Source: Georgenia wutianyii (GTDB lineage: Bacteria > Actinomycetota > Actinomycetes > Actinomycetales > Actinomycetaceae). From it: a stretch of 64,000 bases of DNA. The notes under the pieces were generated by a model. It saw only the letters and a program-made list of their open reading frames with translations. It was not told the DNA's origin and did no database searches. Shown here piece by piece: positions 1 through 64,000 of the stretch. The position numbers and the translations under genes were made by a program. Every line of letters starts with the position of its first letter. Position 1 is the stretch's first letter. The stretch covers positions 2,046,001-2,110,000 of the forward strand of contig NZ_CP040899.1 in NCBI RefSeq assembly GCF_006349365.1, written 5' to 3'.

Positions 1-6
1 CCGCTC

Positions 7-924
7 GTGTGGCAGCTGCGCCGCAGCGTGGGGCTCCAGCGAGGGATGCTCGTCGCGGGCCTCGTGCTCTGCGCCGTCTTCGTCCTCACCGCCGTCCTCG
101 CGCCCGTCATCGCGCCGTACTCCTTCAACCAGCTCAGCGGCCCGGACGGCAGCTTCCCGCGTCAGGCGCCACCGTCGGCACAGTTCTGGTGGGGCACGAC
201 GGTGGGCGGCTACGACGTCTTCTCCCGGGTCGTGTGGGGGGCGCAGACGGCGCTCCTCACGGTGGTCCTCGCCGTCGTCGCCTCGCTCTTCCTCGGGGTG
301 GCACTCGGCCTCGTCTCCGGGTACCTCGGCGGATGGCTCGACCGCGTCCTCGTCACCGTCGCCGACGCGATCTACGCCTTCCCCTCCCTGCTCCTCGCCA
401 TCGTCGTGTCGATCATCATCTCCGGCGGTCAGTCGAGCTTCCTCGGCGGGATCGCGGCCGCCGCCATCTCCATCACCGTCGTCTTCGTGCCGCAGTACTT
501 CCGCGTCGTACGGGCCGAGACGGTGCGCCTCAAGGCCGAGCCGTTCGTCGAGTCGGCGCGCGTGCTCGGCGCCTCGACGCCGCGTGTCCTCTCGCGCCAC
601 GTGCTGCGCAACGCGACCCGCTCGCTGCCGCTCATCGTCACGCTCAACGCCTCCGAGGCGATCCTCACCCTCGCCGGCCTCGGCTTCCTCGGCTTCGGCA
701 TCAACCCCACCGCGGCCGCCGAGTGGGGCTACGACCTCAACAGGGCCATCTCCGACGTCGCGAGCGGCATCTGGTGGACGGGCGTCTTCCCCGGCGCCGC
801 CATCGTCCTGCTCGTCCTGGGCATCACCCTCGTCGGGGAGAGCCTCAACGACCTGTCCGACCCGAGGCTGCGCAGCCGGCGGCGCCCGCCCCGGCGCGCC
901 GCGACGACGGGAGCCGACGCATGA
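7..924 (+). CDS. Dipeptide/oligopeptide ABC transporter permease, DppC type (start may lie upstream)
   Basis: This is an inner-membrane permease subunit of a peptide-type ABC importer. The 305 residues show an N-terminal membrane helix (about residues 12-36), an extracytoplasmic loop, and several further hydrophobic helices. The cytoplasmic coupling loop (EPFVESARVLGAS, about residues 178-190) has the EAA-type pattern of the BPD_transp_1 fold. The family length is about 290-310 residues, so the protein is nearly full length. The frame is open to the left edge of the window and the GTG at base 7 has no visible ribosome site, so the real start may be outside. The stop overlaps the ATG of the next gene (ATGA), so the two are translated together. 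The matching DppB and binding protein are presumably upstream, out of view. Confidence 0.88.
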   Translation: MWQLRRSVGLQRGMLVAGLVLCAVFVLTAVLAPVIAPYSFNQLSGPDGSFPRQAPPSAQFWWGTTVGGYDVFSRVVWGAQTALLTVVLAVVASLFLGVALGLVSGYLGGWLDRVLVTVADAIYAFPSLLLAIVVSIIISGGQSSFLGGIAAAAISITVVFVPQYFRVVRAETVRLKAEPFVESARVLGASTPRVLSRHVLRNATRSLPLIVTLNASEAILTLAGLGFLGFGINPTAAAEWGYDLNRAISDVASGIWWTGVFPGAAIVLLVLGITLVGESLNDLSDPRLRSRRRPPRRAATTGADA

Positions 925-2624
925 GCCCCAGCGACCACGACGGCTCCCCCGTCGTCGAGATCCGCGACCTCCACGTGACGTTCGCGACCGACGGCGCGCC
1001 GGTGCACGCCGTCGACGGCGTCTCCCTGCACGTCGACCCGGGCGAGATCCTCGCCGTCGTCGGGGAGTCCGGGTCGGGCAAGACCGTCACCGCCAAGAGC
1101 GTGCTCGGGCTGCTCCCCGACAACGCCCGGGTCGACGGCGCGGTGGTCCTCGCCGGGCAGGACGTCCTGCGCCTGCGGCCGGCCGAGCTGCGCCGCGCCC
1201 GGGGGCGGGACGTGGCGATGGTCTTCCAGGAGCCCTCGACGGCCCTCAACCCGGTGTTCACCGTCGGGTGGCAGATCGCCGAGGGGCTGCGCGCGCACGG
1301 GACCTACTCGCGCGCCGAGGCCCGCGCCCGCGCCGTGGAGGTGCTCGGCCGGGTGGGGATCCCCGACCCGCAGACGCGGGTGGACCACTACCCCCACCAG
1401 TTCTCCGGCGGCCAGAAGCAGCGGATCGTCATCGCCATGGCGATGGCGCTGGAGCCGAGCGTCATCGTCGCCGACGAGCCGACGACGGCGCTGGACGTCA
1501 CCGTGCAGGCCGAGATCCTCGACCTGCTGCGCGCGGTGCGCGACGAGTTCGGCCGGGCGATCATCCTCATCACCCACAACATGGGAGTCGTCGCCGACCT
1601 CGCCGACCGGGTCGCGGTCATGTACCGGGGCGAGGTGGTCGAGCAGGCGCCCGCGCGCGAGCTGTTCGCCGCTCCGCAGCACGAGTACACCCGCCGGCTG
1701 CTCGCCGCCGTGCCGCGGCTCGGCGCGCACACCACCGACCGGGCGCCCGGCCGGTCGCCGGCCGCGGAGGCCGGTGAGCCTCTCGTGCGCGCCCGAGGCC
1801 TGGAGGTCGTGTACCCGGGGCGGCTGCGCCAGCCCGGGTTCCGCGCGGTGTCCGGGGTGGACCTCACGATCGCGCCGGGCGAGGTGCTCGGCCTGGTCGG
1901 TGAGTCCGGGTCCGGCAAGACGACGATCGGGCGGGCCATCGCCGGGCTCACCCGCGCGACCGGCGGGTCGCTGGAGGTGCTCGGTCAGGAGATGGTCGGC
2001 TTCCGGGAGCGCACCTTCCGGCCGCACCGCGCCCGGCTCGGGTTCGTCTTCCAGGACCCGGCGACGAGCTTCAACCCGCTCCTCACGGTCGGTGAGGCGA
2101 TCGCCGAGCCGCTGCTCATCCACGGCCGCGCGCGAGACGTTGCCGCGGCCCGGCCCAGGGTCCACGAGCTGCTCGACGCGGTCCACCTGCCCATCGCCTA
2201 CGCCGCCCGGTACCCGCACGAGCTGTCGGGCGGTCAGCGCCAGCGCGCGAGCCTGGCCCGTGCGCTCGCCCTGGACCCGGAGCTCCTCGTCGCCGACGAG
2301 CCGACGTCGGCGCTGGACGTCTCGGTGCAGGACAAGGTCCTCGAGGTGTTCGGTGAGCTCCAGCAGCGGCTCGGCTTCGCGACCCTGTTCATCAGCCACG
2401 ACCTCGCCGTCGTCGGGATGCTCGCCGACCGGATAGCCGTGCTCTACCGCGGCGAGCTGGTCGAGCTGGGCACCGGCACGCAGGTGCTCGGCGACCCGCA
2501 GCACCCCTACACGCGGCGGCTGCTCGCCTCGGTCCCGGTGCCGGACCCGGTGGAGCAGGAGGCGCGGCGCGCCGCGCTGGCGGCGCTCACCTCCGCGGTC
2601 CCCGAACCCAGCATCGTGCCGTAG
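921..2624 (+). CDS. Peptide ABC transporter, fused double ATP-binding protein (DppD-DppF type)
   Basis: This 567-residue protein carries two complete ABC ATPase domains in one chain. It would energise peptide uptake with the permease just upstream. The first half has Walker A GESGSGKT, signature SGGQKQR and Walker B with DEPTTALDV. The second half repeats these as GESGSGKT, SGGQRQR and DEPTSALDV. Peptide importers usually use two separate ATPases (DppD and DppF), each about 330 residues, so this is a natural fusion. The two D/F-type Cys-rich C-terminal tails are reduced or absent. The ATG overlaps the permease stop (ATGA). Since the neighbouring system's DppF is frameshifted, this fusion is a candidate substitute, but that is only inference. 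Confidence 0.92.
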   Translation: MSPSDHDGSPVVEIRDLHVTFATDGAPVHAVDGVSLHVDPGEILAVVGESGSGKTVTAKSVLGLLPDNARVDGAVVLAGQDVLRLRPAELRRARGRDVAMVFQEPSTALNPVFTVGWQIAEGLRAHGTYSRAEARARAVEVLGRVGIPDPQTRVDHYPHQFSGGQKQRIVIAMAMALEPSVIVADEPTTALDVTVQAEILDLLRAVRDEFGRAIILITHNMGVVADLADRVAVMYRGEVVEQAPARELFAAPQHEYTRRLLAAVPRLGAHTTDRAPGRSPAAEAGEPLVRARGLEVVYPGRLRQPGFRAVSGVDLTIAPGEVLGLVGESGSGKTTIGRAIAGLTRATGGSLEVLGQEMVGFRERTFRPHRARLGFVFQDPATSFNPLLTVGEAIAEPLLIHGRARDVAAARPRVHELLDAVHLPIAYAARYPHELSGGQRQRASLARALALDPELLVADEPTSALDVSVQDKVLEVFGELQQRLGFATLFISHDLAVVGMLADRIAVLYRGELVELGTGTQVLGDPQHPYTRRLLASVPVPDPVEQEARRAALAALTSAVPEPSIVP

Positions 2625-2713
2625 CGCGGCGCTGCGGCGGTCAGAAGGGGACGCCTTGCTCGCCGCGCCCCTGTCCGACTTCGCGTGCCCGACGAACGAC
2701 CTGGCTGTCGGCC

Positions 2714-3742
2714 TCAGCCGGTGAGCTCGCCGACCTCCAGGCCCGCTGCGACGTCCGCGACCTCGGAGCGCCACCATGGGGTCTCGACGAACCCGCGCTT
2801 GATGGTGAGCAGCTCGAGGGAGGCCGACCATCCGGTCACTCCGGGCAAAGCAGCCAGGGACTCGGTGGTGAACGCATAGAGGTCCTCGGTTCGCCGGGCG
2901 ATGACCTCCGCGACGAGGCAGTTGCCCCCGAGCGGCAGCGCGAGGTACCGCACCTCTGGGCGCCGCGCGAGCACCTGGGCGACCTCGGTGAGCCGGGCCG
3001 GCTCGACGTCGACCCGGAGCTGGATCTCGGACTCGAATCCGAGAGCGGCGGCCTGGACGAGGGTGACGACGTGGGCCCACCGGCGGGAGCGAAGGCGCTC
3101 GAAGCGGCGCCGCACGGTGCTCTCGTTGAGGCCGACCTCCTCGGCCACCTCCGCGAAGCTCGCCCGGCCGTCGAGCTTGAGCCGGTCGAGGATGGCCTCG
3201 TCGACGGCGTCGAAGGCGAACTCCTCGAACTCCCCCGTGTCCACCGGGTCGTCGGGCTGGAGCCCGAGGAGCTCGCGTGCCCAGTCGTGGCTCACCTTGT
3301 ACACGTGGAGGGTGAGCTCACCGATGACGGCCTCGACGCCGGGGATCGTCTGCACCTCGCGCACGACCGTGTGGTAGGCGCCGGCCTCCCTGGGGACCTG
3401 CACCTCGGCGATGATGTCGTGAGGGCCGGTGAGCAGCGTGACGAAGCGGACGTCGGGGCGCTCGGCGATCCGGCTCGCGACCGGGAGCGCCATCGTCGGC
3501 CCGCACTTGAGGCGCAGGAAGAAGAACTGGTGCGACTCGCTGCCACCCGCGCCGCGCATGACGGCGATCTTCAGCGCCCCCTCGTCGGTGAGCTGCTGGA
3601 CGCGCCGTGCCACGGTCGGCCCGGTCGTGCCGCAGAGGTCGGCGATCGCCGACCAGCTCGCCCGTCCGTCGAGCTGCAGCGCGGCGACGATCCGCCGGTC
3701 GAGGTCATCGAGGCTCCGGCCGGCGGGCGCGCCGTTGCTCAC
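2714..3742 (-). CDS. Lrp/AsnC-family regulator with two tandem DNA-binding/sensor units
   Basis: This is a transcription factor of the leucine-responsive family. Unlike the usual ~150-residue protein, it is 342 residues and contains two copies. The first copy has an N-terminal HTH (LDDLDRRIVAALQLDGR...) and RAM-like sensor, and the second begins about halfway with AVDEAILDRLKLDGR. The chosen start is the GTG at 3742, which overlaps the TGA of the upstream hydrolase (GTGA). An upstream in-frame start at 3796 would lie inside that gene. It is the last gene of the peptide-uptake operon, so it probably senses an amino acid or peptide product and controls this locus. The divergent promoter at 10.5-10.7 kb is the natural target. 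That regulation is inferred. Confidence 0.88.
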   Translation of the reverse strand: MSNGAPAGRSLDDLDRRIVAALQLDGRASWSAIADLCGTTGPTVARRVQQLTDEGALKIAVMRGAGGSESHQFFFLRLKCGPTMALPVASRIAERPDVRFVTLLTGPHDIIAEVQVPREAGAYHTVVREVQTIPGVEAVIGELTLHVYKVSHDWARELLGLQPDDPVDTGEFEEFAFDAVDEAILDRLKLDGRASFAEVAEEVGLNESTVRRRFERLRSRRWAHVVTLVQAAALGFESEIQLRVDVEPARLTEVAQVLARRPEVRYLALPLGGNCLVAEVIARRTEDLYAFTTESLAALPGVTGWSASLELLTIKRGFVETPWWRSEVADVAAGLEVGELTG

Positions 3743-4587
3743 GTCGCCTGCTTCGCCTCGACCTCGGAGAGGAACTCCCGCACGGTCTGGGTCCACAGCT
3801 CAGCTTCCTCGATCTGGGGGGAGTGTCCGGACTTCTCGAACACTACAAGGCGTGCGTCGGGGATGAGGGAGGCGATGGTCTCGCTGCACGACACCGGCGT
3901 GATCCAGTCGGTGCGACCCACGGTGACGAGCGTGGGACAGGTGACGCCGGGCAGTCTGTCCTTGATGTCGTAGTTCGGGATGTTGTGGGCGAAGGCGTAG
4001 TTGTGCGTCTCGTACCGGTAGGGAGTGGTCGCGACGATCCGCTCGACCTTCTGCGGGTTGTACTCGTAGTCGTAGAGCGGGAGGATCTCGCGCCAGCAGT
4101 CCCGCAGGTCGTCGTTGTCGCGCACCCGGCCCTCGTCGATGCGGTCGAGCTTCTCGACGTCGACCTTCACGCGGTCCGAGGCCAGGGCATTCTCCCGGGA
4201 GAGCTTCTCGTTCTGGCCGTCCGGCGAGGTGTCCCGCAGGACCATGGCGCGCACCCGGTCGGGGTAGCGGGTGGCGTACTCCATGGCGATGAACCCGCCG
4301 TAGGAGCCACCCGCGACGATGACCTGCTCGGCTCCGATCCACTCCCGGACCCCCTCGACGTCGGCCGCCCACTGCTCGTGGGTGAACGGACCGTTGCCCT
4401 CCGACTCCCCCGAGCCGCGGGCGTCGTACACGACGACGCGGTAGCTGTCGGCCAGGCGCCCGAAGCTCGTCCGTGGCTCGGCGCGCGACCCGAGGCCGGG
4501 CGCCCCGTGGAGCGCGATGAGCACCGGGGCGTCCTCGGGGCCGAGGACTTCCAGGGCGAGCTTGTTGCCGTTGATCTCGACGAACAC
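3739..4587 (-). CDS. Alpha/beta hydrolase, prolyl aminopeptidase-like
   Basis: This 282-residue cytoplasmic alpha/beta hydrolase resembles proline iminopeptidases (S33), which release N-terminal proline from peptides. Visible features are the HGAPG oxyanion loop, the nucleophile elbow GGSYGG (Ser near residue 97), an acidic residue in GRTDWITP and the late catalytic His in SGHSP. The GTG start at 4587 is preceded by AGGAGA at a suitable distance. It lies 22 bases after the M24 gene and overlaps the Lrp gene by GTGA, so it belongs to the peptide operon. Its company (M24 fold, M19 dipeptidase, peptide importer) supports a peptide substrate, but a related esterase or haloalkane-type activity cannot be excluded from sequence alone. 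Confidence 0.82.
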   Translation of the reverse strand: MFVEINGNKLALEVLGPEDAPVLIALHGAPGLGSRAEPRTSFGRLADSYRVVVYDARGSGESEGNGPFTHEQWAADVEGVREWIGAEQVIVAGGSYGGFIAMEYATRYPDRVRAMVLRDTSPDGQNEKLSRENALASDRVKVDVEKLDRIDEGRVRDNDDLRDCWREILPLYDYEYNPQKVERIVATTPYRYETHNYAFAHNIPNYDIKDRLPGVTCPTLVTVGRTDWITPVSCSETIASLIPDARLVVFEKSGHSPQIEEAELWTQTVREFLSEVEAKQAT

Positions 4588-4609
4588 GTGGGTCTCCTGT
4601 CGGTGGTGG

Positions 4610-5794
4610 TCAGGCGGTGATCGTGCAGTCGGCCAGCGACCGCGGGTAGGACGTGAGGGCCTCGGCACCCGTCTCAGTGACGAGCATCGAGTCGGAGATG
4701 CGGTAGCCGGCGTGCCCGGGCACGTAGATCCCGGGCTCGTTGGACACGACCATCCCCTCGGCGAGCGGGGTCGGGTCTCCGTCCTCGAGCCACGGCGGCT
4801 CGTGCATGCCCAGGCCGATGCCGTGGCCCTGCCTGTGCAGCACGTACTCCCCCAGCCCTGCGTCCATGAGCTCTGCGAGGCAGGCAGTGTTGGCGTCGCG
4901 ACAGGGCACCCCGGGCGCGATGGCGGAGGCGCCGACCTCCTGCGCCCGCCGCACGGCCTCGTGGTAGCGGGCCTGCTCCTCGGTGGGCTGCCCGATGACG
5001 AACGTGCGCTCGCACTCGACGAACCTGCCACCGACGGCGCAGCCGAGGGAGAGCATGAACGTGTCCCCCTCCTGCAGCCGGTAGCCCGACGGCAGTCCGT
5101 GCGGGTAGGAGGAGTTCGCCCCGCCGTAGACCAGTCCTCCGGCCATGAACCCGACGACGACGACGTCGCGGTGCTCCTCGTACATGACACCGGTGCCGAC
5201 CCTGCCGACAAGGGCCGCGAGCTCGGCCTCGGTGGGCAGCGGGTCGTCCGCGCGTAGGGCGTCGCGCACGGCTGCTACCCCGGCCTCGACCATGAGGTCG
5301 CTGATCCGCGCCGCTTCCCGGTGCAGGGCGATCTCCGCGGGTCGCTTGACGTACCTGCACGCCATGACGACGTCGGTGGGGACCGGCGCCACGTCCATCC
5401 CCTCCCGCATCATCCGCAGCCGCAGGAACGAGGAGGTGAGCGGGTGCCCCACCCGCCGTCCGGCGGCGAGCGCGGCGAGCGGGGCGAACGGGTTCGTCAC
5501 ACCGGGGTACTCGGCGTACTCCACGACCTGCGCGACCGCGCCCTGTGCCCGCGCGTAGCCGGCCTCGAGCCGGGGGACCAGGAGAACTGCGGGGCCGTCG
5601 ACCGGCAGCCAGACGGCCACGGGGCGTTCGGTGGGGTGGTGGAAGAAGCCGGTGAGGTAGGCGACGTCGTCGGGGTCATCGGTGAGGACGGCGTCCAGCC
5701 CTTCCGCTGTGGCGGCGGCGCGGACGGCGTCCTGCAGCACCTCGATCGTCTCGGCCGTGAGGCGCTGGGAGAACGCCGTCGTCTGGGCAGTCAT
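4610..5794 (-). CDS. M24-fold (Xaa-Pro peptidase/creatinase) protein with altered metal ligands
   Basis: This 394-residue protein has the two-domain layout of the M24 family: a creatinase-like N-terminal domain, then the C-terminal pita-bread domain. Family members are mostly dinuclear-metal aminopeptidases or prolidases, but creatinase itself is metal-free. The active-site His is kept in GHGIGL and one Glu in NEPGIY. Three of the usual five metal ligands differ: the first Asp is Ser (LSLG in place of LDLG), the second Asp is Glu (ECERTF), and the last Glu is Ser (ISDSMLVTE in place of IEDT). The protein is therefore probably not a standard prolidase. It could be a creatinase-like C-N hydrolase. 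It overlaps the DppC stop by ATGA within the peptide operon. Confidence 0.85.
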   Translation of the reverse strand: MTAQTTAFSQRLTAETIEVLQDAVRAAATAEGLDAVLTDDPDDVAYLTGFFHHPTERPVAVWLPVDGPAVLLVPRLEAGYARAQGAVAQVVEYAEYPGVTNPFAPLAALAAGRRVGHPLTSSFLRLRMMREGMDVAPVPTDVVMACRYVKRPAEIALHREAARISDLMVEAGVAAVRDALRADDPLPTEAELAALVGRVGTGVMYEEHRDVVVVGFMAGGLVYGGANSSYPHGLPSGYRLQEGDTFMLSLGCAVGGRFVECERTFVIGQPTEEQARYHEAVRRAQEVGASAIAPGVPCRDANTACLAELMDAGLGEYVLHRQGHGIGLGMHEPPWLEDGDPTPLAEGMVVSNEPGIYVPGHAGYRISDSMLVTETGAEALTSYPRSLADCTITA

Positions 5795-6723
5795 CGGGAG
5801 GTGCCTCCTCGGCGGGGGTTGCGGGCGTCGTTGTAGGCGGTGGACAGGAGCGTCGCGGACAGGACGAGCGCGAGGATGGCGAGGGAGGGAAACATGGTGA
5901 GCCACCAGGCGCTGGACATGGCACCGGACTGTTGCGCCTCGTAGAGGATCCGGCCCCACGACCACGTGTTCGGGTCACCGAGGCCGAGGAAGGCGAGCCC
6001 CGCGGCCGAGAGCACGGCCCGCGATGCGGTGAGGACGACTGAGACCGCGATGACGGGGGTGACGGCCGGCAGGACGTGGCGGGTGATGATCCACCACGGC
6101 GAGGTCGTCATGAGGCGGGCCGCGTCGACGTAGGGAAGCTGGACCACGGTGAGTGCCTGCGACCGGACCACCCGGGTGACCTCGGGCCAGGAGAAGGCGG
6201 CGATGACGACGATGATCGTCAGTGTGCTCGGTCCGACGAGCGCGGCGATGAGGATCATGAGCGGGAGAACGGGCAGCGAGAGCATGAGGTCGACGAGCGT
6301 GCTGAGCAGCGCGTCCAGCCGGCGGAAGTAGGCGCCGACGACGGCGAGCACGGTGCCGACGACGATGGCGAGGAACGACGCCGCTGCTGCGACGGCCAGG
6401 CTCTGGCGTGTTCCCCAGATGACCTCCGCGAGCACGTCACGGCCGAGGGCGTCGGTGCCGAACGGGTGGGTGAGGGAGGGCGGGGCGAGCAGGTCGCTGC
6501 CGTACCCGGAGGGGTAGGCCGCGAGGAGAGGCGCGGCGAGGGCGACAGCCACGAGGACCGCCATGACACCGAGCGCGAGCATGCCTAGCGGCTGACGCCG
6601 GAAGGCGCGCCAGGTAGCGCGGGCGGCGGTGGGGCGCTCCAGGGCCACCGGCTCGGTCAGTGCTCCGACGGCGCCGAGCGCGCCGGCCGGCTGCGCCGGC
6701 GTCGGGTCGGTCGTGGCGGTCAT
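5791..6723 (-). CDS. Peptide ABC transporter permease, DppC type
   Basis: This 310-residue permease belongs to the second peptide importer. It has a long polar N-terminus, a first helix near residues 52-73, an extracytoplasmic loop with HPFGTDALGRDVL (typical of DppC/OppC), and about five further helices. The EAA-type coupling loop (YVDAARLMTTSPWWI) docks onto the ATPases. The ATG start is set by an ATGA overlap with the DppB stop, and its own stop overlaps the M24 gene. It should pair with the DppB permease just upstream and with the DppD/DppF ATPases encoded divergently at 10.7-12.7 kb. The substrate is inferred to be small peptides from the accompanying peptidases. Confidence 0.92.
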   Translation of the reverse strand: MTATTDPTPAQPAGALGAVGALTEPVALERPTAARATWRAFRRQPLGMLALGVMAVLVAVALAAPLLAAYPSGYGSDLLAPPSLTHPFGTDALGRDVLAEVIWGTRQSLAVAAAASFLAIVVGTVLAVVGAYFRRLDALLSTLVDLMLSLPVLPLMILIAALVGPSTLTIIVVIAAFSWPEVTRVVRSQALTVVQLPYVDAARLMTTSPWWIITRHVLPAVTPVIAVSVVLTASRAVLSAAGLAFLGLGDPNTWSWGRILYEAQQSGAMSSAWWLTMFPSLAILALVLSATLLSTAYNDARNPRRGGTSR

Positions 6724-7682
6724 GCGGTCTTCACCCTTGGGTCGAGGACTCCGTAGACGAGGTCGGTGAGCATGTTCGCGACGACGACGGTCACCGCGAG
6801 GAGGAGAAAGGACCCCTGGAGGACCGGGAAGTCCAGCTGGGTCACCGCCTCGTAGATCCCCCGGCCGATGCCGGGGTAGGCGAAGACGGTCTCGGTGAGC
6901 ACCGCCCCACCGACGAGCGTCCCGAGCTGGAGGCCGATGAGCGTCGTCGCCGGGAGCAGCGCGTTGCGCAGCGCGTGCTTCCACAGCACCCGGCGGTAGG
7001 GCAGCCCGTTCGCCCGTGCCAGCGTGCAGTAGTCCTCACCGAGCGCGTCGATGAGCGTGGAGCGCATCGTCAGCACGTACGCGCCGAGCTGGATGAGCAT
7101 GAGCGAGAGAATCGGCAGGACGGCGTGGTGCAGCACGTTGCCGTACCACGCCATCCCGTAGACGCCGCGGTCGTAGGCGCCGCCGATCGGGAACCAGCCG
7201 AGCTGCAGCCCGAGCGTGTAGAGGAGGAAGACCCCGACGCTCGGGACGAAGAGCGACTGCGCGGTGACCCCGACCATCTGCACGAGACGGTCGAAGGCGC
7301 CCCCGGCACGGGAGGCGGCGAGAACCCCGAGCGGGATGCCGAGCAGCACCGTGAGCACCAGGGCCCCGGAGGCGAGCAGGAGCGTCCACGGCAGTCGCTC
7401 CATGAGCACCTCGGTCACCGGGACGGACTGGGTGAAGGAGATTCCGAGGTTGCCCTGAGCGAGCTGGCCGAGGTAGGCGAGGTACTGCACCGCCAGCGGC
7501 TGGTCGAGGCCGTACTGCTCGAGGAGGGCCGCCCGCTGGTCCGCGGTCATGTTCGGGCTCTGGATCGCCAGCGTGGGGTCACCGGGGAGCAGGCGCAGGA
7601 GAAGGAAGGTGACGGTGACCGCGAACCACACGGTCAGCAGCCCTCGTCCCACGCGCCGTAGCGCGAACGTTCCCATGGTCAT
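6720..7682 (-). CDS. Peptide ABC transporter permease, DppB type
   Basis: This 320-residue permease has the hallmarks of DppB/OppB: an N-terminal helix followed by LLPGDP, then about five membrane helices and the coupling loop containing DYCTLARANGLPYRRVLWKH. Two ATG codons lie close together (7682 and 7676). The upstream one is preferred because AGGAGG sits about ten bases before it. It follows the binding-protein gene by 20 bases and overlaps DppC by ATGA. Together with DppC it forms the membrane channel of the importer. Confidence 0.92.
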   Translation of the reverse strand: MTMGTFALRRVGRGLLTVWFAVTVTFLLLRLLPGDPTLAIQSPNMTADQRAALLEQYGLDQPLAVQYLAYLGQLAQGNLGISFTQSVPVTEVLMERLPWTLLLASGALVLTVLLGIPLGVLAASRAGGAFDRLVQMVGVTAQSLFVPSVGVFLLYTLGLQLGWFPIGGAYDRGVYGMAWYGNVLHHAVLPILSLMLIQLGAYVLTMRSTLIDALGEDYCTLARANGLPYRRVLWKHALRNALLPATTLIGLQLGTLVGGAVLTETVFAYPGIGRGIYEAVTQLDFPVLQGSFLLLAVTVVVANMLTDLVYGVLDPRVKTA

Positions 7683-7702
7683 GTCGGGCAGCCCTCCTCG
7701 GC

Positions 7703-9307
7703 TCAGCCGGCGCGGGTGGCGCTGGCGAGCGACACGGGGTTGACGATCGAGAGCAGCTCGCTCGGCTGCGGCACGAAGCCGGTCCACTCGTCGCTGTGCG
7801 CGAAGTAGAGGTTCTGGGTGTACATGATGTTGTCGTACACCTGCTCGTGCACCATCCGGGCGGCCTCCTGGACCAGCGGCAGCTGGTCCTCGAAGTCGGG
7901 CAGCACCCGAGCCTGGGAGATGAGCTCGTTGAGCGCCGGGTCGTCCACGTGGGCGTAGTTGATGAACCCGTCGGGCATGTAGGTGAGCGACATGTTCACC
8001 CGGGGGTCCTCCATGATGGCGAAGCTGCCCGCGTAGATGTCGTAGTCGTCGTCCTGGGTCCGCGCGAGGTAGGTGTTGCGCTCCAGCCCGGTGAGCTCGA
8101 TGGTGATCCCGGCCTCCGCAGCGCCGTCGCGGACGAGGTTGGCCCACTGGGAGACGATCGGGTCCTGCAAGGAGTAGAGCAGCTCGAGGGTGAGACTGCC
8201 GTCTGTCGGCTGGCCCGCCTCCTCCAGGAGCTGGCGGGAGAGGGCCGGGTCGTACTCGTACTCCTCGAGCTCCACGTACCAGTCGGACAGCACGGGCATG
8301 ATCGGGCTGGAGCCGGTCGACACGGCCTGGCCGTGCAGGACCACCTCACGGATGGCCTCGTAGTCGACTGCGTGCGCGAGCGCCTGGCGGACCCGGACGT
8401 CGTCGAGCGGCGTGCGGTCCATGTTGTAGACCATGTGGGCGTACCCGAGTCCGGGCACCTCCTGCACCGTGACGCCCTCGGTGGACTGCAGCTGAGCCAC
8501 CTGCGCCGGCGGAAGGGCGTTGGCGATGAGGTCGACGTCCCCGTTCTGCAGCGCGAGGATCTCGGTGTTGACGTCCGGGTAGACGCGGAAGACGATCTCG
8601 TCGGGTCCGGGGGTGCCCGACTCGGTGAGCGGATAGTCCTCCACCGCCTGCAGGACGTAGTCCTGGCCGCGCTGGACCTCGGTGAGCACGTAGGGGCCGG
8701 CACTCACCCAGTCGGAGTCGTTGGCGAACTCCGCGACGGAGGGCGCCTCGCCGAAGACGTGCTCGGGGACGATGGTGGCCCAGAAGCCCACGCCCTCGAC
8801 GAACGAGGAGTCGGGCTCGGTGAGGTGGACCTCGACCCGGGTGTCGGAGACCGCCTCGGCGTGGTCGAAGTACCCGAGCTGGCCGACGAGCGTTCCCGAG
8901 GGCTGGTCCTCCTTCGTCGCGTTGAGCGTGAAGGCGACGTCCTCGGCCGTCACCGGCTCGCCGTCGCTCCACGTGACGTCGTCGCGCAGCTCCCAGTAGC
9001 CGGTCGTCTCGTCCACCCAGCCCCAGTCGACGGCGAGGGCCGGCTCCTTCGTGCCCTGCTCGTTGATGTGGAGCATTCGGGGGTACATGAGCGAGGTGAC
9101 CCACGAGTCGGTGCGTGAGTTGCCGATGAGCGGGTTGAAGTTCACGACGTCGGTGGTCGTGGCGATTGTCAGTGTGCCCCCGGAGTCGGTGGTGGTCGCG
9201 CCGTCGGTGGCGGACCCGTCGCCCTCGTCCTCTGGGGCGGGCGGCGCGCAGGCGCCGAGGACGAGGGCCGCCGCGACGGCGGCGACGGCGAAGGTGGAAC
9301 GTCTCAT
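7703..9307 (-). CDS. Peptide-binding lipoprotein of ABC importer (SBP family 5)
   Basis: This 534-residue extracellular binding protein captures the substrate for the DppBC permease. It begins with a signal peptide ending in a lipobox (LVLGAC, Cys20), followed by an acidic low-complexity linker, so it is membrane-anchored. The body is a family 5 (DppA/OppA) solute-binding protein, seen in stretches such as WELRDDVTWSDGEPVTAEDV and the late VYDNIMYTQN region. The length is normal. The ATG at 9307 overlaps the stop of the M19 dipeptidase gene (ATGA). Its neighbours (three peptidase-like genes) argue for di- or oligopeptides, possibly proline-containing. Opine or nickel binding is possible in the same family but unsupported here. 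Confidence 0.93.
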   Translation of the reverse strand: MRRSTFAVAAVAAALVLGACAPPAPEDEGDGSATDGATTTDSGGTLTIATTTDVVNFNPLIGNSRTDSWVTSLMYPRMLHINEQGTKEPALAVDWGWVDETTGYWELRDDVTWSDGEPVTAEDVAFTLNATKEDQPSGTLVGQLGYFDHAEAVSDTRVEVHLTEPDSSFVEGVGFWATIVPEHVFGEAPSVAEFANDSDWVSAGPYVLTEVQRGQDYVLQAVEDYPLTESGTPGPDEIVFRVYPDVNTEILALQNGDVDLIANALPPAQVAQLQSTEGVTVQEVPGLGYAHMVYNMDRTPLDDVRVRQALAHAVDYEAIREVVLHGQAVSTGSSPIMPVLSDWYVELEEYEYDPALSRQLLEEAGQPTDGSLTLELLYSLQDPIVSQWANLVRDGAAEAGITIELTGLERNTYLARTQDDDYDIYAGSFAIMEDPRVNMSLTYMPDGFINYAHVDDPALNELISQARVLPDFEDQLPLVQEAARMVHEQVYDNIMYTQNLYFAHSDEWTGFVPQPSELLSIVNPVSLASATRAG

Positions 9308-10518
9308 GAGACCCAGACCTCTTTCAGGACGCGGAGGGTGTTCTGGCCGACGACGAGGCGGATCTCGTCGTCGGAGTAGCCGTGCTTGACGAGCCACCCG
9401 ATGATGTTGAAGAAGGCCTCGGCGGGGTTCTCCACGCCGTCGACGTACTCCACCCGCGGGTGGTCGATGTGGCTGTGGGCCTGAGCGATCGACAGGTTCG
9501 CCGCGAACGCGTCGTGCAGGCCGACGTGGTCACCGAAGAGGGTGTCGGGGCCGAAGCTCACGTGCTCGATCCCCACGAGGTCCACGCAGTACTCGAAGTG
9601 GTCCATGACGGACTCGAGACTGTGGTGGGGGTGGTCCGGGGAGAGCGTGGTGTGGGGCGCCGCCTCGATGCCGATGACCCCTCCGCGCTCGGCGCACGCC
9701 TTGATGACGTCGTCGGGCTTCATGCGGTTGGTGGGCCAGACGGCACGGGCGCCGGCGTGAGTGATGAAGACGGGCAGCCGGGAGTGCTTGATGACGTCGA
9801 GCGAGGTACGGTCGCCGCTGTGCGAGACGTCGATGGCGATGCCGAGCTTGTTCATGCGCTCGACGGCTCGCTCGCCGAAGTAGGTCAGCCCGCCGTCACC
9901 CCGCTCCTTCAGGCCGCTGCCCAGGGTGTTCGCCTCGGAGTAGGCGATGCCCATCTGGCGCACGCCGATGCCGTACAGGACGTCGAGCCGGTCAACCTCG
10001 TTCTCGATCATCGTCGACGCCTCGAGAGCGAAGATGTGCGCGATCCGCCCCGTCTCGCGGGCGTACTCGATGTCCGCCAGGGTCTCGCCCTTGATGACGA
10101 AGTCCTGGTGAGCGATGTCCGCCATACGCACGCCGAGGTCGTGGATGACGTCCTGGTACTTCCAGCCCGCGTCGGAGCTGATGCAGCACGTGCCGTCCAT
10201 CCCGTTGTCGAACACGGCGGTCATACCGGAGTGGGCCAGACCGAGGTAACCGGTGGGTTCGCGGCCCTGCCGGATGTGCTCGCGCAGCTCGCCCATGTCC
10301 TCGGGGAAGACCTGCACGTGCTCGTGCAGGGAGATCACGGTCTCGTCGCTGAGAAGGCGGGTCGTGCGCTCCTTCTCGGCGTCGCTGAGCTCCAGACCCG
10401 CGTAGGGGGCGACGCGGCCCAGCTGCTTCGCGTAGCGGAACTGCCGGTAGTCGACCCCGGGCTCCAGGTAGTCGTAGGCGGTGTAGCCGGTGTAGCGGCC
10501 GGCGGGCTTCTCAAGCAC
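9304..10518 (-). CDS. M19 (renal dipeptidase-like) membrane dipeptidase family protein
   Basis: This 404-residue protein belongs to the M19 zinc dipeptidase family, which cleaves dipeptides, including D-residue or dehydro-dipeptides. Recognisable elements are a bridging Glu in FALEAS, His in DVSHSGDRT, His in ITHAGARAV and the closing GPDTLFGDH. The usual N-terminal HxD metal motif reads HEH (SLHEHVQVF), so one ligand has changed from Asp to His. No signal peptide is visible, so it probably works in the cytoplasm on imported dipeptides. It is the first gene of the minus-strand operon. The GTG start at 10518 has a purine-rich GAGAGGAAG upstream. Confidence 0.85.
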   Translation of the reverse strand: MLEKPAGRYTGYTAYDYLEPGVDYRQFRYAKQLGRVAPYAGLELSDAEKERTTRLLSDETVISLHEHVQVFPEDMGELREHIRQGREPTGYLGLAHSGMTAVFDNGMDGTCCISSDAGWKYQDVIHDLGVRMADIAHQDFVIKGETLADIEYARETGRIAHIFALEASTMIENEVDRLDVLYGIGVRQMGIAYSEANTLGSGLKERGDGGLTYFGERAVERMNKLGIAIDVSHSGDRTSLDVIKHSRLPVFITHAGARAVWPTNRMKPDDVIKACAERGGVIGIEAAPHTTLSPDHPHHSLESVMDHFEYCVDLVGIEHVSFGPDTLFGDHVGLHDAFAANLSIAQAHSHIDHPRVEYVDGVENPAEAFFNIIGWLVKHGYSDDEIRLVVGQNTLRVLKEVWVS

Positions 10519-10677
10519 GGGTGGCGCTTCCTCTCGACGTCATGACCGCACATCCTCGGCGCGGTGAGCCAGACTCTCTTCTAATCCGGCACCGAAGTCA
10601 ACCATCAGTTTTGTTTCCGGCATGTATCGCTGCACGGAGTCTTCATTTCGGCGCCGTTCTGTGGCAGGCTCCGTCTC
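10519..10677. promoter_or_regulatory. Divergent promoter region between the peptide operon and dppD-dppF
   Basis: This 159-base spacer separates two operons that point away from each other and belong to one transporter. It is visibly richer in A and T than its surroundings (for example around 10605-10630), as expected for promoters or an Lrp-type binding region. I cannot name a convincing -35/-10 pair. Control by the Lrp protein at the end of the minus operon is inferred. Confidence 0.5.
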
Positions 10678-11668
<991 letters not shown>

Positions 11669-11685
<17 letters not shown>

Positions 11686-12699
11686 GACCGCGACCGTGCT
11701 GCGCGCGGAGCACCTCGTCAAGGAGTTCCGGGCCGGCTCGCGTGCCTCCGCACGCAGGGTCCACGCCGTGGCCGGGGTGGACCTCGAGCTGCGGACCGGG
11801 GAGGTCCTCGGCATCGTCGGGGAGTCCGGGTGCGGCAAGTCCACCCTCGCCCGCATGCTCGTCGGCCTCGAACGCCCCACCGGGGGACGGCTGAGCTACC
11901 ACGGGCGGGACGTCACGCGTGGCCGGGCCGCGGACCGTCGGGCGCTGCGCAAGGGCGTCCAGATGATCTTCCAAGACCCGTACACCTCCCTCGACCCGCG
12001 CATGACCGTTCTCGAGATCGTCGCCGAGCCGCTCGCCGCCACGCGCACCGGCACCTTCACCGCGCGGCGCGAGCGCGTCGTCGAACTCCTGGAGATGGTG
12101 GGCCTGTCGGCGGAGATGCTCGACAGGTACCCCCACAGTTCTCCGGTGGCCAGCGGCAGCGGCTCGGGATCGCGCGGGCGCTCGCGCTCGACCCCGACGT
12201 CCTCGTCTGCGACGAGCCGGTCTCGGCACTGGACGTCTCGGTGCAGGCGCAGGTCGTCAACCTGCTGCGCAACCTCCAGTCGCGCCTCGGGGTCGCCCTC
12301 GTCTTCATCGCACACGACCTCGCCGTCGTCCACCACATCGCCGATCGGGTCGCGGTCATGTACCTCGGGCGGGTCGTCGAGACGGGGACCGTCGAGGACG
12401 TCTACCGGGCGCCGGCCCACCCCTACACGCAGGCGCTCCTGTCTGCCTCCCCAACCACCGACCGCGCGAACCGCGGGGTTCTCGGGCGCCGCCGGATCCT
12501 TGCCGGAGAGCCGCCCTCACCCATCGACCCACCGTCCGGGTGCACCTTCCGCACGCGGTGCTGGCTCGCCCACGAGCGGTGTGCGACCGAGGTTCCACTC
12601 CTGCGACGACCGGACAGCCCGGACACCCACGCGCTCGCGGCGTGCCACGTCGCCGAGGAGGCGCTAAGCGGCGCCGCGGCCCACGCACCGGGCGCCTGA
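11669..12699 (+). pseudogene. Peptide ABC transporter ATP-binding protein, DppF type, with a one-base frameshift
   Basis: The reading frame begins at ATG 11669 with normal ABC features (Walker [10 protein letters not shown]-loop [10 protein letters not shown]). It breaks at about 12136, exactly in the conserved YPHQFSGGQ stretch. The neighbouring dppD has CCCACCAGTTC there, whereas this gene reads CCCACAGTTC, so one C is missing. The other frame then continues perfectly with [18 protein letters not shown] and the Cys-containing DppF tail to 12699. Restoring one base gives a 343-residue protein of ordinary length. Both halves look fully conserved, so the damage is recent or a sequencing error. 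If real, it removes the signature motif and Walker B. Confidence 0.88.
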
Positions 12700-12816
12700 C
12701 CGGCCGGTCCCGCCCGCCGGTCGGACGCCCGGGTCCTCCCCCGGTCTGATGGTGCTCTCGGGTGGTCCGCCGCGAGGGCGACGCGGCGGCCACGGCGCCG
12801 GCGCCACGCTCGTCCC

Positions 12817-13362
12817 ATGGCCCCGACCTCCCGCGCGACCCTCGCCCGCCGACTCACCGCCCTCGTCGTGGCAGCCGTGCTCACCCTCGCCGTCCTCACG
12901 CTGGTCGGCGCCGACCGGCTCGGGCTCGGTGCGGCCTCGGCCGGCGAGGTGCAGTCGCCGGCCGCCCTGGAGGCGGCGCTCGTCGGCGTGGACGCCACGT
13001 TCGCCGATCGCGTCTCCGCCGCCCACGAGGCCGCCGCGGCCGCCGGCGTCCCGTTGGCGATCACCTCCGGAGCCCGCAGCGTCGCCGAACAGCAGCGGCT
13101 CTTCGACGAGGGGGTGGCCGAGCACGGCTCGGCCGAGGCGGCCTCGCGCTGGGTGCTCCCCCCGGACAGGTCGGCCCACGTCCTCGGCAAGGCGGTCGAC
13201 GTCGGCCCCGCCGAGGGGTGGCGGTGGCTCGGCGAGCACGGCGCGGAGCAGGGGCTGTGCCAGGTCTACGAGAACGAGCCGTGGCACTTCGAGCCCCTCG
13301 TCGAACCGGGCGGCACCTGCCCGGGGCTCGAGCCCGACGCGTCGCACACGGTCGGCGGGTAG
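12817..13362 (+). CDS. Exported D-alanyl-D-alanine carboxypeptidase, VanY type (M15)
   Basis: This 181-residue protein has an N-terminal hydrophobic segment (about residues 13-31) acting as signal peptide or anchor, then a compact M15B peptidase domain. The zinc site is visible as SAHVLGKAVD (His121, Asp128) and the catalytic Glu/His pair as ENEPWHFE (His157). An SGARS motif around residue 84 contributes to the peptide site. Such enzymes trim the terminal D-Ala from peptidoglycan stem peptides outside the membrane. It is a single gene with no obvious operon partners. Its small size means no cell-wall-binding domain is attached. Confidence 0.88.
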   Translation: MAPTSRATLARRLTALVVAAVLTLAVLTLVGADRLGLGAASAGEVQSPAALEAALVGVDATFADRVSAAHEAAAAAGVPLAITSGARSVAEQQRLFDEGVAEHGSAEAASRWVLPPDRSAHVLGKAVDVGPAEGWRWLGEHGAEQGLCQVYENEPWHFEPLVEPGGTCPGLEPDASHTVGG

Positions 13363-13492
13363 CGCGGAGCCGGCCGCTCAGGACGGTGACCACGTGGCCG
13401 GGGCGCGGGGTCCTTGGTCCCCGGGGCCCGCGCACCGGGCGAGTACGTTCGGGAGGACCAGAGCGGTCCAGTCAGCACGAGAAGGAGCCGAC

Positions 13493-14509
13493 ATGCGCAG
13501 TGTCGTCGTCACCGGTCCCGGAAAGGTCGAGATGCTGGAGGTCGACACCCCGACCATCGGCCCCAAGGACGTGCTGGTCAGGATGCGCGCGAGCGGCATC
13601 TGCGGCTCGGACGCGATGTACATCGCGGTCGGCGGGATCCCGCCGCACCAGGGCGCCACACGCCTCGGTCACGAGCCGGCCGGTGAGATCTGCGAGGTCG
13701 GTGACGAGGTGACCGGTCTCGCCGTCGGGGACCACGTCGTGTTCGACACGATGGCGTTCACCGACGGGCTGCTCGGCAGCGGCGGTGCCCAGGGCGGTCT
13801 CTCGGAGTACGTCGTCGTCCACGACGCCCAGCCGGGCCGCCAGGTCCGGGTCATCCCGAGTGACGTCCCGTGGGAGGTCGCCGCGCTCAACGAGCCGATG
13901 GCCGTGGCCCGTCACGCCGTCAACCGGCTCGAGCTGGCACCCGGCGCCAAGGTCGTCGTCTTCGGCGCCGGCCCGATCGGGCTCGGCGCGGTGCTGTCCG
14001 CCAAGGCCCTCGGGGCCGAGCACGTCGTCGTCGTCGACATCCAGCCCAACCGGCTCGAGACCGCCCTGAAGGTCGGCGCGGACGCCGTCGTCAACTCCGC
14101 CGAGGAGGACGTCAAGGCCCGCCTCATCGAGCTGCACGGGACCGCGGGGCCCAGCTTCCTGCGGGACGCCCGGCCCGACACGGACGGCTACGTCGACGCC
14201 GCCGGCGTGCCCAGCGTCATCGAGACGATCCTCGGGATGGTCAAGCACCGGGCCGTGGTCTCCGTCCCGGCGGTGCACAAGGAGCCGGTGCCGGTGGACC
14301 TCGGGCGGATCCTCATGACCGAGGTCGACATCCGCCTCGCCATGGGCTACCCGACCGAGATCTTCGAGGTCACCGACGACATCATCGCGAACGTCGACAA
14401 GTACCGGCAGATCGTCAGCGACGTCGTCCCCTACGACCGGGCGCTCGAGGGCATCACGCTCGCCGCCACGCCGGGTGCCGCCGACAAGGTCGTCATCGTC
14501 ATGGAGTGA
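13493..14509 (+). CDS. Zinc-type medium-chain alcohol/polyol dehydrogenase
   Basis: This 338-residue NAD(P)-dependent dehydrogenase belongs to the MDR superfamily. The catalytic zinc ligands are seen in GICGSDA (Cys) and GHEPAGE (His-Glu). The Rossmann glycine motif is VFGAGPIGLGAV around residue 166, followed by a conserved acidic residue (VVVDIQ) that suggests NAD preference. The four-cysteine structural-zinc lobe found in many members is missing. The loop there is Gly-rich (LLGSGGAQGG). The ATG at 13493 follows GAAGGAG at good spacing. The family includes sorbitol, threonine and other secondary alcohol dehydrogenases, and the substrate cannot be fixed. It sits just upstream of the interrupted NHL gene. 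Confidence 0.87.
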   Translation: MRSVVVTGPGKVEMLEVDTPTIGPKDVLVRMRASGICGSDAMYIAVGGIPPHQGATRLGHEPAGEICEVGDEVTGLAVGDHVVFDTMAFTDGLLGSGGAQGGLSEYVVVHDAQPGRQVRVIPSDVPWEVAALNEPMAVARHAVNRLELAPGAKVVVFGAGPIGLGAVLSAKALGAEHVVVVDIQPNRLETALKVGADAVVNSAEEDVKARLIELHGTAGPSFLRDARPDTDGYVDAAGVPSVIETILGMVKHRAVVSVPAVHKEPVPVDLGRILMTEVDIRLAMGYPTEIFEVTDDIIANVDKYRQIVSDVVPYDRALEGITLAATPGAADKVVIVME

Positions 14510-14544
14510 CCGGGCGACGGCTCCCGTCCGGACACGTCCTCGGC

Positions 14545-14580
14545 GCCGGCGTCCTCGGACGCCGGCGTCCTCGGACGCCG
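14545..14580 (+). terminator. Tandem hairpin, probable terminator after the dehydrogenase
   Basis: A 16-base unit (GCCGGCGTCCTCGGAC) occurs twice in a row and is followed by GCCG. Each copy contains GGCGTCC/GGACGCC arms that pair across a two-base loop. There is no T-run, which is usual for terminators in GC-rich actinobacteria. It stands between the dehydrogenase stop (14509) and the displaced start of the NHL gene (14617). Confidence 0.5.
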
Positions 14581-14616
14581 ACGCCACCAGCCGTCGAGGT
14601 GAGCGAGAATCGCCCG

Positions 14617-14769
14617 GTGACCGCGACACCGACACCCACGCCCCGCGTCCGCGCCTCCGAGCTCGTCGGGCGCGGCTGGCTCAACACCGGTGGCCGCTCG
14701 CTCACCCTGCAGGACCTGCGCGGCAAGATCGTGCTCCTCGACTTCTGGACGCCTAGCATCGAGGCATGA
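14617..14769 (+). pseudogene. Displaced 5' end of the thioredoxin/NHL-repeat gene (original host start)
   Basis: GTG at 14617 opens a frame of 50 codons containing RASELVGRGWLNTGG and ending LLDFWT before five foreign residues and a stop. This matches, at 24 of 36 aligned positions counted by eye, the first residues of the NHL gene at 23640. It is therefore the original beginning of that gene, cut off by the 9-kb insertion at about 14750. Joining its codons to the right-hand part of the gene at the shared 14-base core restores one continuous frame. The remnant's TGA overlaps the integrase ATG (ATGA at 14766-14769), so the host promoter and ribosomes now lead into the integrase. Confidence 0.88.
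14737..14750 (+). repeat. Left attachment core (attL)
   Basis: CTCGACTTCTGGAC is identical to 23757-23770 and occupies the same LDFWT codons in both gene copies. Flanking bases differ, so these 14 bases bound the crossover. Short identities like this are normal for serine integrases. The exact two-base crossover point cannot be read from the sequence. Confidence 0.82.
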
Positions 14770-16331
14770 CCTCGTCTACGCGTCGCCGCTCCACTCCGGC
14801 ATCGTCGCCGGAGACCTCGGCCGCCCTCTATCTCCGCCGTTCGTCGCGCAAGGATCTCGGCGCGAACCGCTCTCTGCGCGAACAGGAGACCGAGTGCCGT
14901 GCGCTGGCCGCGCGCCTCGGTCTCGACGTAGTCGAGGTCTATGAAGAGCAAGAAGGCACTGGCGCATCGATGCGGTCACGCAAGCGCCGTCCCAAGTGGG
15001 AGCAGGCCCTCGCTGACCTCGACGCTGGTGACCGCTTCCGCACGGTCATCGTGTGGGCGCTGGACCGTGCCGACCGGCGTGGCGCTGACGTGCTCGCCGG
15101 GCTCCTAACAAGGCACGCCGCGACCGGGCGGCGCATCCTCGGCGTGGACGGCACCGATACGAGCGACGAACGTCAACGCCTCGCCACGATCATCCGGGGC
15201 GAGATCGCCCGCGAGGAGGCCGAGAACATCGCCAAGCGTGTTACCCGGACCAAGCGCACGCGGCGCGCTGATGGCCGGTGGCTCGGCGGACGCCCGCCCT
15301 TCGGGCTCCGTGTAGTCGAGGGGCGCGTCGAGCCCGATCCCGACACCGCTCCTGTCGCCCGCCGAATCGCCGACGAAGTCCTCAGCGGACGCTCCCTGTG
15401 GAGCATCGCCGCCGACCTCAACGCCGAGGAGATCCCCAGCCCGTCCGGTGTCGTCAAGGGCTGGCGTGTAAACAGCCTGTCACAGATCCTCCGCGCCCCC
15501 GCCTTCGCCGGTCTCCAGTCCGTCCGTGAGCGCAAGCCGTCCGGAGGCTGGCCAGCTATCGCTGACGTCTATCTCGACGAGGAAACCCGTCGGCCCGTCT
15601 CGGTCGGCGTCGGTGTCATCACACCCGCCGAACGGTCACGCATTTTGGCAGCGTTGGAGAGCCGCACCCGCGAGGACGCGCGCGACGTCCGCCGGGGCAA
15701 GCGAGAGGTCCGATCACTTCTGGGTGACGTCCTCAGGTGTGCCTCCTGCGGTGGTCGAACGTCGGTGTCCGGTAGCGGGGCTCGCAAGTCCTACCGCTGC
15801 GCGGCTCTGGCAACTGGCCGGGAGTGCGCCGCACCTTTCACCGCGCCGCGTGACGCCCTCGAAAGTTACGTCGGTGAGCGCTTCCTGACGACGCTCTCGA
15901 CCTTGGAGCCCTCCGACGATCTTCTCGTCGAGGTCGCCGCCCGGTGGGTGGCTCGCGTCGAGCCCGGAGCGCTCGCCGACCGCCAGGAGGCCGAAGACGC
16001 TGTGGCTGCCCTCGACGCCGACCTCGCGCGCGCTCGTCGCCTGGCCGTCTCAGGCGTGCTGACCGAGGAGGAGGCCGCTGAGGAGATGAGCCGCCTCCGC
16101 CGTCTCCGCGTCGAGGCAGTCGACCGCCTCGCGGCGCTGCCCACACCTGCGATCGATGTCTCGCCCCTCCTCGACCTCGTACAGTCCCGCGAGGCATGGG
16201 AAGGCCTGCCCGTCGACGAGCGCCGCTCACTCCTCCCGCTGGCCATCCACGAGATCCGCGTCCTGCGTGCTTCTGGGCGCGGCGTCCGCTTCCGTCCGGA
16301 TGAGCGCGTGGAGATCATCTGGCACGCCTGA
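14766..16331 (+). CDS. Large serine integrase (site-specific recombinase)
   Basis: This 521-residue recombinase would integrate and excise the element. The N-terminal resolvase domain contains the nucleophile region YLRRSS (Ser26) and the conserved SLREQ and WALDRADRR stretches. A 'recombinase' domain follows (LGGRPPFGL onward). Next come a zinc ribbon with CASC and two further cysteines (about residues 322-350) and a coiled-coil segment (about 400-455). All are standard for large serine recombinases. The ATG overlaps the stop of the displaced host fragment, so translation is coupled to whatever lies upstream of the att core. That is the host gene promoter when integrated and the element's own mimic promoter when circular. 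No separate excisionase is recognisable. Confidence 0.95.
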   Translation: MTSSTRRRSTPASSPETSAALYLRRSSRKDLGANRSLREQETECRALAARLGLDVVEVYEEQEGTGASMRSRKRRPKWEQALADLDAGDRFRTVIVWALDRADRRGADVLAGLLTRHAATGRRILGVDGTDTSDERQRLATIIRGEIAREEAENIAKRVTRTKRTRRADGRWLGGRPPFGLRVVEGRVEPDPDTAPVARRIADEVLSGRSLWSIAADLNAEEIPSPSGVVKGWRVNSLSQILRAPAFAGLQSVRERKPSGGWPAIADVYLDEETRRPVSVGVGVITPAERSRILAALESRTREDARDVRRGKREVRSLLGDVLRCASCGGRTSVSGSGARKSYRCAALATGRECAAPFTAPRDALESYVGERFLTTLSTLEPSDDLLVEVAARWVARVEPGALADRQEAEDAVAALDADLARARRLAVSGVLTEEEAAEEMSRLRRLRVEAVDRLAALPTPAIDVSPLLDLVQSREAWEGLPVDERRSLLPLAIHEIRVLRASGRGVRFRPDERVEIIWHA

Positions 16332-16349
16332 CAACACGCATCCAACGCC

Positions 16350-16380
16350 AAGGCCCCTGGAGTGATCCGGGGGCCTTTCG
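16350..16380 (+). terminator. Rho-independent-type terminator after the integrase
   Basis: AAGGCCCC at 16350 pairs with GGGGCCTT ending at 16377, with an inner GG/CC pair and a six-base loop, followed by a short T-run. It begins 18 bases after the integrase stop and should separate integrase transcription from the downstream element genes. Confidence 0.75.
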
Positions 16381-16550
16381 TCTGCCCGCAACCAGGATCG
16401 CGCGAGCAGATACGCGCTGACTGGCCCTCTCCTCTCTCAACGTCGGCCAAGGCGACCTACCGGCGCCGCCAGACCGAGGAGCTCGCCCGGCTACGTGCCC
16501 TCGTCGGCGAAGTCCGCCAACTCCGCCATCTCACGAAGGACTCATCAACC

Positions 16551-17207
16551 ATGACGTACCCCCTCACGCTTCCCGATCCCTGCCCGCTCTGCTCCGGCCC
16601 GGTGACCTACTCCGGCCGGGGTCGCCGCCCCGTCTACTGCTCCCCGGCGTGCAAACGGAAAGCCGAGACCGAGATCCGCCGCCAGGAGCGCGCCCGCGCC
16701 TTTGGCGTTCGCGAGTGCCCGGTCTGTGGGCTGCCGGTGACGTACTCCGGCAAGGGACGCCGACCGACGTTCTGCGGGCCGGTCTGCTCCAACACAACGA
16801 TGGCCGACGAGTACCGTGCCCGCCGGTACTACGCCGAGATCCGCAAGGCCAACCGGCACATCTTCCGCTACGTCCCTCCGGGGCGGCGCGTCGTCGAGGA
16901 CCCGATCACGCTGAGCGGCTCGATCATTCCGCCGGAACAGGCCCGGATGGAGGCCCGGTCCGCCGCCCTGTCTGACGTGGACGGCGACGACGGCGGGAGT
17001 GGGCCGGTACTCAAGGGCCGCATCCCCGGCACCGTCCCGGCCCGTTGGGCGGAGCGGCAGACGACGTCGGACGACGAGGCCGCCACGTGGCTCAAGGAGA
17101 ACGATCCGCACTACCGGGTGGGGCTCATCTCCGAGATCAGTGATCCCGACGAACGTGCCGCCGAGAGGCTCGCTGAGGAGCTCGACAATGAGGACCACGC
17201 CGCCTGA
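16551..17207 (+). CDS. Double zinc-ribbon protein of the element, function unknown
   Basis: The 218-residue product starts with two similar zinc-binding modules: CPLC...CSPAC and CPVC...CGPVC. Each is followed by a VTYSGKGRRP-like loop, so the module was duplicated. The rest is charged and low in hydrophobic content, with an acidic C-terminus. ATG 16551 is preceded by GAAGGA. A longer in-frame GTG at 16362 lies inside the terminator hairpin and is unlikely, although the stretch between (TYRRRQTEELARLRAL) does look protein-like. The role is unknown. DNA binding, for example as directionality factor or regulator of the integrase next door, is possible but only a guess. Confidence 0.72.
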   Translation: MTYPLTLPDPCPLCSGPVTYSGRGRRPVYCSPACKRKAETEIRRQERARAFGVRECPVCGLPVTYSGKGRRPTFCGPVCSNTTMADEYRARRYYAEIRKANRHIFRYVPPGRRVVEDPITLSGSIIPPEQARMEARSAALSDVDGDDGGSGPVLKGRIPGTVPARWAERQTTSDDEAATWLKENDPHYRVGLISEISDPDERAAERLAEELDNEDHAA

Positions 17208-17596
17208 CGTTACGCCGCAACTTCCCCGGCGAGTAGTACGAGGGCGGGAATGCTGCCTCCGGCCGGCGCCATGCGTGAGCGCGCGGGAGGCGTCGAGGCA
17301 GATCTCACCAGACGCCAGTCCCTCCTGGTGGCGTCCTGGCTGTCCCTCCCGTCGAGTCTCCTCGGCGCGGAGGGGCGGCCCAACAGCTTCCCGCACCTGT
17401 TGCGGACCTCGAACGGGACGGGGCCAGGCCCCTCTCATCAGCGCGACGACGTCTCCGGCTGGTCACCGGGACCGAGCCCGACGGGAGGGGCTCTCGGCAT
17501 ACCTGTCTCCCGCCCCTGCCGATGACCACGGCCACTCACAGTTCCGACCGGCATGACCACGCCGGTCTCCGTCCCCAACACAGAAGGCTCCAACTC
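17208..17596 (+). other. Spacer inside the element, no convincing gene
   Basis: These 389 bases separate the zinc-ribbon gene from the ATPase gene. A 91-codon open frame at 17250-17525 exists, but its composition (Ser/Gly/Pro-rich, no recognisable motif) does not persuade me it is coding. The ATPase gene has an earlier in-frame ATG at 17522, but the better ribosome site (AGAAGG) stands before 17597. A promoter for the replication/capsid gene set is expected here but was not identified. Confidence 0.4.
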
Positions 17597-19216
17597 ATGT
17601 ACCCCACGACAGAGACGACACCGAGGAAGGACACCGAGGACAAGCCCGACCGCTGGGACGCCCTGCGGCTCGCCGACTTCATCGAGGACCACTACACCCT
17701 CGGCGTTACCGATGAAGGAGCGACCGTCGCCATCCCGAACGGCCCGCACGATGCCCGCATCGCCGTGCCCATCCGGTCCCTGGCCGGGTCGCTGCGAAAG
17801 ATGCTCCGTGACAAGGAGCGCGTTGCCGTCTCACGCGAGACCATGACCAACGCTCTGGACATCGCCGAGGCTGCGGCGCACGACCACGCCCCGACGTCCC
17901 TGGCGCTGCGCGTCGCACGCAAGCCCGCCGCCATCGAGGTCGACCTCGGTGACACCGAGGGACGCTACGTCGAGATCAGCGCTCACGGCTACGAAGTCCG
18001 CAACCCTCGAGACGAGGGCGAAATGTCGACCGACTCGCGGGCGGCGTGGAAGCGGTCCCGCGCCACGCAGGCACTCCCCGTCCCGGTGGCTGGCGGCTCC
18101 CGCGACGACCTGCGGAACCTCCTCGGGCTCGCCGAGGACGATCCGCGGTGGCGGCTGCTATGGGGCTGGGCCGTGGGCTCGTTCTTCGCCGACATCCCCC
18201 GCCCGATCCTGTGGGCGCTCGGGCCGCAAGGCTCCGGAAAGTCCACCCGCGCGAAGATGATGCTCAACCTCGTCGACCCCGCCGAGGAGTTGGGCAAGGA
18301 GCCCGGCAAGAACGAGCGCGACGATACGGCAAGCGCCGCCGCGAGATTCGTTCCTTCGTGGGACAACATTGGCAACGTCTCCGCCGCGACGTCCGACTGG
18401 ATCTGCCGCCTCGTGACCGGCGTTGAGGTCTCGCGGCGGGCGCTCTACACGGACGGCGACCTCCACGTCTCCACGATCAAGCGCACCGGCGTGGCGACGA
18501 GCATCGTCCTGCCGTTCGGTCTCGGGCCGGACGCCCTGGAGCGCCTCGTCCTCGTCGAGTTCGAGCGTGTCAACGAGGACGACCGCCGCCCCGAGTCGGC
18601 GCTATGGGGCGAGTACCGCAAGCTCCGCCCCGGCATCCTCGGCGCGCTGTACGCCGACGTAGCCGGAGCGCTTGCGCACCTGTCAGCCGTCCGCGCCGAG
18701 GTCCGTGGCCTGCCGCGCATGGCCGACTATGCCCTCGTTCTGCACGCCCTGGACCGGCATCACGGTCTGGACGCCGACGCCGGTCACGCCGACGCCTACA
18801 TGAGGCACTTGGGCGCGACTATGTCAGAGCGGGCGCAATCTGACCCGCTCACGGCGGCGCTCATCGATCTCGTCAAGCGACGGGCGGGCCGCTGGAAGGG
18901 GACCGCCGAAGCCCTGCACAACGCCATCGACAACGCGCGGCCCAGCGACCCGCGCGCGGGATGGCCGACCTCGGCGCTGTCCCTGTCCTCGGCCCTGACG
19001 AAGAACGCTGAGACCCTACGAGCTGCTGGCCTATCCGTCACGCGGGGGAAGTCCAACGGCGAACGGTTCATCCTTCTGGAGCGGCTTGCGGTCGCGTCCG
19101 ACGTAGAGCCGGCTTCCGAACAGGATCTGGTGACTACGACACCGCCAGCGCCGAAGCACGAGCCGGCCTTCCTCATCCCGCCGACGGGCGTCGCGGACCT
19201 CGACGATGTCCTCTGA
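17597..19216 (+). CDS. P-loop ATPase, phage replication helicase-like
   Basis: This 539-residue protein has a central nucleotide-binding site, WALGPQGSGKSTRAKMML (Walker A), followed by a SWDNIGNVS region typical of D5-like superfamily 3/AAA helicase ATPases in phages and satellites. A C-terminal helical part follows. No catalytic primase motif is evident in the N-terminal ~200 residues, so it is probably a helicase or origin-binding ATPase rather than a primase-helicase. The chosen ATG (17597) has AGAAGG about ten bases upstream. Directly after the gene lies a cluster of 9-base repeats that may be its binding sites. The most likely role is replication of the excised element. Confidence 0.75.
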   Translation: MYPTTETTPRKDTEDKPDRWDALRLADFIEDHYTLGVTDEGATVAIPNGPHDARIAVPIRSLAGSLRKMLRDKERVAVSRETMTNALDIAEAAAHDHAPTSLALRVARKPAAIEVDLGDTEGRYVEISAHGYEVRNPRDEGEMSTDSRAAWKRSRATQALPVPVAGGSRDDLRNLLGLAEDDPRWRLLWGWAVGSFFADIPRPILWALGPQGSGKSTRAKMMLNLVDPAEELGKEPGKNERDDTASAAARFVPSWDNIGNVSAATSDWICRLVTGVEVSRRALYTDGDLHVSTIKRTGVATSIVLPFGLGPDALERLVLVEFERVNEDDRRPESALWGEYRKLRPGILGALYADVAGALAHLSAVRAEVRGLPRMADYALVLHALDRHHGLDADAGHADAYMRHLGATMSERAQSDPLTAALIDLVKRRAGRWKGTAEALHNAIDNARPSDPRAGWPTSALSLSSALTKNAETLRAAGLSVTRGKSNGERFILLERLAVASDVEPASEQDLVTTTPPAPKHEPAFLIPPTGVADLDDVL

Positions 19217-19236
19217 CGTCATCCGGGCGCGCGCCC

Positions 19237-19477
19237 ACAGGGACGGTCGCGCCCCCGACTGACCGTCGTCAGGGACGCTCGCCGACCGACTGACCCTGGG
19301 ACCGACCCTGCGGAAGTCGCAGGAAGTCGGGTAAACGTCCGAAACAGGGACGACAGGGACGCTCTCGCGGGAGGGCCTCGCATCTGTTCTGTTCTGAAAG
19401 AAGAGAACAGGAGGGGAGCACAAGTCGCGCGCACAAGGTCGCCGCGCGACCGTCCCTGCCGTCCCTGCCGTCCCTGC
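19237..19477. repeat. Cluster of seven 9-base iterons with a hairpin, putative replication origin
   Basis: The 8-base core CAGGGACG occurs on the plus strand within 19237-19245, 19269-19277, 19344-19352 and 19353-19361 (the last two in direct tandem). Its complement CGTCCCTG occurs three times in direct tandem at 19451-19477 with a 9-base period. The two tandem groups thus face each other. Between them, CTGTTCT (19389) and AGAACAG (19404-19410) form a small AT-rich hairpin. The cluster lies in the 323-base gap after the helicase-like gene, where an origin or operator would be expected. Repeats are read directly, and the origin function is inferred. Confidence 0.6.
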
Positions 19478-19539
19478 GCCACCATCCTCGGCGCTCTCGC
19501 CGCGCCGCTGATCAAACATCAAGAACCCGAAGGATCACC

Positions 19540-19890
19540 ATGACCACCGACCTACTGGACGCCGTCGCCGACGACGAGGCACTCACAGCACGCGCCTTCG
19601 ACGAGATCACTTCGCTTGGCCTGACGACCGCCGCGCTCATCCGCGTCAGGTCCGGCACAGACGGCCTGCGCCGCTTCATCGACGGATCACCGGAAGACCT
19701 CGCCGCCGTTCCGGTGGCGATGCGCGCGCCGCTCGCTCGCGGGGAGTGGCTGGCACTCTCAGCCCGCGCCCGCTACGCCCTGGTAGCGGCCCACCTGGCG
19801 CGCGAGTACGCCAAGGACCCCGCCCACCTGATCCCGGCTCATCGAGACGGCGTGACCGAGCCTGGCACGACTCAGAGGACGTCGGCATGA
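19540..19890 (+). CDS. Small element protein of unknown function
   Basis: This 116-residue, mostly helical, Ala/Leu-rich protein has no motif I recognise. It starts at ATG 19540 with GAAGGA upstream and stands between the iteron cluster and the capsid genes. Its position would suit a small regulator, a head-assembly accessory or a directionality factor, but nothing in the sequence decides this. A possible in-frame ATG for the next gene (19887) overlaps its stop. Confidence 0.65.
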   Translation: MTTDLLDAVADDEALTARAFDEITSLGLTTAALIRVRSGTDGLRRFIDGSPEDLAAVPVAMRAPLARGEWLALSARARYALVAAHLAREYAKDPAHLIPAHRDGVTEPGTTQRTSA

Positions 19891-19934
19891 CGAACCTCGC
19901 TCCTCACCCACTACACCAGCCCGAAGGAGACACC

Positions 19935-20438
19935 ATGACCAAGCCCACCCCCGGCGACCTCACCAAGCGACAGCAGGATGCCGCTACGGCACCCGAGACG
20001 GCAGAGGCGTCCGCCGCCACCCAGGTCCCGGCCGCGCCGGAGAGGGCCACCGAGGAGCCCGAGCCGCGCTCGGAAGAGGCCAAGCGCTACCGGCTCCGGC
20101 TCCGCGAGGCCGAGGCTGAGCGGGACGCCCTGCGCGAGCGGCTGGAGACCATGCAGCGGGCCGAGGTCGAGCGGACGGCCAACCTGGAGCACCCCGAAGC
20201 TGTCTGGATCGGCGCGGAATTCGACGCCTTCCTCGACGGGGACGGCAACATCGACGCCGAGAGGATCGCCGCCCACGTCGCCACCCTCGGCGAGAAGTAC
20301 GGGATCCAGCAGCGAAAGCCCAAGATTCCGCGCATCGGCTTCATTCTCGACCAGTCCGGCCGTCCTGACACGTACGACCGACCCGCGTCCGGCAACGTCT
20401 TCGACCGCATGGCCGAATCCCTCTCCTTCGGCGTCTGA
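19935..20438 (+). CDS. Phage capsid scaffold-like protein
   Basis: The 167-residue protein begins with a disordered Ala/Pro/Glu-rich part. It continues into a charged coiled coil (EEAKRYRLRLREAEAERD, about residues 50-78) and ends with a basic/aromatic C-terminal segment. This layout, immediately ahead of a major capsid gene, is characteristic of phage scaffolding proteins, which line the inside of the procapsid and leave during maturation. ATG 19935 has an excellent GAAGGAG. An alternative ATG at 19887 overlaps the previous stop. No Ser-protease motif is visible, so a fused maturation protease is unlikely. Confidence 0.7.
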   Translation: MTKPTPGDLTKRQQDAATAPETAEASAATQVPAAPERATEEPEPRSEEAKRYRLRLREAEAERDALRERLETMQRAEVERTANLEHPEAVWIGAEFDAFLDGDGNIDAERIAAHVATLGEKYGIQQRKPKIPRIGFILDQSGRPDTYDRPASGNVFDRMAESLSFGV

Positions 20439-20618
20439 GCGGCCTTGCGTCGTCCTCCCTGCCGGTCGGGGAGGGCGGCGCTGGACTTCTCGGTCCTCGA
20501 CGGCGGATCGAGCCCCCGTGGGGCTCCCCGGCGTCACCGTCTACGGCCCGTGGCCGTACCCGTCTGAGCCTGTGGCTCGCGGCTTCCTTCACCGCTTCTT
20601 CATCGAAGGGAGCCCACT

Positions 20619-21416
20619 GTGGCTACTCACACCACTCTCACCTCCGCTCCGTCCTGGCGTCCGGACGTCGTCGTCTACCCGTCCGAGGAGGTCATCCCCA
20701 GCGCCCTCGCCCTCGTCGCTGGCAACGTCGTTGCCAACATCGAGGGTGACGCGCCCACGGTACGCATCCCGCGCGTGACCTCGACCGCCGAGCCGGGATT
20801 CGTGCCCGAGGGGACGCTCATCCCCGACAGCGGAGCTGCGCTCGACGAGGTCACCGTCGGCACGCGGAAGATCGCCGTCCTCGGCCGCTTCTCCCGCGAG
20901 CAGGCGGGCCAGGCCAACACCCTGCGCCTAGCGCTGGCGAGCCTGACCGCCTCGGTTGTGCGGTCCGCCGACGAGGCGTTCCTCAACCACGCCGACGAGA
21001 CTGACACGACCCTGACCGGCATCCTCGCTGGCAAGGACCTGCCCGCGCCGCTCGCCTATGACGGGCTCGGCTCGCTGATTGACGCCGCCGCAAGCGTCGA
21101 GGACGACGGCGGACGGGCGAGCGTCATCCTCGCCAACCCCCGCTCCTGGGCCACCGTCGCCAAGGATCTCGACCTCGGACACGAGTCCGTTGAGCGACGC
21201 GTCCTGGGCCTGCCCGTCGTGACGAACTCCGCCGTCCCGGCGGGGACCCTCGCCGTCGTCGACCGTGACGCCGTTCCGGTCGCCACCGGACAGGTCGAGG
21301 TCGCCCGCTCCGAGGAGGCCCTGTTCACCCACGACAGCGTCCTCGTCAGGGTCCTGTTCCGCCTCGGGTGGACCGTCGCCGACCCGGCGCGCGTGCAGCG
21401 CGTGACTGTCGCCTAA
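20619..21416 (+). CDS. HK97-type phage major capsid protein
   Basis: This 265-residue protein would form the shell of a phage-like particle. It shows features of HK97-fold capsid proteins: an early beta-rich region with VPEGTLIPDSG followed by a helix-rich spine (FSREQAGQANTLRLALASL). Next comes a domain with repeated 'ILANPRSWATVAKDL' type loop-helix segments, then a C-terminal strand region (VLVRVLFRLGWTVADPARV). It lacks a long N-terminal delta domain, consistent with the separate scaffold gene upstream. The GTG start at 20619 follows GAAGGGAG. Apart from the scaffold no other head gene is present, so assembly of infectious particles would need a helper phage. Confidence 0.78.
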   Translation: MATHTTLTSAPSWRPDVVVYPSEEVIPSALALVAGNVVANIEGDAPTVRIPRVTSTAEPGFVPEGTLIPDSGAALDEVTVGTRKIAVLGRFSREQAGQANTLRLALASLTASVVRSADEAFLNHADETDTTLTGILAGKDLPAPLAYDGLGSLIDAAASVEDDGGRASVILANPRSWATVAKDLDLGHESVERRVLGLPVVTNSAVPAGTLAVVDRDAVPVATGQVEVARSEEALFTHDSVLVRVLFRLGWTVADPARVQRVTVA

Positions 21417-21425
21417 CTGGCAGGA

Positions 21426-21471
21426 GGAGAGGGGAGCAGCTTCGTTCGCTAACGCGGCGGCTTCCCTCTCC
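21426..21471. terminator. Bidirectional hairpin between capsid gene and antisense ATPase gene
   Basis: GGAGAGGGGAGC at 21426-21437 pairs with a 12-base complement at 21460-21471 (one G-T pair) around a 22-base loop. It lies ten bases after the capsid stop and between two converging genes. The T-run is missing, so the call rests on the stem and the position. Confidence 0.5.
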
Positions 21472-21610
21472 ACCACTGGCCCGCGCCCGGCCTACCCGTG
21501 GGGGGCATCCCCCTCCCTCTCCATCCCTCGGCAGGAACAGCATTGCTGAAATATCCCCCCGTGAGCGCCTAACCGGTCCAGTGTTATGGACGACGACACG
21601 TCGTTTGCGA

Positions 21611-23212
21611 TCAAAGACGGCCCTCCTCGGCGTCTATCGACTCAAGCACCAGCTGCATGTCAGTATCGCCCGCTGAGCCACTGCGGCGCGCCTTGTTCAA
21701 GGAAACCCATTCTGGCTCGTACACCCAGCTCGCCTTCCGCAACTCATCTGACTTGCGCGGCTTCCAGAACTCGACGGGAATCTTCTGCATACGCTTGTCA
21801 ACCAGCGCAGGAATATCCACCATAAACACAATTGTGTCCACCCGCCTCATCGATCCCGTGTTCGGGCGCGTGACCATAATGCGATGGACGAAGCGCAAGT
21901 CCTCGAGTTCGACAATCTCTCGGCCCCACTCGGAATCGATATCACTCCGTTTGACCAGGAAGAAATAGGTGTCACGGTCGCGAGCGAATGCCACAAGATC
22001 CGCGAAGCGCAACTCTAGACCCGGCGCATCCCGGCCAGCATCGTTCCGAAGATCAGTCTGCTTCCTCTCAAGCATTCGCCCAGCAGCAGCCTGAACGCTC
22101 TCGGCGCCGATTCGAAATCCGCCAGATTGAGCCTTACTAGAGGCAGACCCTCCAGACTGAGCATTTTCCCACTCTGCATCTGCTGATGCAATCAGGAGGT
22201 CAAAGTAGTCTCTCGCAACAGCGCCACCCGCTACCAACACCGCCCGCTCGCGCGCGGTGGAAGTGAGGACGTCACGCACTTTGAGTCCATGCGGCTGCAG
22301 GACACCGTCAGCAACATCTTCCAAGAAGGCCTTCGCGGTCAAAAACTCGGAAAGTCCAACGTCCAGCGAAACGTGCTGGAGATCGTTTGGCGGCTGCATT
22401 CCTAGCGGCGGGTCACCCTCCACATACGAGCGGGTCCGAGAATGCACGCTTCCGATCTTTAGCCATACCTTGCTACGCTTCGTAATGCCGTGCAGGTGAT
22501 CCAGGACCATGGGCTGAGTCTCTTTGGCGATGAAGTAGAAGTCGTCCAACACGACCAACAGAGCGCCCTTTTGTCTCGCTGCGGTCGCCTTCTCCAGCGC
22601 ATTGGCCAGCGCTGGGGCAAGGTCGCGCAAGTAGCTCTCTTTCCTTCGCCTTGTCGTCGATGTACGCGAGACAGTCGAGTTGGTCGACAGGGCGCGCCCG
22701 ACACCCCCACTGAGCGAAAGGTAACGCCGAGCAACATTCCCAGTCAGGCGAACCACAAGCTCGCTATTTGATTTCGACGCCGTCTCGGTACTTTCGACCA
22801 CCTCAGCGGGAGAATCGCGGAGTGCACGAAGGACCTTCTGCAACTGGCCGATACGCCGGCGAACTCGCACGTGCTTTACTGCCAGCGCTCCAGGTTTCAC
22901 TTCCCTTAGGATCTCGAGGACCAATTCGATGAGCACGTCAGGGTAGGAACGGTCCTTGTGCGTCTCGACGTCGACAAAGATGACCCAGTCCCCTCGCTCC
23001 TGCGCCCTCCGCTGAAGAACAGCGAGGGTCGTGGACTTGCCGACCCCACGCCGCCCGGTGACGAGGTGATTGACAGGGGCCCCGAGAGTTGCGACAATTC
23101 CAGGCTTTAGCTCAACGAACCGATCACTAAGGATACTGTCGGCTTCCGTCGTAGTCCTAGACGCCGCAGATAGGGCGCCCTTGAAGGCCTCAAGATTATT
23201 CCTGGTCAACAC
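21611..23212 (-). CDS. P-loop NTPase, probable cargo gene of the element, unknown function
   Basis: This protein of about 533 residues has a clear ATPase core: Walker A TGRRGVGKSTT, then Walker B ALLVVLDDFYF, in an AAA/STAND-like arrangement. A long C-terminal part shows no known effector. There is no signal peptide or membrane helix. The gene is on the opposite strand, at the right edge of the element, and its base composition is clearly lower in GC than anything else in the window. This fits recent acquisition as cargo. Genes in this position of satellites and prophages often defend the host against other phages, which makes defence a reasonable hypothesis but not a demonstrated role. The GTG at 23212 has GGAG six bases upstream, and a TTG at 23224 is an alternative start. 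Confidence 0.75.
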   Translation of the reverse strand: MLTRNNLEAFKGALSAASRTTTEADSILSDRFVELKPGIVATLGAPVNHLVTGRRGVGKSTTLAVLQRRAQERGDWVIFVDVETHKDRSYPDVLIELVLEILREVKPGALAVKHVRVRRRIGQLQKVLRALRDSPAEVVESTETASKSNSELVVRLTGNVARRYLSLSGGVGRALSTNSTVSRTSTTRRRKESYLRDLAPALANALEKATAARQKGALLVVLDDFYFIAKETQPMVLDHLHGITKRSKVWLKIGSVHSRTRSYVEGDPPLGMQPPNDLQHVSLDVGLSEFLTAKAFLEDVADGVLQPHGLKVRDVLTSTARERAVLVAGGAVARDYFDLLIASADAEWENAQSGGSASSKAQSGGFRIGAESVQAAAGRMLERKQTDLRNDAGRDAPGLELRFADLVAFARDRDTYFFLVKRSDIDSEWGREIVELEDLRFVHRIMVTRPNTGSMRRVDTIVFMVDIPALVDKRMQKIPVEFWKPRKSDELRKASWVYEPEWVSLNKARRSGSAGDTDMQLVLESIDAEEGRL

Positions 23213-23224
23213 AATGAGCTCCAA

Positions 23225-23639
23225 ACCGCTTCCGCTAGCTGACTATCTGCTTACGACCACACCGTCTTAAGATTCTCTGCATGCAAGACTTGCCTCCTAA
23301 CCCACGATTGCTACGCCCCATTTCTTAGCACTTGCCGAAAAGGTCACGGTTACCGACCGACGCGAGCGGGACTAGTGCAGTATTCACTGAGTCCGTCTGC
23401 GCGAGCTCTACGCCAGCTCTGTCGCCCGTACGCTGGGCATGCTTCGCCGCTAGCCCGCCTAGGCGATGGACGCCCAGACACTACCCGCCATGAGTGCCTC
23501 CCGTGACCCGTGCCGACCATGGCCCCGTTGATCAAACTCCGGACACCAGAGGCAGCCCTTCTACGTCTACCACCTGTAGGCGGTCCGAGGTGGCACTTTG
23601 ACGTCTCCGGGATGCTCATATCCGGGGGACAATGGAGCC
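23225..23639 (+). promoter_or_regulatory. Element right-end spacer carrying the substitute promoter of the NHL gene
   Basis: The 415 bases between the antisense ATPase and the restored NHL gene contain no convincing gene. They must hold the ATPase promoter and, near the right end, the signals that now start the NHL gene. TTGACG occurs at 23598-23603 and could be a -35 box, but no well-spaced -10 follows, and GGGGGA stands before ATG 23640. In the circular form the same signals would read toward the integrase. Confidence 0.45.
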
Positions 23640-25511
23640 ATGACAACCCGACCACAAAAGTCCCGAATCCGAGCGTCAGAGCTGCACGGACGCAGCTGGC
23701 TCAACACTGGCGGTAAGTCGTACAGCATCAGCGACTTTCGGGGTCGTGTCTTGTTGCTCGACTTCTGGACCTTCTGCTGCATCAACTGCCTGCACGTCAT
23801 CGACGAGCTGCGCGAGCTCGAGGAGCGGTACCACGACGTCCTCGTGACCGTCGGCGTCCACTCCCCCAAGTTCGTCCACGAGGCCGACCCGGACGCGCTC
23901 GCCGCCGCCGTCGAGCGCTACGACGTCGCCCACCCCGTTCTCGACGACCCCGAGCTCACGACGTGGAAGGCCTACACCGCCCGCGCGTGGCCCACGCTCG
24001 TCCTCATCGACCCCGAGGGCTACATCGTCGGGCACATGGCCGGCGAGGGGCACACCCCGAACCTCGCCGCCGCCATCGACCAGCTCGTCGCCGAGCACGA
24101 GGCCAAGGGCACCCTCCACCGCGGCTCCGGTCCCTACGTGCCGCCCGAGCCCACGGCGGGCCTGCTCAGGTTCCCCGCCAAGGCGCTCGCCCTGCCGGGC
24201 GGCAACCTCCTCGTCGCCGACGCCGGGCACCACCGCCTCGTCGAGCTCGCCCCCGACGGCGAGACCCTCGTGCGCACCATCGGCTCCGGCTCCCGCGGGC
24301 GCGCCGACGGCGGCCCCGACGACGCCGAGCTCAACGAGCCCAACGGGCTGTGCCTGCTCCCAAGCGACGTCGCCGACCAGGTGGACTACGACGTCGTCGT
24401 CGCCGACACGGTCAACCACCTGCTGCGCGGCGTGCGGCTGGCCGACGGGCACGTGACCACCCTCGCCGGGACCGGTGAGCAGTTCATGGTCGGCGCCCCG
24501 GACAACGTCGCGCCGGGTGACGAGCCCGCCACCGAGGACTACGGCCCGGCCCGCCGGGTCCGGCTGTCCTCCCCGTGGGACGTCACGTGGTCGGCGCAGG
24601 CCGGCGCGGTCGTCGTCGCCATGGCCGGGCACCACACGCTGTGGACCTTCGACCCCCTCGCCGGCTACGTCGCGCGGCTCGGCGGGACGATGAACGAGGG
24701 TCTGGTCGACGGCGCGCTGCGCCAGGCGTGGTTCGCCCAGCCGTCCGGGCTCGCCGTGGCCGACGACGGCCGGCTCTGGCTCGCCGACTCCGAGACCTCG
24801 GCCCTGCGCGCCGTCGACGTGGCCGCCGGTGAGGTGCGCACCGCCGTCGGGCAAGGGCTGTTCGACTTCGGGCACCGCGACGGACCGGCCGACCAGGCGC
24901 TGCTCCAGCACCCGCTCGGCGTCGCCGCGCTGCCCGGCGGCCAGGTCGCCGTCGCCGACACCTACAACGGGGCCGTGCGCCTCTACGACCCGGCCACCGA
25001 GGAGATGAGCACCCTCGCCACCGGGCTCGCCGAGCCGTCCGGCCTCCTCGTCGACGGCGCGCACCTCCTTGTCGTCGAGTCCGCGGCCCACCGCCTCACC
25101 CGCATCCCGCTGCCCGACGGCACGGTCGCCCGCCACGACGGCGCCGCCCACCGCACGCAGCGTCCCGTCACCGAGGTGGCCCCGGACTTCACCCTCCGGG
25201 TCGTCTTCACCCCGCCCGCCGGCAAGAAGCTCGACGACCGCTTCGGTCCCTCGACCCAGCTGTCGGTCGCCGCCGAGACGCTCGTGGACGGCGGCGGAAC
25301 GGGCACCGACCTCGAGCGGCAGGTCTCCCTCGCCCCGACCGCGGACGCGGGTGGGCACACCGTGCTCTCCGTGACGGCCAAGGCCGCCTCCTGCGACGCG
25401 GACCCGGCCGTGGAGTTCCCCGCGTGCCACCTCGCCTCCCAGGACTGGGGCATCCCGGTGCGGGTGGTCGAGGGCGGGCCCGCCGAGCTCGTGCTCAACC
25501 TCCACGGCTGA
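23640..25511 (+). CDS. Thioredoxin-like/NHL-repeat protein (NHLRC2-like), with element-supplied N-terminus
   Basis: The 623-residue protein has an N-terminal thioredoxin fold with FWTFCCINC (Cys47 and Cys50 as the CxxC pair). It continues with a beta-propeller built from NHL repeats (for example VADAGHHRLVEL, VADTVNHLLRGV, VADTYNGAVRLY) and a C-terminal beta domain, like NHLRC2. No signal peptide is visible, so a cytoplasmic redox or scaffold role is likely, exact function unknown. The first ~44 codons and the start lie inside the inserted element. They differ from the original start still visible at 14617 (12 changes in 36 residues) and use more A/T, while everything after the att core is host sequence. 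The frame is intact. Confidence 0.9.
   Translation: MTTRPQKSRIRASELHGRSWLNTGGKSYSISDFRGRVLLLDFWTFCCINCLHVIDELRELEERYHDVLVTVGVHSPKFVHEADPDALAAAVERYDVAHPVLDDPELTTWKAYTARAWPTLVLIDPEGYIVGHMAGEGHTPNLAAAIDQLVAEHEAKGTLHRGSGPYVPPEPTAGLLRFPAKALALPGGNLLVADAGHHRLVELAPDGETLVRTIGSGSRGRADGGPDDAELNEPNGLCLLPSDVADQVDYDVVVADTVNHLLRGVRLADGHVTTLAGTGEQFMVGAPDNVAPGDEPATEDYGPARRVRLSSPWDVTWSAQAGAVVVAMAGHHTLWTFDPLAGYVARLGGTMNEGLVDGALRQAWFAQPSGLAVADDGRLWLADSETSALRAVDVAAGEVRTAVGQGLFDFGHRDGPADQALLQHPLGVAALPGGQVAVADTYNGAVRLYDPATEEMSTLATGLAEPSGLLVDGAHLLVVESAAHRLTRIPLPDGTVARHDGAAHRTQRPVTEVAPDFTLRVVFTPPAGKKLDDRFGPSTQLSVAAETLVDGGGTGTDLERQVSLAPTADAGGHTVLSVTAKAASCDADPAVEFPACHLASQDWGIPVRVVEGGPAELVLNLHG
23757..23770 (+). repeat. 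Right attachment core (attR)
   Basis: This is the second copy of the 14-base core CTCGACTTCTGGAC, in frame within the intact NHL gene. Sequence to its left belongs to the element (diverged gene start), and sequence to its right is original host gene. In the excised circle, the element-side flanks would join as ...TTGTTG-core-GCCTAGC..., the inferred attP. Confidence 0.82.
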
Positions 25512-25602
25512 GCCGGGTCCCTGTCAGTCGCTCCGGGACCTGCCGGAGTGGCTGCTGGATCGCGCGCGCACGGCCAGGCATGCTCACCGGGAGGAGGACA
25601 CA

Positions 25603-26598
25603 GTGCACGTTCAGGCCCGCCGGCCGGCCCGCATCATCGCGGTGACCGCAGCCGTGGTCATCGCCCTCGCCGGGTGCGGCACCGCCGTCGAGACGACGGG
25701 TGCCGCCACGCCGGCAGTCACCCATTCCTCGACGCCGACCCCGGCCCCGACGCCGACGACGCCGGCGGAGGTCGAGCCGACGCCTGACGCCACACCGGCG
25801 CCCGCCGGGTCCGCCCTGGCGACGGTCGACCTCCTCGAGGTCAAGGGCCGCGCGCCGAGGACCGGGTACGACCGCGACGCCTTCGCCTACCGCGAGTTCG
25901 ACCTGGACCGGAACGGGTGCGACGTCCGCAACGACATCCTGCGGCGGGACCTGCGCGACATCACCGTCAGGCCGGGCACCAACGGGTGCGTGGTGGAGAC
26001 CGGCGTCCTCGACGATCCCTACTCCGGGCGCACGATCGACTTCGTCCGGGGCAGCGACACCTCGGGTGAGGTCCAGATCGACCACGTCGTCGCCCTGTCC
26101 GACGCGTGGCAGAAGGGCGCGCAGTCCTGGGACTCCGCCACGATGCAGCGCTTCGGCAACGACCCGCTCAACCTCCTCGCCGTCGACGGTCCCCTCAACG
26201 GGGCCAAGGGCGACGGCGACACCGCCACCTGGCTGCCGCCCAACACCTCCTACCGGTGCGCCTACGTCGCCCGGCAGGTCGCCGTGAAGCACGCCTACTC
26301 CCTGTGGGTCACCCAGGCGGAGAAGGACGCCATGGTCCGGGTGCTGTCCGACTGCCCGGGCGAGCCGCTCCCCGAGGCGGAGCCCGCCCCGCTCATGCCC
26401 GAGCTCGAGGGGAGCGCGCCCGCCCAGCCCGCGCCTCCCGCCCCGGCACCGCAGGCGCCCGCCGGCGGTGGCACCGACCCGCAGTACCCGACGTGCAAGG
26501 CCGCCAAGGCGGCCGGCTTCGGGCCCTACGTGCGCGGCGTCGACCCCGAGTACGACTGGTACCGCGACGGCGACGGGGACGGCACCGTCTGCGAGTGA
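25603..26598 (+). CDS. Secreted lipoprotein with HNH-type (DUF1524-like) nuclease and Excalibur domains
   Basis: The 331-residue protein has a lipobox (VIALAGC, Cys25) and a Thr/Pro-rich linker. It then has a domain with IDHVVALSDAW and FGNDPLNLLAVDGPLNGAKGD, the histidine/asparagine pattern of the GmrSD-C/DUF1524 HNH nuclease family. After another Pro-rich linker comes an Excalibur calcium-binding motif, DPEYDWYRDGDGDGTVCE. It is therefore likely an extracellular, surface-tethered nuclease needing divalent metal. GTG 25603 is preceded by GGAGGA. The gene stands alone between the NHL gene and a convergent operon. Confidence 0.87.
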   Translation: MHVQARRPARIIAVTAAVVIALAGCGTAVETTGAATPAVTHSSTPTPAPTPTTPAEVEPTPDATPAPAGSALATVDLLEVKGRAPRTGYDRDAFAYREFDLDRNGCDVRNDILRRDLRDITVRPGTNGCVVETGVLDDPYSGRTIDFVRGSDTSGEVQIDHVVALSDAWQKGAQSWDSATMQRFGNDPLNLLAVDGPLNGAKGDGDTATWLPPNTSYRCAYVARQVAVKHAYSLWVTQAEKDAMVRVLSDCPGEPLPEAEPAPLMPELEGSAPAQPAPPAPAPQAPAGGGTDPQYPTCKAAKAAGFGPYVRGVDPEYDWYRDGDGDGTVCE

Positions 26599-26606
26599 CG
26601 CCCGGG

Positions 26607-26717
26607 TCAGTCCGGCAGGCGCCGCCGCCCGCGCCGGACCGGACGGGTGTGGATCTGCTGGTTCTTGCCCTCCTTGAGGACCCGGTGGATCAGGTGGGCG
26701 TACAGCTCGGGGTTCAC
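26607..26717 (-). CDS. Possible very small basic protein or gene fragment
   Basis: A short frame from GTG 26717 encodes about 36 residues ending KNQQIHTRPVRRGRRRLPD. The open frame actually extends to the DinB stop at 26790 with protein-like Ala/Glu/Arg-rich sequence (SAAYAAERRAEEAGVNPELY) but no start codon. It may be the tail of a decayed gene or a real small basic protein read after the DinB gene. Evidence is only composition. Confidence 0.3.
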   Translation of the reverse strand: MNPELYAHLIHRVLKEGKNQQIHTRPVRRGRRRLPD

Positions 26718-26789
26718 CCCGGCCTCCTCTGCTCGACGCTCGGCCGCGTACGCGGCACTGCGCCACTGTCCGCCCGCGCCGGAACGTTG

Positions 26790-27542
26790 TCACACCATTT
26801 TCACCGCGGTGCCCGAGAGCGCGTCGAGGTCTCGCACGGCGTAGCGGTGGTGCTCCCACTCCTCCTCGAGGATCGTGTGCAGGCACGACAGGACCGTCTC
26901 CGGGTACTCCGGCGCGTGCGGGTTCGCCCGCGGCGCCGCGAGGTCCTCGGCCGTCACTGATGCGAGGAAGTCGCGCACCATCGCCTGGCGCGAGGCCCGC
27001 GCGTCCAGCACCTCGGCGAACGACGGGTCCGTGGCGGAGAAGTCCGCGGCGGTGAAGGCGGCCGACTCCTCGCCGTCGGTGTTGGACAGTCCGACCGGGT
27101 GGTAGGGCCTCTCCTGCCCGAGGACCGCCCGGCCCAGCCACGTGTCGGTGGCCATGACGAGGTGACGCAACGTCTGGGCGAAGGACCACTCACCGTCGAC
27201 GGACTCGTCCACGGTGCCCGGGGGCATGCGGGTCGCGCGGTCAACCGTGGCAGACCACGTGCGCTCCACGGCGGCCCACGCCTCACGCAGGGTCTGCGGC
27301 GTCGAGGCCCTGCGTAGCGAGCGCCCCGGGAAGCGACGGTCGAGCTCGGCATCGACGAGGGGGACGACGTCGACCCCGTTGACGAGGAAGGTGCCCTCCT
27401 CGAGCAGCCACGGGGAGTCGACCTCCATGCCGGCCACGTCGCTCCCCCGCACGACGACATCGCCGAGGTCGCACACGACGAACCGTGAGCCCCGCAGGCT
27501 CCGGTTGCGAAACGTCCTGCCCTGCAGGCTCTCCGCGTCCAT
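26790..27542 (-). CDS. DinB-like four-helix protein with pentapeptide-like N-terminus
   Basis: The 250-residue protein starts with a short pentapeptide-like strand region (RNRSLRGSRFVVCDLGDV). It is followed by a DinB-superfamily helical bundle: WSFAQTLRHLVMATDTWL carries the first metal-type His, and the later EEEWEHHRYAVRDL carries the His pair. DinB proteins are metal-binding enzymes, often thiol-dependent transferases (mycothiol in actinobacteria). The substrate is unknown. ATG 27542 is the first reasonable start. The frame upstream of it is open but runs through the repeat-rich spacer. Confidence 0.8.
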   Translation of the reverse strand: MDAESLQGRTFRNRSLRGSRFVVCDLGDVVVRGSDVAGMEVDSPWLLEEGTFLVNGVDVVPLVDAELDRRFPGRSLRRASTPQTLREAWAAVERTWSATVDRATRMPPGTVDESVDGEWSFAQTLRHLVMATDTWLGRAVLGQERPYHPVGLSNTDGEESAAFTAADFSATDPSFAEVLDARASRQAMVRDFLASVTAEDLAAPRANPHAPEYPETVLSCLHTILEEEWEHHRYAVRDLDALSGTAVKMV

Positions 27543-27617
27543 GCGGTCAGGGTGGCACGGCGCCCTGCCCCTGGCTCCGGTTTCGCCTGCCCTCTCGCCG
27601 CCGGCGGCTGCCGGATC

Positions 27618-27903
27618 CTGCCACGAAGTGGCCGGCGCGTGGCCTGTGGCAAGCCTGGTGCCTTGACTCCCGGCGCGGCGACACACGGTGAGCCCGAGAT
27701 GGTGGCAGGCTTCGCGTCCGCGCGGTCCGGCGGCCCTGCCCGGCAGACGTTGAGCCCTTCGGCGCGCTGCACCGGCGAGCCGTGCCCGTCTGCACCCCGG
27801 GGCCTGAGGAATCTGCCACAAAGTACCCGGCGCGAGGCGCGGGACAAGGGGTCCGCCTTGACGCGCGGCGCGGCGACACGCGGCGGGGCGGACTTGGTGG
27901 CAG
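27618..27903. repeat. Two 91-base imperfect direct repeats, each bounded by CTGCCAC/GTGGCAG
   Basis: Units at 27618-27708 and 27813-27903 are the same length, align without gaps and agree at 68 of 91 positions counted by eye. Each opens with CTGCCAC and closes with its inverse complement GTGGCAG, so each can fold on itself. Both share GCCTTGAC and GGCGCGGCGACAC in the middle. They fill most of the 483-base gap (27543-28025) between the DinB gene and the alcohol dehydrogenase, in which I see no gene. They look like copies of a dispersed intergenic palindromic repeat. Confidence 0.65.
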
Positions 27904-28025
27904 GTTCGGCGCGGCGGCGCGGGCGAGGCGGCAGGGCTAGGCGGCGCGGGTGAGGCGGCGGCGCGGCGAAGGGCCGGGAGCCGGGCGCCCGCGCGGGGCA
28001 CCCGACTCCCGGCCCGGAGCAGCCC

Positions 28026-29060
28026 TTACGGGACGATGACCGCGCGGCCGCGCAGCGTGCCGTCGTGCAGCTTCTCGTAGGCCTTGGGGGCGTCGTCGAG
28101 GGAGAAGACCTCGGTCTCGACGTGGACGGCGCCGGTGCGGGCGAGGTCGAGCACCTCGAACAGCTCGGAGCGGTAGCCCCAGTAGGGCGCGCGCACCTGG
28201 GACTCGAAGGGCCGGTCGAGGAAGCCGACCGGCAGGCTGCCCGTGCCGACGCCGACCATCACCTGGTCACCGCCCACGGCCACCATCTTCGCGCCGAGGT
28301 CCATCGTCGGCTGCATGCCGACGAAGTCGAAGACGGCGGTGGCGCCGCGGCCACCGGTGAGCGCCCGCACCTTCTCCACGGCGCTCTCGTCGGAGAGGAA
28401 CGCGTGGTGTGCGCCGACGTCGGTCGCGAGCTCGAGCTTGTGCTCCGAGAGGTCGAGCGCGACGACGGTCGCGGGGCTGATCGCGCGGAGGATCTGGATC
28501 CCCACGTGCCCGAGGCCGCCCGCGCCGATGACGACGGCGACCGAGCCCGGCACGAGCTTGGCCACGGAGCCCTTGATCGCGTGGTACGGCGTGAGGCCTG
28601 CGTCGGTGAGCGAGACGTTCTGCACCGGGTCGAGGTCCCCGAGGGGCACGAGGTGGCGCGGGTCGTCGACGATCATGTACTCGGCCATCGCCCCGGGCGC
28701 ACCGAGCCCGGGAGGTGCGATGCCGAGCTCGCCGGCCCGCTCGCAGTAGTTCTCGTGGCCCTGCGCGCAGGCGTAGCAGTGGCCGCAGCCCCACGGTCCG
28801 TACACCGCCACGGAGGTGCCGACCTCGAGCCCGGTCACCCCGTCGCCGAGCTTGTCGACGACGCCGGCGCCCTCGTGCCCCAGGGTGAGCGGCAGCCCGT
28901 AGATGTACTGCTCCTCGGGCAGGCTCATGATGAACGAGTCGGAGTGGCACACGCCCGCGGCGGTGACCTTGAGGCGCACCTGGCCCGGACCGGGTTCCGG
29001 GGTCTCGACCTCGACGACCTCGGGGGCGGCGCCGATCGTTCGGTACTGCAGTGCCTTCAT
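28026..29060 (-). CDS. NAD-dependent zinc alcohol dehydrogenase
   Basis: The 344-residue MDR enzyme oxidises or reduces alcohols/aldehydes. Catalytic zinc ligands are in GVCHSD and GHEGAG. The structural zinc lobe is complete (CGHCYACAQGHENYCERA), and the nucleotide fold has VIGAGGLGHVG followed by ALDLSEHK, with Asp favouring NAD. The first residues (MKALQYR...) resemble secondary-alcohol dehydrogenases of Rhodococcus type. ATG 29060 has a strong GAAGGAGG. It appears to be monocistronic. Confidence 0.92.
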   Translation of the reverse strand: MKALQYRTIGAAPEVVEVETPEPGPGQVRLKVTAAGVCHSDSFIMSLPEEQYIYGLPLTLGHEGAGVVDKLGDGVTGLEVGTSVAVYGPWGCGHCYACAQGHENYCERAGELGIAPPGLGAPGAMAEYMIVDDPRHLVPLGDLDPVQNVSLTDAGLTPYHAIKGSVAKLVPGSVAVVIGAGGLGHVGIQILRAISPATVVALDLSEHKLELATDVGAHHAFLSDESAVEKVRALTGGRGATAVFDFVGMQPTMDLGAKMVAVGGDQVMVGVGTGSLPVGFLDRPFESQVRAPYWGYRSELFEVLDLARTGAVHVETEVFSLDDAPKAYEKLHDGTLRGRAVIVP

Positions 29061-29146
29061 CAGATCCTCCTTCGTGGGGGCGGCTCGGTGTTCCGTCCCT
29101 CCCCCACAGCATGTCATCGACGTCACATGCCGTCCCGGAGGTGGGG

Positions 29147-29467
29147 TCAGGCGTGCCCGCCCCCGAGGTGCTGCTCGACGCGCTGGACCTTGGCGCTGAG
29201 CTGGCCCTCGTAGCCGGGGCGCAGGTCGGCCTTGAGGACGAGGCTGACGCGCGGGCTGTGGGCGGCGACGGCGTCGCACGCGGCCTTGACCACCGGCATG
29301 ACCTCGTCCCACTCGCCCTCGATGGTCGTGAACATGGCCGTGGTCTCGTTCGGCAGACCGGACTCGCGCACGACGCGGACGGCAGCGGCCACAGCCTCGG
29401 AGACCGAGCCGTCGGCGGAGTCGGTGACGGTGGGTGCGACGGAGAAGGCGAAGAGCATGGCCCTCAT
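29147..29467 (-). CDS. Thiamine-binding-type small protein (MTH1187/YkoF-like, DUF77)
   Basis: This 106-residue ferredoxin-like protein has the typical MLFAFSVAPT start and the TTIEGEWDEVMPVVKAACDAV core of the DUF77 family, members of which bind thiamine or hydroxymethylpyrimidine. It contains one complete alpha/beta unit. The ATG at 29467 gives MRAMLF. The ATG at 29458 would match the family's usual start better, but neither has an ideal ribosome site. No operon partner points to a pathway. Confidence 0.8.
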   Translation of the reverse strand: MRAMLFAFSVAPTVTDSADGSVSEAVAAAVRVVRESGLPNETTAMFTTIEGEWDEVMPVVKAACDAVAAHSPRVSLVLKADLRPGYEGQLSAKVQRVEQHLGGGHA

Positions 29468-29536
29468 CGTAGGCGCGCGGTTCCGGCGACGACGCGAGGT
29501 CCGCCCCGCTGCACGCGCCGTCGCCGGTCCGCCGGG

Positions 29537-31093
29537 TCAGTCGACCCGCCCGGCGTTGAACTCCTCGATCCCGAGCAGCGGGCGGATCTCGCGCTCGACG
29601 TCGCCGCGCACGACGTATCTCTTCACCCGGTCGTTGCGCAGCTCGTTGCCCAGCGCGGCCATGATCATGCCCTGGTCCAGGGAGAGGTAGCGCTGGGCGA
29701 CCGTGCCGCTGCGGACGGCGACGGCGTCGTAGAAGCCGCCGGGGCCGTAGGCGTCGAAGTCACGCCGCAGGTTGGCGAGGTTGTCCAGCGCCTCCCGCCT
29801 CGCGTAGGGCAGGGCGAGGAACGAGGCGTGCGGCGTCACGACGCCGTCGCCGTACTCGGCGGGCTCGGCGGGCTCCCGGAAGCACGCCGGGTCGTCCCAC
29901 CCCGGGTCGACGGTGGTGCGCTCCTGGTCGGAGCTGTACCCGTTCGGCTCCATCCCGATCGGGTCCACCCCGTACTCGCGGTAGCCGCCCGCCGGGTTGC
30001 TCGACGGCGAGAAGCCCCAGTAGCCGTAGCCGGCCTCCTCCAGCCCGTGCTCGATGTGGGCCTGGACCGTGAGCGGGTGGTTGACGCCCCAGCTCTGCGG
30101 GCCCCAGTCCGCCTCGGGGATGAACAGGTCGACCATGAGCGCCTCGAACATCGACCCGCCCCACGTCGGGACGAGCTGCATGTCCCGGTACCGGTAGGCG
30201 CCCTGGAAGACCTCGACGCCGAGGTGCTCCTCCCACTCCCCGACCGGCCGCTGCTCGGGCCAGCTCCAGTCGCAGGTGTCCGGGAACGTCCGGAACATCG
30301 AGAAGTAGTGCTCGGGCGGGATCTGGCCCCAGGCGATGCCGAGGTAGCTGGCGATCCGCGGCTCGGTGTTGAGCGTGCCGTAGTGGTGCCCGGTGAACCA
30401 CACGTCCGGGCCGCGGTCACGGTAGTTGTCCAGGACGGCGGCGGGGTCGGCGGGCGGCTCGTCCCAGAAGCCGCCGCGGAGCTGGCGGACGGCGGGGTCG
30501 TAGTAGAACCCGAAGTCCATCGTCGAGCGGATCTCCGCCGCCTGGCCGCGCAGGCGTGGCTCGGCGCGCTCGACGATGAGCAGCGCGGTGGCCAGCCACC
30601 CGTTGTCGACGCTGGAGAGGAACGGGTAGACCCGGGCCCCGTCCGTCGGCCAGGTGTAGAGCTTCTCCCCGGTCGCCTCGTCGTACCAGTTGTAGAACAT
30701 GCCCGAGTGCTCGTGCCGTTCGAGCGTCGCGACCGTCGCGAGTGTCCGGCCCATCCGCTCGTGCGCCTCCCGGCGCGTGATGATCCCGAGGTCGCGGGCG
30801 GCGACGGTGCTCCACAGGTAGGCGCCGATGTTCGTCGGTGAGGTGTAGCCGCTGCGGCTGTCGGGGTCGAGGTCGCCCTCGATGTTGTCGGCCGGGAGGC
30901 CGGTACCGGGGTCGACCATGGCCTCGAAGGACGCCCAGGTGTCCTGGGCGTAGGTCATCATCGTGTCCCTGTCCCGACCGGGGTTGCGGTCCGGTCCGGG
31001 TCCGGCGTTCGCGACGCCGGCCGTGGCGACGAGCCCGGCGACGGCGACCGCCGCCGTCGCGAGCGCACGCCGACTGCGTGTCCTGTCCCTCAT
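29537..31093 (-). CDS. Secreted glycoamylase-family enzyme, probable GH144 endo-beta-1,2-glucanase
   Basis: This 518-residue exported enzyme has an Arg-rich signal peptide (cleavage near VANAGP, residue 31) and a single (alpha/alpha)6 domain. Diagnostic stretches are YTSPTNIGAYLWS, HSGMFYNWYD and FLSSVDNGWLA, known from GH144 endo-beta-1,2-glucanases and the related 'glycoamylase' domain of cyclic beta-1,2-glucan synthases. It is last in an operon with a GH94 phosphorylase and GH3 glucosidase, a set known to process beta-1,2-glucan. It would cut the polymer outside the cell into sophoro-oligosaccharides for import. Other GH144-like specificities remain possible. Confidence 0.78.
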   Translation of the reverse strand: MRDRTRSRRALATAAVAVAGLVATAGVANAGPGPDRNPGRDRDTMMTYAQDTWASFEAMVDPGTGLPADNIEGDLDPDSRSGYTSPTNIGAYLWSTVAARDLGIITRREAHERMGRTLATVATLERHEHSGMFYNWYDEATGEKLYTWPTDGARVYPFLSSVDNGWLATALLIVERAEPRLRGQAAEIRSTMDFGFYYDPAVRQLRGGFWDEPPADPAAVLDNYRDRGPDVWFTGHHYGTLNTEPRIASYLGIAWGQIPPEHYFSMFRTFPDTCDWSWPEQRPVGEWEEHLGVEVFQGAYRYRDMQLVPTWGGSMFEALMVDLFIPEADWGPQSWGVNHPLTVQAHIEHGLEEAGYGYWGFSPSSNPAGGYREYGVDPIGMEPNGYSSDQERTTVDPGWDDPACFREPAEPAEYGDGVVTPHASFLALPYARREALDNLANLRRDFDAYGPGGFYDAVAVRSGTVAQRYLSLDQGMIMAALGNELRNDRVKRYVVRGDVEREIRPLLGIEEFNAGRVD

Positions 31094-31121
31094 CGTGCGG
31101 TCCTCTCCTCGAAGGGGTTGG

Positions 31122-33311
31122 TCAGGTCGGGCCGGGCGCCTCGTCGGTCACCCGGAGCCGCGTGGTGACCCCGCCGCCCGCGTGCGGGGCGATACGGACG
31201 GTGAACGGTCCGGCCTCGCACCGTTCCCTTCCCGCGGCGTCGCGGTAGGACAGCGTCCGCCGGTCGAGCTCGAAGACGACCTCGGCGCTCTCACCGGGGG
31301 CGAGCGGCACCCGGCGGACGCCGACGAGCTCGCCCACCGGGCGGGAGATCGCGGCGAGGTGGGCGCGTACGTAGAGCTGGACGGTCTCCAGGACGGGACG
31401 CGACCCGGTGTTCGTCACCCGCGCCGAGGCACGCACCGTCTCGCCCGGCCCCAGCTCGGCCGCCGAGAGGAGGACCCCCTCGTAGCTCACCGGCGAGTAG
31501 CCCAGGCCGTGGCCGAACGGGTACTGCGGTGTGTCGCGGTGGTCGCGGTACCGGCCGACGGTGCCGTCGGGGTCGAGTGGCCGACCGGTCGGGCGCTGGT
31601 CGTGGTGGAGGGGCACCTGTCCCGTGGTCCACGGCAGCGAGGCGGGGAGCCGGCCGCTCGGGGGGACGTCGCCGGTGAGCACGTCGACGACGCCGTGCCC
31701 GCCCTCGACGCCCGGGTGGAAGACGAGCACGAGCGCCTCGCCCACGTCGGCCAGCCGCTCGAGCGCGAGCGGTCGGCCGGTGAGGACGACGACGACGAGG
31801 CGCCGGCTGACCCGCGCGAGCGCCGTGAGCTGCTCCACCTGTCCCGGGGGCGGCTCGAGGGAGGTCACCGAGTTCGCCTCACCGCTGCGCACGGGGTGCT
31901 CCCCGACGCACGCGACGACGACGTCCGCCTCCCGGGCGCGCACGAGCGACTCGTCCGGGAAGCGGCCGTCGTCGACGGTGACGACCGCCCCGGCGTACCG
32001 CTCCCGGAAGGCGTCGGCGATCGTGACGACGTCCTCCGCGCGTCCGTCGAGCGTCCAGGTGCCGAGCAGCTCGGCGCTCGCCGTCGCGAGGGCGCCGGTG
32101 ACGTGGAGGCGGCGTGGCTCGGTGAGCGGGAGCACGCCGTCGTTGCGGAGGAGGACGACGGCGCCTGCCGCGGCCCGCCGGGCGAGCGCGCGGTGGTCGG
32201 GGGTGAGGTGGACGGCGGCGGCGCGCCCCGGGTCGGTGTACGGGTCCTCGAAGAGCCCGAGCCGCAGCTTGAGGAGCAGGACCCGGTAGGCCGCCTCGTC
32301 GACCAGTGCTGCCGGGACGGTGCCGGAACGGACCAGCCCGGTGAGGTGCTCGTGGTAGGCGCCGGTGACCATGTCGATGTCCACGCCCGCCCGCAGCGCG
32401 AGGGCCGCGGCGTCGCGGGTGCCGGTGGCCAGGCCGTGCTGCCGCAGCTCACCGACGGCGTCCCAGTCGCTCACCACGGGCCCGGTGAAGCCGAGCTCGC
32501 CCCGCAGGTGGTCGCGCAGGAGCGGGACGTGGGCGGTCATCGGCGTGCCGTCGAGGGTGTGGAACGCACTCATCACGGTCGCGACCCCGGCGTCCACCGC
32601 CGCGCGGAACGGGCGCAGGTGACGGTTGTGCAGGGTCACCGGGCCGACGTCGACCTCGGCGTAGTCGCGCCCGCCCTGGGCCAGGCCGTAACCGACGTAG
32701 TGCTTGGCGCACGCGGCCATCGCCTCCGGGCCGGCGAGCCGCCCGCCGTCCTGGAAGCCGGCGACCGCGGCGGAGCCGAGGTGCGAGGCCAGCCACGCGT
32801 CCTCGCCCCAGCTCTCCGCGACCCGGCCCCATCGGGGGTCCTGCGCGACGTCGAGCATGGGCGCGAACGTCCAACGGATGCCGTCCGCGGTGGCCTCGCG
32901 GGCGGCGACGCGCGCGCAGTCGCGGACGATCTGCGCGTCGAAGCCGGCCGCCTGCCCGAGCGGGATCGGGAAGACGGTGCGGTGCCCGTGGATGACGTCC
33001 CGGGCGACGAGGAGCGGCACCCCGAGCCGGGAGGTCTCCACGGCGGCCCGCTGGAGGGCGTTGACGGCCGCGGCCTGCGTGCCCGCGTCGCGGACGTTGC
33101 CGGCGTGCTCGCCGCTGGCGACGATGCACGTGCCGAACTCGGCGGCGGCGAGCGCGGCGGCGTCCCGGTGCGGGTCGGGGTTGGCGACCTGGTGGAGCTG
33201 GCCGACCTTCTCCTCGGGTGTCATGGCGTCGAGCAGGAGGGCGGCGCGTTCCTCCGCGGGGAGCGCGGGGTCGGCCCAGAGCCGCTGGTCCGCGACGCCG
33301 GTCTCGCTCAC
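31122..33311 (-). CDS. GH3 beta-glucosidase, intracellular
   Basis: The 729-residue enzyme has the normal three parts of GH3: an N-terminal barrel, a middle alpha/beta sandwich and a C-terminal fibronectin-like domain (from about residue 620). The nucleophile is Asp282 in VVSDWDAV, and the substrate-binding KHYVGYG motif is present. No signal peptide is seen, so it acts in the cytoplasm on imported oligosaccharides. The GTG start overlaps the GH94 stop (GTGA). In the described Listeria beta-1,2-glucan locus a GH3 enzyme sits beside the phosphorylase and acts on sophorose-type substrates. I infer the same here. Confidence 0.92.
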   Translation of the reverse strand: MSETGVADQRLWADPALPAEERAALLLDAMTPEEKVGQLHQVANPDPHRDAAALAAAEFGTCIVASGEHAGNVRDAGTQAAAVNALQRAAVETSRLGVPLLVARDVIHGHRTVFPIPLGQAAGFDAQIVRDCARVAAREATADGIRWTFAPMLDVAQDPRWGRVAESWGEDAWLASHLGSAAVAGFQDGGRLAGPEAMAACAKHYVGYGLAQGGRDYAEVDVGPVTLHNRHLRPFRAAVDAGVATVMSAFHTLDGTPMTAHVPLLRDHLRGELGFTGPVVSDWDAVGELRQHGLATGTRDAAALALRAGVDIDMVTGAYHEHLTGLVRSGTVPAALVDEAAYRVLLLKLRLGLFEDPYTDPGRAAAVHLTPDHRALARRAAAGAVVLLRNDGVLPLTEPRRLHVTGALATASAELLGTWTLDGRAEDVVTIADAFRERYAGAVVTVDDGRFPDESLVRAREADVVVACVGEHPVRSGEANSVTSLEPPPGQVEQLTALARVSRRLVVVVLTGRPLALERLADVGEALVLVFHPGVEGGHGVVDVLTGDVPPSGRLPASLPWTTGQVPLHHDQRPTGRPLDPDGTVGRYRDHRDTPQYPFGHGLGYSPVSYEGVLLSAAELGPGETVRASARVTNTGSRPVLETVQLYVRAHLAAISRPVGELVGVRRVPLAPGESAEVVFELDRRTLSYRDAAGRERCEAGPFTVRIAPHAGGGVTTRLRVTDEAPGPT

Positions 33312-36300
33312 GGCAGGTGCACCTCCAGCTCGGGGCCGCCCGGGCTGAGCGCCGCGGCGAGCTCGGCGAGGTCGACCACCAGCCCGCCGGCGCGGTAGGG
33401 GTTCGACGTCCGCTCCCCGGGGAGCTCGCGGCCCGCGAGAGCGAGCCGGTCGACGCCGTGCCCGCGGGCACCGACGTGGTAGCGCAGCCGCAGCAGCCCA
33501 CCGGCCAGCGGCACGGTGGCGGTGAGCCCGTCGAGCTCGACCGGCAGCACCGGGTCGACCTCGACCCGGTCACCGCGCCGGCGTACTCCGAGCAGGCTCT
33601 GGGTGACGACGCGGACGAGGACCCCGGGACCGGAGGAGTAGATGCGCCACCCGGCCTCGAACCCCGCGCGGCCGTCGAGCACCTCGGGGTACCGGGCGGC
33701 GAAGTCCGCGCGGTCGAGGACGGCGGCGTCCGAGCTCGAGGCGTAGGTGTTCGCCTGACGGCGACGGGCCCCGGGGACGAGGCCGGGCACCGCGGGCGCG
33801 AGCGTCTGGCGGATCCCCAGCCACAGCGCGTCCGCATCGCCCCAGCGCGCCATCGCCTCGCACCACCTCAGGTGGGCGTGGACGTACATGAGGCCGATCT
33901 CGCGGCCGACGAACGTCGCCGTCTCGGCCCGCTGGAAGTGGCGGGTCTCCCCGCCGTGGTAGCCCGGTGGCCGGTCGAAGAGCCGGACGCCGTCGGCGCC
34001 CATGAGGTGCGCCCGCACGAGGTCGACGTGGTGGGGCGCCTCGGCCGGGTCGAGGAGGTCGGCCGCGAGGGCGTGGATCGTCTGCAGCGCCCCGTGGCGC
34101 AGGCCGGTCTCGGTGTCCCGCGGGTGGACGAGGTACCGGCGCACGGTCCCGGGCTCGCCGGCGAGCTGGGCGTATCCGGCGAGCTCGCCGTCGACGAGGA
34201 GCAGGCGCCGCAGGTCCGCGGCGACGGCGCCCGCCTCGGCCCGCAGCCTTTCGACCTCGCCGGTCTCGGCCGCGCCGGAGGCGGCGAGGCCGTCGGCGAG
34301 CGTGTCGAGGGCCTGGTGCTGGAGCGTGACCGTCCACGTGCTCACCAGGCTCGTCGCCATGGTCGGGTCGGCGGGCTGGAGGGAGTCGTTCCAGTCGCCG
34401 TGGCCGTAGGCGACGAGGTGCGTGCCGGGCAGGTAACCGGCGCGCGCGTGGTCGAGGGCACGCATCACGTGGTCCCGCACGGGAGTGGGCGTCCGCCCGG
34501 AGGCCCACGTGACGGTCTCGGCGAGCACCGACCCGTCGCCGGAGGCGAGGAGGTAGCGGCCCAGGGCGAGGACCGGCCAGTGGACGATGTCGCCGTGCGC
34601 GGGTCCCCACCGGAACCCCTCGTCCCCAGGCAGGAAGCCGAAGGCCTGCGGCCAGCCGCCGTCGTCGTCCTGGGCCGCGAGGACCGACAGGAGCAGGGCG
34701 CGGGCGTCGGCGAGCCGGTCGAGGGCAAGGAGCAGCTCGAGCGGCCCCTGCGTGACGTCGCGGGTGCCCCACGCGCCGCCCGTGTACTGCTCCAGGCCGC
34801 GCGGGGAGAGGAAGTGGACGAACGCGTCGCGCACCAGCCAGGGCAGGCTCACCGCGAGGTCCTCGGCGCCCGGCGCACCGGCGACGTCGATCGCGGTGAC
34901 GTCGGTCCACCAGTCCGCGCCCGACGGTGGCGGGGAGGCGGCGGGAGGCACGTCCCGCTCCACCCGCAGCCGCCACCGGGCGGCGGTCACCGCGTCGGTC
35001 CCGAGGGTGAGGACGTCGTGGACGCGCGGGACGCCGTCGTCGAACAGGGGCGCGTCGTCGCCCGGCACGAGGGGCACCGACGAGTGCACCCGCAGCCGCG
35101 ACCGGACACCGCCCGGCCCCTCGACGTGGACGTCCACGCCGCCGGGCGCGCTCTCGGCGCGGACCGCGCCCGGCCGGGCGGGCAGCGGCTCCGTGTCCGT
35201 GGCGAGGTGCAGGGCGAGGAGCAGCCGCCGCGCCCGCCCCGTGAGGGTCACCCGGAGCGTGATCTCGTGCTCCGCGGCCGGCGCGCGCGTCTGCACCTCG
35301 ACGGCGTCGCCGTCCTCGAGGAGGTAGGTCCAGCTGGCCGAGTCGGGGGTCATGGCGAACGCCGTGGGCAGGTCGAGCAGCCGCCACCGGCCCTCGTCCT
35401 CGACGAGCACCCGCAGCCCGTGCGCACGGTGCAGGCCGAGGTAGCCGCGCACCGTGGTGAGCACGCGGCCGTTCGTCACGTGGCCGCGGGTGAGGTAGGA
35501 CAGCGGCGAGCCGGTCATCCAGGCCGTGGCCGTGAGCCCGCCGGGGTCGGGGGCGGCGGTGGCCCCGGTGCGCAGGATCGTCCCGTGCGGGCGCAGCACG
35601 GCGAGCTCCTTGGCCTGCGTGACGACGTGCGCGTCGCGGGTGAAGAAGGACAGCAGCGCGCCGTCCTCACCGCGCTCGACGGCCCGCCAGGGGGCCGGCC
35701 AGCGCGCCTCGAGCGCGGCGTCGTCGGCGGGCACGGCCCGCAGCTCGCGGCCCCGGTCGTACGCGCCGGCCGGGGCCGGTTCGCCCGGCGGTACCCGGTC
35801 GGCGGTGTCCGGCGGCCGGGTGTCGCGGGCCAGGGCGAGGGCCACCTCGGCGTGGGCGACGTCGTCGGGCGACGTGGCGGTGGGGTGGTCGGGCAGGAGG
35901 AGCCCGGCGAAGGTGACGCGCAGCTCCTCGCCCCGCCCGAGCACGGTGCGTGAGGTCTGCAGCGCGAGGAGGCTGTGCTCGTGCTGGCGGCGCCGGCCCG
36001 GCAGGTCGCCGGCGGGGCCGCAGGGGGTCCCGGTCCGCCCGGCCCAGCCGTGGACGTCCAGCGCGTCGGTCGCCCACCCGGCGACGGGGGCGTCCGCGGC
36101 GAGGACGCACCACGGGTGCCGCCGGTCCTGCGCGAGGTTCTGCCGCACGGCGAGCGCGGTGCCGGTGGGGCCGGTGAGCGGCGTGAGGTCGAGGTACTGG
36201 CTGACGTAGAGCTCGTTGGCGCGCAGCGCCGCGGTGCCCGCCAGCGCGGGGTCGTGGGTGTGGACGAGGTCGACGTCCCGGGCCGCCCCGCCGTCGTTGG

Positions 36301-36649
36301 TCACGACGACGTGCCACGCCCATGCCGCTCGGGCCGGGTGCAGGGTGAGGACCGCCCGCCAGCGCAGCCCGCCGCCGCCCGGTCCGTCCCGGGTCGTGCC
36401 GGTGACGACGAGCGTCCCGTCCCGCACGGCGGCCGCGGACCCCGAGCCGGCGCCGAGCATCGGGTGACGCTCCCCGGTCACCCGGTCACGGAGCCACAGC
36501 TGGACCAGCCCGGCCTCGAAGGGCGACGCCGGGTGCTGGACGAGCTCGAGGCCGTCGTGGGTGAGCGAGGCCAGTCCTCCGCCGGCGACGACCAGCGCCC
36601 GCAGCCCCCCGCCCCCGCGCAGCTCGACGGGGAACCGCGTCCCGGTCAC
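33308..36649 (-). CDS. GH94 phosphorylase, probable 1,2-beta-oligoglucan phosphorylase
   Basis: The 1,113-residue protein belongs to the GH94 inverting phosphorylases. The hallmark GDWND is at residues 751-755, and the last Asp is the expected general acid. Other family stretches are GLEQYTGGAWGTRDV, FRWGPAHGDIVHWPV and ASSSDAAVLDR. It is much longer than cellobiose phosphorylases (about 800 residues) because of an extended N-terminal beta region, as in 1,2-beta-oligoglucan phosphorylases. It would split imported sophoro-oligosaccharides with phosphate to give glucose 1-phosphate. GTG 36649 overlaps the permease stop (GTGA). There is no signal peptide. Confidence 0.85.
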   Translation of the reverse strand: MTGTRFPVELRGGGGLRALVVAGGGLASLTHDGLELVQHPASPFEAGLVQLWLRDRVTGERHPMLGAGSGSAAAVRDGTLVVTGTTRDGPGGGGLRWRAVLTLHPARAAWAWHVVVTNDGGAARDVDLVHTHDPALAGTAALRANELYVSQYLDLTPLTGPTGTALAVRQNLAQDRRHPWCVLAADAPVAGWATDALDVHGWAGRTGTPCGPAGDLPGRRRQHEHSLLALQTSRTVLGRGEELRVTFAGLLLPDHPTATSPDDVAHAEVALALARDTRPPDTADRVPPGEPAPAGAYDRGRELRAVPADDAALEARWPAPWRAVERGEDGALLSFFTRDAHVVTQAKELAVLRPHGTILRTGATAAPDPGGLTATAWMTGSPLSYLTRGHVTNGRVLTTVRGYLGLHRAHGLRVLVEDEGRWRLLDLPTAFAMTPDSASWTYLLEDGDAVEVQTRAPAAEHEITLRVTLTGRARRLLLALHLATDTEPLPARPGAVRAESAPGGVDVHVEGPGGVRSRLRVHSSVPLVPGDDAPLFDDGVPRVHDVLTLGTDAVTAARWRLRVERDVPPAASPPPSGADWWTDVTAIDVAGAPGAEDLAVSLPWLVRDAFVHFLSPRGLEQYTGGAWGTRDVTQGPLELLLALDRLADARALLLSVLAAQDDDGGWPQAFGFLPGDEGFRWGPAHGDIVHWPVLALGRYLLASGDGSVLAETVTWASGRTPTPVRDHVMRALDHARAGYLPGTHLVAYGHGDWNDSLQPADPTMATSLVSTWTVTLQHQALDTLADGLAASGAAETGEVERLRAEAGAVAADLRRLLLVDGELAGYAQLAGEPGTVRRYLVHPRDTETGLRHGALQTIHALAADLLDPAEAPHHVDLVRAHLMGADGVRLFDRPPGYHGGETRHFQRAETATFVGREIGLMYVHAHLRWCEAMARWGDADALWLGIRQTLAPAVPGLVPGARRRQANTYASSSDAAVLDRADFAARYPEVLDGRAGFEAGWRIYSSGPGVLVRVVTQSLLGVRRRGDRVEVDPVLPVELDGLTATVPLAGGLLRLRYHVGARGHGVDRLALAGRELPGERTSNPYRAGGLVVDLAELAAALSPGGPELEVHLP

Positions 36650-37524
36650 TTGATCCCCGTCATCGCGACTCCCTGGACGAAGTACCGCTGGAGGAGCAGG
36701 AAGACGACGAGCACGGGGACGACGACGACCACAGCGCCGGCGAGGAGCAGGCCGTAGTCGGTGTTGTTCTGCCCGGTGCTGTACAGCGCGAGCGCGACGG
36801 GCAGGGTGTACTTGTCCTCCGTCGTCGCCACCACGAGCGGCCACAGGAAGTTGTTCCACGAACCGAGGAAGGTGAGGATCGCGAGCGTCGCGAGCGCCGG
36901 CCTGGCCAGCGGCATGACGATCCGGGCGAAGATCCGCAGCTCGCTCGCGCCGTCGACGCGGGCGGCGTCGATGAGCTCGTCGGGGATTCCGAGGAAGAAC
37001 TGACGCATGAGGAACACCCCGAAGGGCGCCGCGAGGAACGGCAGGATGAGCCCCGCGTAGGTGTTGACGAGGCCGAGGTTGGCGACGAGCACGAACAGCG
37101 GGACCAGGGTGACCATCCCGGGGATCATCAGCGTGCCGAGGACGATGCGGAACAGCGCCTTCTTCCCGGCGAAGTCGGACTTGGCCAGGACGTAGCCGAG
37201 CATCGAGCAGAACACGAGGTTGCCGATCGTCACCGCCACCGCCACGAGGGCGGAGTTCGTGAAGAACTGCGGGAAGTCCAGGCGCTGGAAGAGCTCGCGG
37301 AAGTTGTCGAGCGTCGGGGCCTCGGGCCACCAGGTGGGCGGGACCCGCCGGATCTCCCCCTCGCTCTTCACCGAGCTCAGCGCCATCCAGATGAACGGGC
37401 TCGTGACGACGACGAGGCCCAGCCCGAGGAGGAGGTAGGCGAGCAGGTGGGGACGGGCCCCGCCGATCCGGTACTCCGTGGTGCGTCGGGACCGTGCCCG
37501 GCGCTCACGCGCGGGTGCGCTCAT
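36646..37524 (-). CDS. Sugar ABC transporter permease, MalG type
   Basis: The 292-residue permease has about six membrane helices and a short cytoplasmic N-terminus. Its EAA loop is ELIDAARVDGASELRIFARIVMPL, and it ends GVAMTGIK, typical of MalG/UgpE-like subunits. It overlaps the MalF-type gene by ATGA and the GH94 gene by GTGA. It belongs to the inferred beta-1,2-glucan oligosaccharide importer. No ATPase gene is in this operon, so a shared MsiK-type ATPase is presumably used, as is common in actinobacteria. Confidence 0.93.
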   Translation of the reverse strand: MSAPARERRARSRRTTEYRIGGARPHLLAYLLLGLGLVVVTSPFIWMALSSVKSEGEIRRVPPTWWPEAPTLDNFRELFQRLDFPQFFTNSALVAVAVTIGNLVFCSMLGYVLAKSDFAGKKALFRIVLGTLMIPGMVTLVPLFVLVANLGLVNTYAGLILPFLAAPFGVFLMRQFFLGIPDELIDAARVDGASELRIFARIVMPLARPALATLAILTFLGSWNNFLWPLVVATTEDKYTLPVALALYSTGQNNTDYGLLLAGAVVVVVPVLVVFLLLQRYFVQGVAMTGIK

Positions 37525-38531
37525 CGTCCGACCTCCTTGTTCGCGACGACGACGCGACGACGGCGCCGGGGAGCCTCCCGCTCCCCGAGCAGCCAGAACT
37601 GCACGAGGGCGAGCAGGACGACGGCGACGAAGAGCACGTAGCTCATCGCGGCCGCGTACCCGTAGTTCCCGAAGCCGAACTGGTTGTACGTCTCGAAGGC
37701 CACCGACAGGGTGGAGTTCAGCGGTCCGCCCTGCGTCATGACGAAGGGCTCCTCGAAGAACTGGACGTAGCCGATGCCGGTGATGACCGCACCGAACAGG
37801 AGCGTCGGGCGCAGGGTCGGCACGGTGATGTACCGGAAGCGCTGCCACGCCCCGGCGCCGTCGAGCGCGGCGGCCTCGTGGAGGGAGGCCGGCACGCCTT
37901 GCAGGCCTGCGAGGAAGATGACGATGAGCGTGCCGATCGACCGCCATGTCGCCATCGCGATCATCGAGGGCATCGCCCACGTGGTGCTCGCCAGCCAGTT
38001 GGGCCCCTCGACGCCGAACCAGCCGAGCACCTCGTTGAGCATGCCCTGGTCCGGGTGGAGCAGGAACCGCCAGACGACGGCGACGGCGACGATGCTCGTG
38101 ACGGCGGGCATGTAGTAGCCGACCCGGAAGAACGTCGTGAGCCGCGTGACCCCGGCGTTGAGGACGACGGCGACGGCGAGGGCCAGCGCGAGGGTCAGCG
38201 GGACGCCGACGAGGACGAAGTAGGCCGTGTTGAGGGCGGCCTTGCGGAACGTCGCGTCCTGGAGGACGGCGACGAAGTTGTCCAGGCCCACGAACTCGAC
38301 CGCGAGCGGGTCGCGCAGGTCGCGGCTGCGGATGTCGGTGACCGCCATGAGCAGCGACATGATCACCGGGCCCGCGGTGAAGACGGTGAAGAGGAGCGCG
38401 AAGGGCAGGGCGAAGCCCCAGGCCGCCCGGGTGCGGCGGCGGTAGAGCGGGGGACGCTTACGAAGCGCGTAGGTGGCGTCCGTCCGGTCCGGCGCCGGGG
38501 CGTCGGACCGAACGGTGGTGCGGGAGGACAT
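37521..38531 (-). CDS. Sugar ABC transporter permease, MalF type
   Basis: The 336-residue permease has a polar N-terminus (~35 residues) and a first helix near WGFALPFALLFTVF. Five further helices follow, with the EAA loop SLHEAAALDGAGAWQRFRYITVP. It follows the binding-protein gene by two bases and overlaps the MalG partner. With the latter it forms the channel for oligosaccharides bound by the lipoprotein upstream. Confidence 0.93.
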   Translation of the reverse strand: MSSRTTVRSDAPAPDRTDATYALRKRPPLYRRRTRAAWGFALPFALLFTVFTAGPVIMSLLMAVTDIRSRDLRDPLAVEFVGLDNFVAVLQDATFRKAALNTAYFVLVGVPLTLALALAVAVVLNAGVTRLTTFFRVGYYMPAVTSIVAVAVVWRFLLHPDQGMLNEVLGWFGVEGPNWLASTTWAMPSMIAMATWRSIGTLIVIFLAGLQGVPASLHEAAALDGAGAWQRFRYITVPTLRPTLLFGAVITGIGYVQFFEEPFVMTQGGPLNSTLSVAFETYNQFGFGNYGYAAAMSYVLFVAVVLLALVQFWLLGEREAPRRRRRVVVANKEVGR

Positions 38532-38533
38532 GG

Positions 38534-39799
38534 CTACAGCCCGGTCCCGATGGCGGTGGCCTGCTCCTGGATGGCCGTGGCGACCTCCTGGGGGTCGGCG
38601 TCGGCCTTCGCCAGCTGCTCGAGCTGGGTGTCGATGACGCTGGCGACCTCCTCCCACGTGGGGATGGAGGGCGGGGCGGACGCCGTCTCGAGCTGCTCGC
38701 CGAACACACCGAGGTACTCGTCGTCGGCGATCGCCGGGTCGTCCCAGGCTGCGCTCACCGACGGGAGGTCGTTGACCGTCTCGTACCACGCGACCTGGGT
38801 CTCGGGCCGGCTCAGCCACTCGACGAACTTCCAGGCGGCGTCGCGGTTCTCGGAGTCCTCGAAGACGGCGAGGTTCGCGCCGCCGATGAACGAGCCGGGC
38901 CGGGTTCCCTCCGGCAGCGGGGCGAGGGAGACCTGCTCCATGCCGGCGCCGTCGAGCTCGGTGAGGAGGCCGACGTGCCACGGCCCGGAGACGAAGGAGG
39001 CGATCTCCCCGGCCATGAAGTCCGGCTCCAGGGCCCCCTGCGGCAGGTCGGTCGGGGCGAGCCCGTCGGTGAAGAAGGACTGGAAGTAGGTGAGCGCCTC
39101 GACGAACTCCGGGGTGTCGAAGGTGAACTCCGTGGCGTCCTCGTTGGTGATCACGGCGCCGGCCTGCCAGGCGAAGGGGAGGAACGTCTGCCAGGCTCCG
39201 GTCTGGCCGGGCTGGAGGTTGATCCCCCACTCCGCGCCGTTCGCCTGTGCCTCCTCGGCCATCGCGGTGAGCTCTGCCCAGTCGGCGGGCGGCTCGCTCA
39301 CGACGTCGTCGCGGTAGTAGAGGACGCGGGTCTCGACGTACCACGGCACCCCGTAGTTCGTGCCGCCGACGTCGGTGCTGTCCCAGGCGCCCTCGAAGAA
39401 CACGGACGGGTCGATGAGGTCCGGGGTCGGGTCGAGCGCGCCGGTCGCAGCGAACTCCCCCATCCACGTCGTCCCGATCATCGACACGTCGGGCGTCTGG
39501 CGGCCGGCGATCGCGGTGGCGATCTTGTCGTGGGCCGCGTCCCACGGCACTGCCGTGACGTCGACCTCGACGTCCGGGTTCTCCTCGACGAACGCCTCGG
39601 CGAACGCGCCGAGCGCCTCGCCCTCGGTACCCATCGCCCAGACCTCGATGGTGCCGCTCGCCTCGCCCTCGGTGATCTCGGGGGCGCCCTCACCGTCCCC
39701 GGCGCCGCCACCGCCGCCGTCCTCGCTGCGGCCGCACGCGGTGACGCCGAGTGCGGTGATGGCGAGCACCGCGGCGCCCGCTCGGATGTTCCTGTTCAC
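38534..39799 (-). CDS. Sugar-binding lipoprotein of ABC importer (SBP family 1)
   Basis: The 421-residue binding protein has a lipobox (LGVTAC, Cys22), a Gly/Asp/Glu-rich linker and a family 1 sugar-binding body (IEVWAMGTEGEALGAFAEAF...). A conserved TWMGEFAATGAL segment around residue 110 is typical. It is first in the operon with two permeases, GH94, GH3 and GH144 enzymes, so the ligand is probably a beta-1,2-linked gluco-oligosaccharide. The GTG start follows GAGGAGG. The promoter lies in the 131 bases upstream, next to the LacI regulator gene. Confidence 0.92.
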   Translation of the reverse strand: MNRNIRAGAAVLAITALGVTACGRSEDGGGGGAGDGEGAPEITEGEASGTIEVWAMGTEGEALGAFAEAFVEENPDVEVDVTAVPWDAAHDKIATAIAGRQTPDVSMIGTTWMGEFAATGALDPTPDLIDPSVFFEGAWDSTDVGGTNYGVPWYVETRVLYYRDDVVSEPPADWAELTAMAEEAQANGAEWGINLQPGQTGAWQTFLPFAWQAGAVITNEDATEFTFDTPEFVEALTYFQSFFTDGLAPTDLPQGALEPDFMAGEIASFVSGPWHVGLLTELDGAGMEQVSLAPLPEGTRPGSFIGGANLAVFEDSENRDAAWKFVEWLSRPETQVAWYETVNDLPSVSAAWDDPAIADDEYLGVFGEQLETASAPPSIPTWEEVASVIDTQLEQLAKADADPQEVATAIQEQATAIGTGL

Positions 39800-39844
39800 G
39801 GCTGGTCCTCCTCGTCGGGGTCCGTTCTCCGCCCAGGGCGCGAT

Positions 39845-39857
39845 CTATGCGCTTAAC
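39845..39857. promoter_or_regulatory. Possible LacI operator upstream of the beta-1,2-glucan operon
   Basis: CTATGCGCTTAAC has a GCGC centre with symmetric TA steps on either side, the shape of a CG-centred LacI-family operator. It is in the only gap between the regulator gene and the operon start. The symmetry is partial (8 of 12 positions), so this is tentative. Confidence 0.35.
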
Positions 39858-39930
39858 ACGCGCCACGGCGACCGTAGGGCGAAGCGGTGTGACCTGCAAC
39901 ACATACGGGCGCGGGATCGCGAGCGCGGCC

Positions 39931-41049
39931 TCAGCGTGGTGCGGGACAGCCGCAGGACTCCCGGGTGAGCAGCCGCAACGGGAACGTCCGGACCAGCGGG
40001 CCGGCGTCCGGGACGGCGAGGGACTCGGTGAGGATCTCGACTGCCGCGCGGCCGATCGCCTCCATGGGCTGGCGGACCGTGGTGAGCGACGGACTGGCGA
40101 CCCGCCCCGCGACCACGCCGTCGAAGCCGGTGACCGCGACGTCACGCGGCACGCAGTAGCCGGCGTCGCGCAGCACCTGGACGACCTCGAGCGCGTGCTG
40201 GTCGCTCGCGCAGACGAGGGCGGGTGGTACCGCACGCCGGGCGGCGAGCCGGCGGACCACCGGGTAGGGGTCCGCGGCGGCGAGCGGGGTGGGGTCGAGC
40301 ACGGCGCCCGGCACGGGGAGGCCGAGGTCCCCCAGCGCGGCCTGCATCCCGGCGAACCGCTCGGCGTAGTCCGGCATCTCCGGCGCGCCGACGAACTCCA
40401 GGCGGGTGATCCCGTGCTCGCGCACGAGGTGCTCCGTGACGGCCCGCGCGCCGCCGGCGTTGTCGACCCGGACCTGGTGGAGGTCACCGGGTGCGTCGGG
40501 CATGGCGAACCCGACGACGGGCAGCCGTCGCGCGAGCTGGGCGAGGACCTCGGGCTTCTGGGTGCCGGGGAAGACGGCGAGCCCGTCGACCCGGCTGGCG
40601 ATGTCGAGCATCCGGCCGCCCTCGGCGCCCGGTCCGCGCCCGACCAGGAGGGTCCGTCCGCGCCGTGCGCACTCGAGCTGGAAGCCTCGCTGCACCTCGT
40701 CGACGTAGAGCGGGTAGACCCGGAAGTCCTCGGCGTCGGCGTCGTCGGCGAAGGCGCGACGCTCGCCGTCGTCCCGGTCGGCGGCCTCGACCCGGACGCG
40801 GCGGGCGCCGCGGGAGCCGTCCGCCTCGAGGAACATGTCGAAGGCGTACAGGCCGAGCACACCCGTGCGGCCGTGCGCGAGGCCGCGCGCGCTCGCGTTG
40901 GGCACGTACTCGAGCCGGCGGGCCGCCTCGAGCACGACCTCGCGCGTGCTCTCGCGCACCCGCTCGGGGCGCCGGAAGGTGAAGGAGACGGTGGCGATCG
41001 AGACGCCCGCCGCCTGCGCGACGTCGTACACCGTTGCCCGTTTCCGCAC
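39931..41049 (-). CDS. LacI-family transcriptional regulator
   Basis: The 372-residue regulator has an N-terminal HTH (ATVYDVAQAAGVSIATVSFTF) and hinge helix, then a periplasmic-binding-protein-like sensor domain ending near residue 355. A roughly 30-residue insertion follows the first sensor strand (around GSRGARRVRVEAADRDD), longer than usual. GTG 41049 is preceded by GGAAGGGGGGAG. It lies directly upstream of, and in the same direction as, the sugar operon and probably represses it until an oligosaccharide binds. Confidence 0.92.
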   Translation of the reverse strand: MRKRATVYDVAQAAGVSIATVSFTFRRPERVRESTREVVLEAARRLEYVPNASARGLAHGRTGVLGLYAFDMFLEADGSRGARRVRVEAADRDDGERRAFADDADAEDFRVYPLYVDEVQRGFQLECARRGRTLLVGRGPGAEGGRMLDIASRVDGLAVFPGTQKPEVLAQLARRLPVVGFAMPDAPGDLHQVRVDNAGGARAVTEHLVREHGITRLEFVGAPEMPDYAERFAGMQAALGDLGLPVPGAVLDPTPLAAADPYPVVRRLAARRAVPPALVCASDQHALEVVQVLRDAGYCVPRDVAVTGFDGVVAGRVASPSLTTVRQPMEAIGRAAVEILTESLAVPDAGPLVRTFPLRLLTRESCGCPAPR

Positions 41050-41284
41050 GCTCCCCCCTTCCGCCGCAGTCCGCACGAGGCCGGGCCCGGCCGATACGTG
41101 CCGCGCCGGTCGTGCGGTCCTGCAGTGGCTCCTGTTCCTCGTCCCGGGGCGGCCCGAGGTGCCGGCCCCGCCGAGCAGCATGTCACCCGGGCCGCGGACC
41201 GGCCCGCGAAGGACCTCACGGTCAGGTGAGGAGCGGCGCGGCCTCCGGGGGTCGCTCGACCTCGGCGAGGGGCGTGCCGCAGCG

Positions 41285-42064
41285 CTAGGCGCCGGCGGGG
41301 TGCGAGGCGAGGTACTCGCGCCAGGTGAGCGTGCCCGTAGGTTCGGCGGTGGTGACGAAGGGCCCTGCGCGGAAGGCGGCCCCCAGGCTGCCGGGCACGC
41401 GGACGGGGACGAGCACCCGGCGTCGTTCGCTGACCTCGAGCCACTGCCGGGCGGCCTCCCGCAGGCCGAGCACCTCCGGGCCGCCGAACTCCACGACGTC
41501 GTGGCTCGGACCCGCCGTGAGGAGCTCGAGGAGCCGGCGGGCGACGTCGCCGGTGTGCACGGCCTGCGACCCGATGCCCGGGTCGTAGGGGATGACGGGC
41601 AGCCGGGCCGCCGCCCGCAGCACCGCGTCGATGAGCGAGTAGAACTGCGTGGCACGCAGGACTGTCCAGGCCGGTCCCGAGGAGCGGACGATCCGCTCGG
41701 CCTGCACCTTGATCCGGAAGTAGCCCCACGGGACCACGTCGGCCCCGACGATGGAGACGTAGAGCAGGTGCCGCACGCCCGCGGCCCGGGCGTCGGCGGC
41801 GAGCCGGCGCGTCCCCTCGACGTCGACCTCCCGGGTGTAGCCGCGCCGGTACGGGGCGGAGGCGAGGTGGACCACGGTGTCGACGTCGTGCAGGGCCGGC
41901 ACCAGTCCCTCGCCGGTCGCGAGGTCCCCGCGCACCCAGGACACCCCGTCCTGGTCCGGACGGGCGACCCGGCTGAGCGCGCGCACCTCGTGGCCCGCAC
42001 CCCTCAGCACGGGCACCACGTCACGACCCAGCGCGCCGGAGGCACCGGTGACGAGGACCCTCAT
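41285..42064 (-). CDS. NAD(P)-binding NmrA/atypical SDR-family protein
   Basis: The 259-residue protein opens with a Rossmann motif (VLVTGASGALGRDV) and continues as an atypical short-chain dehydrogenase of the NmrA/epimerase group (VDTVVHLASAPY, YFRIKVQAERIVRSSG). The YxxxK pair is present as YFRIK, but function in this group ranges from reductase to redox sensor. It overlaps the upstream unknown gene by ATGA and is third in the operon starting at 43310, whose promoter carries a TetR-type operator. Confidence 0.85.
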   Translation of the reverse strand: MRVLVTGASGALGRDVVPVLRGAGHEVRALSRVARPDQDGVSWVRGDLATGEGLVPALHDVDTVVHLASAPYRRGYTREVDVEGTRRLAADARAAGVRHLLYVSIVGADVVPWGYFRIKVQAERIVRSSGPAWTVLRATQFYSLIDAVLRAAARLPVIPYDPGIGSQAVHTGDVARRLLELLTAGPSHDVVEFGGPEVLGLREAARQWLEVSERRRVLVPVRVPGSLGAAFRAGPFVTTAEPTGTLTWREYLASHPAGA

Positions 42065-42873
42065 CGCGCGACCCTCGCCTGTCGGTAGAGCAGCGGCTCC
42101 GGGACGACGCGCCGGTCGGCGAACGCACGGAGCACGAAGCGGCGGAAGCTCGGCTTGAGGGCCAGCGACGGCAGGACGTCGCGGAGATGGTCCCACCGGC
42201 AGTGGTTGACGAGGGTGAAGGGCACCTGCGCCGCAGGGCCGGGCTCGAGGACGGTGGAGTTGTCCAGCCCGGTCTCCTGCTCGAACCAGCCGGCGGTGTG
42301 CTCCCAGACGGCGAGGTTCGTCGCGACGTCCGGGGCGGAGAAGTAGTTGAAGAGGAAGACCCCGGGACGCTCGTGGTCGACGGGTGCGATGCGCCGGACG
42401 TTGCTGCCGGCGAACGATGCGGTCGTGTGGCCCTGCGAACGCACGACGCGCGTGAGGACGGTCGCGGCAGCTCCCGCGGCGACGCCCTCGGCGGAGGTGG
42501 GCGACGTCGTCTCCACGAGCACGACGACGTCGTAGCGCGCCGGGCGTCCGCCCGCACGTCGCCGGGGCCCTCCGGGCGGGCGGACGAGCGCGGTGAACAC
42601 GTCGGCGCGGACGACGCGCGGGTCACGCCGCAGGACGCGCGCCGTCGCCGCCACCCGGTCCGCCAGCGCCCGGCGGCGGCGGCTGGGCAGCGCGACGGGC
42701 AGTCGCCAGGTCCCGCTGTCCACGGCGAGCAGGACGAACCCGTGCCGCGACGGCGCCACGAGCGGCGCGCGGGTCCACCGCGGCCGCGCCGCGGGTGTCG
42801 GCGACGTCGTCCGGGCGGCGTGGGACCACCGCGCAGTGCGTGCGGCCGTGGTCGCCGCCGGTCGTGGGCTCAT
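42061..42873 (-). CDS. Unknown protein in the TetR-controlled operon
   Basis: I do not recognise this 270-residue protein. It has a Thr/Ala/Arg-rich, probably disordered N-terminus (~40 residues) and no membrane helix. The rest is alternating alpha/beta sequence with a notable FLFNYFSAPDVATNLAVWEH stretch followed by AGWFEQETGLDNS, which may be a ligand-binding dimeric alpha/beta-barrel-like segment. It overlaps both neighbours by ATGA, so its role should be linked to the membrane protein and the NAD(P)-binding protein. Confidence 0.75.
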   Translation of the reverse strand: MSPRPAATTAARTARWSHAARTTSPTPAARPRWTRAPLVAPSRHGFVLLAVDSGTWRLPVALPSRRRRALADRVAATARVLRRDPRVVRADVFTALVRPPGGPRRRAGGRPARYDVVVLVETTSPTSAEGVAAGAAATVLTRVVRSQGHTTASFAGSNVRRIAPVDHERPGVFLFNYFSAPDVATNLAVWEHTAGWFEQETGLDNSTVLEPGPAAQVPFTLVNHCRWDHLRDVLPSLALKPSFRRFVLRAFADRRVVPEPLLYRQARVAR

Positions 42874-43310
42874 GGCTCGTCCACCTCACTCTGGTCCGCG
42901 CGGCACCGGCGGCGGCGCAGGACCAGGGCTGCGCCGAGGAGCACGGCGAGGAGGCTGAGCACCCAGGGGTCGCTCCCCCGACCGCCGAGCTCGCGGTCGA
43001 GGACGTGGGAGACGGCGTGGGCCCCGGCGGCGGTGGTCGCGCCGAGCAGTGCGACCGACAGGGCGTCGTGCCAGACCAGCACCCCGAGCAGCGCGACGCC
43101 GACGCCGATCTGGAACGCGCCGACGTCGTGGAGCAGGTGGAGGTTGAACGGGTCGAACATCGCGACGTGCTCGTGGAAGGAACGGGGCCGGAGGAACGCC
43201 CACACGCCGGGCACGAGGAAGGCCGCCGCACCGACGACGACGGCGGCGGCGGTGAGGACCGTGCCGTTGCGCGTCGTCCGTCGGTCAGTCGGGACGCGGA
43301 CTCCAGCCAT
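42870..43310 (-). CDS. Small four-helix membrane protein
   Basis: The 146-residue protein has four predicted membrane segments (about residues 17-37, 60-80, 83-103 and 112-132) and a charged C-terminal tail. A conserved-looking HVAMFDPFNLHLLHDVGAF loop lies between the first two. It resembles small DoxX/DUF4383-like membrane proteins, though I cannot assign a family firmly. ATG 43310 directly abuts the TetR operator and has no clear ribosome site, so a leaderless transcript is possible. Confidence 0.75.
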   Translation of the reverse strand: MAGVRVPTDRRTTRNGTVLTAAAVVVGAAAFLVPGVWAFLRPRSFHEHVAMFDPFNLHLLHDVGAFQIGVGVALLGVLVWHDALSVALLGATTAAGAHAVSHVLDRELGGRGSDPWVLSLLAVLLGAALVLRRRRCRADQSEVDEP

Positions 43311-43324
43311 GTACCAGACGGTAC
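43311..43324. promoter_or_regulatory. TetR-type operator at the membrane-protein operon
   Basis: GTACCAGACGGTAC is an inverted repeat (GTACC/GGTAC) immediately upstream of ATG 43310. The same palindrome with GTACCA/TGGTAC arms occurs at 44894-44907 next to the tetR gene, which ties the two promoters to one regulator. Confidence 0.65.
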
Positions 43325-43362
43325 AACTCGACCGGCTCCCCCACAAGGGGCCCAGGACGCTC

Positions 43363-44268
43363 TCAGGCGCCCGCCGGGCGGGCCGCGCCGAGCTCGCGCA
43401 GACCGGCGAGGAGGATCTCGGTCACCAGGCGGGCGTGCCGGCCGCCGGCGTCGAGGTCGGGGTCGAACGCGGTGACCTGCGCCCCGACGGCGCCGGGAGC
43501 CAGGGCGGTGAGCAGCTCGACGAGCCGCTCCGGGCTCAGCCCGCCGCCGTCGGGGCTGTCGACGGCCGGCATGACCCCTGGGTGGAGGACGTCGAGGTCG
43601 ACGTGCAGCCAGTAACCCCGCCCGGCGGCGGCGACGCCGCGCCTCACCCGGGCGACCGACCCGGGCAGGTCCTCCATCACCTCCGGGGCGGGGACGACGT
43701 CCGCGAGCACCTCGGACGCCTCGCGATGCCCCTCGTCATCGACGCGGCAGCCGACGTGCACCGTGTCCCCCGGCCGGAAGTAGGGCGACCGTCCCTCGAC
43801 GTCGGCGACCGCCGGCCAGTGCAGCCCGACGACGGCGGCGAGGTCCTCACCGGCGACGCTCGCCACGGCGTCGCTGTTGCCGGGGTGGCGGAAGTCGGTG
43901 TGGCCGTCGACGTGGACCAGGCCGAACCGCCCGCGGCGCCGCAGCGCCAGTCCGCCACCGAGCAGGATGCTGCAGTCACCCCCGAGGACGAGCGGCACGT
44001 GCCCGCGGTCCAGCACCTGACCGATCCGGTCGGCGAGCCGGCGCGCGTGGTCGACCAGTGTCTCCTCGTTGCGCACCCGGCCCGGGCGGACCTCGTGGCG
44101 GTACCGGCCGGGCAGGACGACACCCGCCTCGACCGCCCCCAGGGCCGCGAACCCCGCGAAGAGCCCTGCCTCGCGCAGCGCCTCCGGCGCCTTCGCGGCT
44201 CCAGGCGCCGCGCCCGGCTCGGGCGGGCGCAGGCCGAGGTTCGACGGCGCTGAGACGAGGGCGATCAC
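43363..44268 (-). CDS. Arginase/agmatinase-family (ureohydrolase) protein
   Basis: The 301-residue protein has the manganese-site pattern of ureohydrolases: VHVDGHTDF supplies the Asp-x-His-x-Asp ligands and HVDLDVLHP supplies the Asp-x-Asp pair. The first motif reads GGDCS rather than GGDHS, so one His ligand is Cys, and the second motif ends in His instead of Asp. It may therefore act on an unusual guanidino compound or be weakly active. The GTG start is three bases after the tetR stop, so the two genes form an operon under the same operator pair. Confidence 0.85.
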   Translation of the reverse strand: MIALVSAPSNLGLRPPEPGAAPGAAKAPEALREAGLFAGFAALGAVEAGVVLPGRYRHEVRPGRVRNEETLVDHARRLADRIGQVLDRGHVPLVLGGDCSILLGGGLALRRRGRFGLVHVDGHTDFRHPGNSDAVASVAGEDLAAVVGLHWPAVADVEGRSPYFRPGDTVHVGCRVDDEGHREASEVLADVVPAPEVMEDLPGSVARVRRGVAAAGRGYWLHVDLDVLHPGVMPAVDSPDGGGLSPERLVELLTALAPGAVGAQVTAFDPDLDAGGRHARLVTEILLAGLRELGAARPAGA

Positions 44269-44271
44269 CGC

Positions 44272-44871
44272 TCAGCCCTCGGGGACCGGCACGTCCGGGC
44301 GGGCGGCGGCGCCGACGAGGTCGAGCAGGAGCCGGTAGGCGTCGTCGACGCCCGTCCGGTCACCGGTGACGAGCAGGTCGAACAGCAGCCCGCGGACGGT
44401 GGCGAGGCCGAGACGGGCCTGGGTACGGGCGCGCGCGGCATCGATGCCGCCGGCGGCGATCTCGCCGGCGAGGACGTCGAGCCACGGCCCGACGAGCCCT
44501 GTCGCGAGCGCCTGCGCGTGAGCCCGCCCCTGCATCGCGTGGGCGGAGAGCTCGAAGAACAGCGGGCCGTACCTCGTCGCCGGGCCGACGACGTGCGCCC
44601 AGAACCGCTCGGCCACCTCGCGGGGCGTAGCGGCGTCGTCGGAGCTCGCGACGACGGTGAACGCCTCCCGCTGGAGCCGCTCGACCTCGCCGACGACGGC
44701 CGCCAGCAGCCCCTCACGGGAGCCGAAGTGGTAGATGAGCATCCGGTGGCTCGTGCCGACGGCGGCGGCGATCGACCGCAGGCTCTGCCCGTCGACGCTG
44801 TGGTCGGCGAGGTGGTCGACGACGGCGGCGAGCAGCTGCTCGCGTCCGCTCAGCGCTGAGGTTCCGGCCAT
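44272..44871 (-). CDS. TetR-family regulator
   Basis: The 199-residue regulator has an N-terminal HTH (SLRSIAAAVGTSHRMLIYHFGSREGL) and a helical ligand-binding/dimer domain. It reads divergently from the SRPBCC gene and is followed at three bases by the arginase-family gene. Palindromic sites start one base after its own ATG and again 22 bases further, strongly suggesting self-repression. The same motif stands at 43311, so it probably also controls the downstream operon. The inducer is unknown. Confidence 0.9.
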   Translation of the reverse strand: MAGTSALSGREQLLAAVVDHLADHSVDGQSLRSIAAAVGTSHRMLIYHFGSREGLLAAVVGEVERLQREAFTVVASSDDAATPREVAERFWAHVVGPATRYGPLFFELSAHAMQGRAHAQALATGLVGPWLDVLAGEIAAGGIDAARARTQARLGLATVRGLLFDLLVTGDRTGVDDAYRLLLDLVGAAARPDVPVPEG

Positions 44872-44907
44872 GGACCAGATGATACACGTCGGCGTACCAT
44901 CTGGTAC
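44872..44907. promoter_or_regulatory. Two TetR operators between tetR and the SRPBCC gene
   Basis: GGACCAGATGATAC (44872-44885) and GTACCATCTGGTAC (44894-44907) are versions of one palindrome with ACCA/TGGT arms, spaced 22 bases centre to centre. They lie between the divergent starts of tetR (44871) and the SRPBCC gene (44952), so both genes are likely controlled by TetR. Confidence 0.7.
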
Positions 44908-44951
44908 ACACGGGCGTGCCGAGAGCGGGCGTACCGAGAGGGGACCGCACC

Positions 44952-45389
44952 ATGACCGAAGAAGTGACCGCGACCGTGGAGGTCGACGCGCCGGCGGACG
45001 CGGTGTGGGAGGTGCTCACCTCCCCAACGCGATGGCCGGCATGGACCGACTCGGTGACGGAGGCGGAGCTGCTCGACGAGCGGTTCGGCCCGGGAGCGCG
45101 GGTGCGCGTCGTCCAGCCGGGCCTGCGCCCGGCGGTGTGGACGGTGACCGAGCTCGAGGAGGGGCGCGCCTTCACCTGGACCTCGCGCTCCCCCGGCGTC
45201 CTCACCACCGCCTCCCACGTCCTGCTCCCGGCCGGGCCCGAGCGCACCCGGCTGCGTCTGCACCTGCATCACGACGGGCTCCTCGCCCCGCTCGTGCACC
45301 GTCTCCTCGGCGCGCGCACCCGCCGGTACGTCGAGATGGAGGCGCGCGGCCTCAAGGCCGCCGCCGAGGCCCGCACCCCCACCCCCTGA
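44952..45389 (+). CDS. SRPBCC (START-like) ligand-binding protein, polyketide cyclase type
   Basis: The 145-residue protein has the classic SRPBCC opening (VTATVEVDAPADAVWEVLTS) and a long C-terminal helix (RRYVEMEARGLKAAAEA). These small helix-grip proteins bind hydrophobic ligands or catalyse simple chemistry. ATG 44952 was preferred over the upstream frame because it starts the fold exactly. It is divergent from tetR and shares its operators. Confidence 0.87.
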   Translation: MTEEVTATVEVDAPADAVWEVLTSPTRWPAWTDSVTEAELLDERFGPGARVRVVQPGLRPAVWTVTELEEGRAFTWTSRSPGVLTTASHVLLPAGPERTRLRLHLHHDGLLAPLVHRLLGARTRRYVEMEARGLKAAAEARTPTP

Positions 45390-45453
45390 ACCGTGCGACG
45401 CGCCGCCCGGCCGCCCGAGCCGCTCGCCGAGTCCTCCTGCCGCCCCGCCCTCC

Positions 45454-45526
45454 CGCCGAGGTCGCACATCTCCCTCCCGGGTCACCCGATGTTTCAGGCG
45501 ACCCGACGGAACGTGCGACCTCGGCG
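45454..45526. terminator. Long palindrome between converging genes (terminator or dispersed repeat)
   Basis: CGCCGAGGTCGCAC (45454-45467) is exactly complementary to 45513-45526, and an inner stem (CGGGTCACC with GGCGACCCG) lies between. It stands in the 162-base gap between the SRPBCC stop and the GH43 stop, so it can end transcription from both sides. Confidence 0.6.
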
Positions 45527-45551
45527 AGAGCGGGGCGCGGCCCGGCGGGGG

Positions 45552-47828
45552 TCAGGTCACGCTGAGGAACCTCACGTAGTCGAACACCGCCTCCGTCGCG
45601 GGGCTGGCACCGCCGCCGGTGTACAGCCCCACCCGCGCGTCGGTGCCGGCGGGCAGGGTCCACGTCGCGCCCCAGCGCCACGTCTGCCCGTCGGTGGAGA
45701 GCGCCGAGCGGTACAGGTGCTCACCGGCGTCGTTCGTCGTGTGGTGGATGCGCAGCCACGTCGTGTCGGCCGGCGGGCCGCTCGTGTGGCCGCCCCAGGA
45801 CAGGAAGCCGTCCTGGCGCACCTCCTTGCCGAACTCCACCTGGCGGGTGTTCCAGATCGCCACGTGTCCCAGTCGCAGGAAGGTGTCGTCGTCGGCGTGC
45901 ACGATGAGCCCGCCCTGCTGGTAGTTGCGCACCTCGGTGTCCCCGAGGTCCAGCGTCATCCGCGTCTCGACGATCCAGTCGCCCTCCGGTGGCTCGTGCA
46001 GGAGCACCCCTCCGGTGCCCCCGGGCCCGACGAGGTCTCCGGCGCCGACCGGCCAGACGAGCGCGCCGCCCTCGACGCGGGCGCCGGCGTCCTGCCGCAC
46101 CCACTCCCAGCCGGCGAGGTCGGCGTCGGTGAACTCCTCCTCGAGGAGCACGTCACCGGCCTGCGGCTCGGCCACCGGTGTGGTCACCGGCTCGTGGGCG
46201 GCGTTGACGGACAGGTTGTCCACGTGGGCGCCGCGGCCCACCATCTCCAGCGGGGCGGAGCGCAGGACCCCGGGCCGCAGGTCGAGGGCGACCTCGGCGA
46301 CGACGTCCCCCAGGCGCGACTCCGACAGCCTCGCCCGCACCTCGCCCTCGACGAGGTGCACCTGCAGCGCCGTCCACACCGACAGGTCGTACCCGGGCGG
46401 GATCGCCGCGGTCACCTCCTCCTGGAAGCGGCCGTGCCCGTACTCCACGTGCAGCTCACGCCGCCCCGGGTCCACGCTCACCTCGACCTGGTTCGACCCG
46501 CGGCCGAGCCGCAGCACGAACGGGTCGGGCTGACGGGTGCGCAGGTCGAGCTCGACGTGCACCTCCTGCGGCGCCGCCTCCCGCGTCCACACCCGGCCGC
46601 GGAGCAGGGCGTGGCCCCCTGACTGCGGGTCGGTGTCCGCGCGGTAGGAGCCGCGCAGGACGTTCCCCTCGGCCGGGTCGGTGACCGTCAGCCCCAGGAG
46701 CGAGCCGCTCACCGGACCGGGCTGCGGACCCTCGCTCGGCCCGGCGCCGCCGCGGGTCACCGGCCAGCCGTCCACCCAGTCGAGCCGGTCCATGAGCGTG
46801 GGGCGGCGGTTGACGCCGCCGGGCTCCGCCAGCCACGGGTCCTCGCGGTCGATGGCGTGGTAGAGGATCCAGTCCTGCCCGGACAGGTCGGTGACGACGG
46901 CGTGGTGCCCGGCGCCGATCCACCGGTTGCCGTTCTGGACGAGCACCTGGGTGCCGCCGGGCCGGGTGTCGAGCAGCGAGACGCCCTCGTGGTCGACGAA
47001 CGGCCCGAGCGGGCTCTGCGAGCGCCCGGCGAACACGCTGTACCCGGTGGACGGGCCGGCGCAGCAGTTCGCGGAGGACGCCATGAGGTAGTACCAGCCG
47101 TCGCGCTCGAGGACGTAGGCGCCCTCGAACTTGTCGTTGACCGCCACCTGGGTCGCCTCGCCGACGGCGCGCAGCCCGGTCTCGTCGAGCTCGCTCACCC
47201 ACAGGCCGCCGTAGTAGCTGCCGTAGTAGAGGTACCGGGTGCCGTCGTCGGTGGCGAGCATCGAGGGGTCGAAGGTCCAGAGGAAGCCGCCGCCGTCGGG
47301 CCGGGGCGGCACGACCGGCTCCTCGGTGGGGGTCCACGGGCCGGTCGGGGTGGGCGCCGTCGCCGCCCCGATCGCGGAGTCGTCACCGGCGTTGAGGACC
47401 GTGTCGGTCACCGTGTAGTACAGGACGTACTGACCGTCGACGTACCGGATGTCGGGCGCCCAGAAGAACGACGTCGCCGTCGCCCACCCGGGCCGGGTGT
47501 CCTCGTCGAAGATCGTGTCGACGTACTCCCAGTCGACGAGGTCGCGGGAGCGCGAGACGTGCATGAGCCCGAACTCCCCGCCCTCGACGAGCGGGTCGGA
47601 CGTCGCGTACAGGTACCACCAGCCGTCCTTGCCGCGAATGACGGCGGGGTCGGCGTAGGTGTCGGAGAAGCCGGCCGTCACCGGGTTGGTGTACTCGGTG
47701 GCCGCGGGGGTCTCCTCCTGCCGGCGAGGGCCGGCGGCCTGGGCCGGGGCGAGCGCCCCGGCGGTGAGGACGAGGACGAGCGCGGCGAGCGCGGCGGTCC
47801 TCCTCGGGCGGGTCGTGCGGTGGGTCAT
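45552..47828 (-). CDS. Secreted GH43 enzyme with C-terminal concanavalin-like domains (arabinanase/xylosidase type)
   Basis: The 758-residue enzyme has a signal peptide (about residues 1-32) and a five-bladed GH43 domain with Asp60 (YADPAV), Asp187 (FDPSM) and Glu235 (FEGAYV) as the catalytic triad. Two beta-sandwich modules follow. The last of these (from about residue 560, LLEEEFTDADLAGWEW) is of the GH43_C2/DUF1349 type. It should act outside the cell on arabinan or arabinoxylan side chains. It is the last gene of the operon that begins with the binding protein at 52008. Confidence 0.88.
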   Translation of the reverse strand: MTHRTTRPRRTAALAALVLVLTAGALAPAQAAGPRRQEETPAATEYTNPVTAGFSDTYADPAVIRGKDGWWYLYATSDPLVEGGEFGLMHVSRSRDLVDWEYVDTIFDEDTRPGWATATSFFWAPDIRYVDGQYVLYYTVTDTVLNAGDDSAIGAATAPTPTGPWTPTEEPVVPPRPDGGGFLWTFDPSMLATDDGTRYLYYGSYYGGLWVSELDETGLRAVGEATQVAVNDKFEGAYVLERDGWYYLMASSANCCAGPSTGYSVFAGRSQSPLGPFVDHEGVSLLDTRPGGTQVLVQNGNRWIGAGHHAVVTDLSGQDWILYHAIDREDPWLAEPGGVNRRPTLMDRLDWVDGWPVTRGGAGPSEGPQPGPVSGSLLGLTVTDPAEGNVLRGSYRADTDPQSGGHALLRGRVWTREAAPQEVHVELDLRTRQPDPFVLRLGRGSNQVEVSVDPGRRELHVEYGHGRFQEEVTAAIPPGYDLSVWTALQVHLVEGEVRARLSESRLGDVVAEVALDLRPGVLRSAPLEMVGRGAHVDNLSVNAAHEPVTTPVAEPQAGDVLLEEEFTDADLAGWEWVRQDAGARVEGGALVWPVGAGDLVGPGGTGGVLLHEPPEGDWIVETRMTLDLGDTEVRNYQQGGLIVHADDDTFLRLGHVAIWNTRQVEFGKEVRQDGFLSWGGHTSGPPADTTWLRIHHTTNDAGEHLYRSALSTDGQTWRWGATWTLPAGTDARVGLYTGGGASPATEAVFDYVRFLSVT

Positions 47829-47851
47829 CACGTCTCCTCGGTGAGTCGGTG

Positions 47852-48847
47852 TCAGGGCACGACGACGGACGGCCGCGCGCCGTCCCACTCCAGGGGCAGC
47901 ACGTTGAGGCCGCGGTAGGAGGTGTCGGCGTACCAGGAGTGGAAGACCAGGTGGTCCTCGCCGTCCGGGCCGGTGACGACGTCCTGCCCGCCGGGCCCGA
48001 TGAAGCGCCCGCCGGTGGCGTCGGTGGTGAGCAGCGGCCCGTCGGCCTTCTCGTACGGGCCCTCGACGGCGGGCGCCGTCGCGTACCCGATGGCGTACTC
48101 CGCGCCGCCGTAGTCGTTGGCGGAGTAGAGCAGGACGTAGGTGCCGTCCCGCCGGACGAGGGTGGGCGCCTCGACGAGGTTGCCCTCCCACGGCTGGTCC
48201 TGGACGAGCAGCCGCACCGGCTCCCCCGCGAGGGCGAGGCCGTCGGCCGTGAGCGGGGCGAGCTGGAGCCAGGTGTCCAGCCCGCAGCAGTTGCCGTCGT
48301 TCTTCCACAGCAGGTAGCGGGTGCCGTCCTCGTCGCGGAACGTCGAGGCGTCGATGGCCCCGCCCTCCTCCTCCGGGCACACGACCATCTCCTCCCCCGC
48401 GACGGTGAACGGGCCCTCGGGGCGAGCGGACGTCGCGACCCCGACGCACTGCAGGTAGGGGTCGGCGTTCGTCGCGGTGAAGTACAGGGCGAAGGTGCCG
48501 TCGTCGAGCTCGGTGACCTCCGGCGCCCACGTCTTGCCCGGGATGGTCCACGACGACGGCAGCTCCGGCAGGGCGTCGTCGAGCAGCTCCCACGTCTCGA
48601 GGTCCGTCGAGCGGGCCACCCGCACGTTGCGCAGGTTCCCGTTCGTCGCGTAGGCGTAGTAGACGCCGTCGACCTCGAGGACGTCGGGGTCGGGGAAGTC
48701 GTCGGCGATCACCGGGTTCACGTCCTCGGCCGCGGACGTCGCGGCGGATGGGGACGGCGGGTCCGCCCCGCCCTCGCCCGTCCCGCCCCCGCACGCGGCG
48801 AGCACGCCGGCGCCGGCCAGCGCCGCCGTGAGCCGCCGCCCGCTCAC
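47852..48847 (-). CDS. GH43 family lipoprotein glycosidase
   Basis: The 331-residue enzyme is a single GH43 domain behind a lipobox (GVLAAC, Cys19) and Ser/Ala-rich linker, so it is tethered at the cell surface. The triad is seen as DFPDPDVL, GAIDAST and LVEAPTLV, and WAPEV marks the first blade. The GTG start overlaps the MalG-type permease stop (GTGA). It would trim oligosaccharides just before uptake by the linked ABC transporter. Arabinofuranosidase or xylosidase activity is most likely. Confidence 0.88.
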   Translation of the reverse strand: MSGRRLTAALAGAGVLAACGGGTGEGGADPPSPSAATSAAEDVNPVIADDFPDPDVLEVDGVYYAYATNGNLRNVRVARSTDLETWELLDDALPELPSSWTIPGKTWAPEVTELDDGTFALYFTATNADPYLQCVGVATSARPEGPFTVAGEEMVVCPEEEGGAIDASTFRDEDGTRYLLWKNDGNCCGLDTWLQLAPLTADGLALAGEPVRLLVQDQPWEGNLVEAPTLVRRDGTYVLLYSANDYGGAEYAIGYATAPAVEGPYEKADGPLLTTDATGGRFIGPGGQDVVTGPDGEDHLVFHSWYADTSYRGLNVLPLEWDGARPSVVVP

Positions 48848-49716
48848 CCCTTGAGCCCCGAGCGGGAGACGCCCTCGATGATGTACCGCTGGAGGAAGAC
48901 GTACATCGCCAGCACCGGGATGCTCGCGATGACCGCCCCCGCCATGAGGAGGTCGTAACGCACGGCGTTGGCCGTCTGCAGGGTCGACAGGCCGGCCGGC
49001 AGCGTCTGGATCTCCGGGCTGAACAGGACGTACACCGGCCACAGGAAGTCGTTCCAGTTGGTGAGGAACGACAGCAGCGCGAGCGTGGCCAGCGCGGGCC
49101 GGGCCAGCGGCAGGGCCACCTTGTAGAAGGTCTGCCACTGGTTCGCGCCGTCCAGCCGGGCCGCCTCCTCCAGCTCCCCCGGCAGGCCGACGAAGAACTG
49201 CCGCATGAAGAAGACGCCGAACGCCGAGGCCGCCGTCGGCACGATGATGGCGAGCAGGGTGTTGAGCCACGCCAGCTGCCCGACGATGAGGTAGTTGGGG
49301 ATGATGAGGATGACCGGCGGGACGAAGAGCGTCGCGACGACGATCCCGAAGACGACGCCGCGCCCCCGGAACCGCATCCGGGCCAGCGCGAACCCGGCGA
49401 GGGTCGACGTCGCCACGACGAGCGCCGCGTTCGCCGTCGCCGCGACGAGGCTGTTGGCGAACCAGCGCAGCACCGGGGTCCCCGGCGCGTTGAGGATCGA
49501 CTCGTAGGCCGCCGTCGTCGGCGGGGTGGGTACCCAGGTCGGTGGCAGACCGGCCGCCTCGCCGCGGGTCTTGAACGAGGTGAGGACCATGTAGACGAGA
49601 GGGCTGATGAACAGCGCGGCGAGGGCGATGAGCAGGACGTAGCGCAGCACCGTGCGCCCGACCGGCTTGCGGCGCGTCGGCACGCTCGACCGCGTGCGGG
49701 TGGTCGTGGTGGCCAT
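48844..49716 (-). CDS. Sugar ABC transporter permease, MalG type
   Basis: The 290-residue permease has six membrane helices and the EAA loop ELEEAARLDGANQWQTFYKVALPL, ending GVSRSGLKG. Its start overlaps the partner permease stop by one base (TGATG), and its stop overlaps the GH43 lipoprotein gene. It is part of the inferred arabino-oligosaccharide importer. No ATPase gene is nearby. Confidence 0.93.
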   Translation of the reverse strand: MATTTTRTRSSVPTRRKPVGRTVLRYVLLIALAALFISPLVYMVLTSFKTRGEAAGLPPTWVPTPPTTAAYESILNAPGTPVLRWFANSLVAATANAALVVATSTLAGFALARMRFRGRGVVFGIVVATLFVPPVILIIPNYLIVGQLAWLNTLLAIIVPTAASAFGVFFMRQFFVGLPGELEEAARLDGANQWQTFYKVALPLARPALATLALLSFLTNWNDFLWPVYVLFSPEIQTLPAGLSTLQTANAVRYDLLMAGAVIASIPVLAMYVFLQRYIIEGVSRSGLKG

Positions 49717-50663
49717 CAGCCCTTCCTCTCCCGGAAGAGCCAGAAGACGACGATGCTCAGCACCATGAGCGCAGCGGTGAGGATGTAGCTCATCGCCGCG
49801 GCGGTGCCCATCTGGTAGTTGCGCAGCCCGGTCTCGGCGATCTGGTAGATCGCCGTGCGGGTCTGGCGCCCGGGCCCGCCCTGGGTCATGAGGTAGGACT
49901 GCCCGAACATGTTGGCCGAGGCGATGATCGTGATCGTCGTGATGAACCCGAGCACGGGCCGCAGCCCCGGGAACGTGACGTTGCGGAACTGCTGCCACGC
50001 GTTCGCGCCGTCCACCCGCGCGGCCTCGTACAGCTCGCCCGGGATGTCCTGCAACGCGGCGAGGTAGATGACGGCGTTGAACCCGAGCGTCCACCACACC
50101 GTGACCCCCACGAGGCTGACCCACACCGCCGGGCTCGAGGTGAGCCAGGGGGTGGAGTCGGGCAGCCCGAGGAGGCCGAGGTAGTAGTTGACCAGCCCGA
50201 TGTTGTTGTCGAGCAGGTAGCGCCACAGCACCGCGACGACGGCGACGCCCAGGACGTAGGGCGCGAAGTACACCGCCCGGAAGAAGTTCCGGCCCTTGAA
50301 GCGCATGTTCATCACGAGCGCGACGCCGAGCGGCACGGTGAGCAGGAACGGGACGGAGAAGACGGTGAAGATCCCCGTCGCCTGCATCGCGTCCCAGAAC
50401 TGGGCGGCGGTGATCGAGCCGGTGTCGAAGAGCCGGACGTAGTTGTCCAGGCCGACGAACGGCTTGTTGGGCAGCGTGTAGTCCCAGCGGTGGAGGCTGA
50501 TCCACGCGCCGAGGACGACCGGTGCCGCGACGAAGGCGAGGAACAGGACGAGGTAGGGGGCCAGGAAGAGCCACGGCGTCGCCTTCCCGTGGGACGGGAT
50601 GCCACGCCGCGACCCCTCCCGCAGCCCTTCCTCGCTGCGCGGCGGCGCCACAGCGGTGGTCAT
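49716..50663 (-). CDS. Sugar ABC transporter permease, MalF type
   Basis: The 315-residue permease starts with a ~30-residue polar segment and then six helices, with the EAA loop ELYEAARVDGANAWQQFRNVTFP. It follows the binding-protein gene by one base and precedes its MalG partner with a TGATG overlap, so three genes are tightly coupled. Confidence 0.93.
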   Translation of the reverse strand: MTTAVAPPRSEEGLREGSRRGIPSHGKATPWLFLAPYLVLFLAFVAAPVVLGAWISLHRWDYTLPNKPFVGLDNYVRLFDTGSITAAQFWDAMQATGIFTVFSVPFLLTVPLGVALVMNMRFKGRNFFRAVYFAPYVLGVAVVAVLWRYLLDNNIGLVNYYLGLLGLPDSTPWLTSSPAVWVSLVGVTVWWTLGFNAVIYLAALQDIPGELYEAARVDGANAWQQFRNVTFPGLRPVLGFITTITIIASANMFGQSYLMTQGGPGRQTRTAIYQIAETGLRNYQMGTAAAMSYILTAALMVLSIVVFWLFRERKG

Positions 50664-50664
50664 C

Positions 50665-52008
50665 TCAGCCCCCGAAGCTCTCGAGGTTCTCCTCCATGAG
50701 GTTGGTCGCCTGCTCGGCGGCCGTGCCGAGCGCGCTCCCCGGCTCGGTGTTCCCGAGGACGGCGTCGGCGATCGCGGGCTCGAGCGCCTCGGTCTGGACG
50801 CCGCCGACCCCCGGCACAGGCGGCAGGAAGCGCATCGTCTCGATGACCTCGGCGATGACCTGCTGCGGACGGTCGTCCATGACGCCGCTCTCGCGGACGG
50901 ACAGGCGGGCCGGGATGAGACCGGACCCGGCCCACTCCCCCGACTGCTCCGACATCCACGCGATGAACACCTGGGCGGCGGCCGCCTTGTTCTCGTCCTG
51001 CGCCGCCTGACGGGTCATGAAGAAGTGGTGGGAGTTGGCCCAGACTCCCTCCTCCTCACCGATCGTCGGGATCGGGGCGATGCCGTAGGGCACCTCCTCG
51101 GCCTCGAGGTCGTTGATCTGCCAGATGCCGTCCCAGGTGATCGAGGTCTCCCCGTTCTTGAAGGCGATGTACTGGGAGTCGGGGGCGACGTCGTTGGGGC
51201 TGTACCCCTCGTCGATGATCGCGCGCTGCCACTCCAGCGCCTCGACGGCCTCCGGGGAGTCGTACATCGCGGCCGAGCCGTCCTCGGCGTAGATCTCCGC
51301 GCCGTTCTGCCAGGCGAGGGACAGCCACATGAGGTGGCTCGGCCACACCTGCGGCATCCAGAACGGCTGCTCGAAGCCGGCCGCCTGGAGCGCGTCGAGG
51401 GCCTCCATGAAGGAGGCCTCGTCGGTGGGCGGCTCGGTGATGCCGGCCTGCTCGAAGTGCTCGGTGTTGTAGTACATCGCCAGGGAGTGGACGTCGAGCG
51501 GGATGCCGTAGCGGGCGCCGTCGTAGATGGCCGCCTCCCAGACCTCCGGGGTGAAGTCGTCGGCCGTGAGCTCGAGCGACTCGGCGAGGTCGTCGAGCGG
51601 GACGATGACGTTGCGGGCGGCCATCGTCGCCAGCTGGTCCAGGTGCATGACCCCGACCTCCGGCCCCTCGCCCTGGGTGACCGCGGCGGGCAGCCGCTGG
51701 TAGAAGTCGCCCCACTCGATGGTGTTGGGGACGATCGTGATGTTCTCGTGCTCGGCGTTGAACCGGTCGACGAGCTCGGCCATGAAGGGCCCGTCACCGC
51801 CGGTGAAGCCGTTCCAGTAGGCGAGCTCGACCTCGGGACCGGTGTACTCGCCGGTGAACTCCGGGACCTCGCTCTGCTCACCGCCGCCCGCGGCGTCCTC
51901 GGCCGTCTGGCCGCCGCCGCACGCGGCGAGGAGGACGGCCGTCGTGGCCGTCGCGACCAGTGCCGAGGCCCTACGGGCCGTAGCCCGCGGTGTCCGTGTG
52001 CTTGTCAT
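50665..52008 (-). CDS. Sugar-binding lipoprotein of ABC importer (SBP family 1)
   Basis: The 447-residue protein has a signal peptide with lipobox (VLLAAC, Cys30) and a family 1 binding fold (VELAYWNGFTGGDGPFMAELVD). The WDGIWQIND segment around residue 290 is typical of sugar-binding members. It heads the operon with two permeases and two GH43 enzymes, and its ligand is probably arabino- or xylo-oligosaccharide. ATG 52008 faces the LacI gene across a 181-base divergent promoter that contains a LacI-like operator. Confidence 0.92.
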   Translation of the reverse strand: MTSTRTPRATARRASALVATATTAVLLAACGGGQTAEDAAGGGEQSEVPEFTGEYTGPEVELAYWNGFTGGDGPFMAELVDRFNAEHENITIVPNTIEWGDFYQRLPAAVTQGEGPEVGVMHLDQLATMAARNVIVPLDDLAESLELTADDFTPEVWEAAIYDGARYGIPLDVHSLAMYYNTEHFEQAGITEPPTDEASFMEALDALQAAGFEQPFWMPQVWPSHLMWLSLAWQNGAEIYAEDGSAAMYDSPEAVEALEWQRAIIDEGYSPNDVAPDSQYIAFKNGETSITWDGIWQINDLEAEEVPYGIAPIPTIGEEEGVWANSHHFFMTRQAAQDENKAAAAQVFIAWMSEQSGEWAGSGLIPARLSVRESGVMDDRPQQVIAEVIETMRFLPPVPGVGGVQTEALEPAIADAVLGNTEPGSALGTAAEQATNLMEENLESFGG

Positions 52009-52080
52009 CGTGAAGCCCCCTCGTCGATGAGGCGCACCTCCGGCCCTTGGAGGTGCCCGGAACGCCTTTGTAACACAGGC

Positions 52081-52094
52081 GGTAAACGTTGTAT
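52081..52094. promoter_or_regulatory. Probable LacI operator in the divergent promoter of the arabinan locus
   Basis: GGTAAACGTTGTAT has a perfect AACGTT centre and partly symmetric flanks, a common form of LacI-family operator. The surrounding bases (52070-52100) are unusually A/T-rich. It lies between the binding-protein gene and the LacI gene and probably controls both. Confidence 0.5.
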
Positions 52095-52189
52095 AGCGCG
52101 GGACGTGCTCGTTGTGGTCAGATGGTCGGGCCGCGCCCCGCGCAGTGGCGGTGGGCGGCCTGCAGGCACATCTGAGGGAGGGGCGACCC

Positions 52190-53341
52190 ATGAGGTCTCG
52201 TGTCGGGCTACGTGACGTGGCGGCCCACGCGGGCGTCTCGATCAAGACGGTGTCGAACGTCGTCAACAACACCGGCTCGGTCACCGAGGCCACCCGCGAG
52301 CGCGTCGAGGAGTCCCTCACCACCCTCGGCTACCGCCCCAACCTCGCCGCCCGGCACCTGCGCCAGGGGTCGAGCGGGCTCATCGCCGTCGCCCTGCCCG
52401 AGCTCACCCAGCCCTACTTCGCCGAGCTGGCCGCCGAGCTCGTCCGGGCGGCCAAGGCCCGCGGGCGGATGGTGCTCCTCGTGCAGACCGAGGGCGCCGA
52501 GGAGTCCGAGCGCGCGATCCTCGAGGGGGTGGACCTGCCGGTGCTCGACGGACTCGTGCTCTCCCCCCTCGCCCTCGACGGCCCGACCCTGCGCCGCCGG
52601 ACCGACAGCTCCCCGCTCGTCCTCCTCGGTGAGCACGCGGGGGACGGCGTCTTCGACCACGTGACCATCGACAACTGTGCCGCGGCCGCCGAGGCCACGA
52701 CGCACCTGCTGGACCTCGGGCGACGGCGGGTGGGGGCGATCGGCGCGCAGCTCACCGGGCCGAACGAGACCGCGGTGCTCCGGCTCGCCGGCTACCGTCG
52801 CGCCCTCGCCGCGGCCGGGGCCGCGCCGGACGAGGCGCTCGTCGCGACCGTCGACCAGTTCCACCGGTCCGACGGCGCGGCGGCGATGGCACGGCTGCTC
52901 GACCTGCCCGAGCCACCCGACGCCGTCTTCTGCTTCAACGACGCCCTCGCCCTCGGCGCGCTGCGCACCCTCGCCGAGCGCGGGGTGCGGGTGCCGCAGG
53001 ACGTCGCCGTCGTCGGCGTCGACGACGTCGAGGAGGGCCGGTACGCCACGCCCTCGCTCACGACCGTCTCCCCCGACAAGCGCGCACTGGCCACCGCCGC
53101 GATCGACCTCGTCCTGCGCGGCGGGGCCGCCACCGGCACCCCGCCCCGGACGGTGACCGTCGCGCACACCCTCGTCGTCCGCGAGAGCACCGCCGGCCGC
53201 ACCCCCCTCACGCCCCCACCCCTTCTCCCGTCTCCCGCCTCACCCCCGTCTCCCGCCTCTCCCCCTTCCCGCCCGTCTCCCCCTCTTCCGCCGAGCGCTG
53301 GATCGTGCACACGAGCCCCCGACCCCGAGGAGCACTCATGA
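52190..53341 (+). CDS. LacI-family transcriptional regulator with Pro/Ser-rich tail
   Basis: The 383-residue regulator has the HTH (GLRDVAAHAGVSIKTVSNVVN), hinge and sugar-sensing domain of the LacI family, complete by about residue 335. It continues for another ~45 residues of nearly pure Pro/Ser, encoded by a pyrimidine-only repeat tract (53211-53290). The stop at 53341 overlaps the GH2 ATG (ATGA). The tail may be an accident of reading through a former spacer. It probably controls the GH43/ABC operon across the divergent promoter and is co-transcribed with the GH2 gene. Confidence 0.9.
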   Translation: MRSRVGLRDVAAHAGVSIKTVSNVVNNTGSVTEATRERVEESLTTLGYRPNLAARHLRQGSSGLIAVALPELTQPYFAELAAELVRAAKARGRMVLLVQTEGAEESERAILEGVDLPVLDGLVLSPLALDGPTLRRRTDSSPLVLLGEHAGDGVFDHVTIDNCAAAAEATTHLLDLGRRRVGAIGAQLTGPNETAVLRLAGYRRALAAAGAAPDEALVATVDQFHRSDGAAAMARLLDLPEPPDAVFCFNDALALGALRTLAERGVRVPQDVAVVGVDDVEEGRYATPSLTTVSPDKRALATAAIDLVLRGGAATGTPPRTVTVAHTLVVRESTAGRTPLTPPPLLPSPASPPSPASPPSRPSPPLPPSAGSCTRAPDPEEHS

Positions 53342-55131
53342 CCACCGCACCGACGCCGTCGCCCGTCAGCCACCAGGACGGCACCTACCCCCGCCCGCAG
53401 CTCCGGCGCACGGAGTGGGCCGACCTGTGCGGGGAGTGGGACTTCGCGGTCGCCCGCGCGTCGCGCCCCGGTGATGTCGACTTCGACCGGCGCATCACCG
53501 TGCCGTTCCCGCCGGAGTCACCGGCCTCGGGGGTGGGCGAGACCGGCTACCTCGGGGAGGTCTGGTACCGGCGCGAGCTCACCGCCGAGGACCTCGAGCG
53601 CGCCGGGCTCGGCACGCAGGGCGAGCGGCTCGTCCTGCGCCTCGGTGCCGTGGACTACCAGGCCGACGTGTGGCTCGCAGGCACCTACATCGGCCGGCAC
53701 ACCGGTGGCCAGACCCCGTTCGGGTTCGACGTCACCGGGGCAGTGGCGGAGGCGGCCGGACCGCTGGAGCTCGTCGTCCGGGCGGTCGACGACCCCCACG
53801 ACGTCGCCCAGCCGCGCGGCAAGCAGGACTGGCAGCGCGAGCCGCACGTCATCTGGTACCACCGGACCACCGGCATCTGGCAGCCGGTCTGGCTCGAGGC
53901 GGTGCCCGCCCAGCACGTCGCGGAGCTCGCCTGGGAGGCCGACGTGCCGGGCGCCGCGGTCGTCGCCACGGTTCGCCTCGCGGAGCGGCCGACGCCGGGG
54001 ACCACCGTCACCGTGCGGGTGGAGCACGACGGCGAGCTGCTCGCCGAGCACCGGGTCGCCGCGCTGGACCAGGACGTGCGGGTGAGCGTCCATCTGCCCC
54101 GGCAGGCCAACGGCCAGGCCTACGAGGACCTCCTGTGGTCACCGGAGCACCCGACGCTCCTCGACACGACCGTCACGGTCGCCGACGACGCGGGCCGGGC
54201 GGCCGACGTCGTCGCCTCCTACGTCGGGCTGCGGTCCATCGGCGTCGCGCACGGCCGGCTGCTCCTCAACGACCGGCCCTTCCACCTCCGCTCGGTGCTC
54301 GAGCAGGGCTACTGGCCCGGCACGCACCTCGCGGCACCGAGCGCGGACGCGCTGCGCGAGGAGGTCGAGCTCATCAAGGCGCTCGGCTTCAACTCCGTGC
54401 GCGTGCACCAGAAGGCCGAGGACCCGCGGTTCCTCTTCTGGGCCGACCGTCTTGGGATCACCGTGTGGGGCGAGACCGCCAACGCCTACGCGTTCTCCCC
54501 GCGCGCGGTGGAGCAGCTGACGAGCGAGTGGGTGGCACTCGTGCGCCGCGACCTGTCCCACCCGTGCATCGTCACGTGGGTCCCGCTCAACGAGAGCTGG
54601 GGCGTGCAGCACGGCGCGCACGACGACGCCCAGCAGCACTACGCCGTCGGGCTGGCCAACCTCACCCGTGCGCTGGACCCCACCCGACCGGTGGTCTCCA
54701 ACGACGGCTGGGAGCACACCGACTCCGACATCCTCACGATCCACGACTACTCCCCCACCGGGGCCGAGCTGCGCCGGCGCTACGGTTCGGCCGAGGCGGT
54801 CCGGGCCGAGCTCGCCGGGATCGGCGCGGCGGGGCGGCGCCTGCAGCTGCGGGCCGACGACGGCGACAAGCCGGTCGTGCTCACCGAGTTCGGCGGGGTG
54901 AGCTTCGCGGCGCGCCACGACGGGGACTGGGGCTACTCGACGGCGTCGGACGCGGCTGACTTCGAGGCCCGCCTGCGCGACCTCCTCGACGCCGTGCGCG
55001 ACAGTGCGCTGGCCGGGTTCTGCTACACCCAGCTCACCGACACCGGCCAGGAGACCAACGGCCTGCTCGACGAGCACCGCCGCCCCAAGCTCCCCCGCGA
55101 GACCCTGCGGAGCATCATCACCGGCGAGTGA
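53338..55131 (+). CDS. GH2 family glycosidase (beta-galactosidase/arabinosidase-like), intracellular
   Basis: The 597-residue enzyme has a jelly-roll domain, an immunoglobulin-like domain and a TIM barrel, as in short GH2 members. The acid/base is Glu419 in PLNESWG and the nucleophile Glu517 in VLTEFGG. No signal peptide is seen, so it acts on imported sugar. Its coupling to the LacI gene of the GH43/ABC locus suggests it finishes degradation of arabinan- or galactan-derived oligosaccharides. Beta-galactosidase, beta-glucuronidase or arabinopyranosidase activity cannot be separated by eye. Confidence 0.88.
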   Translation: MTTAPTPSPVSHQDGTYPRPQLRRTEWADLCGEWDFAVARASRPGDVDFDRRITVPFPPESPASGVGETGYLGEVWYRRELTAEDLERAGLGTQGERLVLRLGAVDYQADVWLAGTYIGRHTGGQTPFGFDVTGAVAEAAGPLELVVRAVDDPHDVAQPRGKQDWQREPHVIWYHRTTGIWQPVWLEAVPAQHVAELAWEADVPGAAVVATVRLAERPTPGTTVTVRVEHDGELLAEHRVAALDQDVRVSVHLPRQANGQAYEDLLWSPEHPTLLDTTVTVADDAGRAADVVASYVGLRSIGVAHGRLLLNDRPFHLRSVLEQGYWPGTHLAAPSADALREEVELIKALGFNSVRVHQKAEDPRFLFWADRLGITVWGETANAYAFSPRAVEQLTSEWVALVRRDLSHPCIVTWVPLNESWGVQHGAHDDAQQHYAVGLANLTRALDPTRPVVSNDGWEHTDSDILTIHDYSPTGAELRRRYGSAEAVRAELAGIGAAGRRLQLRADDGDKPVVLTEFGGVSFAARHDGDWGYSTASDAADFEARLRDLLDAVRDSALAGFCYTQLTDTGQETNGLLDEHRRPKLPRETLRSIITGE

Positions 55132-55138
55132 CCCGCCA

Positions 55139-55432
55139 GAAGTCCGCTCTCGCGCACAACCCCGCTCTCGCACACAAGTCGGCTCTCGCACGAAACTCCG
55201 CTCTCGCGCACAAGTCGGCCCTCACGCGAAACTCCGCTCTCGCACGAAACTCCGCTCTCACGCGAAACTCCGCTCTCGCGGGGAGGTTGGGGACACCTCC
55301 CTCCCCCGCGACAGCGGAGTTTCGCTCGACAGCCGGGTTCTGCGCGACAGCGGGGTTCTGCGCGACAGCGGGGTTCTGCGCGACAGCGGGGTTCTGCGCG
55401 AGAGCGGGTTTGTGCGCGAGAGCGGGGTTGTG
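55139..55432. repeat. Opposed arrays of 18-base repeats (8 + 7 units) forming a large inverted repeat
   Basis: Eight adjacent 18-base units fill 55139-55282 (form AAACTCCGCTCTCGCACG). A 24-base centre containing GGAGGT/ACCTCC follows, and seven units of the complementary form (CGCGACAGCGGGGTTCTG) fill 55307-55432. Three of the right-hand units (55343-55396) are identical. The arms pair with each other, so the DNA or RNA could fold into one very long hairpin. The arrays occupy the 374-base gap between converging genes (GH2 and sucrose phosphorylase). The unit is six codons long, but there is no gene here. No unique spacers exist, so it is not CRISPR. Confidence 0.85.
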
Positions 55433-55452
55433 CGGAGGGCGCCGGGACGGCG

Positions 55453-55489
55453 AACGGCCGGTCGCTCCCACGGGGAGCGACCGGCCGTT
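55453..55489. terminator. Perfect 16-base-pair hairpin terminator after sucrose phosphorylase
   Basis: AACGGCCGGTCGCTCC (55453-55468) is exactly complementary to 55474-55489 with a five-base loop. It lies 17 bases beyond the sucrose phosphorylase stop, on the minus-strand transcript. No T-run follows. Confidence 0.75.
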
Positions 55490-55505
55490 GCGGTCTGTGC
55501 CTGCC

Positions 55506-57026
55506 TCAGTGTCGGGTCGCGGCCAGGCGGGCTGCCTCGGCCATCGGCGACAGGTCGCCGTCGGACACGACGGCCCGCCACGGGCCGGCGCCCCGGCGCT
55601 CGGCGAGCGCGAAGGACGCGTCCTCGACGTCGAAGCAGAGCTGGACGGCGGACTCGGGGGCGGTCCAGGTGAGGACGGCGCGCGTCCCGTCGATCTCCGA
55701 GGAGAACTCACCCTGGAAGGCCTCGTGGGAGGACCGCAGCCGCAACGCCTCGAGCTGACAGGCAACGACCGGCCGCTCGAGGTGCGCCTGGACGTCCTGC
55801 GGCGTGAAGTAGGCGCGGTTGATGTCGCGGCCGACGCCGGTCCGCCCGAAGAGCTCCATGTCGTTCTCCCCCGCGAGCAGGCCGACGTAGTAGACCTGCG
55901 GGATGCCGGGGAGCATGAGCTGGACGAGCCGGGCGAGGAGGTAGCGACGGTCGTCGCGGCCGAGCGCGTCGTAGAACGTGCAGTTGACCTGGTAGAGGTC
56001 GAGGTTCGACGCCGCGGCGCCGGTCGCCAGGCGGCTCGCGCCCCCGCTCGCGTCGTGGATCGACTCGACGAGCGCGTCGATCTGCTCCGGGCCGAGCAGC
56101 CCCGGCTCCCCCGGCCGCAGGTCGTTCGGGCCGACGTCGACGATGCCGATGCCGTCGTGGGTGTCGAGGACGGTGACGGCGTTCGTCGGCCGCACCTCCA
56201 TCCAGCGCGCGAGCGGCGCGAGGTCGCGCCCGTGCAGCGCGTGCAGGACGAGCGGCGGAAGCGCGAAGTCGTAGACGTAGTCGACGGTGCGGGCGATCTC
56301 CACCTGCTGGAGGTAGTGCCCGTGGATCTCCAGGAGCACGCTCGCGCCCCGCTCGTGGGCCAGCTCGGTGATCCGGTCGACGTAGGCCTGCGTCGCCGCC
56401 GTCATGAAGCAGTCGGTGCCGGCCTCCTTCCCTGCGTAGCCGACCGCGTCGAGCCGGATCATCGTCACGCCGGCGCCGGTGAGCGCGTCGAGCACGGAGA
56501 CGAGGTAGTCCCAGGCCTGGTCGCTGCGCAGGTCGATGTCGACCTGCTCGGGGGTGAAGGTCGTCCACACGAGCCGCGGCACCCCGCCGAGCGTCATCGT
56601 CGTGAACGGCAGACCCGGCCGCGGCCGGTAGATGCGCGCGAGGTCGGCCTCGGTCACGCCGTCGGGGAAGACGGAGGACAGGGTGAGGAACATCGGCGCC
56701 CACGGGGAGTCGTCGCCGTGCTCGACGACGTCACGGAACTGCTCGGACCGGATGGAGACGTGGTTGACGATGACGTCGCTCATGACGACGCCGCGCTCGC
56801 TCAGCGCGCGGATGTCCTCCCAGGTGCCCAGGCGCGGGTCGACGATCGTGTGATCCTCGGGGTCGAACCCGGCGTCCGCGCCGTCGAAGGGGCGGTAGTA
56901 GGGCAGCACGTGCACGCCGTCGAAGGCGCCGGCGAGCGGGCCGTCGAGGAGGCGGCGCAGGTCGGTGAGCCCGCCGCCGAGCCGGTCGGCGTAGGTGATG
57001 AGCTGCGGGCCGTCAGGGTGGTTCAC
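55506..57026 (-). CDS. Sucrose phosphorylase (GH13 subfamily 18)
   Basis: The 506-residue enzyme closely follows bifidobacterial sucrose phosphorylase along its length (QLITYADRLGG, FDGADAGFDPEDHT, GLPFTTM...). The catalytic residues line up: nucleophile Asp193 in RLDAVGY, acid/base Glu233 in LLEIHGHY and Asp291 in LDTHDGIG. It converts sucrose and phosphate to glucose 1-phosphate and fructose in the cytoplasm. Closely related phosphorylases use glucosylglycerate or sucrose 6'-phosphate, so substrate is probable, not certain. GTG 57026 has AAGGAC upstream. It is last in the operon with an esterase and a sugar importer. Confidence 0.88.
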   Translation of the reverse strand: MNHPDGPQLITYADRLGGGLTDLRRLLDGPLAGAFDGVHVLPYYRPFDGADAGFDPEDHTIVDPRLGTWEDIRALSERGVVMSDVIVNHVSIRSEQFRDVVEHGDDSPWAPMFLTLSSVFPDGVTEADLARIYRPRPGLPFTTMTLGGVPRLVWTTFTPEQVDIDLRSDQAWDYLVSVLDALTGAGVTMIRLDAVGYAGKEAGTDCFMTAATQAYVDRITELAHERGASVLLEIHGHYLQQVEIARTVDYVYDFALPPLVLHALHGRDLAPLARWMEVRPTNAVTVLDTHDGIGIVDVGPNDLRPGEPGLLGPEQIDALVESIHDASGGASRLATGAAASNLDLYQVNCTFYDALGRDDRRYLLARLVQLMLPGIPQVYYVGLLAGENDMELFGRTGVGRDINRAYFTPQDVQAHLERPVVACQLEALRLRSSHEAFQGEFSSEIDGTRAVLTWTAPESAVQLCFDVEDASFALAERRGAGPWRAVVSDGDLSPMAEAARLAATRH

Positions 57027-57055
57027 AGGTCGTCCTTGATCTATCGGGGGGCGCG

Positions 57056-58018
57056 TCACGCGTCGAGCAGGAGGCGGCGCAGCCAGGCGAGGCGGGCCGC
57101 GCGCGCGTCCTGCGAGAGCGTTGCCCAGGGGGCGAGGAAGTCGAAGGCGTGGTTGCCGCCGGGCCACACGTGGAGCTCGGCCGAGCCGCCGGCCTGCCAG
57201 ATCCGGGAGGCGAAGGCGACGCACTCGTCGCGAAAGGTCTCCACGGTGGCGACGTCGACGAAGGTCGGCGGCAGGCCGCTGAGGTCCTGCGCCCGTCCCG
57301 GCGCGGCGTAGATCGGCACGTCGGGTCCGCCGGCGGCGTCCCCGAGGTAGGCACGCCAGCCCGTCGCGTTGGCGGTGAGGTCCCACGTGCCCACCCCCCG
57401 CATCTGCTGGGCCGAGAAGGTCTCGTTGCGGTCGTCGAGCATGGGGCAGGCGAGGAGCAGGCCGAGCAGGTCCGGCCCGTGGTGGTCGCGCCCCCACAGT
57501 GCGACGGCGGCGGCCAGGCCGCCGCCGGCGCTCACGCCGCTGAGGATCATGCGTGTGGGATCGAGGTTCCACTCGCGCGCGACCTCCCGCAACCCGGTGA
57601 GCGCGCCGTAGCAGTCGAGCACCGGGGTGGGGTACGGGTGCTCGGGTGCGAGCCGGTAGTCGACCGACGCGACGGCGCACCCGGTGTGCGCGGCGAGCTC
57701 GAGCGTCGCCGGGAGGTCGTCGAGCGGACCGCCGAGCACGAGCCCGCCGCCGTGGATGTGCACGATGACGGGCAGCGGCCCGCTCGTGCGCACCGGGCGC
57801 ACGAGCACGACCCGCACGTCGGCGCCGTCGGCCGCCGAGGGGAAGGTGAGGTCGGTGCGCTCGAAGGTGCCGTACCTCGTCACCTGCTCCGGCGGGACGG
57901 GCACTGCCCGCCCGCGGATCACCGCGATGTCCTCGGGCTCCATCCCGACGACGGCGTCCGGGTCCGCGGCGAGCGCGGCCGCGATCGCCGGGTCGAGCGG
58001 CGGCGGGGTCCAGGTCAT
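57056..58018 (-). CDS. Esterase/lipase of the hormone-sensitive-lipase family
   Basis: The 320-residue alpha/beta hydrolase has the HGGG oxyanion motif (residues 90-92 region), nucleophile Ser163 in GVSAGG, an acidic residue in the VETFRDE region and the catalytic His in GGNHAFD. It lacks a signal peptide. ATG 58018 overlaps the permease stop by ATGA, placing it in the sugar-uptake operon, where it could remove acyl groups from imported sugars or glycosides. That link is inferred from position. Confidence 0.87.
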   Translation of the reverse strand: MTWTPPPLDPAIAAALAADPDAVVGMEPEDIAVIRGRAVPVPPEQVTRYGTFERTDLTFPSAADGADVRVVLVRPVRTSGPLPVIVHIHGGGLVLGGPLDDLPATLELAAHTGCAVASVDYRLAPEHPYPTPVLDCYGALTGLREVAREWNLDPTRMILSGVSAGGGLAAAVALWGRDHHGPDLLGLLLACPMLDDRNETFSAQQMRGVGTWDLTANATGWRAYLGDAAGGPDVPIYAAPGRAQDLSGLPPTFVDVATVETFRDECVAFASRIWQAGGSAELHVWPGGNHAFDFLAPWATLSQDARAARLAWLRRLLLDA

Positions 58019-58839
58019 CCCTTCACCGCGCCCTGGAGGAGCGCGGCGACGAAGTGCCGCTGGAAGATGAGGAACACGAGGAGCGTGGGCGTGAGGATGA
58101 GCAGCGACCCGGCGCACAGCAGCGGGATGTCAGTGCCCCACTGCCCCTGGAAGGCGCCGAGGGCACCGGCCATGGTCCGCTTCGTCGGGTCGTCGACGAG
58201 GACGACCGCGAGGAGGAACTGGTTCCACGTCCACAGGAACATGAGGATCGCGAGGGAGGACAGCGCCGGCATGGACAGCGGCACGTGGATGCGGCTGAAC
58301 AGCTGGAGGTTGTTCGCGCCGTCGATCCGGGCGGCCTCGGAGATGTCCTCGGGCATGTTGACGAAGTGCGCGCGCATCCACATGACCGCGAACGGCATGA
58401 ACAGGCCGAGCAGCGGGAGGATGATCGCCCACCGGGTGTTGAGCAGCCCGATGTCACGCATCTGGTAGTACAGCGGCACGATGATGCCCTCGAAGGGCAG
58501 CGTGAGGCCGAGGATGAAGACCACGAAGATCCACCGGCTGCCCGGGGGACGCAGGTGGCCGAGCGCGAAGCCGGCGAGGGTCGCCATGAGCAGCGCGAGC
58601 GGCACGACGCCGATCTCGATGAGCACGCTCGAGACGAGCAGCTTCTGCATGTTCGCGGCCTGGAACGCGGAGAGGAAGTTCCCCCACTGGGGCTCCTCGG
58701 GCCACGACAGCCCCGCCGGATAGGTCCCGGTGGGGTGCAGCGCGGTGACGAAGAGCGTGACGAACGGGACGAGGGTGATCACCATGAGGATCACCAGGAC
58801 GAGCCGGCCGAGCCAGAGCTCGCTTGCGGAGGTCTTCAC
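58015..58839 (-). CDS. Sugar ABC transporter permease, MalG type
   Basis: The 274-residue permease has six helices and the EAA loop DISEAARIDGANNLQLFSRIHVPL, ending LLQGAVKG. GTG 58839 overlaps the partner permease stop (GTGA), and its stop overlaps the esterase ATG. It is part of the third carbohydrate importer of the window. Confidence 0.92.
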   Translation of the reverse strand: MKTSASELWLGRLVLVILMVITLVPFVTLFVTALHPTGTYPAGLSWPEEPQWGNFLSAFQAANMQKLLVSSVLIEIGVVPLALLMATLAGFALGHLRPPGSRWIFVVFILGLTLPFEGIIVPLYYQMRDIGLLNTRWAIILPLLGLFMPFAVMWMRAHFVNMPEDISEAARIDGANNLQLFSRIHVPLSMPALSSLAILMFLWTWNQFLLAVVLVDDPTKRTMAGALGAFQGQWGTDIPLLCAGSLLILTPTLLVFLIFQRHFVAALLQGAVKG

Positions 58840-59798
58840 TGCTCCCTGCCTCGGATGAGCCGCTGAAGCGGGATGACGATGATGAGGACGAGCACCATGA
58901 GGGCGACGGCGAGGGCGGAGGCCTGGCCGACCTCACGCTGGAAGAACGCGAGGTAATAGATCTCGAGGCCGGGCACGAGGGTGCTGTTGCCCGGGCCGCC
59001 CTGGGTGGAGATGTAGATGATGTCGAAGCTCGCGAGGGCCGAGATCACCGTGACGGTGAGGCACACGGCGAGCTCCTGACGCAGGCTCGGCAGGGTGACG
59101 GACCAGAACTCGCGGATCGGGCCCGCGCCGTCGAGGCGGGCGGCCTCGTAGAGCGCGGGGTCGATCTTCGACATGCCCGCGAGCAGGAGCACGAGGCACA
59201 GACCGAGGGACACCCAGGCGCCGATGACGCCGACGGCGGGCAGCGCGGTGTCGAAGTCACCGAGCCACGCGCGGGTGATCCCGTCGAGGCCGATGAACCG
59301 GAGGAACTGGTTGACGACACCGTCGGTGGCCATGATCCAGGTCCACATGATGCCCGCCGCGACGAGCGGGATGACCTGGGGTAGGAACAGGACGGTGCGC
59401 CCGACCATCGCGAGCCGGCTCGTGGCGAACTTGCGGATGATCGCGGCGGCGACGAGCCCGAGAGTCACAGGCACGAAGCTGAAGTAGACGATGAGCTGGA
59501 GGGCGTTGAGGATCGGGCCGAAGAGCTCGGGGTCCGACAGCAGCCGGGAGTAGTTCTCCGTCCCGACGAAGGTCGCCTCGGTGACCCCGTTCCACTCGTA
59601 CAGCGAGTACTGGAACGTGAAGATGATGGGGCGCAGGACGAAGGCGACGTAGAAGAACGCGGCGGGGAGGACGAGGGCGAGGGCCGCCGCCGCACGGCGG
59701 CGGCGGGCCCACGCTGCTCCCCGACCCGGACGCGCGGGGGGAACCGTCCCCCGCGCGTCCGCCTCCGGCGTGAGCCGGGAGATGGTCAGGTCGGACAT
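58836..59798 (-). CDS. Sugar ABC transporter permease, MalF type
   Basis: The 320-residue permease has an Arg/Ala-rich cytoplasmic N-terminus (~38 residues), then six helices with the EAA loop ALYEAARLDGAGPIREFWSVTLP. Its ATG overlaps the binding-protein stop by one base (TGATG). It pairs with the MalG-type subunit downstream. Confidence 0.92.
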   Translation of the reverse strand: MSDLTISRLTPEADARGTVPPARPGRGAAWARRRRAAAALALVLPAAFFYVAFVLRPIIFTFQYSLYEWNGVTEATFVGTENYSRLLSDPELFGPILNALQLIVYFSFVPVTLGLVAAAIIRKFATSRLAMVGRTVLFLPQVIPLVAAGIMWTWIMATDGVVNQFLRFIGLDGITRAWLGDFDTALPAVGVIGAWVSLGLCLVLLLAGMSKIDPALYEAARLDGAGPIREFWSVTLPSLRQELAVCLTVTVISALASFDIIYISTQGGPGNSTLVPGLEIYYLAFFQREVGQASALAVALMVLVLIIVIPLQRLIRGREQ

Positions 59799-61180
59799 CA
59801 GCCGATCTCGTTCTCGTACTCCGTCTGGACGACGGGAAGCAGCTCGGCGGCCTCGATCTGCCCGGCGACGAGCTTCTGGAGGTTCGGCGTCCAGCCCTTG
59901 GCGTAGATGCCGCCGGTGGCGTTGGCGATGAAGTCCATCGAGCCGTTGTCCTCACCGATGGTCACGCCGGCGGCCAGGGTCTGCGCGGTCACCGAGTTCT
60001 CGTCGATCTCGGGCATGAACGCGTCGACGGGGCCCATCGGGTGGGAGCCACCGACCTCGACGGCGATGGTGCGGGCCGCCTCGTCCGTCGCGATCCAGTT
60101 GAGGAAGTAGGCGGCGCAGTCGGCGTTCTCGGCGCCGTTCCCGATGCCGTAGGTCAGCGGCGCGGACATCGCACCGACCTCGCCACCCTCCTCGACGGGC
60201 GGCATGAGGAAGAAGCCGACCTCGCCGGGGACCTGCGAGTCGAAGGTGCCCGACTCCCAGTCACCGTTGAAGAAGAAGAGGTTGTCGCCCTCGAGGAAGC
60301 GCGCCATCGACTGCGAGTAGTCCAGCGAGTTGATGTCCTCGGCGAAGTAGCCCGCCTCGATCCAGCGCTCGAGGTGCTCGACGGCCTGGAGGTTGGTGGG
60401 CGTGTCGATCGTCGCGCCCTCCTGCTGGTAGACCCAGGCGTTGACCTCGGAGGGCTCGCCGTAGGAGGCCATGAGCATCTGCAGCGGGAAGGCCAGGCCA
60501 CCCGTGGCGCCACCGTTGAACTGGGCGCTCGGCGTGATGCCGGCGTCGACGGCGGCCTGCATGTAGCCGTCCAGCTCCTCGAGCGTCGCCGGCGCCTCGG
60601 TCATGCCGATCTGCTCGGCGAGCGCCTTGTTGTAGAAGACGCCGGTCATCGAGAAGTTGAGGCCCATCGCGTAGAGCGGGCCGGAGCCGCGGCGGCCCTC
60701 GTCGTCCACGCGCATCTGCTCGAGTTGGGAGGAGGGCCACTCGTCCCAGCCGAACGCCTCGGCGTAGGGGTCGAGGTCGAGGAGCAGGCCGTCGGAGGCG
60801 AGCTCGCTCATCTGCGGCAGGCGCATGAGGTCCGGCGGGTCGTCGGCCAGGACGCGGGGGGCGTTCTGCGTGAGGACGGCGAACTGGTCCTCGCGGATGT
60901 CGAACGTGACGTTCGGGTACTGCGCGGTGAACTCGTCCGCGAGCTCACGGAACAGAGGGAAGCCGGTCTCGACGTAGGCGTCGATGACGACGTCACCGGA
61001 ACCGCAGCTGGGCGCCTCGCCCGAGGCGGTCGCGCTGTCAGTGGCGCCGGCGTCGGCGCCGGTCTCGTCGTCGGAGCTGGTCCCCGGGGCGGAGCAGGCG
61101 GACAGCGCCAGCAGCCCGGTGAGGCCGAGCGCGACGACGCGCGACCGGCGGTGTGTTGAGAGGGTGCGAGACACCTTCAT
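59798..61180 (-). CDS. Sugar-binding lipoprotein of ABC importer (SBP family 1)
   Basis: The 460-residue protein has a lipobox (LLALSAC, Cys29), a Ser/Thr/Asp linker and a family 1 solute-binding body (VVIDAYVETGFPLFRELADEF). It starts the operon with two permeases, an esterase and sucrose phosphorylase, so a sucrose-like or acylated glycoside ligand is plausible. ATG 61180 has GAAGGGAG just upstream. The promoter contains a clear LacI operator at 61220. Confidence 0.92.
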   Translation of the reverse strand: MKVSRTLSTHRRSRVVALGLTGLLALSACSAPGTSSDDETGADAGATDSATASGEAPSCGSGDVVIDAYVETGFPLFRELADEFTAQYPNVTFDIREDQFAVLTQNAPRVLADDPPDLMRLPQMSELASDGLLLDLDPYAEAFGWDEWPSSQLEQMRVDDEGRRGSGPLYAMGLNFSMTGVFYNKALAEQIGMTEAPATLEELDGYMQAAVDAGITPSAQFNGGATGGLAFPLQMLMASYGEPSEVNAWVYQQEGATIDTPTNLQAVEHLERWIEAGYFAEDINSLDYSQSMARFLEGDNLFFFNGDWESGTFDSQVPGEVGFFLMPPVEEGGEVGAMSAPLTYGIGNGAENADCAAYFLNWIATDEAARTIAVEVGGSHPMGPVDAFMPEIDENSVTAQTLAAGVTIGEDNGSMDFIANATGGIYAKGWTPNLQKLVAGQIEAAELLPVVQTEYENEIG

Positions 61181-61219
61181 CTCCCTTCAGAGGGGGCGAA
61201 CGCGCGGGAAGCGCGCTCG

Positions 61220-61235
61220 GCTAAATCGTGTTAGC
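61220..61235. promoter_or_regulatory. LacI operator, divergent promoter of third sugar locus
   Basis: GCTAAATCGTGTTAGC is a CG-centred inverted repeat with GCTAA/TTAGC arms. It lies between the binding-protein gene and the LacI gene. A second site with 14 of 16 identical bases is at 62480, upstream of the secreted esterase. Confidence 0.75.
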
Positions 61236-61324
61236 AGGCACATGTGACCACCGCCATCCAAGGTGTGTCAAGGTGGCGGGTGGCGGGTCACCGAACCGTT
61301 ACCATCGGCGCCGAGAGGAGGACC

Positions 61325-62386
61325 ATGCCCACCAGACGGGTGACCCTCGCCGACGTCGCGCACCAGGCGGGGGTGTCGTCGTCGACCGCGTCCCTCGTGC
61401 TGAGCGGTCGGGGCCGTGAGCTGCGCATCTCCACCGCCGTCCACGACCGCGTGCGGGAGGCCGCCGAGACCCTCGGCTACCGCCGCAACACGATCTCCGT
61501 GGGCCTGCGCAAGGGCCTGACGAACACGATCGGCTTCGTCTCCGACACGGTCGCCTCCTCCCAGCTCGCCGGTGGCATGATCCGCGGCGCCCTCGACGCG
61601 GCGCGCGAGAGCGGCTACATGCTCTTCATGAGCGAGACCGGCGGCGGCCCGGTCCAGGAGCGCCGGGCGATCGAGGCGATGCTCGACCACCGGGTCGACG
61701 GCCTCATCCTCGCCTCGATGTTCACCCGGCAGCACGGGGCGCTGGCGGTGGAGCTGGAGACGCTGCCCGTCGTCCTGCTCAACTCACTCCCCCCTGACGG
61801 CGGAGGCCCGGCCGCCATCGTCCCGGACGAGCAGGCCGCGGGCCGGGCCGCTGCCGAGCAGCTGCTCGCCGCCGGCCACCGCGACATCCACCTCATCGGC
61901 GCGGGCCCCACGCTCGAGGACGCCCCGGCCGCCTCCGAGGCCGGTCGCCTGCGTCTGGCCGGCATCCTCGAGGCGCTCACCGAGGCGGGCGTCCCGCCGG
62001 CCTCCGGCTACCCCTACCGCTCCTGGAACCCGGCCCACGGGTGGGAGGCCGTGCACGACCTCCTCGAGCGCGGCAAGGTCCCCGAGGCGCTCCTGTGCTT
62101 CAACGACCGCCTCGCCTTCGGCGCCTACCAGGCCCTGCAGGAGGCTGGCCTGCGCATCCCCGAGGACACCTCGGTCATCTCCTTCGACGACGCGCCGCTC
62201 GCCGGCTGGCTGCGCCCCACACTCACGACCTTCGCCATCCCCCACCGCGCGATGGGGACCATGGCGGTGGAGATGCTCGTCGGCGCCCTGCGCGCCGAGG
62301 GCGCCCACCCGCTCGGCGCGCAGGTCCACCGGGTGAGGATGCCGCTGCGGGAGCGCGGCTCGGTCGCCGTCCGCTCCCCCGCCTGA
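61325..62386 (+). CDS. LacI-family transcriptional regulator
   Basis: The 353-residue regulator has the HTH (VTLADVAHQAGVSSSTASLVLSG), hinge and sugar-sensing domain (FGAYQALQEAGLRIPEDTSVI). ATG 61325 follows GAGGAGG, and an upstream in-frame start at 61244 would lengthen it without homology to the HTH. It probably represses the divergent ABC/sucrose phosphorylase operon and the downstream esterase, since matching operators stand at both promoters. Confidence 0.92.
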   Translation: MPTRRVTLADVAHQAGVSSSTASLVLSGRGRELRISTAVHDRVREAAETLGYRRNTISVGLRKGLTNTIGFVSDTVASSQLAGGMIRGALDAARESGYMLFMSETGGGPVQERRAIEAMLDHRVDGLILASMFTRQHGALAVELETLPVVLLNSLPPDGGGPAAIVPDEQAAGRAAAEQLLAAGHRDIHLIGAGPTLEDAPAASEAGRLRLAGILEALTEAGVPPASGYPYRSWNPAHGWEAVHDLLERGKVPEALLCFNDRLAFGAYQALQEAGLRIPEDTSVISFDDAPLAGWLRPTLTTFAIPHRAMGTMAVEMLVGALRAEGAHPLGAQVHRVRMPLRERGSVAVRSPA

Positions 62387-62479
62387 GACCTCCCGCCCAA
62401 CCTCGGCCCAGGCAGCACGTGCAGACGACACGCGCCCGACGTCGCCTTTGACCTCTCCACGGGTGCCACGTAGCCTCCC

Positions 62480-62495
62480 GCTACATCGTTTTAGC
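62480..62495. promoter_or_regulatory. LacI operator upstream of the secreted esterase
   Basis: GCTACATCGTTTTAGC matches the 61220 site at 14 of 16 positions and keeps the CG centre and TTAGC arm. It lies 30 bases before the esterase ATG (62526), which places the esterase in the same regulon. Confidence 0.7.
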
Positions 62496-62525
62496 ACCGC
62501 TCATCGAGCCGGTCGAAGGAGACCA

Positions 62526-64000
62526 ATGCAGACAACGACAACCCGTTCACCACGGCAGCGCCTGCGCCGCGCGCTCGTCTCGACGCTCGTCCTCCTCCTC
62601 GGTGGCCTGGCCGCGACGGGTCCGGCGGCAGCCGCCACGACCCCGCCCGCGGAGGACGGCATCCTCAGCATCACCCCCGTCACCGAGGTCCTCACGTTCG
62701 GACAGAAGGTCGTCGCCGTCGCCCTCGAGTACGGCGCCGACGTCGACCCGGCGGCGCTGTCGACCGACGACTTCTCCGTCCTCGACAGCCCGTACAACTT
62801 CCGCGCCCACGACGAGACCGACCTCGACACGCTCGAGCCACGCACCGTCACCGCCGTCTACACCAACGACCGGCCGGCCCTCCGGGCCGACGGCACCTCG
62901 ACGCGCGGCACCTACGTCATCGTCGAGCTCGACCCCGCGGACCGGGGCGGCAACACCGTGGTCCGCTCCATGTGCGACGGCTTCCTGTGCTCGGAGAAGC
63001 TGCGCGACCCGCTGGCGACCCAGGTCGTCCAGCTCGGGGACGTGCACGGCTACCCCACGGGCGAGGCGCCCGCGCCACTCCTCGCCGCCGGGTCGGAGGA
63101 CGCCCTCCCGATGACCGCCCCGCCGGTCGACCCCGTCGTCGACGAGTTCCGCTCCGACGTCATGCCCTTCCCCGGTGCCGACCTGCCGTACTCCTACCGC
63201 CTCCCGGCGGACTACGACCCCTCGCGCTCCTACCCGCTCGTCGTCGTCCTCCACGGCTGGGGCTCCGGCTTCGACGGCGTGAACCACGGCGTCAACGTCG
63301 CCGTCGACGTCATGGCCACCTCATGGGTGCGGCCCGAGTGGACCGGCAGCGAGGAGGACGTCATCGTCCTGGCGCCGCAGAACGTCCGCGGCGACGACGA
63401 GGTCGAGTGGACGTCCGTCCTCGCCCTCCTCGAGCAGTTCACGGGCGAGTACGCCGTCGACGCGGACCGCACCTACGTGACGACGTTCTCCTGGGGATCC
63501 ACCATCGCCTGGAACCTCGTGGCCGAGCGGCCCGACCTGTTCGACGCCGCGCTCATCGTCTCCGGCTTCCCGGTGAGCGAGGAGCAGGCCGCGTCGATCG
63601 CCACCGCGCGGACGCCGGTGTGGATCACCCACGCCACGAGCGACCCGGTGCTCCCACCGGACTTCGGGCGCACCTCGGCCGAGGTGCTGCGCACGGCCTA
63701 CACCGCCGCGGGCGCCGAGGACGCCGAGGACCTCGTCCGCTTCACCGAGTACGCGGACGACGCCTTCACCTACCCCGACTACCACGCCGCCACCGGTCCC
63801 ACCTACAGCGACAGCTCGATCCTCCGGTGGGTGCTGGCGCAGGACCGCTCCCCCAACCGGATCGAGAGCGTCACCCCGGTCACCGAGGTCTCCTCCTTCG
63901 GCCAGCAGGTCACCGGGCTCGTCCTGGAGTACGCCGACGTCGTCGACCCCGCGTCGCTCAGCCCGGCCGACTTCACCGTGCGCGACACCGCCTACAACTT
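62526..64000 (+). CDS. Secreted alpha/beta-hydrolase (feruloyl/PHB-depolymerase-like esterase), runs off the window
   Basis: The frame is open from ATG 62526 (GAAGGAG upstream) to the window end, at least 491 residues. It has a signal peptide (to about residue 36), then a beta-rich domain beginning ILSITPVTEVLTFGQK. An alpha/beta-hydrolase domain follows with VVVLHGWGSGFDG and nucleophile Ser322 in TTFSWGS. The usual first Gly of GxSxG is Thr here. After it the opening of the first domain returns as RIESVTPVTEVSSFGQ (residue ~445), so the accessory domain is duplicated around the catalytic one. Secreted esterases of this kind deacylate plant cell-wall polysaccharides or polyesters. A LacI operator precedes it. 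Confidence 0.8.
   Translation, partial: MQTTTTRSPRQRLRRALVSTLVLLLGGLAATGPAAAATTPPAEDGILSITPVTEVLTFGQKVVAVALEYGADVDPAALSTDDFSVLDSPYNFRAHDETDLDTLEPRTVTAVYTNDRPALRADGTSTRGTYVIVELDPADRGGNTVVRSMCDGFLCSEKLRDPLATQVVQLGDVHGYPTGEAPAPLLAAGSEDALPMTAPPVDPVVDEFRSDVMPFPGADLPYSYRLPADYDPSRSYPLVVVLHGWGSGFDGVNHGVNVAVDVMATSWVRPEWTGSEEDVIVLAPQNVRGDDEVEWTSVLALLEQFTGEYAVDADRTYVTTFSWGSTIAWNLVAERPDLFDAALIVSGFPVSEEQAASIATARTPVWITHATSDPVLPPDFGRTSAEVLRTAYTAAGAEDAEDLVRFTEYADDAFTYPDYHAATGPTYSDSSILRWVLAQDRSPNRIESVTPVTEVSSFGQQVTGLVLEYADVVDPASLSPADFTVRDTAYN

Follow-up and report, generated by a model that had tools for sequence, protein, structure and literature searches.

The restoration of a target gene by the integrating element is already known, and SXT in prfC, inserted by a tyrosine integrase and reportedly supplying this gene with a new promoter and N-terminus, is the case of a 5' end. 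In the excerpts of PMC2791158 and PMC2654960, the SXT/R391 elements are described as using a tyrosine recombinase to enter prfC at its 5' end. For the streptococcal ICEs, all insertions of 29 serine-integrase ICEs were stated to disrupt genes, while in the 5'-end cases rbgA, ftsK and ebfC the N-terminus is unchanged, the rbgA integrase being of the tyrosine type (PMC4701971, in excerpt). In Mycobacterium, pIF05 (attP and integrase of a prophage) was predicted to enter attB-29 at codon 6 of a SpoU-like methyltransferase gene, and one of three vectors, named as pIF05, uses a serine integrase (PMC10654092, in excerpt). No case of a serine integrase replacing the 5' end of a gene was found in the literature searched; the original prediction that such a replacement is unusual is to be qualified by SXT/R391 in prfC, a 5' precedent with a tyrosine recombinase.

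Anatomy and gene content of the element

A serine-integrase element of 9.0 kb is located within a thioredoxin/NHL gene, four codons 5' of the CxxC motif, in the window, i.e. the whole stretch of 64,000 nucleotides analysed (features are on the + strand except where indicated). The 14-base core CTCGACTTCTGGAC occurs in the window in exactly two copies, at 14737 (14737..14750, in attL) and 23757 (23757..23770, in attR), with the presumed crossover dinucleotide TG at 14746-14747 and 23766-23767, respectively. The stranded original 5' end of the host gene (14617..14769) begins with GTG at 14617, reads in frame into the left core and, after the insertion, forms a 50-codon leader ORF, the TGA of which overlaps the integrase ATG (ATGA). 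The element-borne replacement 5' end (23640..23770; 42 codons plus that of Trp, as far as the core) begins with ATG at 23640 and continues across the right core in the frame of the NHL gene, giving the chimeric gene of 623 aa (23640..25511). The crossover falls within the Trp codon, which is codon 44 from the host start and 43 from the element start. These coordinates agree with the original prediction of a ~9-kb serine-integrase element in this gene at codon ~44 (host numbering), with the host's original start still visible and the element's own start keeping the gene in frame; the 24 of 36 identical residues reported there between the two starts were recovered as 22 among the 34 up to and including DF, together with W and T. 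No tRNA was found anywhere in the window.

The flanks joined at the core reconstruct an empty site with an ORF of 624 aa lacking internal stops. Its protein is matched gap-free by the close relatives P0071 (95.2% over 624 aa) and P0070 (98.7% over 612 aa, the N-terminus of P0070 being cut), and the N-terminus of P0071 is that of the stranded start except for residue 1 (M for V). The gene is uninterrupted in four same-genus genomes (G001-G004), and a fifth (G005, 57% complete) gave a weak match only. Both the unbroken gene foreseen for the site rebuilt at the core and its continuity in element-free relatives were thereby found.

The element encodes a large serine integrase of 521 aa (14766..16331), identified by PHROG 95 integrase and homologues, with PF00239 (Resolvase) and PF07508 (Recombinase) above the cut-off and a zinc ribbon just below it. 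In the alignment of 31 integrases, including that of the window, Y22, R24 and R25 are invariant and S26 is present in at least 90%; the catalytic serine is presumably the one within this conserved N-terminal motif. Integrases of 60-77% identity are represented by P0002-P0016. Downstream are an ORF with cysteine-rich stretches and a weak HNH-type match (16362..17207), whose true start may lie further in, and an ORF of 564 aa with the Walker A-like GPQGSGKST (17522..19216), without a match in Pfam, PHROG or NCBIfam, which is perhaps a replication helicase or primase. Two small ORFs (19540-19890 and 19935-20438; no NCBIfam match, the latter scanned with NCBIfam only) precede the gene of an HK97-type major capsid protein of 265 aa (20619..21416; PF05065 5e-16, PHROG 10 8e-20, TIGR01554 above the cut-off), and an AAA/STAND-type ATPase, possibly a cargo or defence gene, is encoded on the - strand (21611..23224; weak matches, mad8 8.6e-7, those of Pfam and NCBIfam being below the curated cut-offs). 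Terminase, portal and tail proteins had no match among the 9 ORFs scanned with PHROGs, some of which are perhaps not genes, and no RDF was recognised in the element. The proteins other than the integrase had no match in 21 relative loci (E 1e-3), among which L032, L034 and L035 hold whole elements with a different non-integrase content, and L116-L127 represent mainly the integrase and flanks. The element appears to be a small phage-like or satellite-like integrative element. By description only, it may be likened to the phiRv1-type small elements of ~9-10 kb in its size, serine integrase and capsid gene, the target site being different.

The -10-like GACAAT (23628..23633) lies six bases 5' of the element-borne ATG, and GACAATGG is found at the same distance before the start in the uninterrupted same-genus genes L002 and L005; a sigma-70 consensus scan found no promoter. 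Of the proposed swap of the 5' end together with the promoter, the 5' end was confirmed, and the promoter is represented by this -10-like match only. The distance from the crossover to the integrase ATG is 18 bases in the window and ~30 bases or more in most other members (by eye). The idea that the integrase is translationally coupled to the leader throughout the family was rejected, the ATGA overlap being present in the window only among the left ends compared.

Recurrence of the arrangement and selection on the replacement starts

All 17 placeable chromosomal copies of the integrase family (actinobacteria, window included) are at the same NHL gene, and 16 of them have an in-frame replacement start, hereafter the module; the search for other elements with the same gene start, suggested in the original prediction, thus yielded 15 further elements of the same arrangement. 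Besides the window, the copies comprise 5 from a search of genome contigs and 11 further genomes. In the former search, five of the six matches were family members, all at the NHL gene, and the sixth, a distant Aminobacter recombinase (25% identical over residues 19-223), was rejected as not belonging to the family; in each of the latter 11 genomes, the integrase and the NHL gene are on one contig, at most ~53 kb apart. The 17 elements are not independent, with 6 integrase groups at 60% identity, and the p-values given here are, therefore, optimistic. Three members have no module, namely the viral contigs L038 and L039 and the prophage of ~53 kb in G1191, which brings no start and leaves the gene startless, a TAG being separated from the Trp codon by no more than two codons in the NHL frame. 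In six genomes, judged by coordinates, the element is down to ~2.4-3.5 kb, little more than the integrase.

The order sample (396 genomes, E 1e-60) and the phylum sample (396 genomes, E 1e-90) returned the window itself only; since both sets were samples of larger groups, the family is rare or patchy rather than absent. Among the viral contigs, no relative was found with the single-integrase query, three with the alignment query, and two (L042, L043) with the gene-start peptide query, L043 being the same contig as L040. The interpretation of L040 as an attL was dropped, and a free phage with the start next to the integrase is now favoured; its arms matched at 9/26, and it was excluded from all counts. 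The phage collection gave 238 records, with integrases all <60% identical to that of the window (27.9-30.3% among the 20 listed), and neither the phage nor the plasmid collection contained a match to the 44-aa replacement start.

With a pooled pN/pS of 0.17 (7 module pairs, 25 codons outside the arm described below), the replacement starts are subject to purifying selection at the protein level, as had been supposed for the gene start of the present element. The constraint is weakest for the window module against its own remnant, i.e. the stranded host start (0.47, with the range 0.05-0.47 in 11 pairs). The synonymous divergence of the modules from their own remnants is 0.44-0.85 (11 pairs), and the modules are, therefore, not recent duplications. 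With the host accounted for, they track the integrase (partial Mantel 0.35, p 0.0015); they also track the host gene (partial Mantel 0.41), so that some capture from hosts is likely. GC3 is lower in the module than in the remnant in 12 of the 14 listed pairs; in the other two, A. mobilis and G1010, the remnants are damaged.

A probable attP arm in coding sequence

The last ~8 codons of the replacement start appear to constitute one arm of the attP inverted repeat, which is centred on the TG with arms of ~26 bases on each side. The TG is the centre of symmetry at zero shift in 12 of 13 elements, and at -1 in the 13th; the same centre fits the viral contigs L038 and L039. In the window, the left arm inside the replacement codons (23740..23765, the GRVLLLDF region) is complementary at 18/26 positions to the right arm (14748..14773), which includes the SD-like GAGG and the integrase ATG, versus 13 for its own host remnant and a mean of 13.1 (max 15) for 52 natural genes compared with the same right arm. 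The full module arm matched better than the own host remnant in 12/12 testable pairs (Wilcoxon p 2.4e-4) and, with the outer 18 positions only, in 11 pairs, with one tie. For 9 of 14 elements, none of the 52 natural genes equals the match of the module's arm, and the arms of Planosporangium, G944 and G1005 are equalled or beaten by 1, 1 and 16 of them, respectively; in the decayed element of A. mobilis the arm is without symmetry (7/26, with 24/52 natural genes doing as well), and that of G935 fits only with a 1-base shift (unshifted 8/26, as well in 14/52). The mean match was 0.57 at shift 0 versus 0.18-0.32 at 16 other shifts, and synonymous recodings of the same protein gave 110.5 +/- 4.1 matches (max 126 of 3000) versus the 143 observed.

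One marked codon of the arm is Arg in 14/16 modules and Lys in 13/14 host remnants; it is CGT in 9/16 modules and in 0/52 natural genes, Arg as such being present also in 13/52 of the latter. Codon choice and the recurrent Lys-to-Arg change follow the attP arm. The 12 residue differences between the two starts had been ascribed to evolution under constraint; the constraint stands, but the crossover-proximal differences follow the attP arm and not only drift. Across the element family, the same DNA seems to function both in coding for protein and as part of the integrase's attachment site.

Proposed mechanism, alternatives and known systems

The locus is very probably to be explained by an integrative element with a TG crossover and a portable start module containing a dual-use attP arm. 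The large serine integrase would recombine attP with attB at the TG in the Trp codon of D-F-W-T, just 5' of the CxxC motif in a thioredoxin/NHL gene conserved among actinobacteria, and the element carries a promoter-like stretch and the first ~43 codons of this target gene, ending at the crossover. Integration strands the host start beside the integrase and joins the element start to the gene remainder, so that the gene keeps an open frame; since the last ~8 codons of the module would also serve as the left attP arm (inverted repeat, ~26-base arms), selection would act on this stretch in both roles, coding for protein and binding the site to the integrase. The anatomy, the empty site, the family-wide recurrence, the purifying selection and the symmetric coding arm may be read from the sequences themselves. 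Active recombination and expression of the chimera are presumed. In this copy, because of the short distance from the crossover to its ATG, the integrase would be transcribed from a promoter on the far side of the crossover, that of the stranded host start in the integrated state and that of the module in the circle.

That the module is mainly an integrase leader and promoter in the excised circle, i.e. a state-dependent switch as in ICEKp1, with gene restoration as a by-product, is unlikely, though the most probable of the alternatives. The TGA of the window leader overlaps the integrase ATG, without promoter room after the crossover, and the ICEKp1 integrase alternates between the host tRNA promoter and its own 3'-end promoter (PMC13023037, in excerpt); however, purifying selection on the 25 codons outside the arm is unexpected for a mere leader, the crossover lies further from the integrase ATG in most other members, and the start in L040 is divergent from the integrase. 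The lower GC of mobile DNA, rather than dual coding, is a very improbable source of the arm similarity: the GC3 difference would agree with it, but shuffled arms gave 61.0 +/- 6.6 matches versus 131/234 observed, the peak is limited to one register, and the match is not reproduced when the codons are exchanged synonymously according to the usage of the modules themselves.

An ordinary intragenic insertion, with an in-frame ORF left by chance and a right-hand start arising by chance or by recent duplication of the host start, is highly improbable. Short cores and in-frame joins can come about at random, attP occurs without a start in L038 and L039 of the same family, and the gene is disrupted in G1191; against these stand the homologous in-frame start in nearly all chromosomal copies and the purifying selection on module pairs, by which chance is refuted unless most modules are non-functional, and, for the duplication, the synonymous divergence from the own remnants. 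It is scarcely credible that the roles are reversed, the start at 23640 being ancestral and that at 14617 imported, as the match of the sequence before 23640 to the promoter region of L002 and L005 might suggest, because the stranded N-terminus is that of P0071/P0070 and resembles the same-genus genes, and the attP arm is common to the modules and not to the remnants.

With the portable start module as the preferred explanation, a broader reading is somewhat favoured, that, in an actinobacterial lineage of serine integrases, the attachment site has become a portable gene start comprising promoter, start codon and ~43 codons, the end of this module being both protein code and attP arm, with integrase specificity driving the Lys-to-Arg change in the host protein. 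As the integrated host gene would depend on element DNA, the module would be kept even in shrunken elements, and the crossover would here also exchange promoters, with that of the element then driving the host gene and that of the host the integrase. The family would then offer a natural example in which a single length of DNA is both translated and used for recombination; amino-acid replacements in a host protein might accordingly be driven by a recombinase, and host genes are predicted to become dependent on decaying elements. Integrases whose attB lies within a deeply conserved catalytic motif may also be of use as tools for integration in actinobacteria.

The combination of a serine integrase, the start of a protein gene and an attP arm in codons appears to be what is new here. 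The SXT/R391 elements are similar in integrating near the 5' end of a protein gene and differ in the tyrosine recombinase, the prfC site, the gammaproteobacterial hosts and the conjugative size of ~100 kb, as against a serine integrase at the thioredoxin/NHL site; attP as constrained codons is not mentioned in the excerpts of PMC2791158 and PMC2654960. Site-specific serine integrases in protein genes are shared with the streptococcal ICEs, described in PMC4701971 (in excerpt) as disruptive, where the rumA case exchanges gene ends but of the 3' part and with a frame change. For the Mycobacterium attB-29, reconstituted expression was left unclear by its authors (PMC10654092, in excerpt). In ICEKp1 the integrase promoter is likewise that of the host target when integrated and that of the element end when excised (PMC13023037, in excerpt), but the target is a tRNA, and the promoter switch of the window element is only inferred. 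As in the target-gene-restoring elements, the lost gene part is carried and the gene is open after integration in 16 of 17 chromosomal copies; the family's solution is that of the tRNA-targeting integrases, applied to the beginning of a protein-coding gene.

Anatomy of the element and its empty site

The genome holding the window is a single contig of 3.45 Mb, in which two copies of the 14-base core CTCGACTTCTGGAC, at 14737 and 23757, are separated by a core-to-core distance corresponding to an element of 9,020 bases. The interrupted gene (trx-NHL) encodes the Pfam domains NHL, Thioredoxin_8 and AhpC-TSA, and its closest orthologues among the named matches are Georgenia proteins. The original prediction, a serine-integrase element swapping the 5' end of its target gene, was confirmed, the core, both starts and the empty site being present: the original gene start lies left of the core (GTG 14617), while the diverged start on the right side (ATG 23640) reads across the core and on into the thioredoxin/NHL gene, each being in frame with the core. 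The region of the crossover corresponds to the Trp codon in D-F-W-T-F-C-C-I-N-C, with the CxxC four codons downstream. The element contains a large serine integrase of 521 aa, an ORF with a Walker A motif, an HK97-type capsid protein and, adjoining the replacement start, an AAA/STAND-type ATPase (21611-23224, minus strand), which weakly matches mad8 and is possible cargo.

The flanks joined at the core encode a 624-aa protein with zero internal stops, so that the reconstructed empty site is unbroken, as had been predicted. Protein P0071 is 95.2% identical to it, gap-free over all 624 residues and with the stranded N-terminus, and P0070 is 98.7% identical across 612 residues, whereas their identity to the chimera of element-borne start and host gene is lower (92.5% and 96.9%, respectively). 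Uninterrupted trx-NHL genes were likewise found in the same-genus genomes G001-G004, in agreement with the expectation for relatives lacking the element. Because of these empty-site matches and intact genes, the left start is assigned to the host and the right start to the element.

Integrase family and replacement starts

Counting the window's own, 68 integrases were listed by the protein search; the three that follow it share 72-77% identity with it. A scan of genome contigs with the integrase alignment gave six loci, one of them a distant Aminobacter recombinase (25% identity) and the others from Arthrobacter mobilis, Actinoplanes cyaneus, Micromonospora sp. MP36, Planosporangium mesophilum and Isoptericola luteus; in all these five, a trx-NHL 5' remnant (a damaged one in A. 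mobilis) lies ahead of the integrase, and the opposite end holds the gene with a start of its own. The integrase was present (E 1e-90) in 8/160, 4/221 and 2/275 genomes searched, 11 of these genomes being new and all 11 with a trx-NHL gene near the integrase, while in samples of the order and of the phylum, each of 396 genomes, no integrase match besides the window was found. All 17 placed chromosomal copies, falling into 6 groups at 60% identity, are at the trx-NHL gene. In the Micromonospora subfamily (L117-L122 and L132-L138, L134 excepted), about 40% identical to the window's integrase, four of six elements span, from their coordinates, no more than about 2.4-3.5 kb, scarcely beyond the integrase and gene start. 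Besides the integrase, the proteins of the window's element had no match in the 21 relative loci compared, including the whole elements L032, L034 and L035; the other genes need not be common to the elements.

The search for the same gene start at the right end of other elements was successful, an in-frame start being found in 16 of the 17 placed copies, including all six with a core-to-core distance of ~2.4-3.5 kb from coordinates (G790, G1196, G944, G1010, G1000, G935). Among the 16, the left remnant is open to the core in eleven and damaged in three (A. mobilis, G944, G1010), and none was seen in two (G1047, G1111). The one copy without such a start is G1191, a prophage of ~53 kb (from coordinates) with a visible crossover; past it, the trx-NHL gene is start-less, only two codons separating a TAG from the Trp codon. 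The viral contigs L038 and L039 also have a symmetric attP (18 and 16 of 26) and no gene start; therefore, the start is an added feature not required by the integrase.

Another viral contig (L040:9821-10035) has, between core and integrase, a trx-NHL start oriented divergently to the integrase, and is possibly a phage with a differently oriented start. In L042:580-2377 (IMGVR_UViG_2893647412_000002), a clearly distinct serine integrase, with 27% identity along part of the protein, is preceded by a truncated trx-NHL start. The crossover there lies a few codons further on (DFWTFCC, followed by unrelated sequence), and the same gene may be used by a second integrase lineage.

The attachment-site arm within codons

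The symmetry centre of attP is the TG within TTC-TG-G. In the 14 elements with both ends, the 26-base left arm, formed by replacement codons, was compared with the right arm at the element's left end. The window's arms match at 18/26 positions, against 13 for its own host remnant and a mean of 13.1 (maximum 15) for 52 natural genes, a set of 53/79 fetched loci passing a pattern filter, minus one duplicate, that may include genes with an element. The other elements gave 16, 15, 15, 15, 15, 14, 16, 15, 17, 13 and 14, with low values in G935 (8, or 15 with a one-base shift) and the decayed A. mobilis (7). The module score was reached by no natural gene in 9/14 elements, and by 1/52 for Planosporangium and for G944, 16/52 for G1005, 14/52 for G935 and 24/52 for A. 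mobilis. The module arm exceeded its own remnant in 12/12 pairs (p 2.4e-4, optimistic given the relatedness of the elements), A. mobilis and G1010 with damaged remnants and G1047 and G1111 without a left remnant being set aside; over the outer 18 positions it was higher in 11 pairs and tied in G935. In the sliding control (13 elements, without A. mobilis), the mean was 0.57 at zero shift vs 0.18-0.32 elsewhere. Outer-position matches were 131/234 vs 61.0 +/- 6.6 in shuffles, and synonymous recoding with the protein fixed gave 110.5 +/- 4.1 (maximum 126 of 3000) vs 143 observed. The start-less prophage G1191 matches at 17/26; therefore, the symmetry of coding arms is similar to that of free ones. 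At L034 and L120 (G792, G1000), the predicted crossover dinucleotide of attL is GG rather than TG, with attR still TG, by post-integration mutation or crossover mismatch.

The codon six before the crossover Phe codon specifies Arg in 14 of 16 modules (CGT 9, CGC 4, CGA 1), with one Cys and one Lys, against Lys in 13/14 host remnants (without G1010) and Lys 39/52, Arg 13/52 and CGT 0/52 in natural genes; among 120 homologues in the protein listing, counting the window's protein, Lys occurs in 116 and Arg in 4. The attachment site would appear to alter this residue, with Arg in modules where hosts mostly have Lys.

Descent, transcription and known systems

The suggested protein-level constraint on the element's start was upheld by seven module pairs outside the arm (pooled pS 0.40, pN 0.067, ratio 0.17); for modules against their own remnants (11 pairs) the ratio was 0.05-0.47, the window's being the highest. 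Once the host gene is controlled for, module distances track those of the integrases (partial 0.35, n 16, permutation p 0.0015, again optimistic), and in the 12 elements with usable remnants the partial value was 0.32 for modules vs 0.06 for remnants. They also track the host gene (0.41), and therefore modules are probably renewed from hosts at times.

Many natural genes have, by eye, a -10-like hexamer about 12 bases upstream of the start, where the window's module, as well as the same-genus L002 and L005, has GACAATGG; a looser form of the pattern occurs in 8/52 natural genes and 1/16 modules, only the window's. The claim that the element brings its own promoter thus held as far as this match before the start, but a sigma-70 scan found no promoter. 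We infer that the module drives the chimera. The crossover lies 18 bases from the window's integrase ATG, an ATG that shares bases with the stop codon of the leader, and integrase transcription here probably originates beyond the crossover; since most other members have, by eye, a larger gap, this is not claimed family-wide. Promoter switching of this sort has a precedent in ICEKp1 (PMC13023037).

The earlier interpretation is accordingly supported and extended. In the open-licence papers searched, no report of a serine integrase replacing a gene's 5' end was recognised; SXT in prfC (PMC2791158, PMC2654960), the streptococcal ICEs (PMC4701971) and the Mycobacterium attB-29 (PMC10654092) are among the closest known systems.
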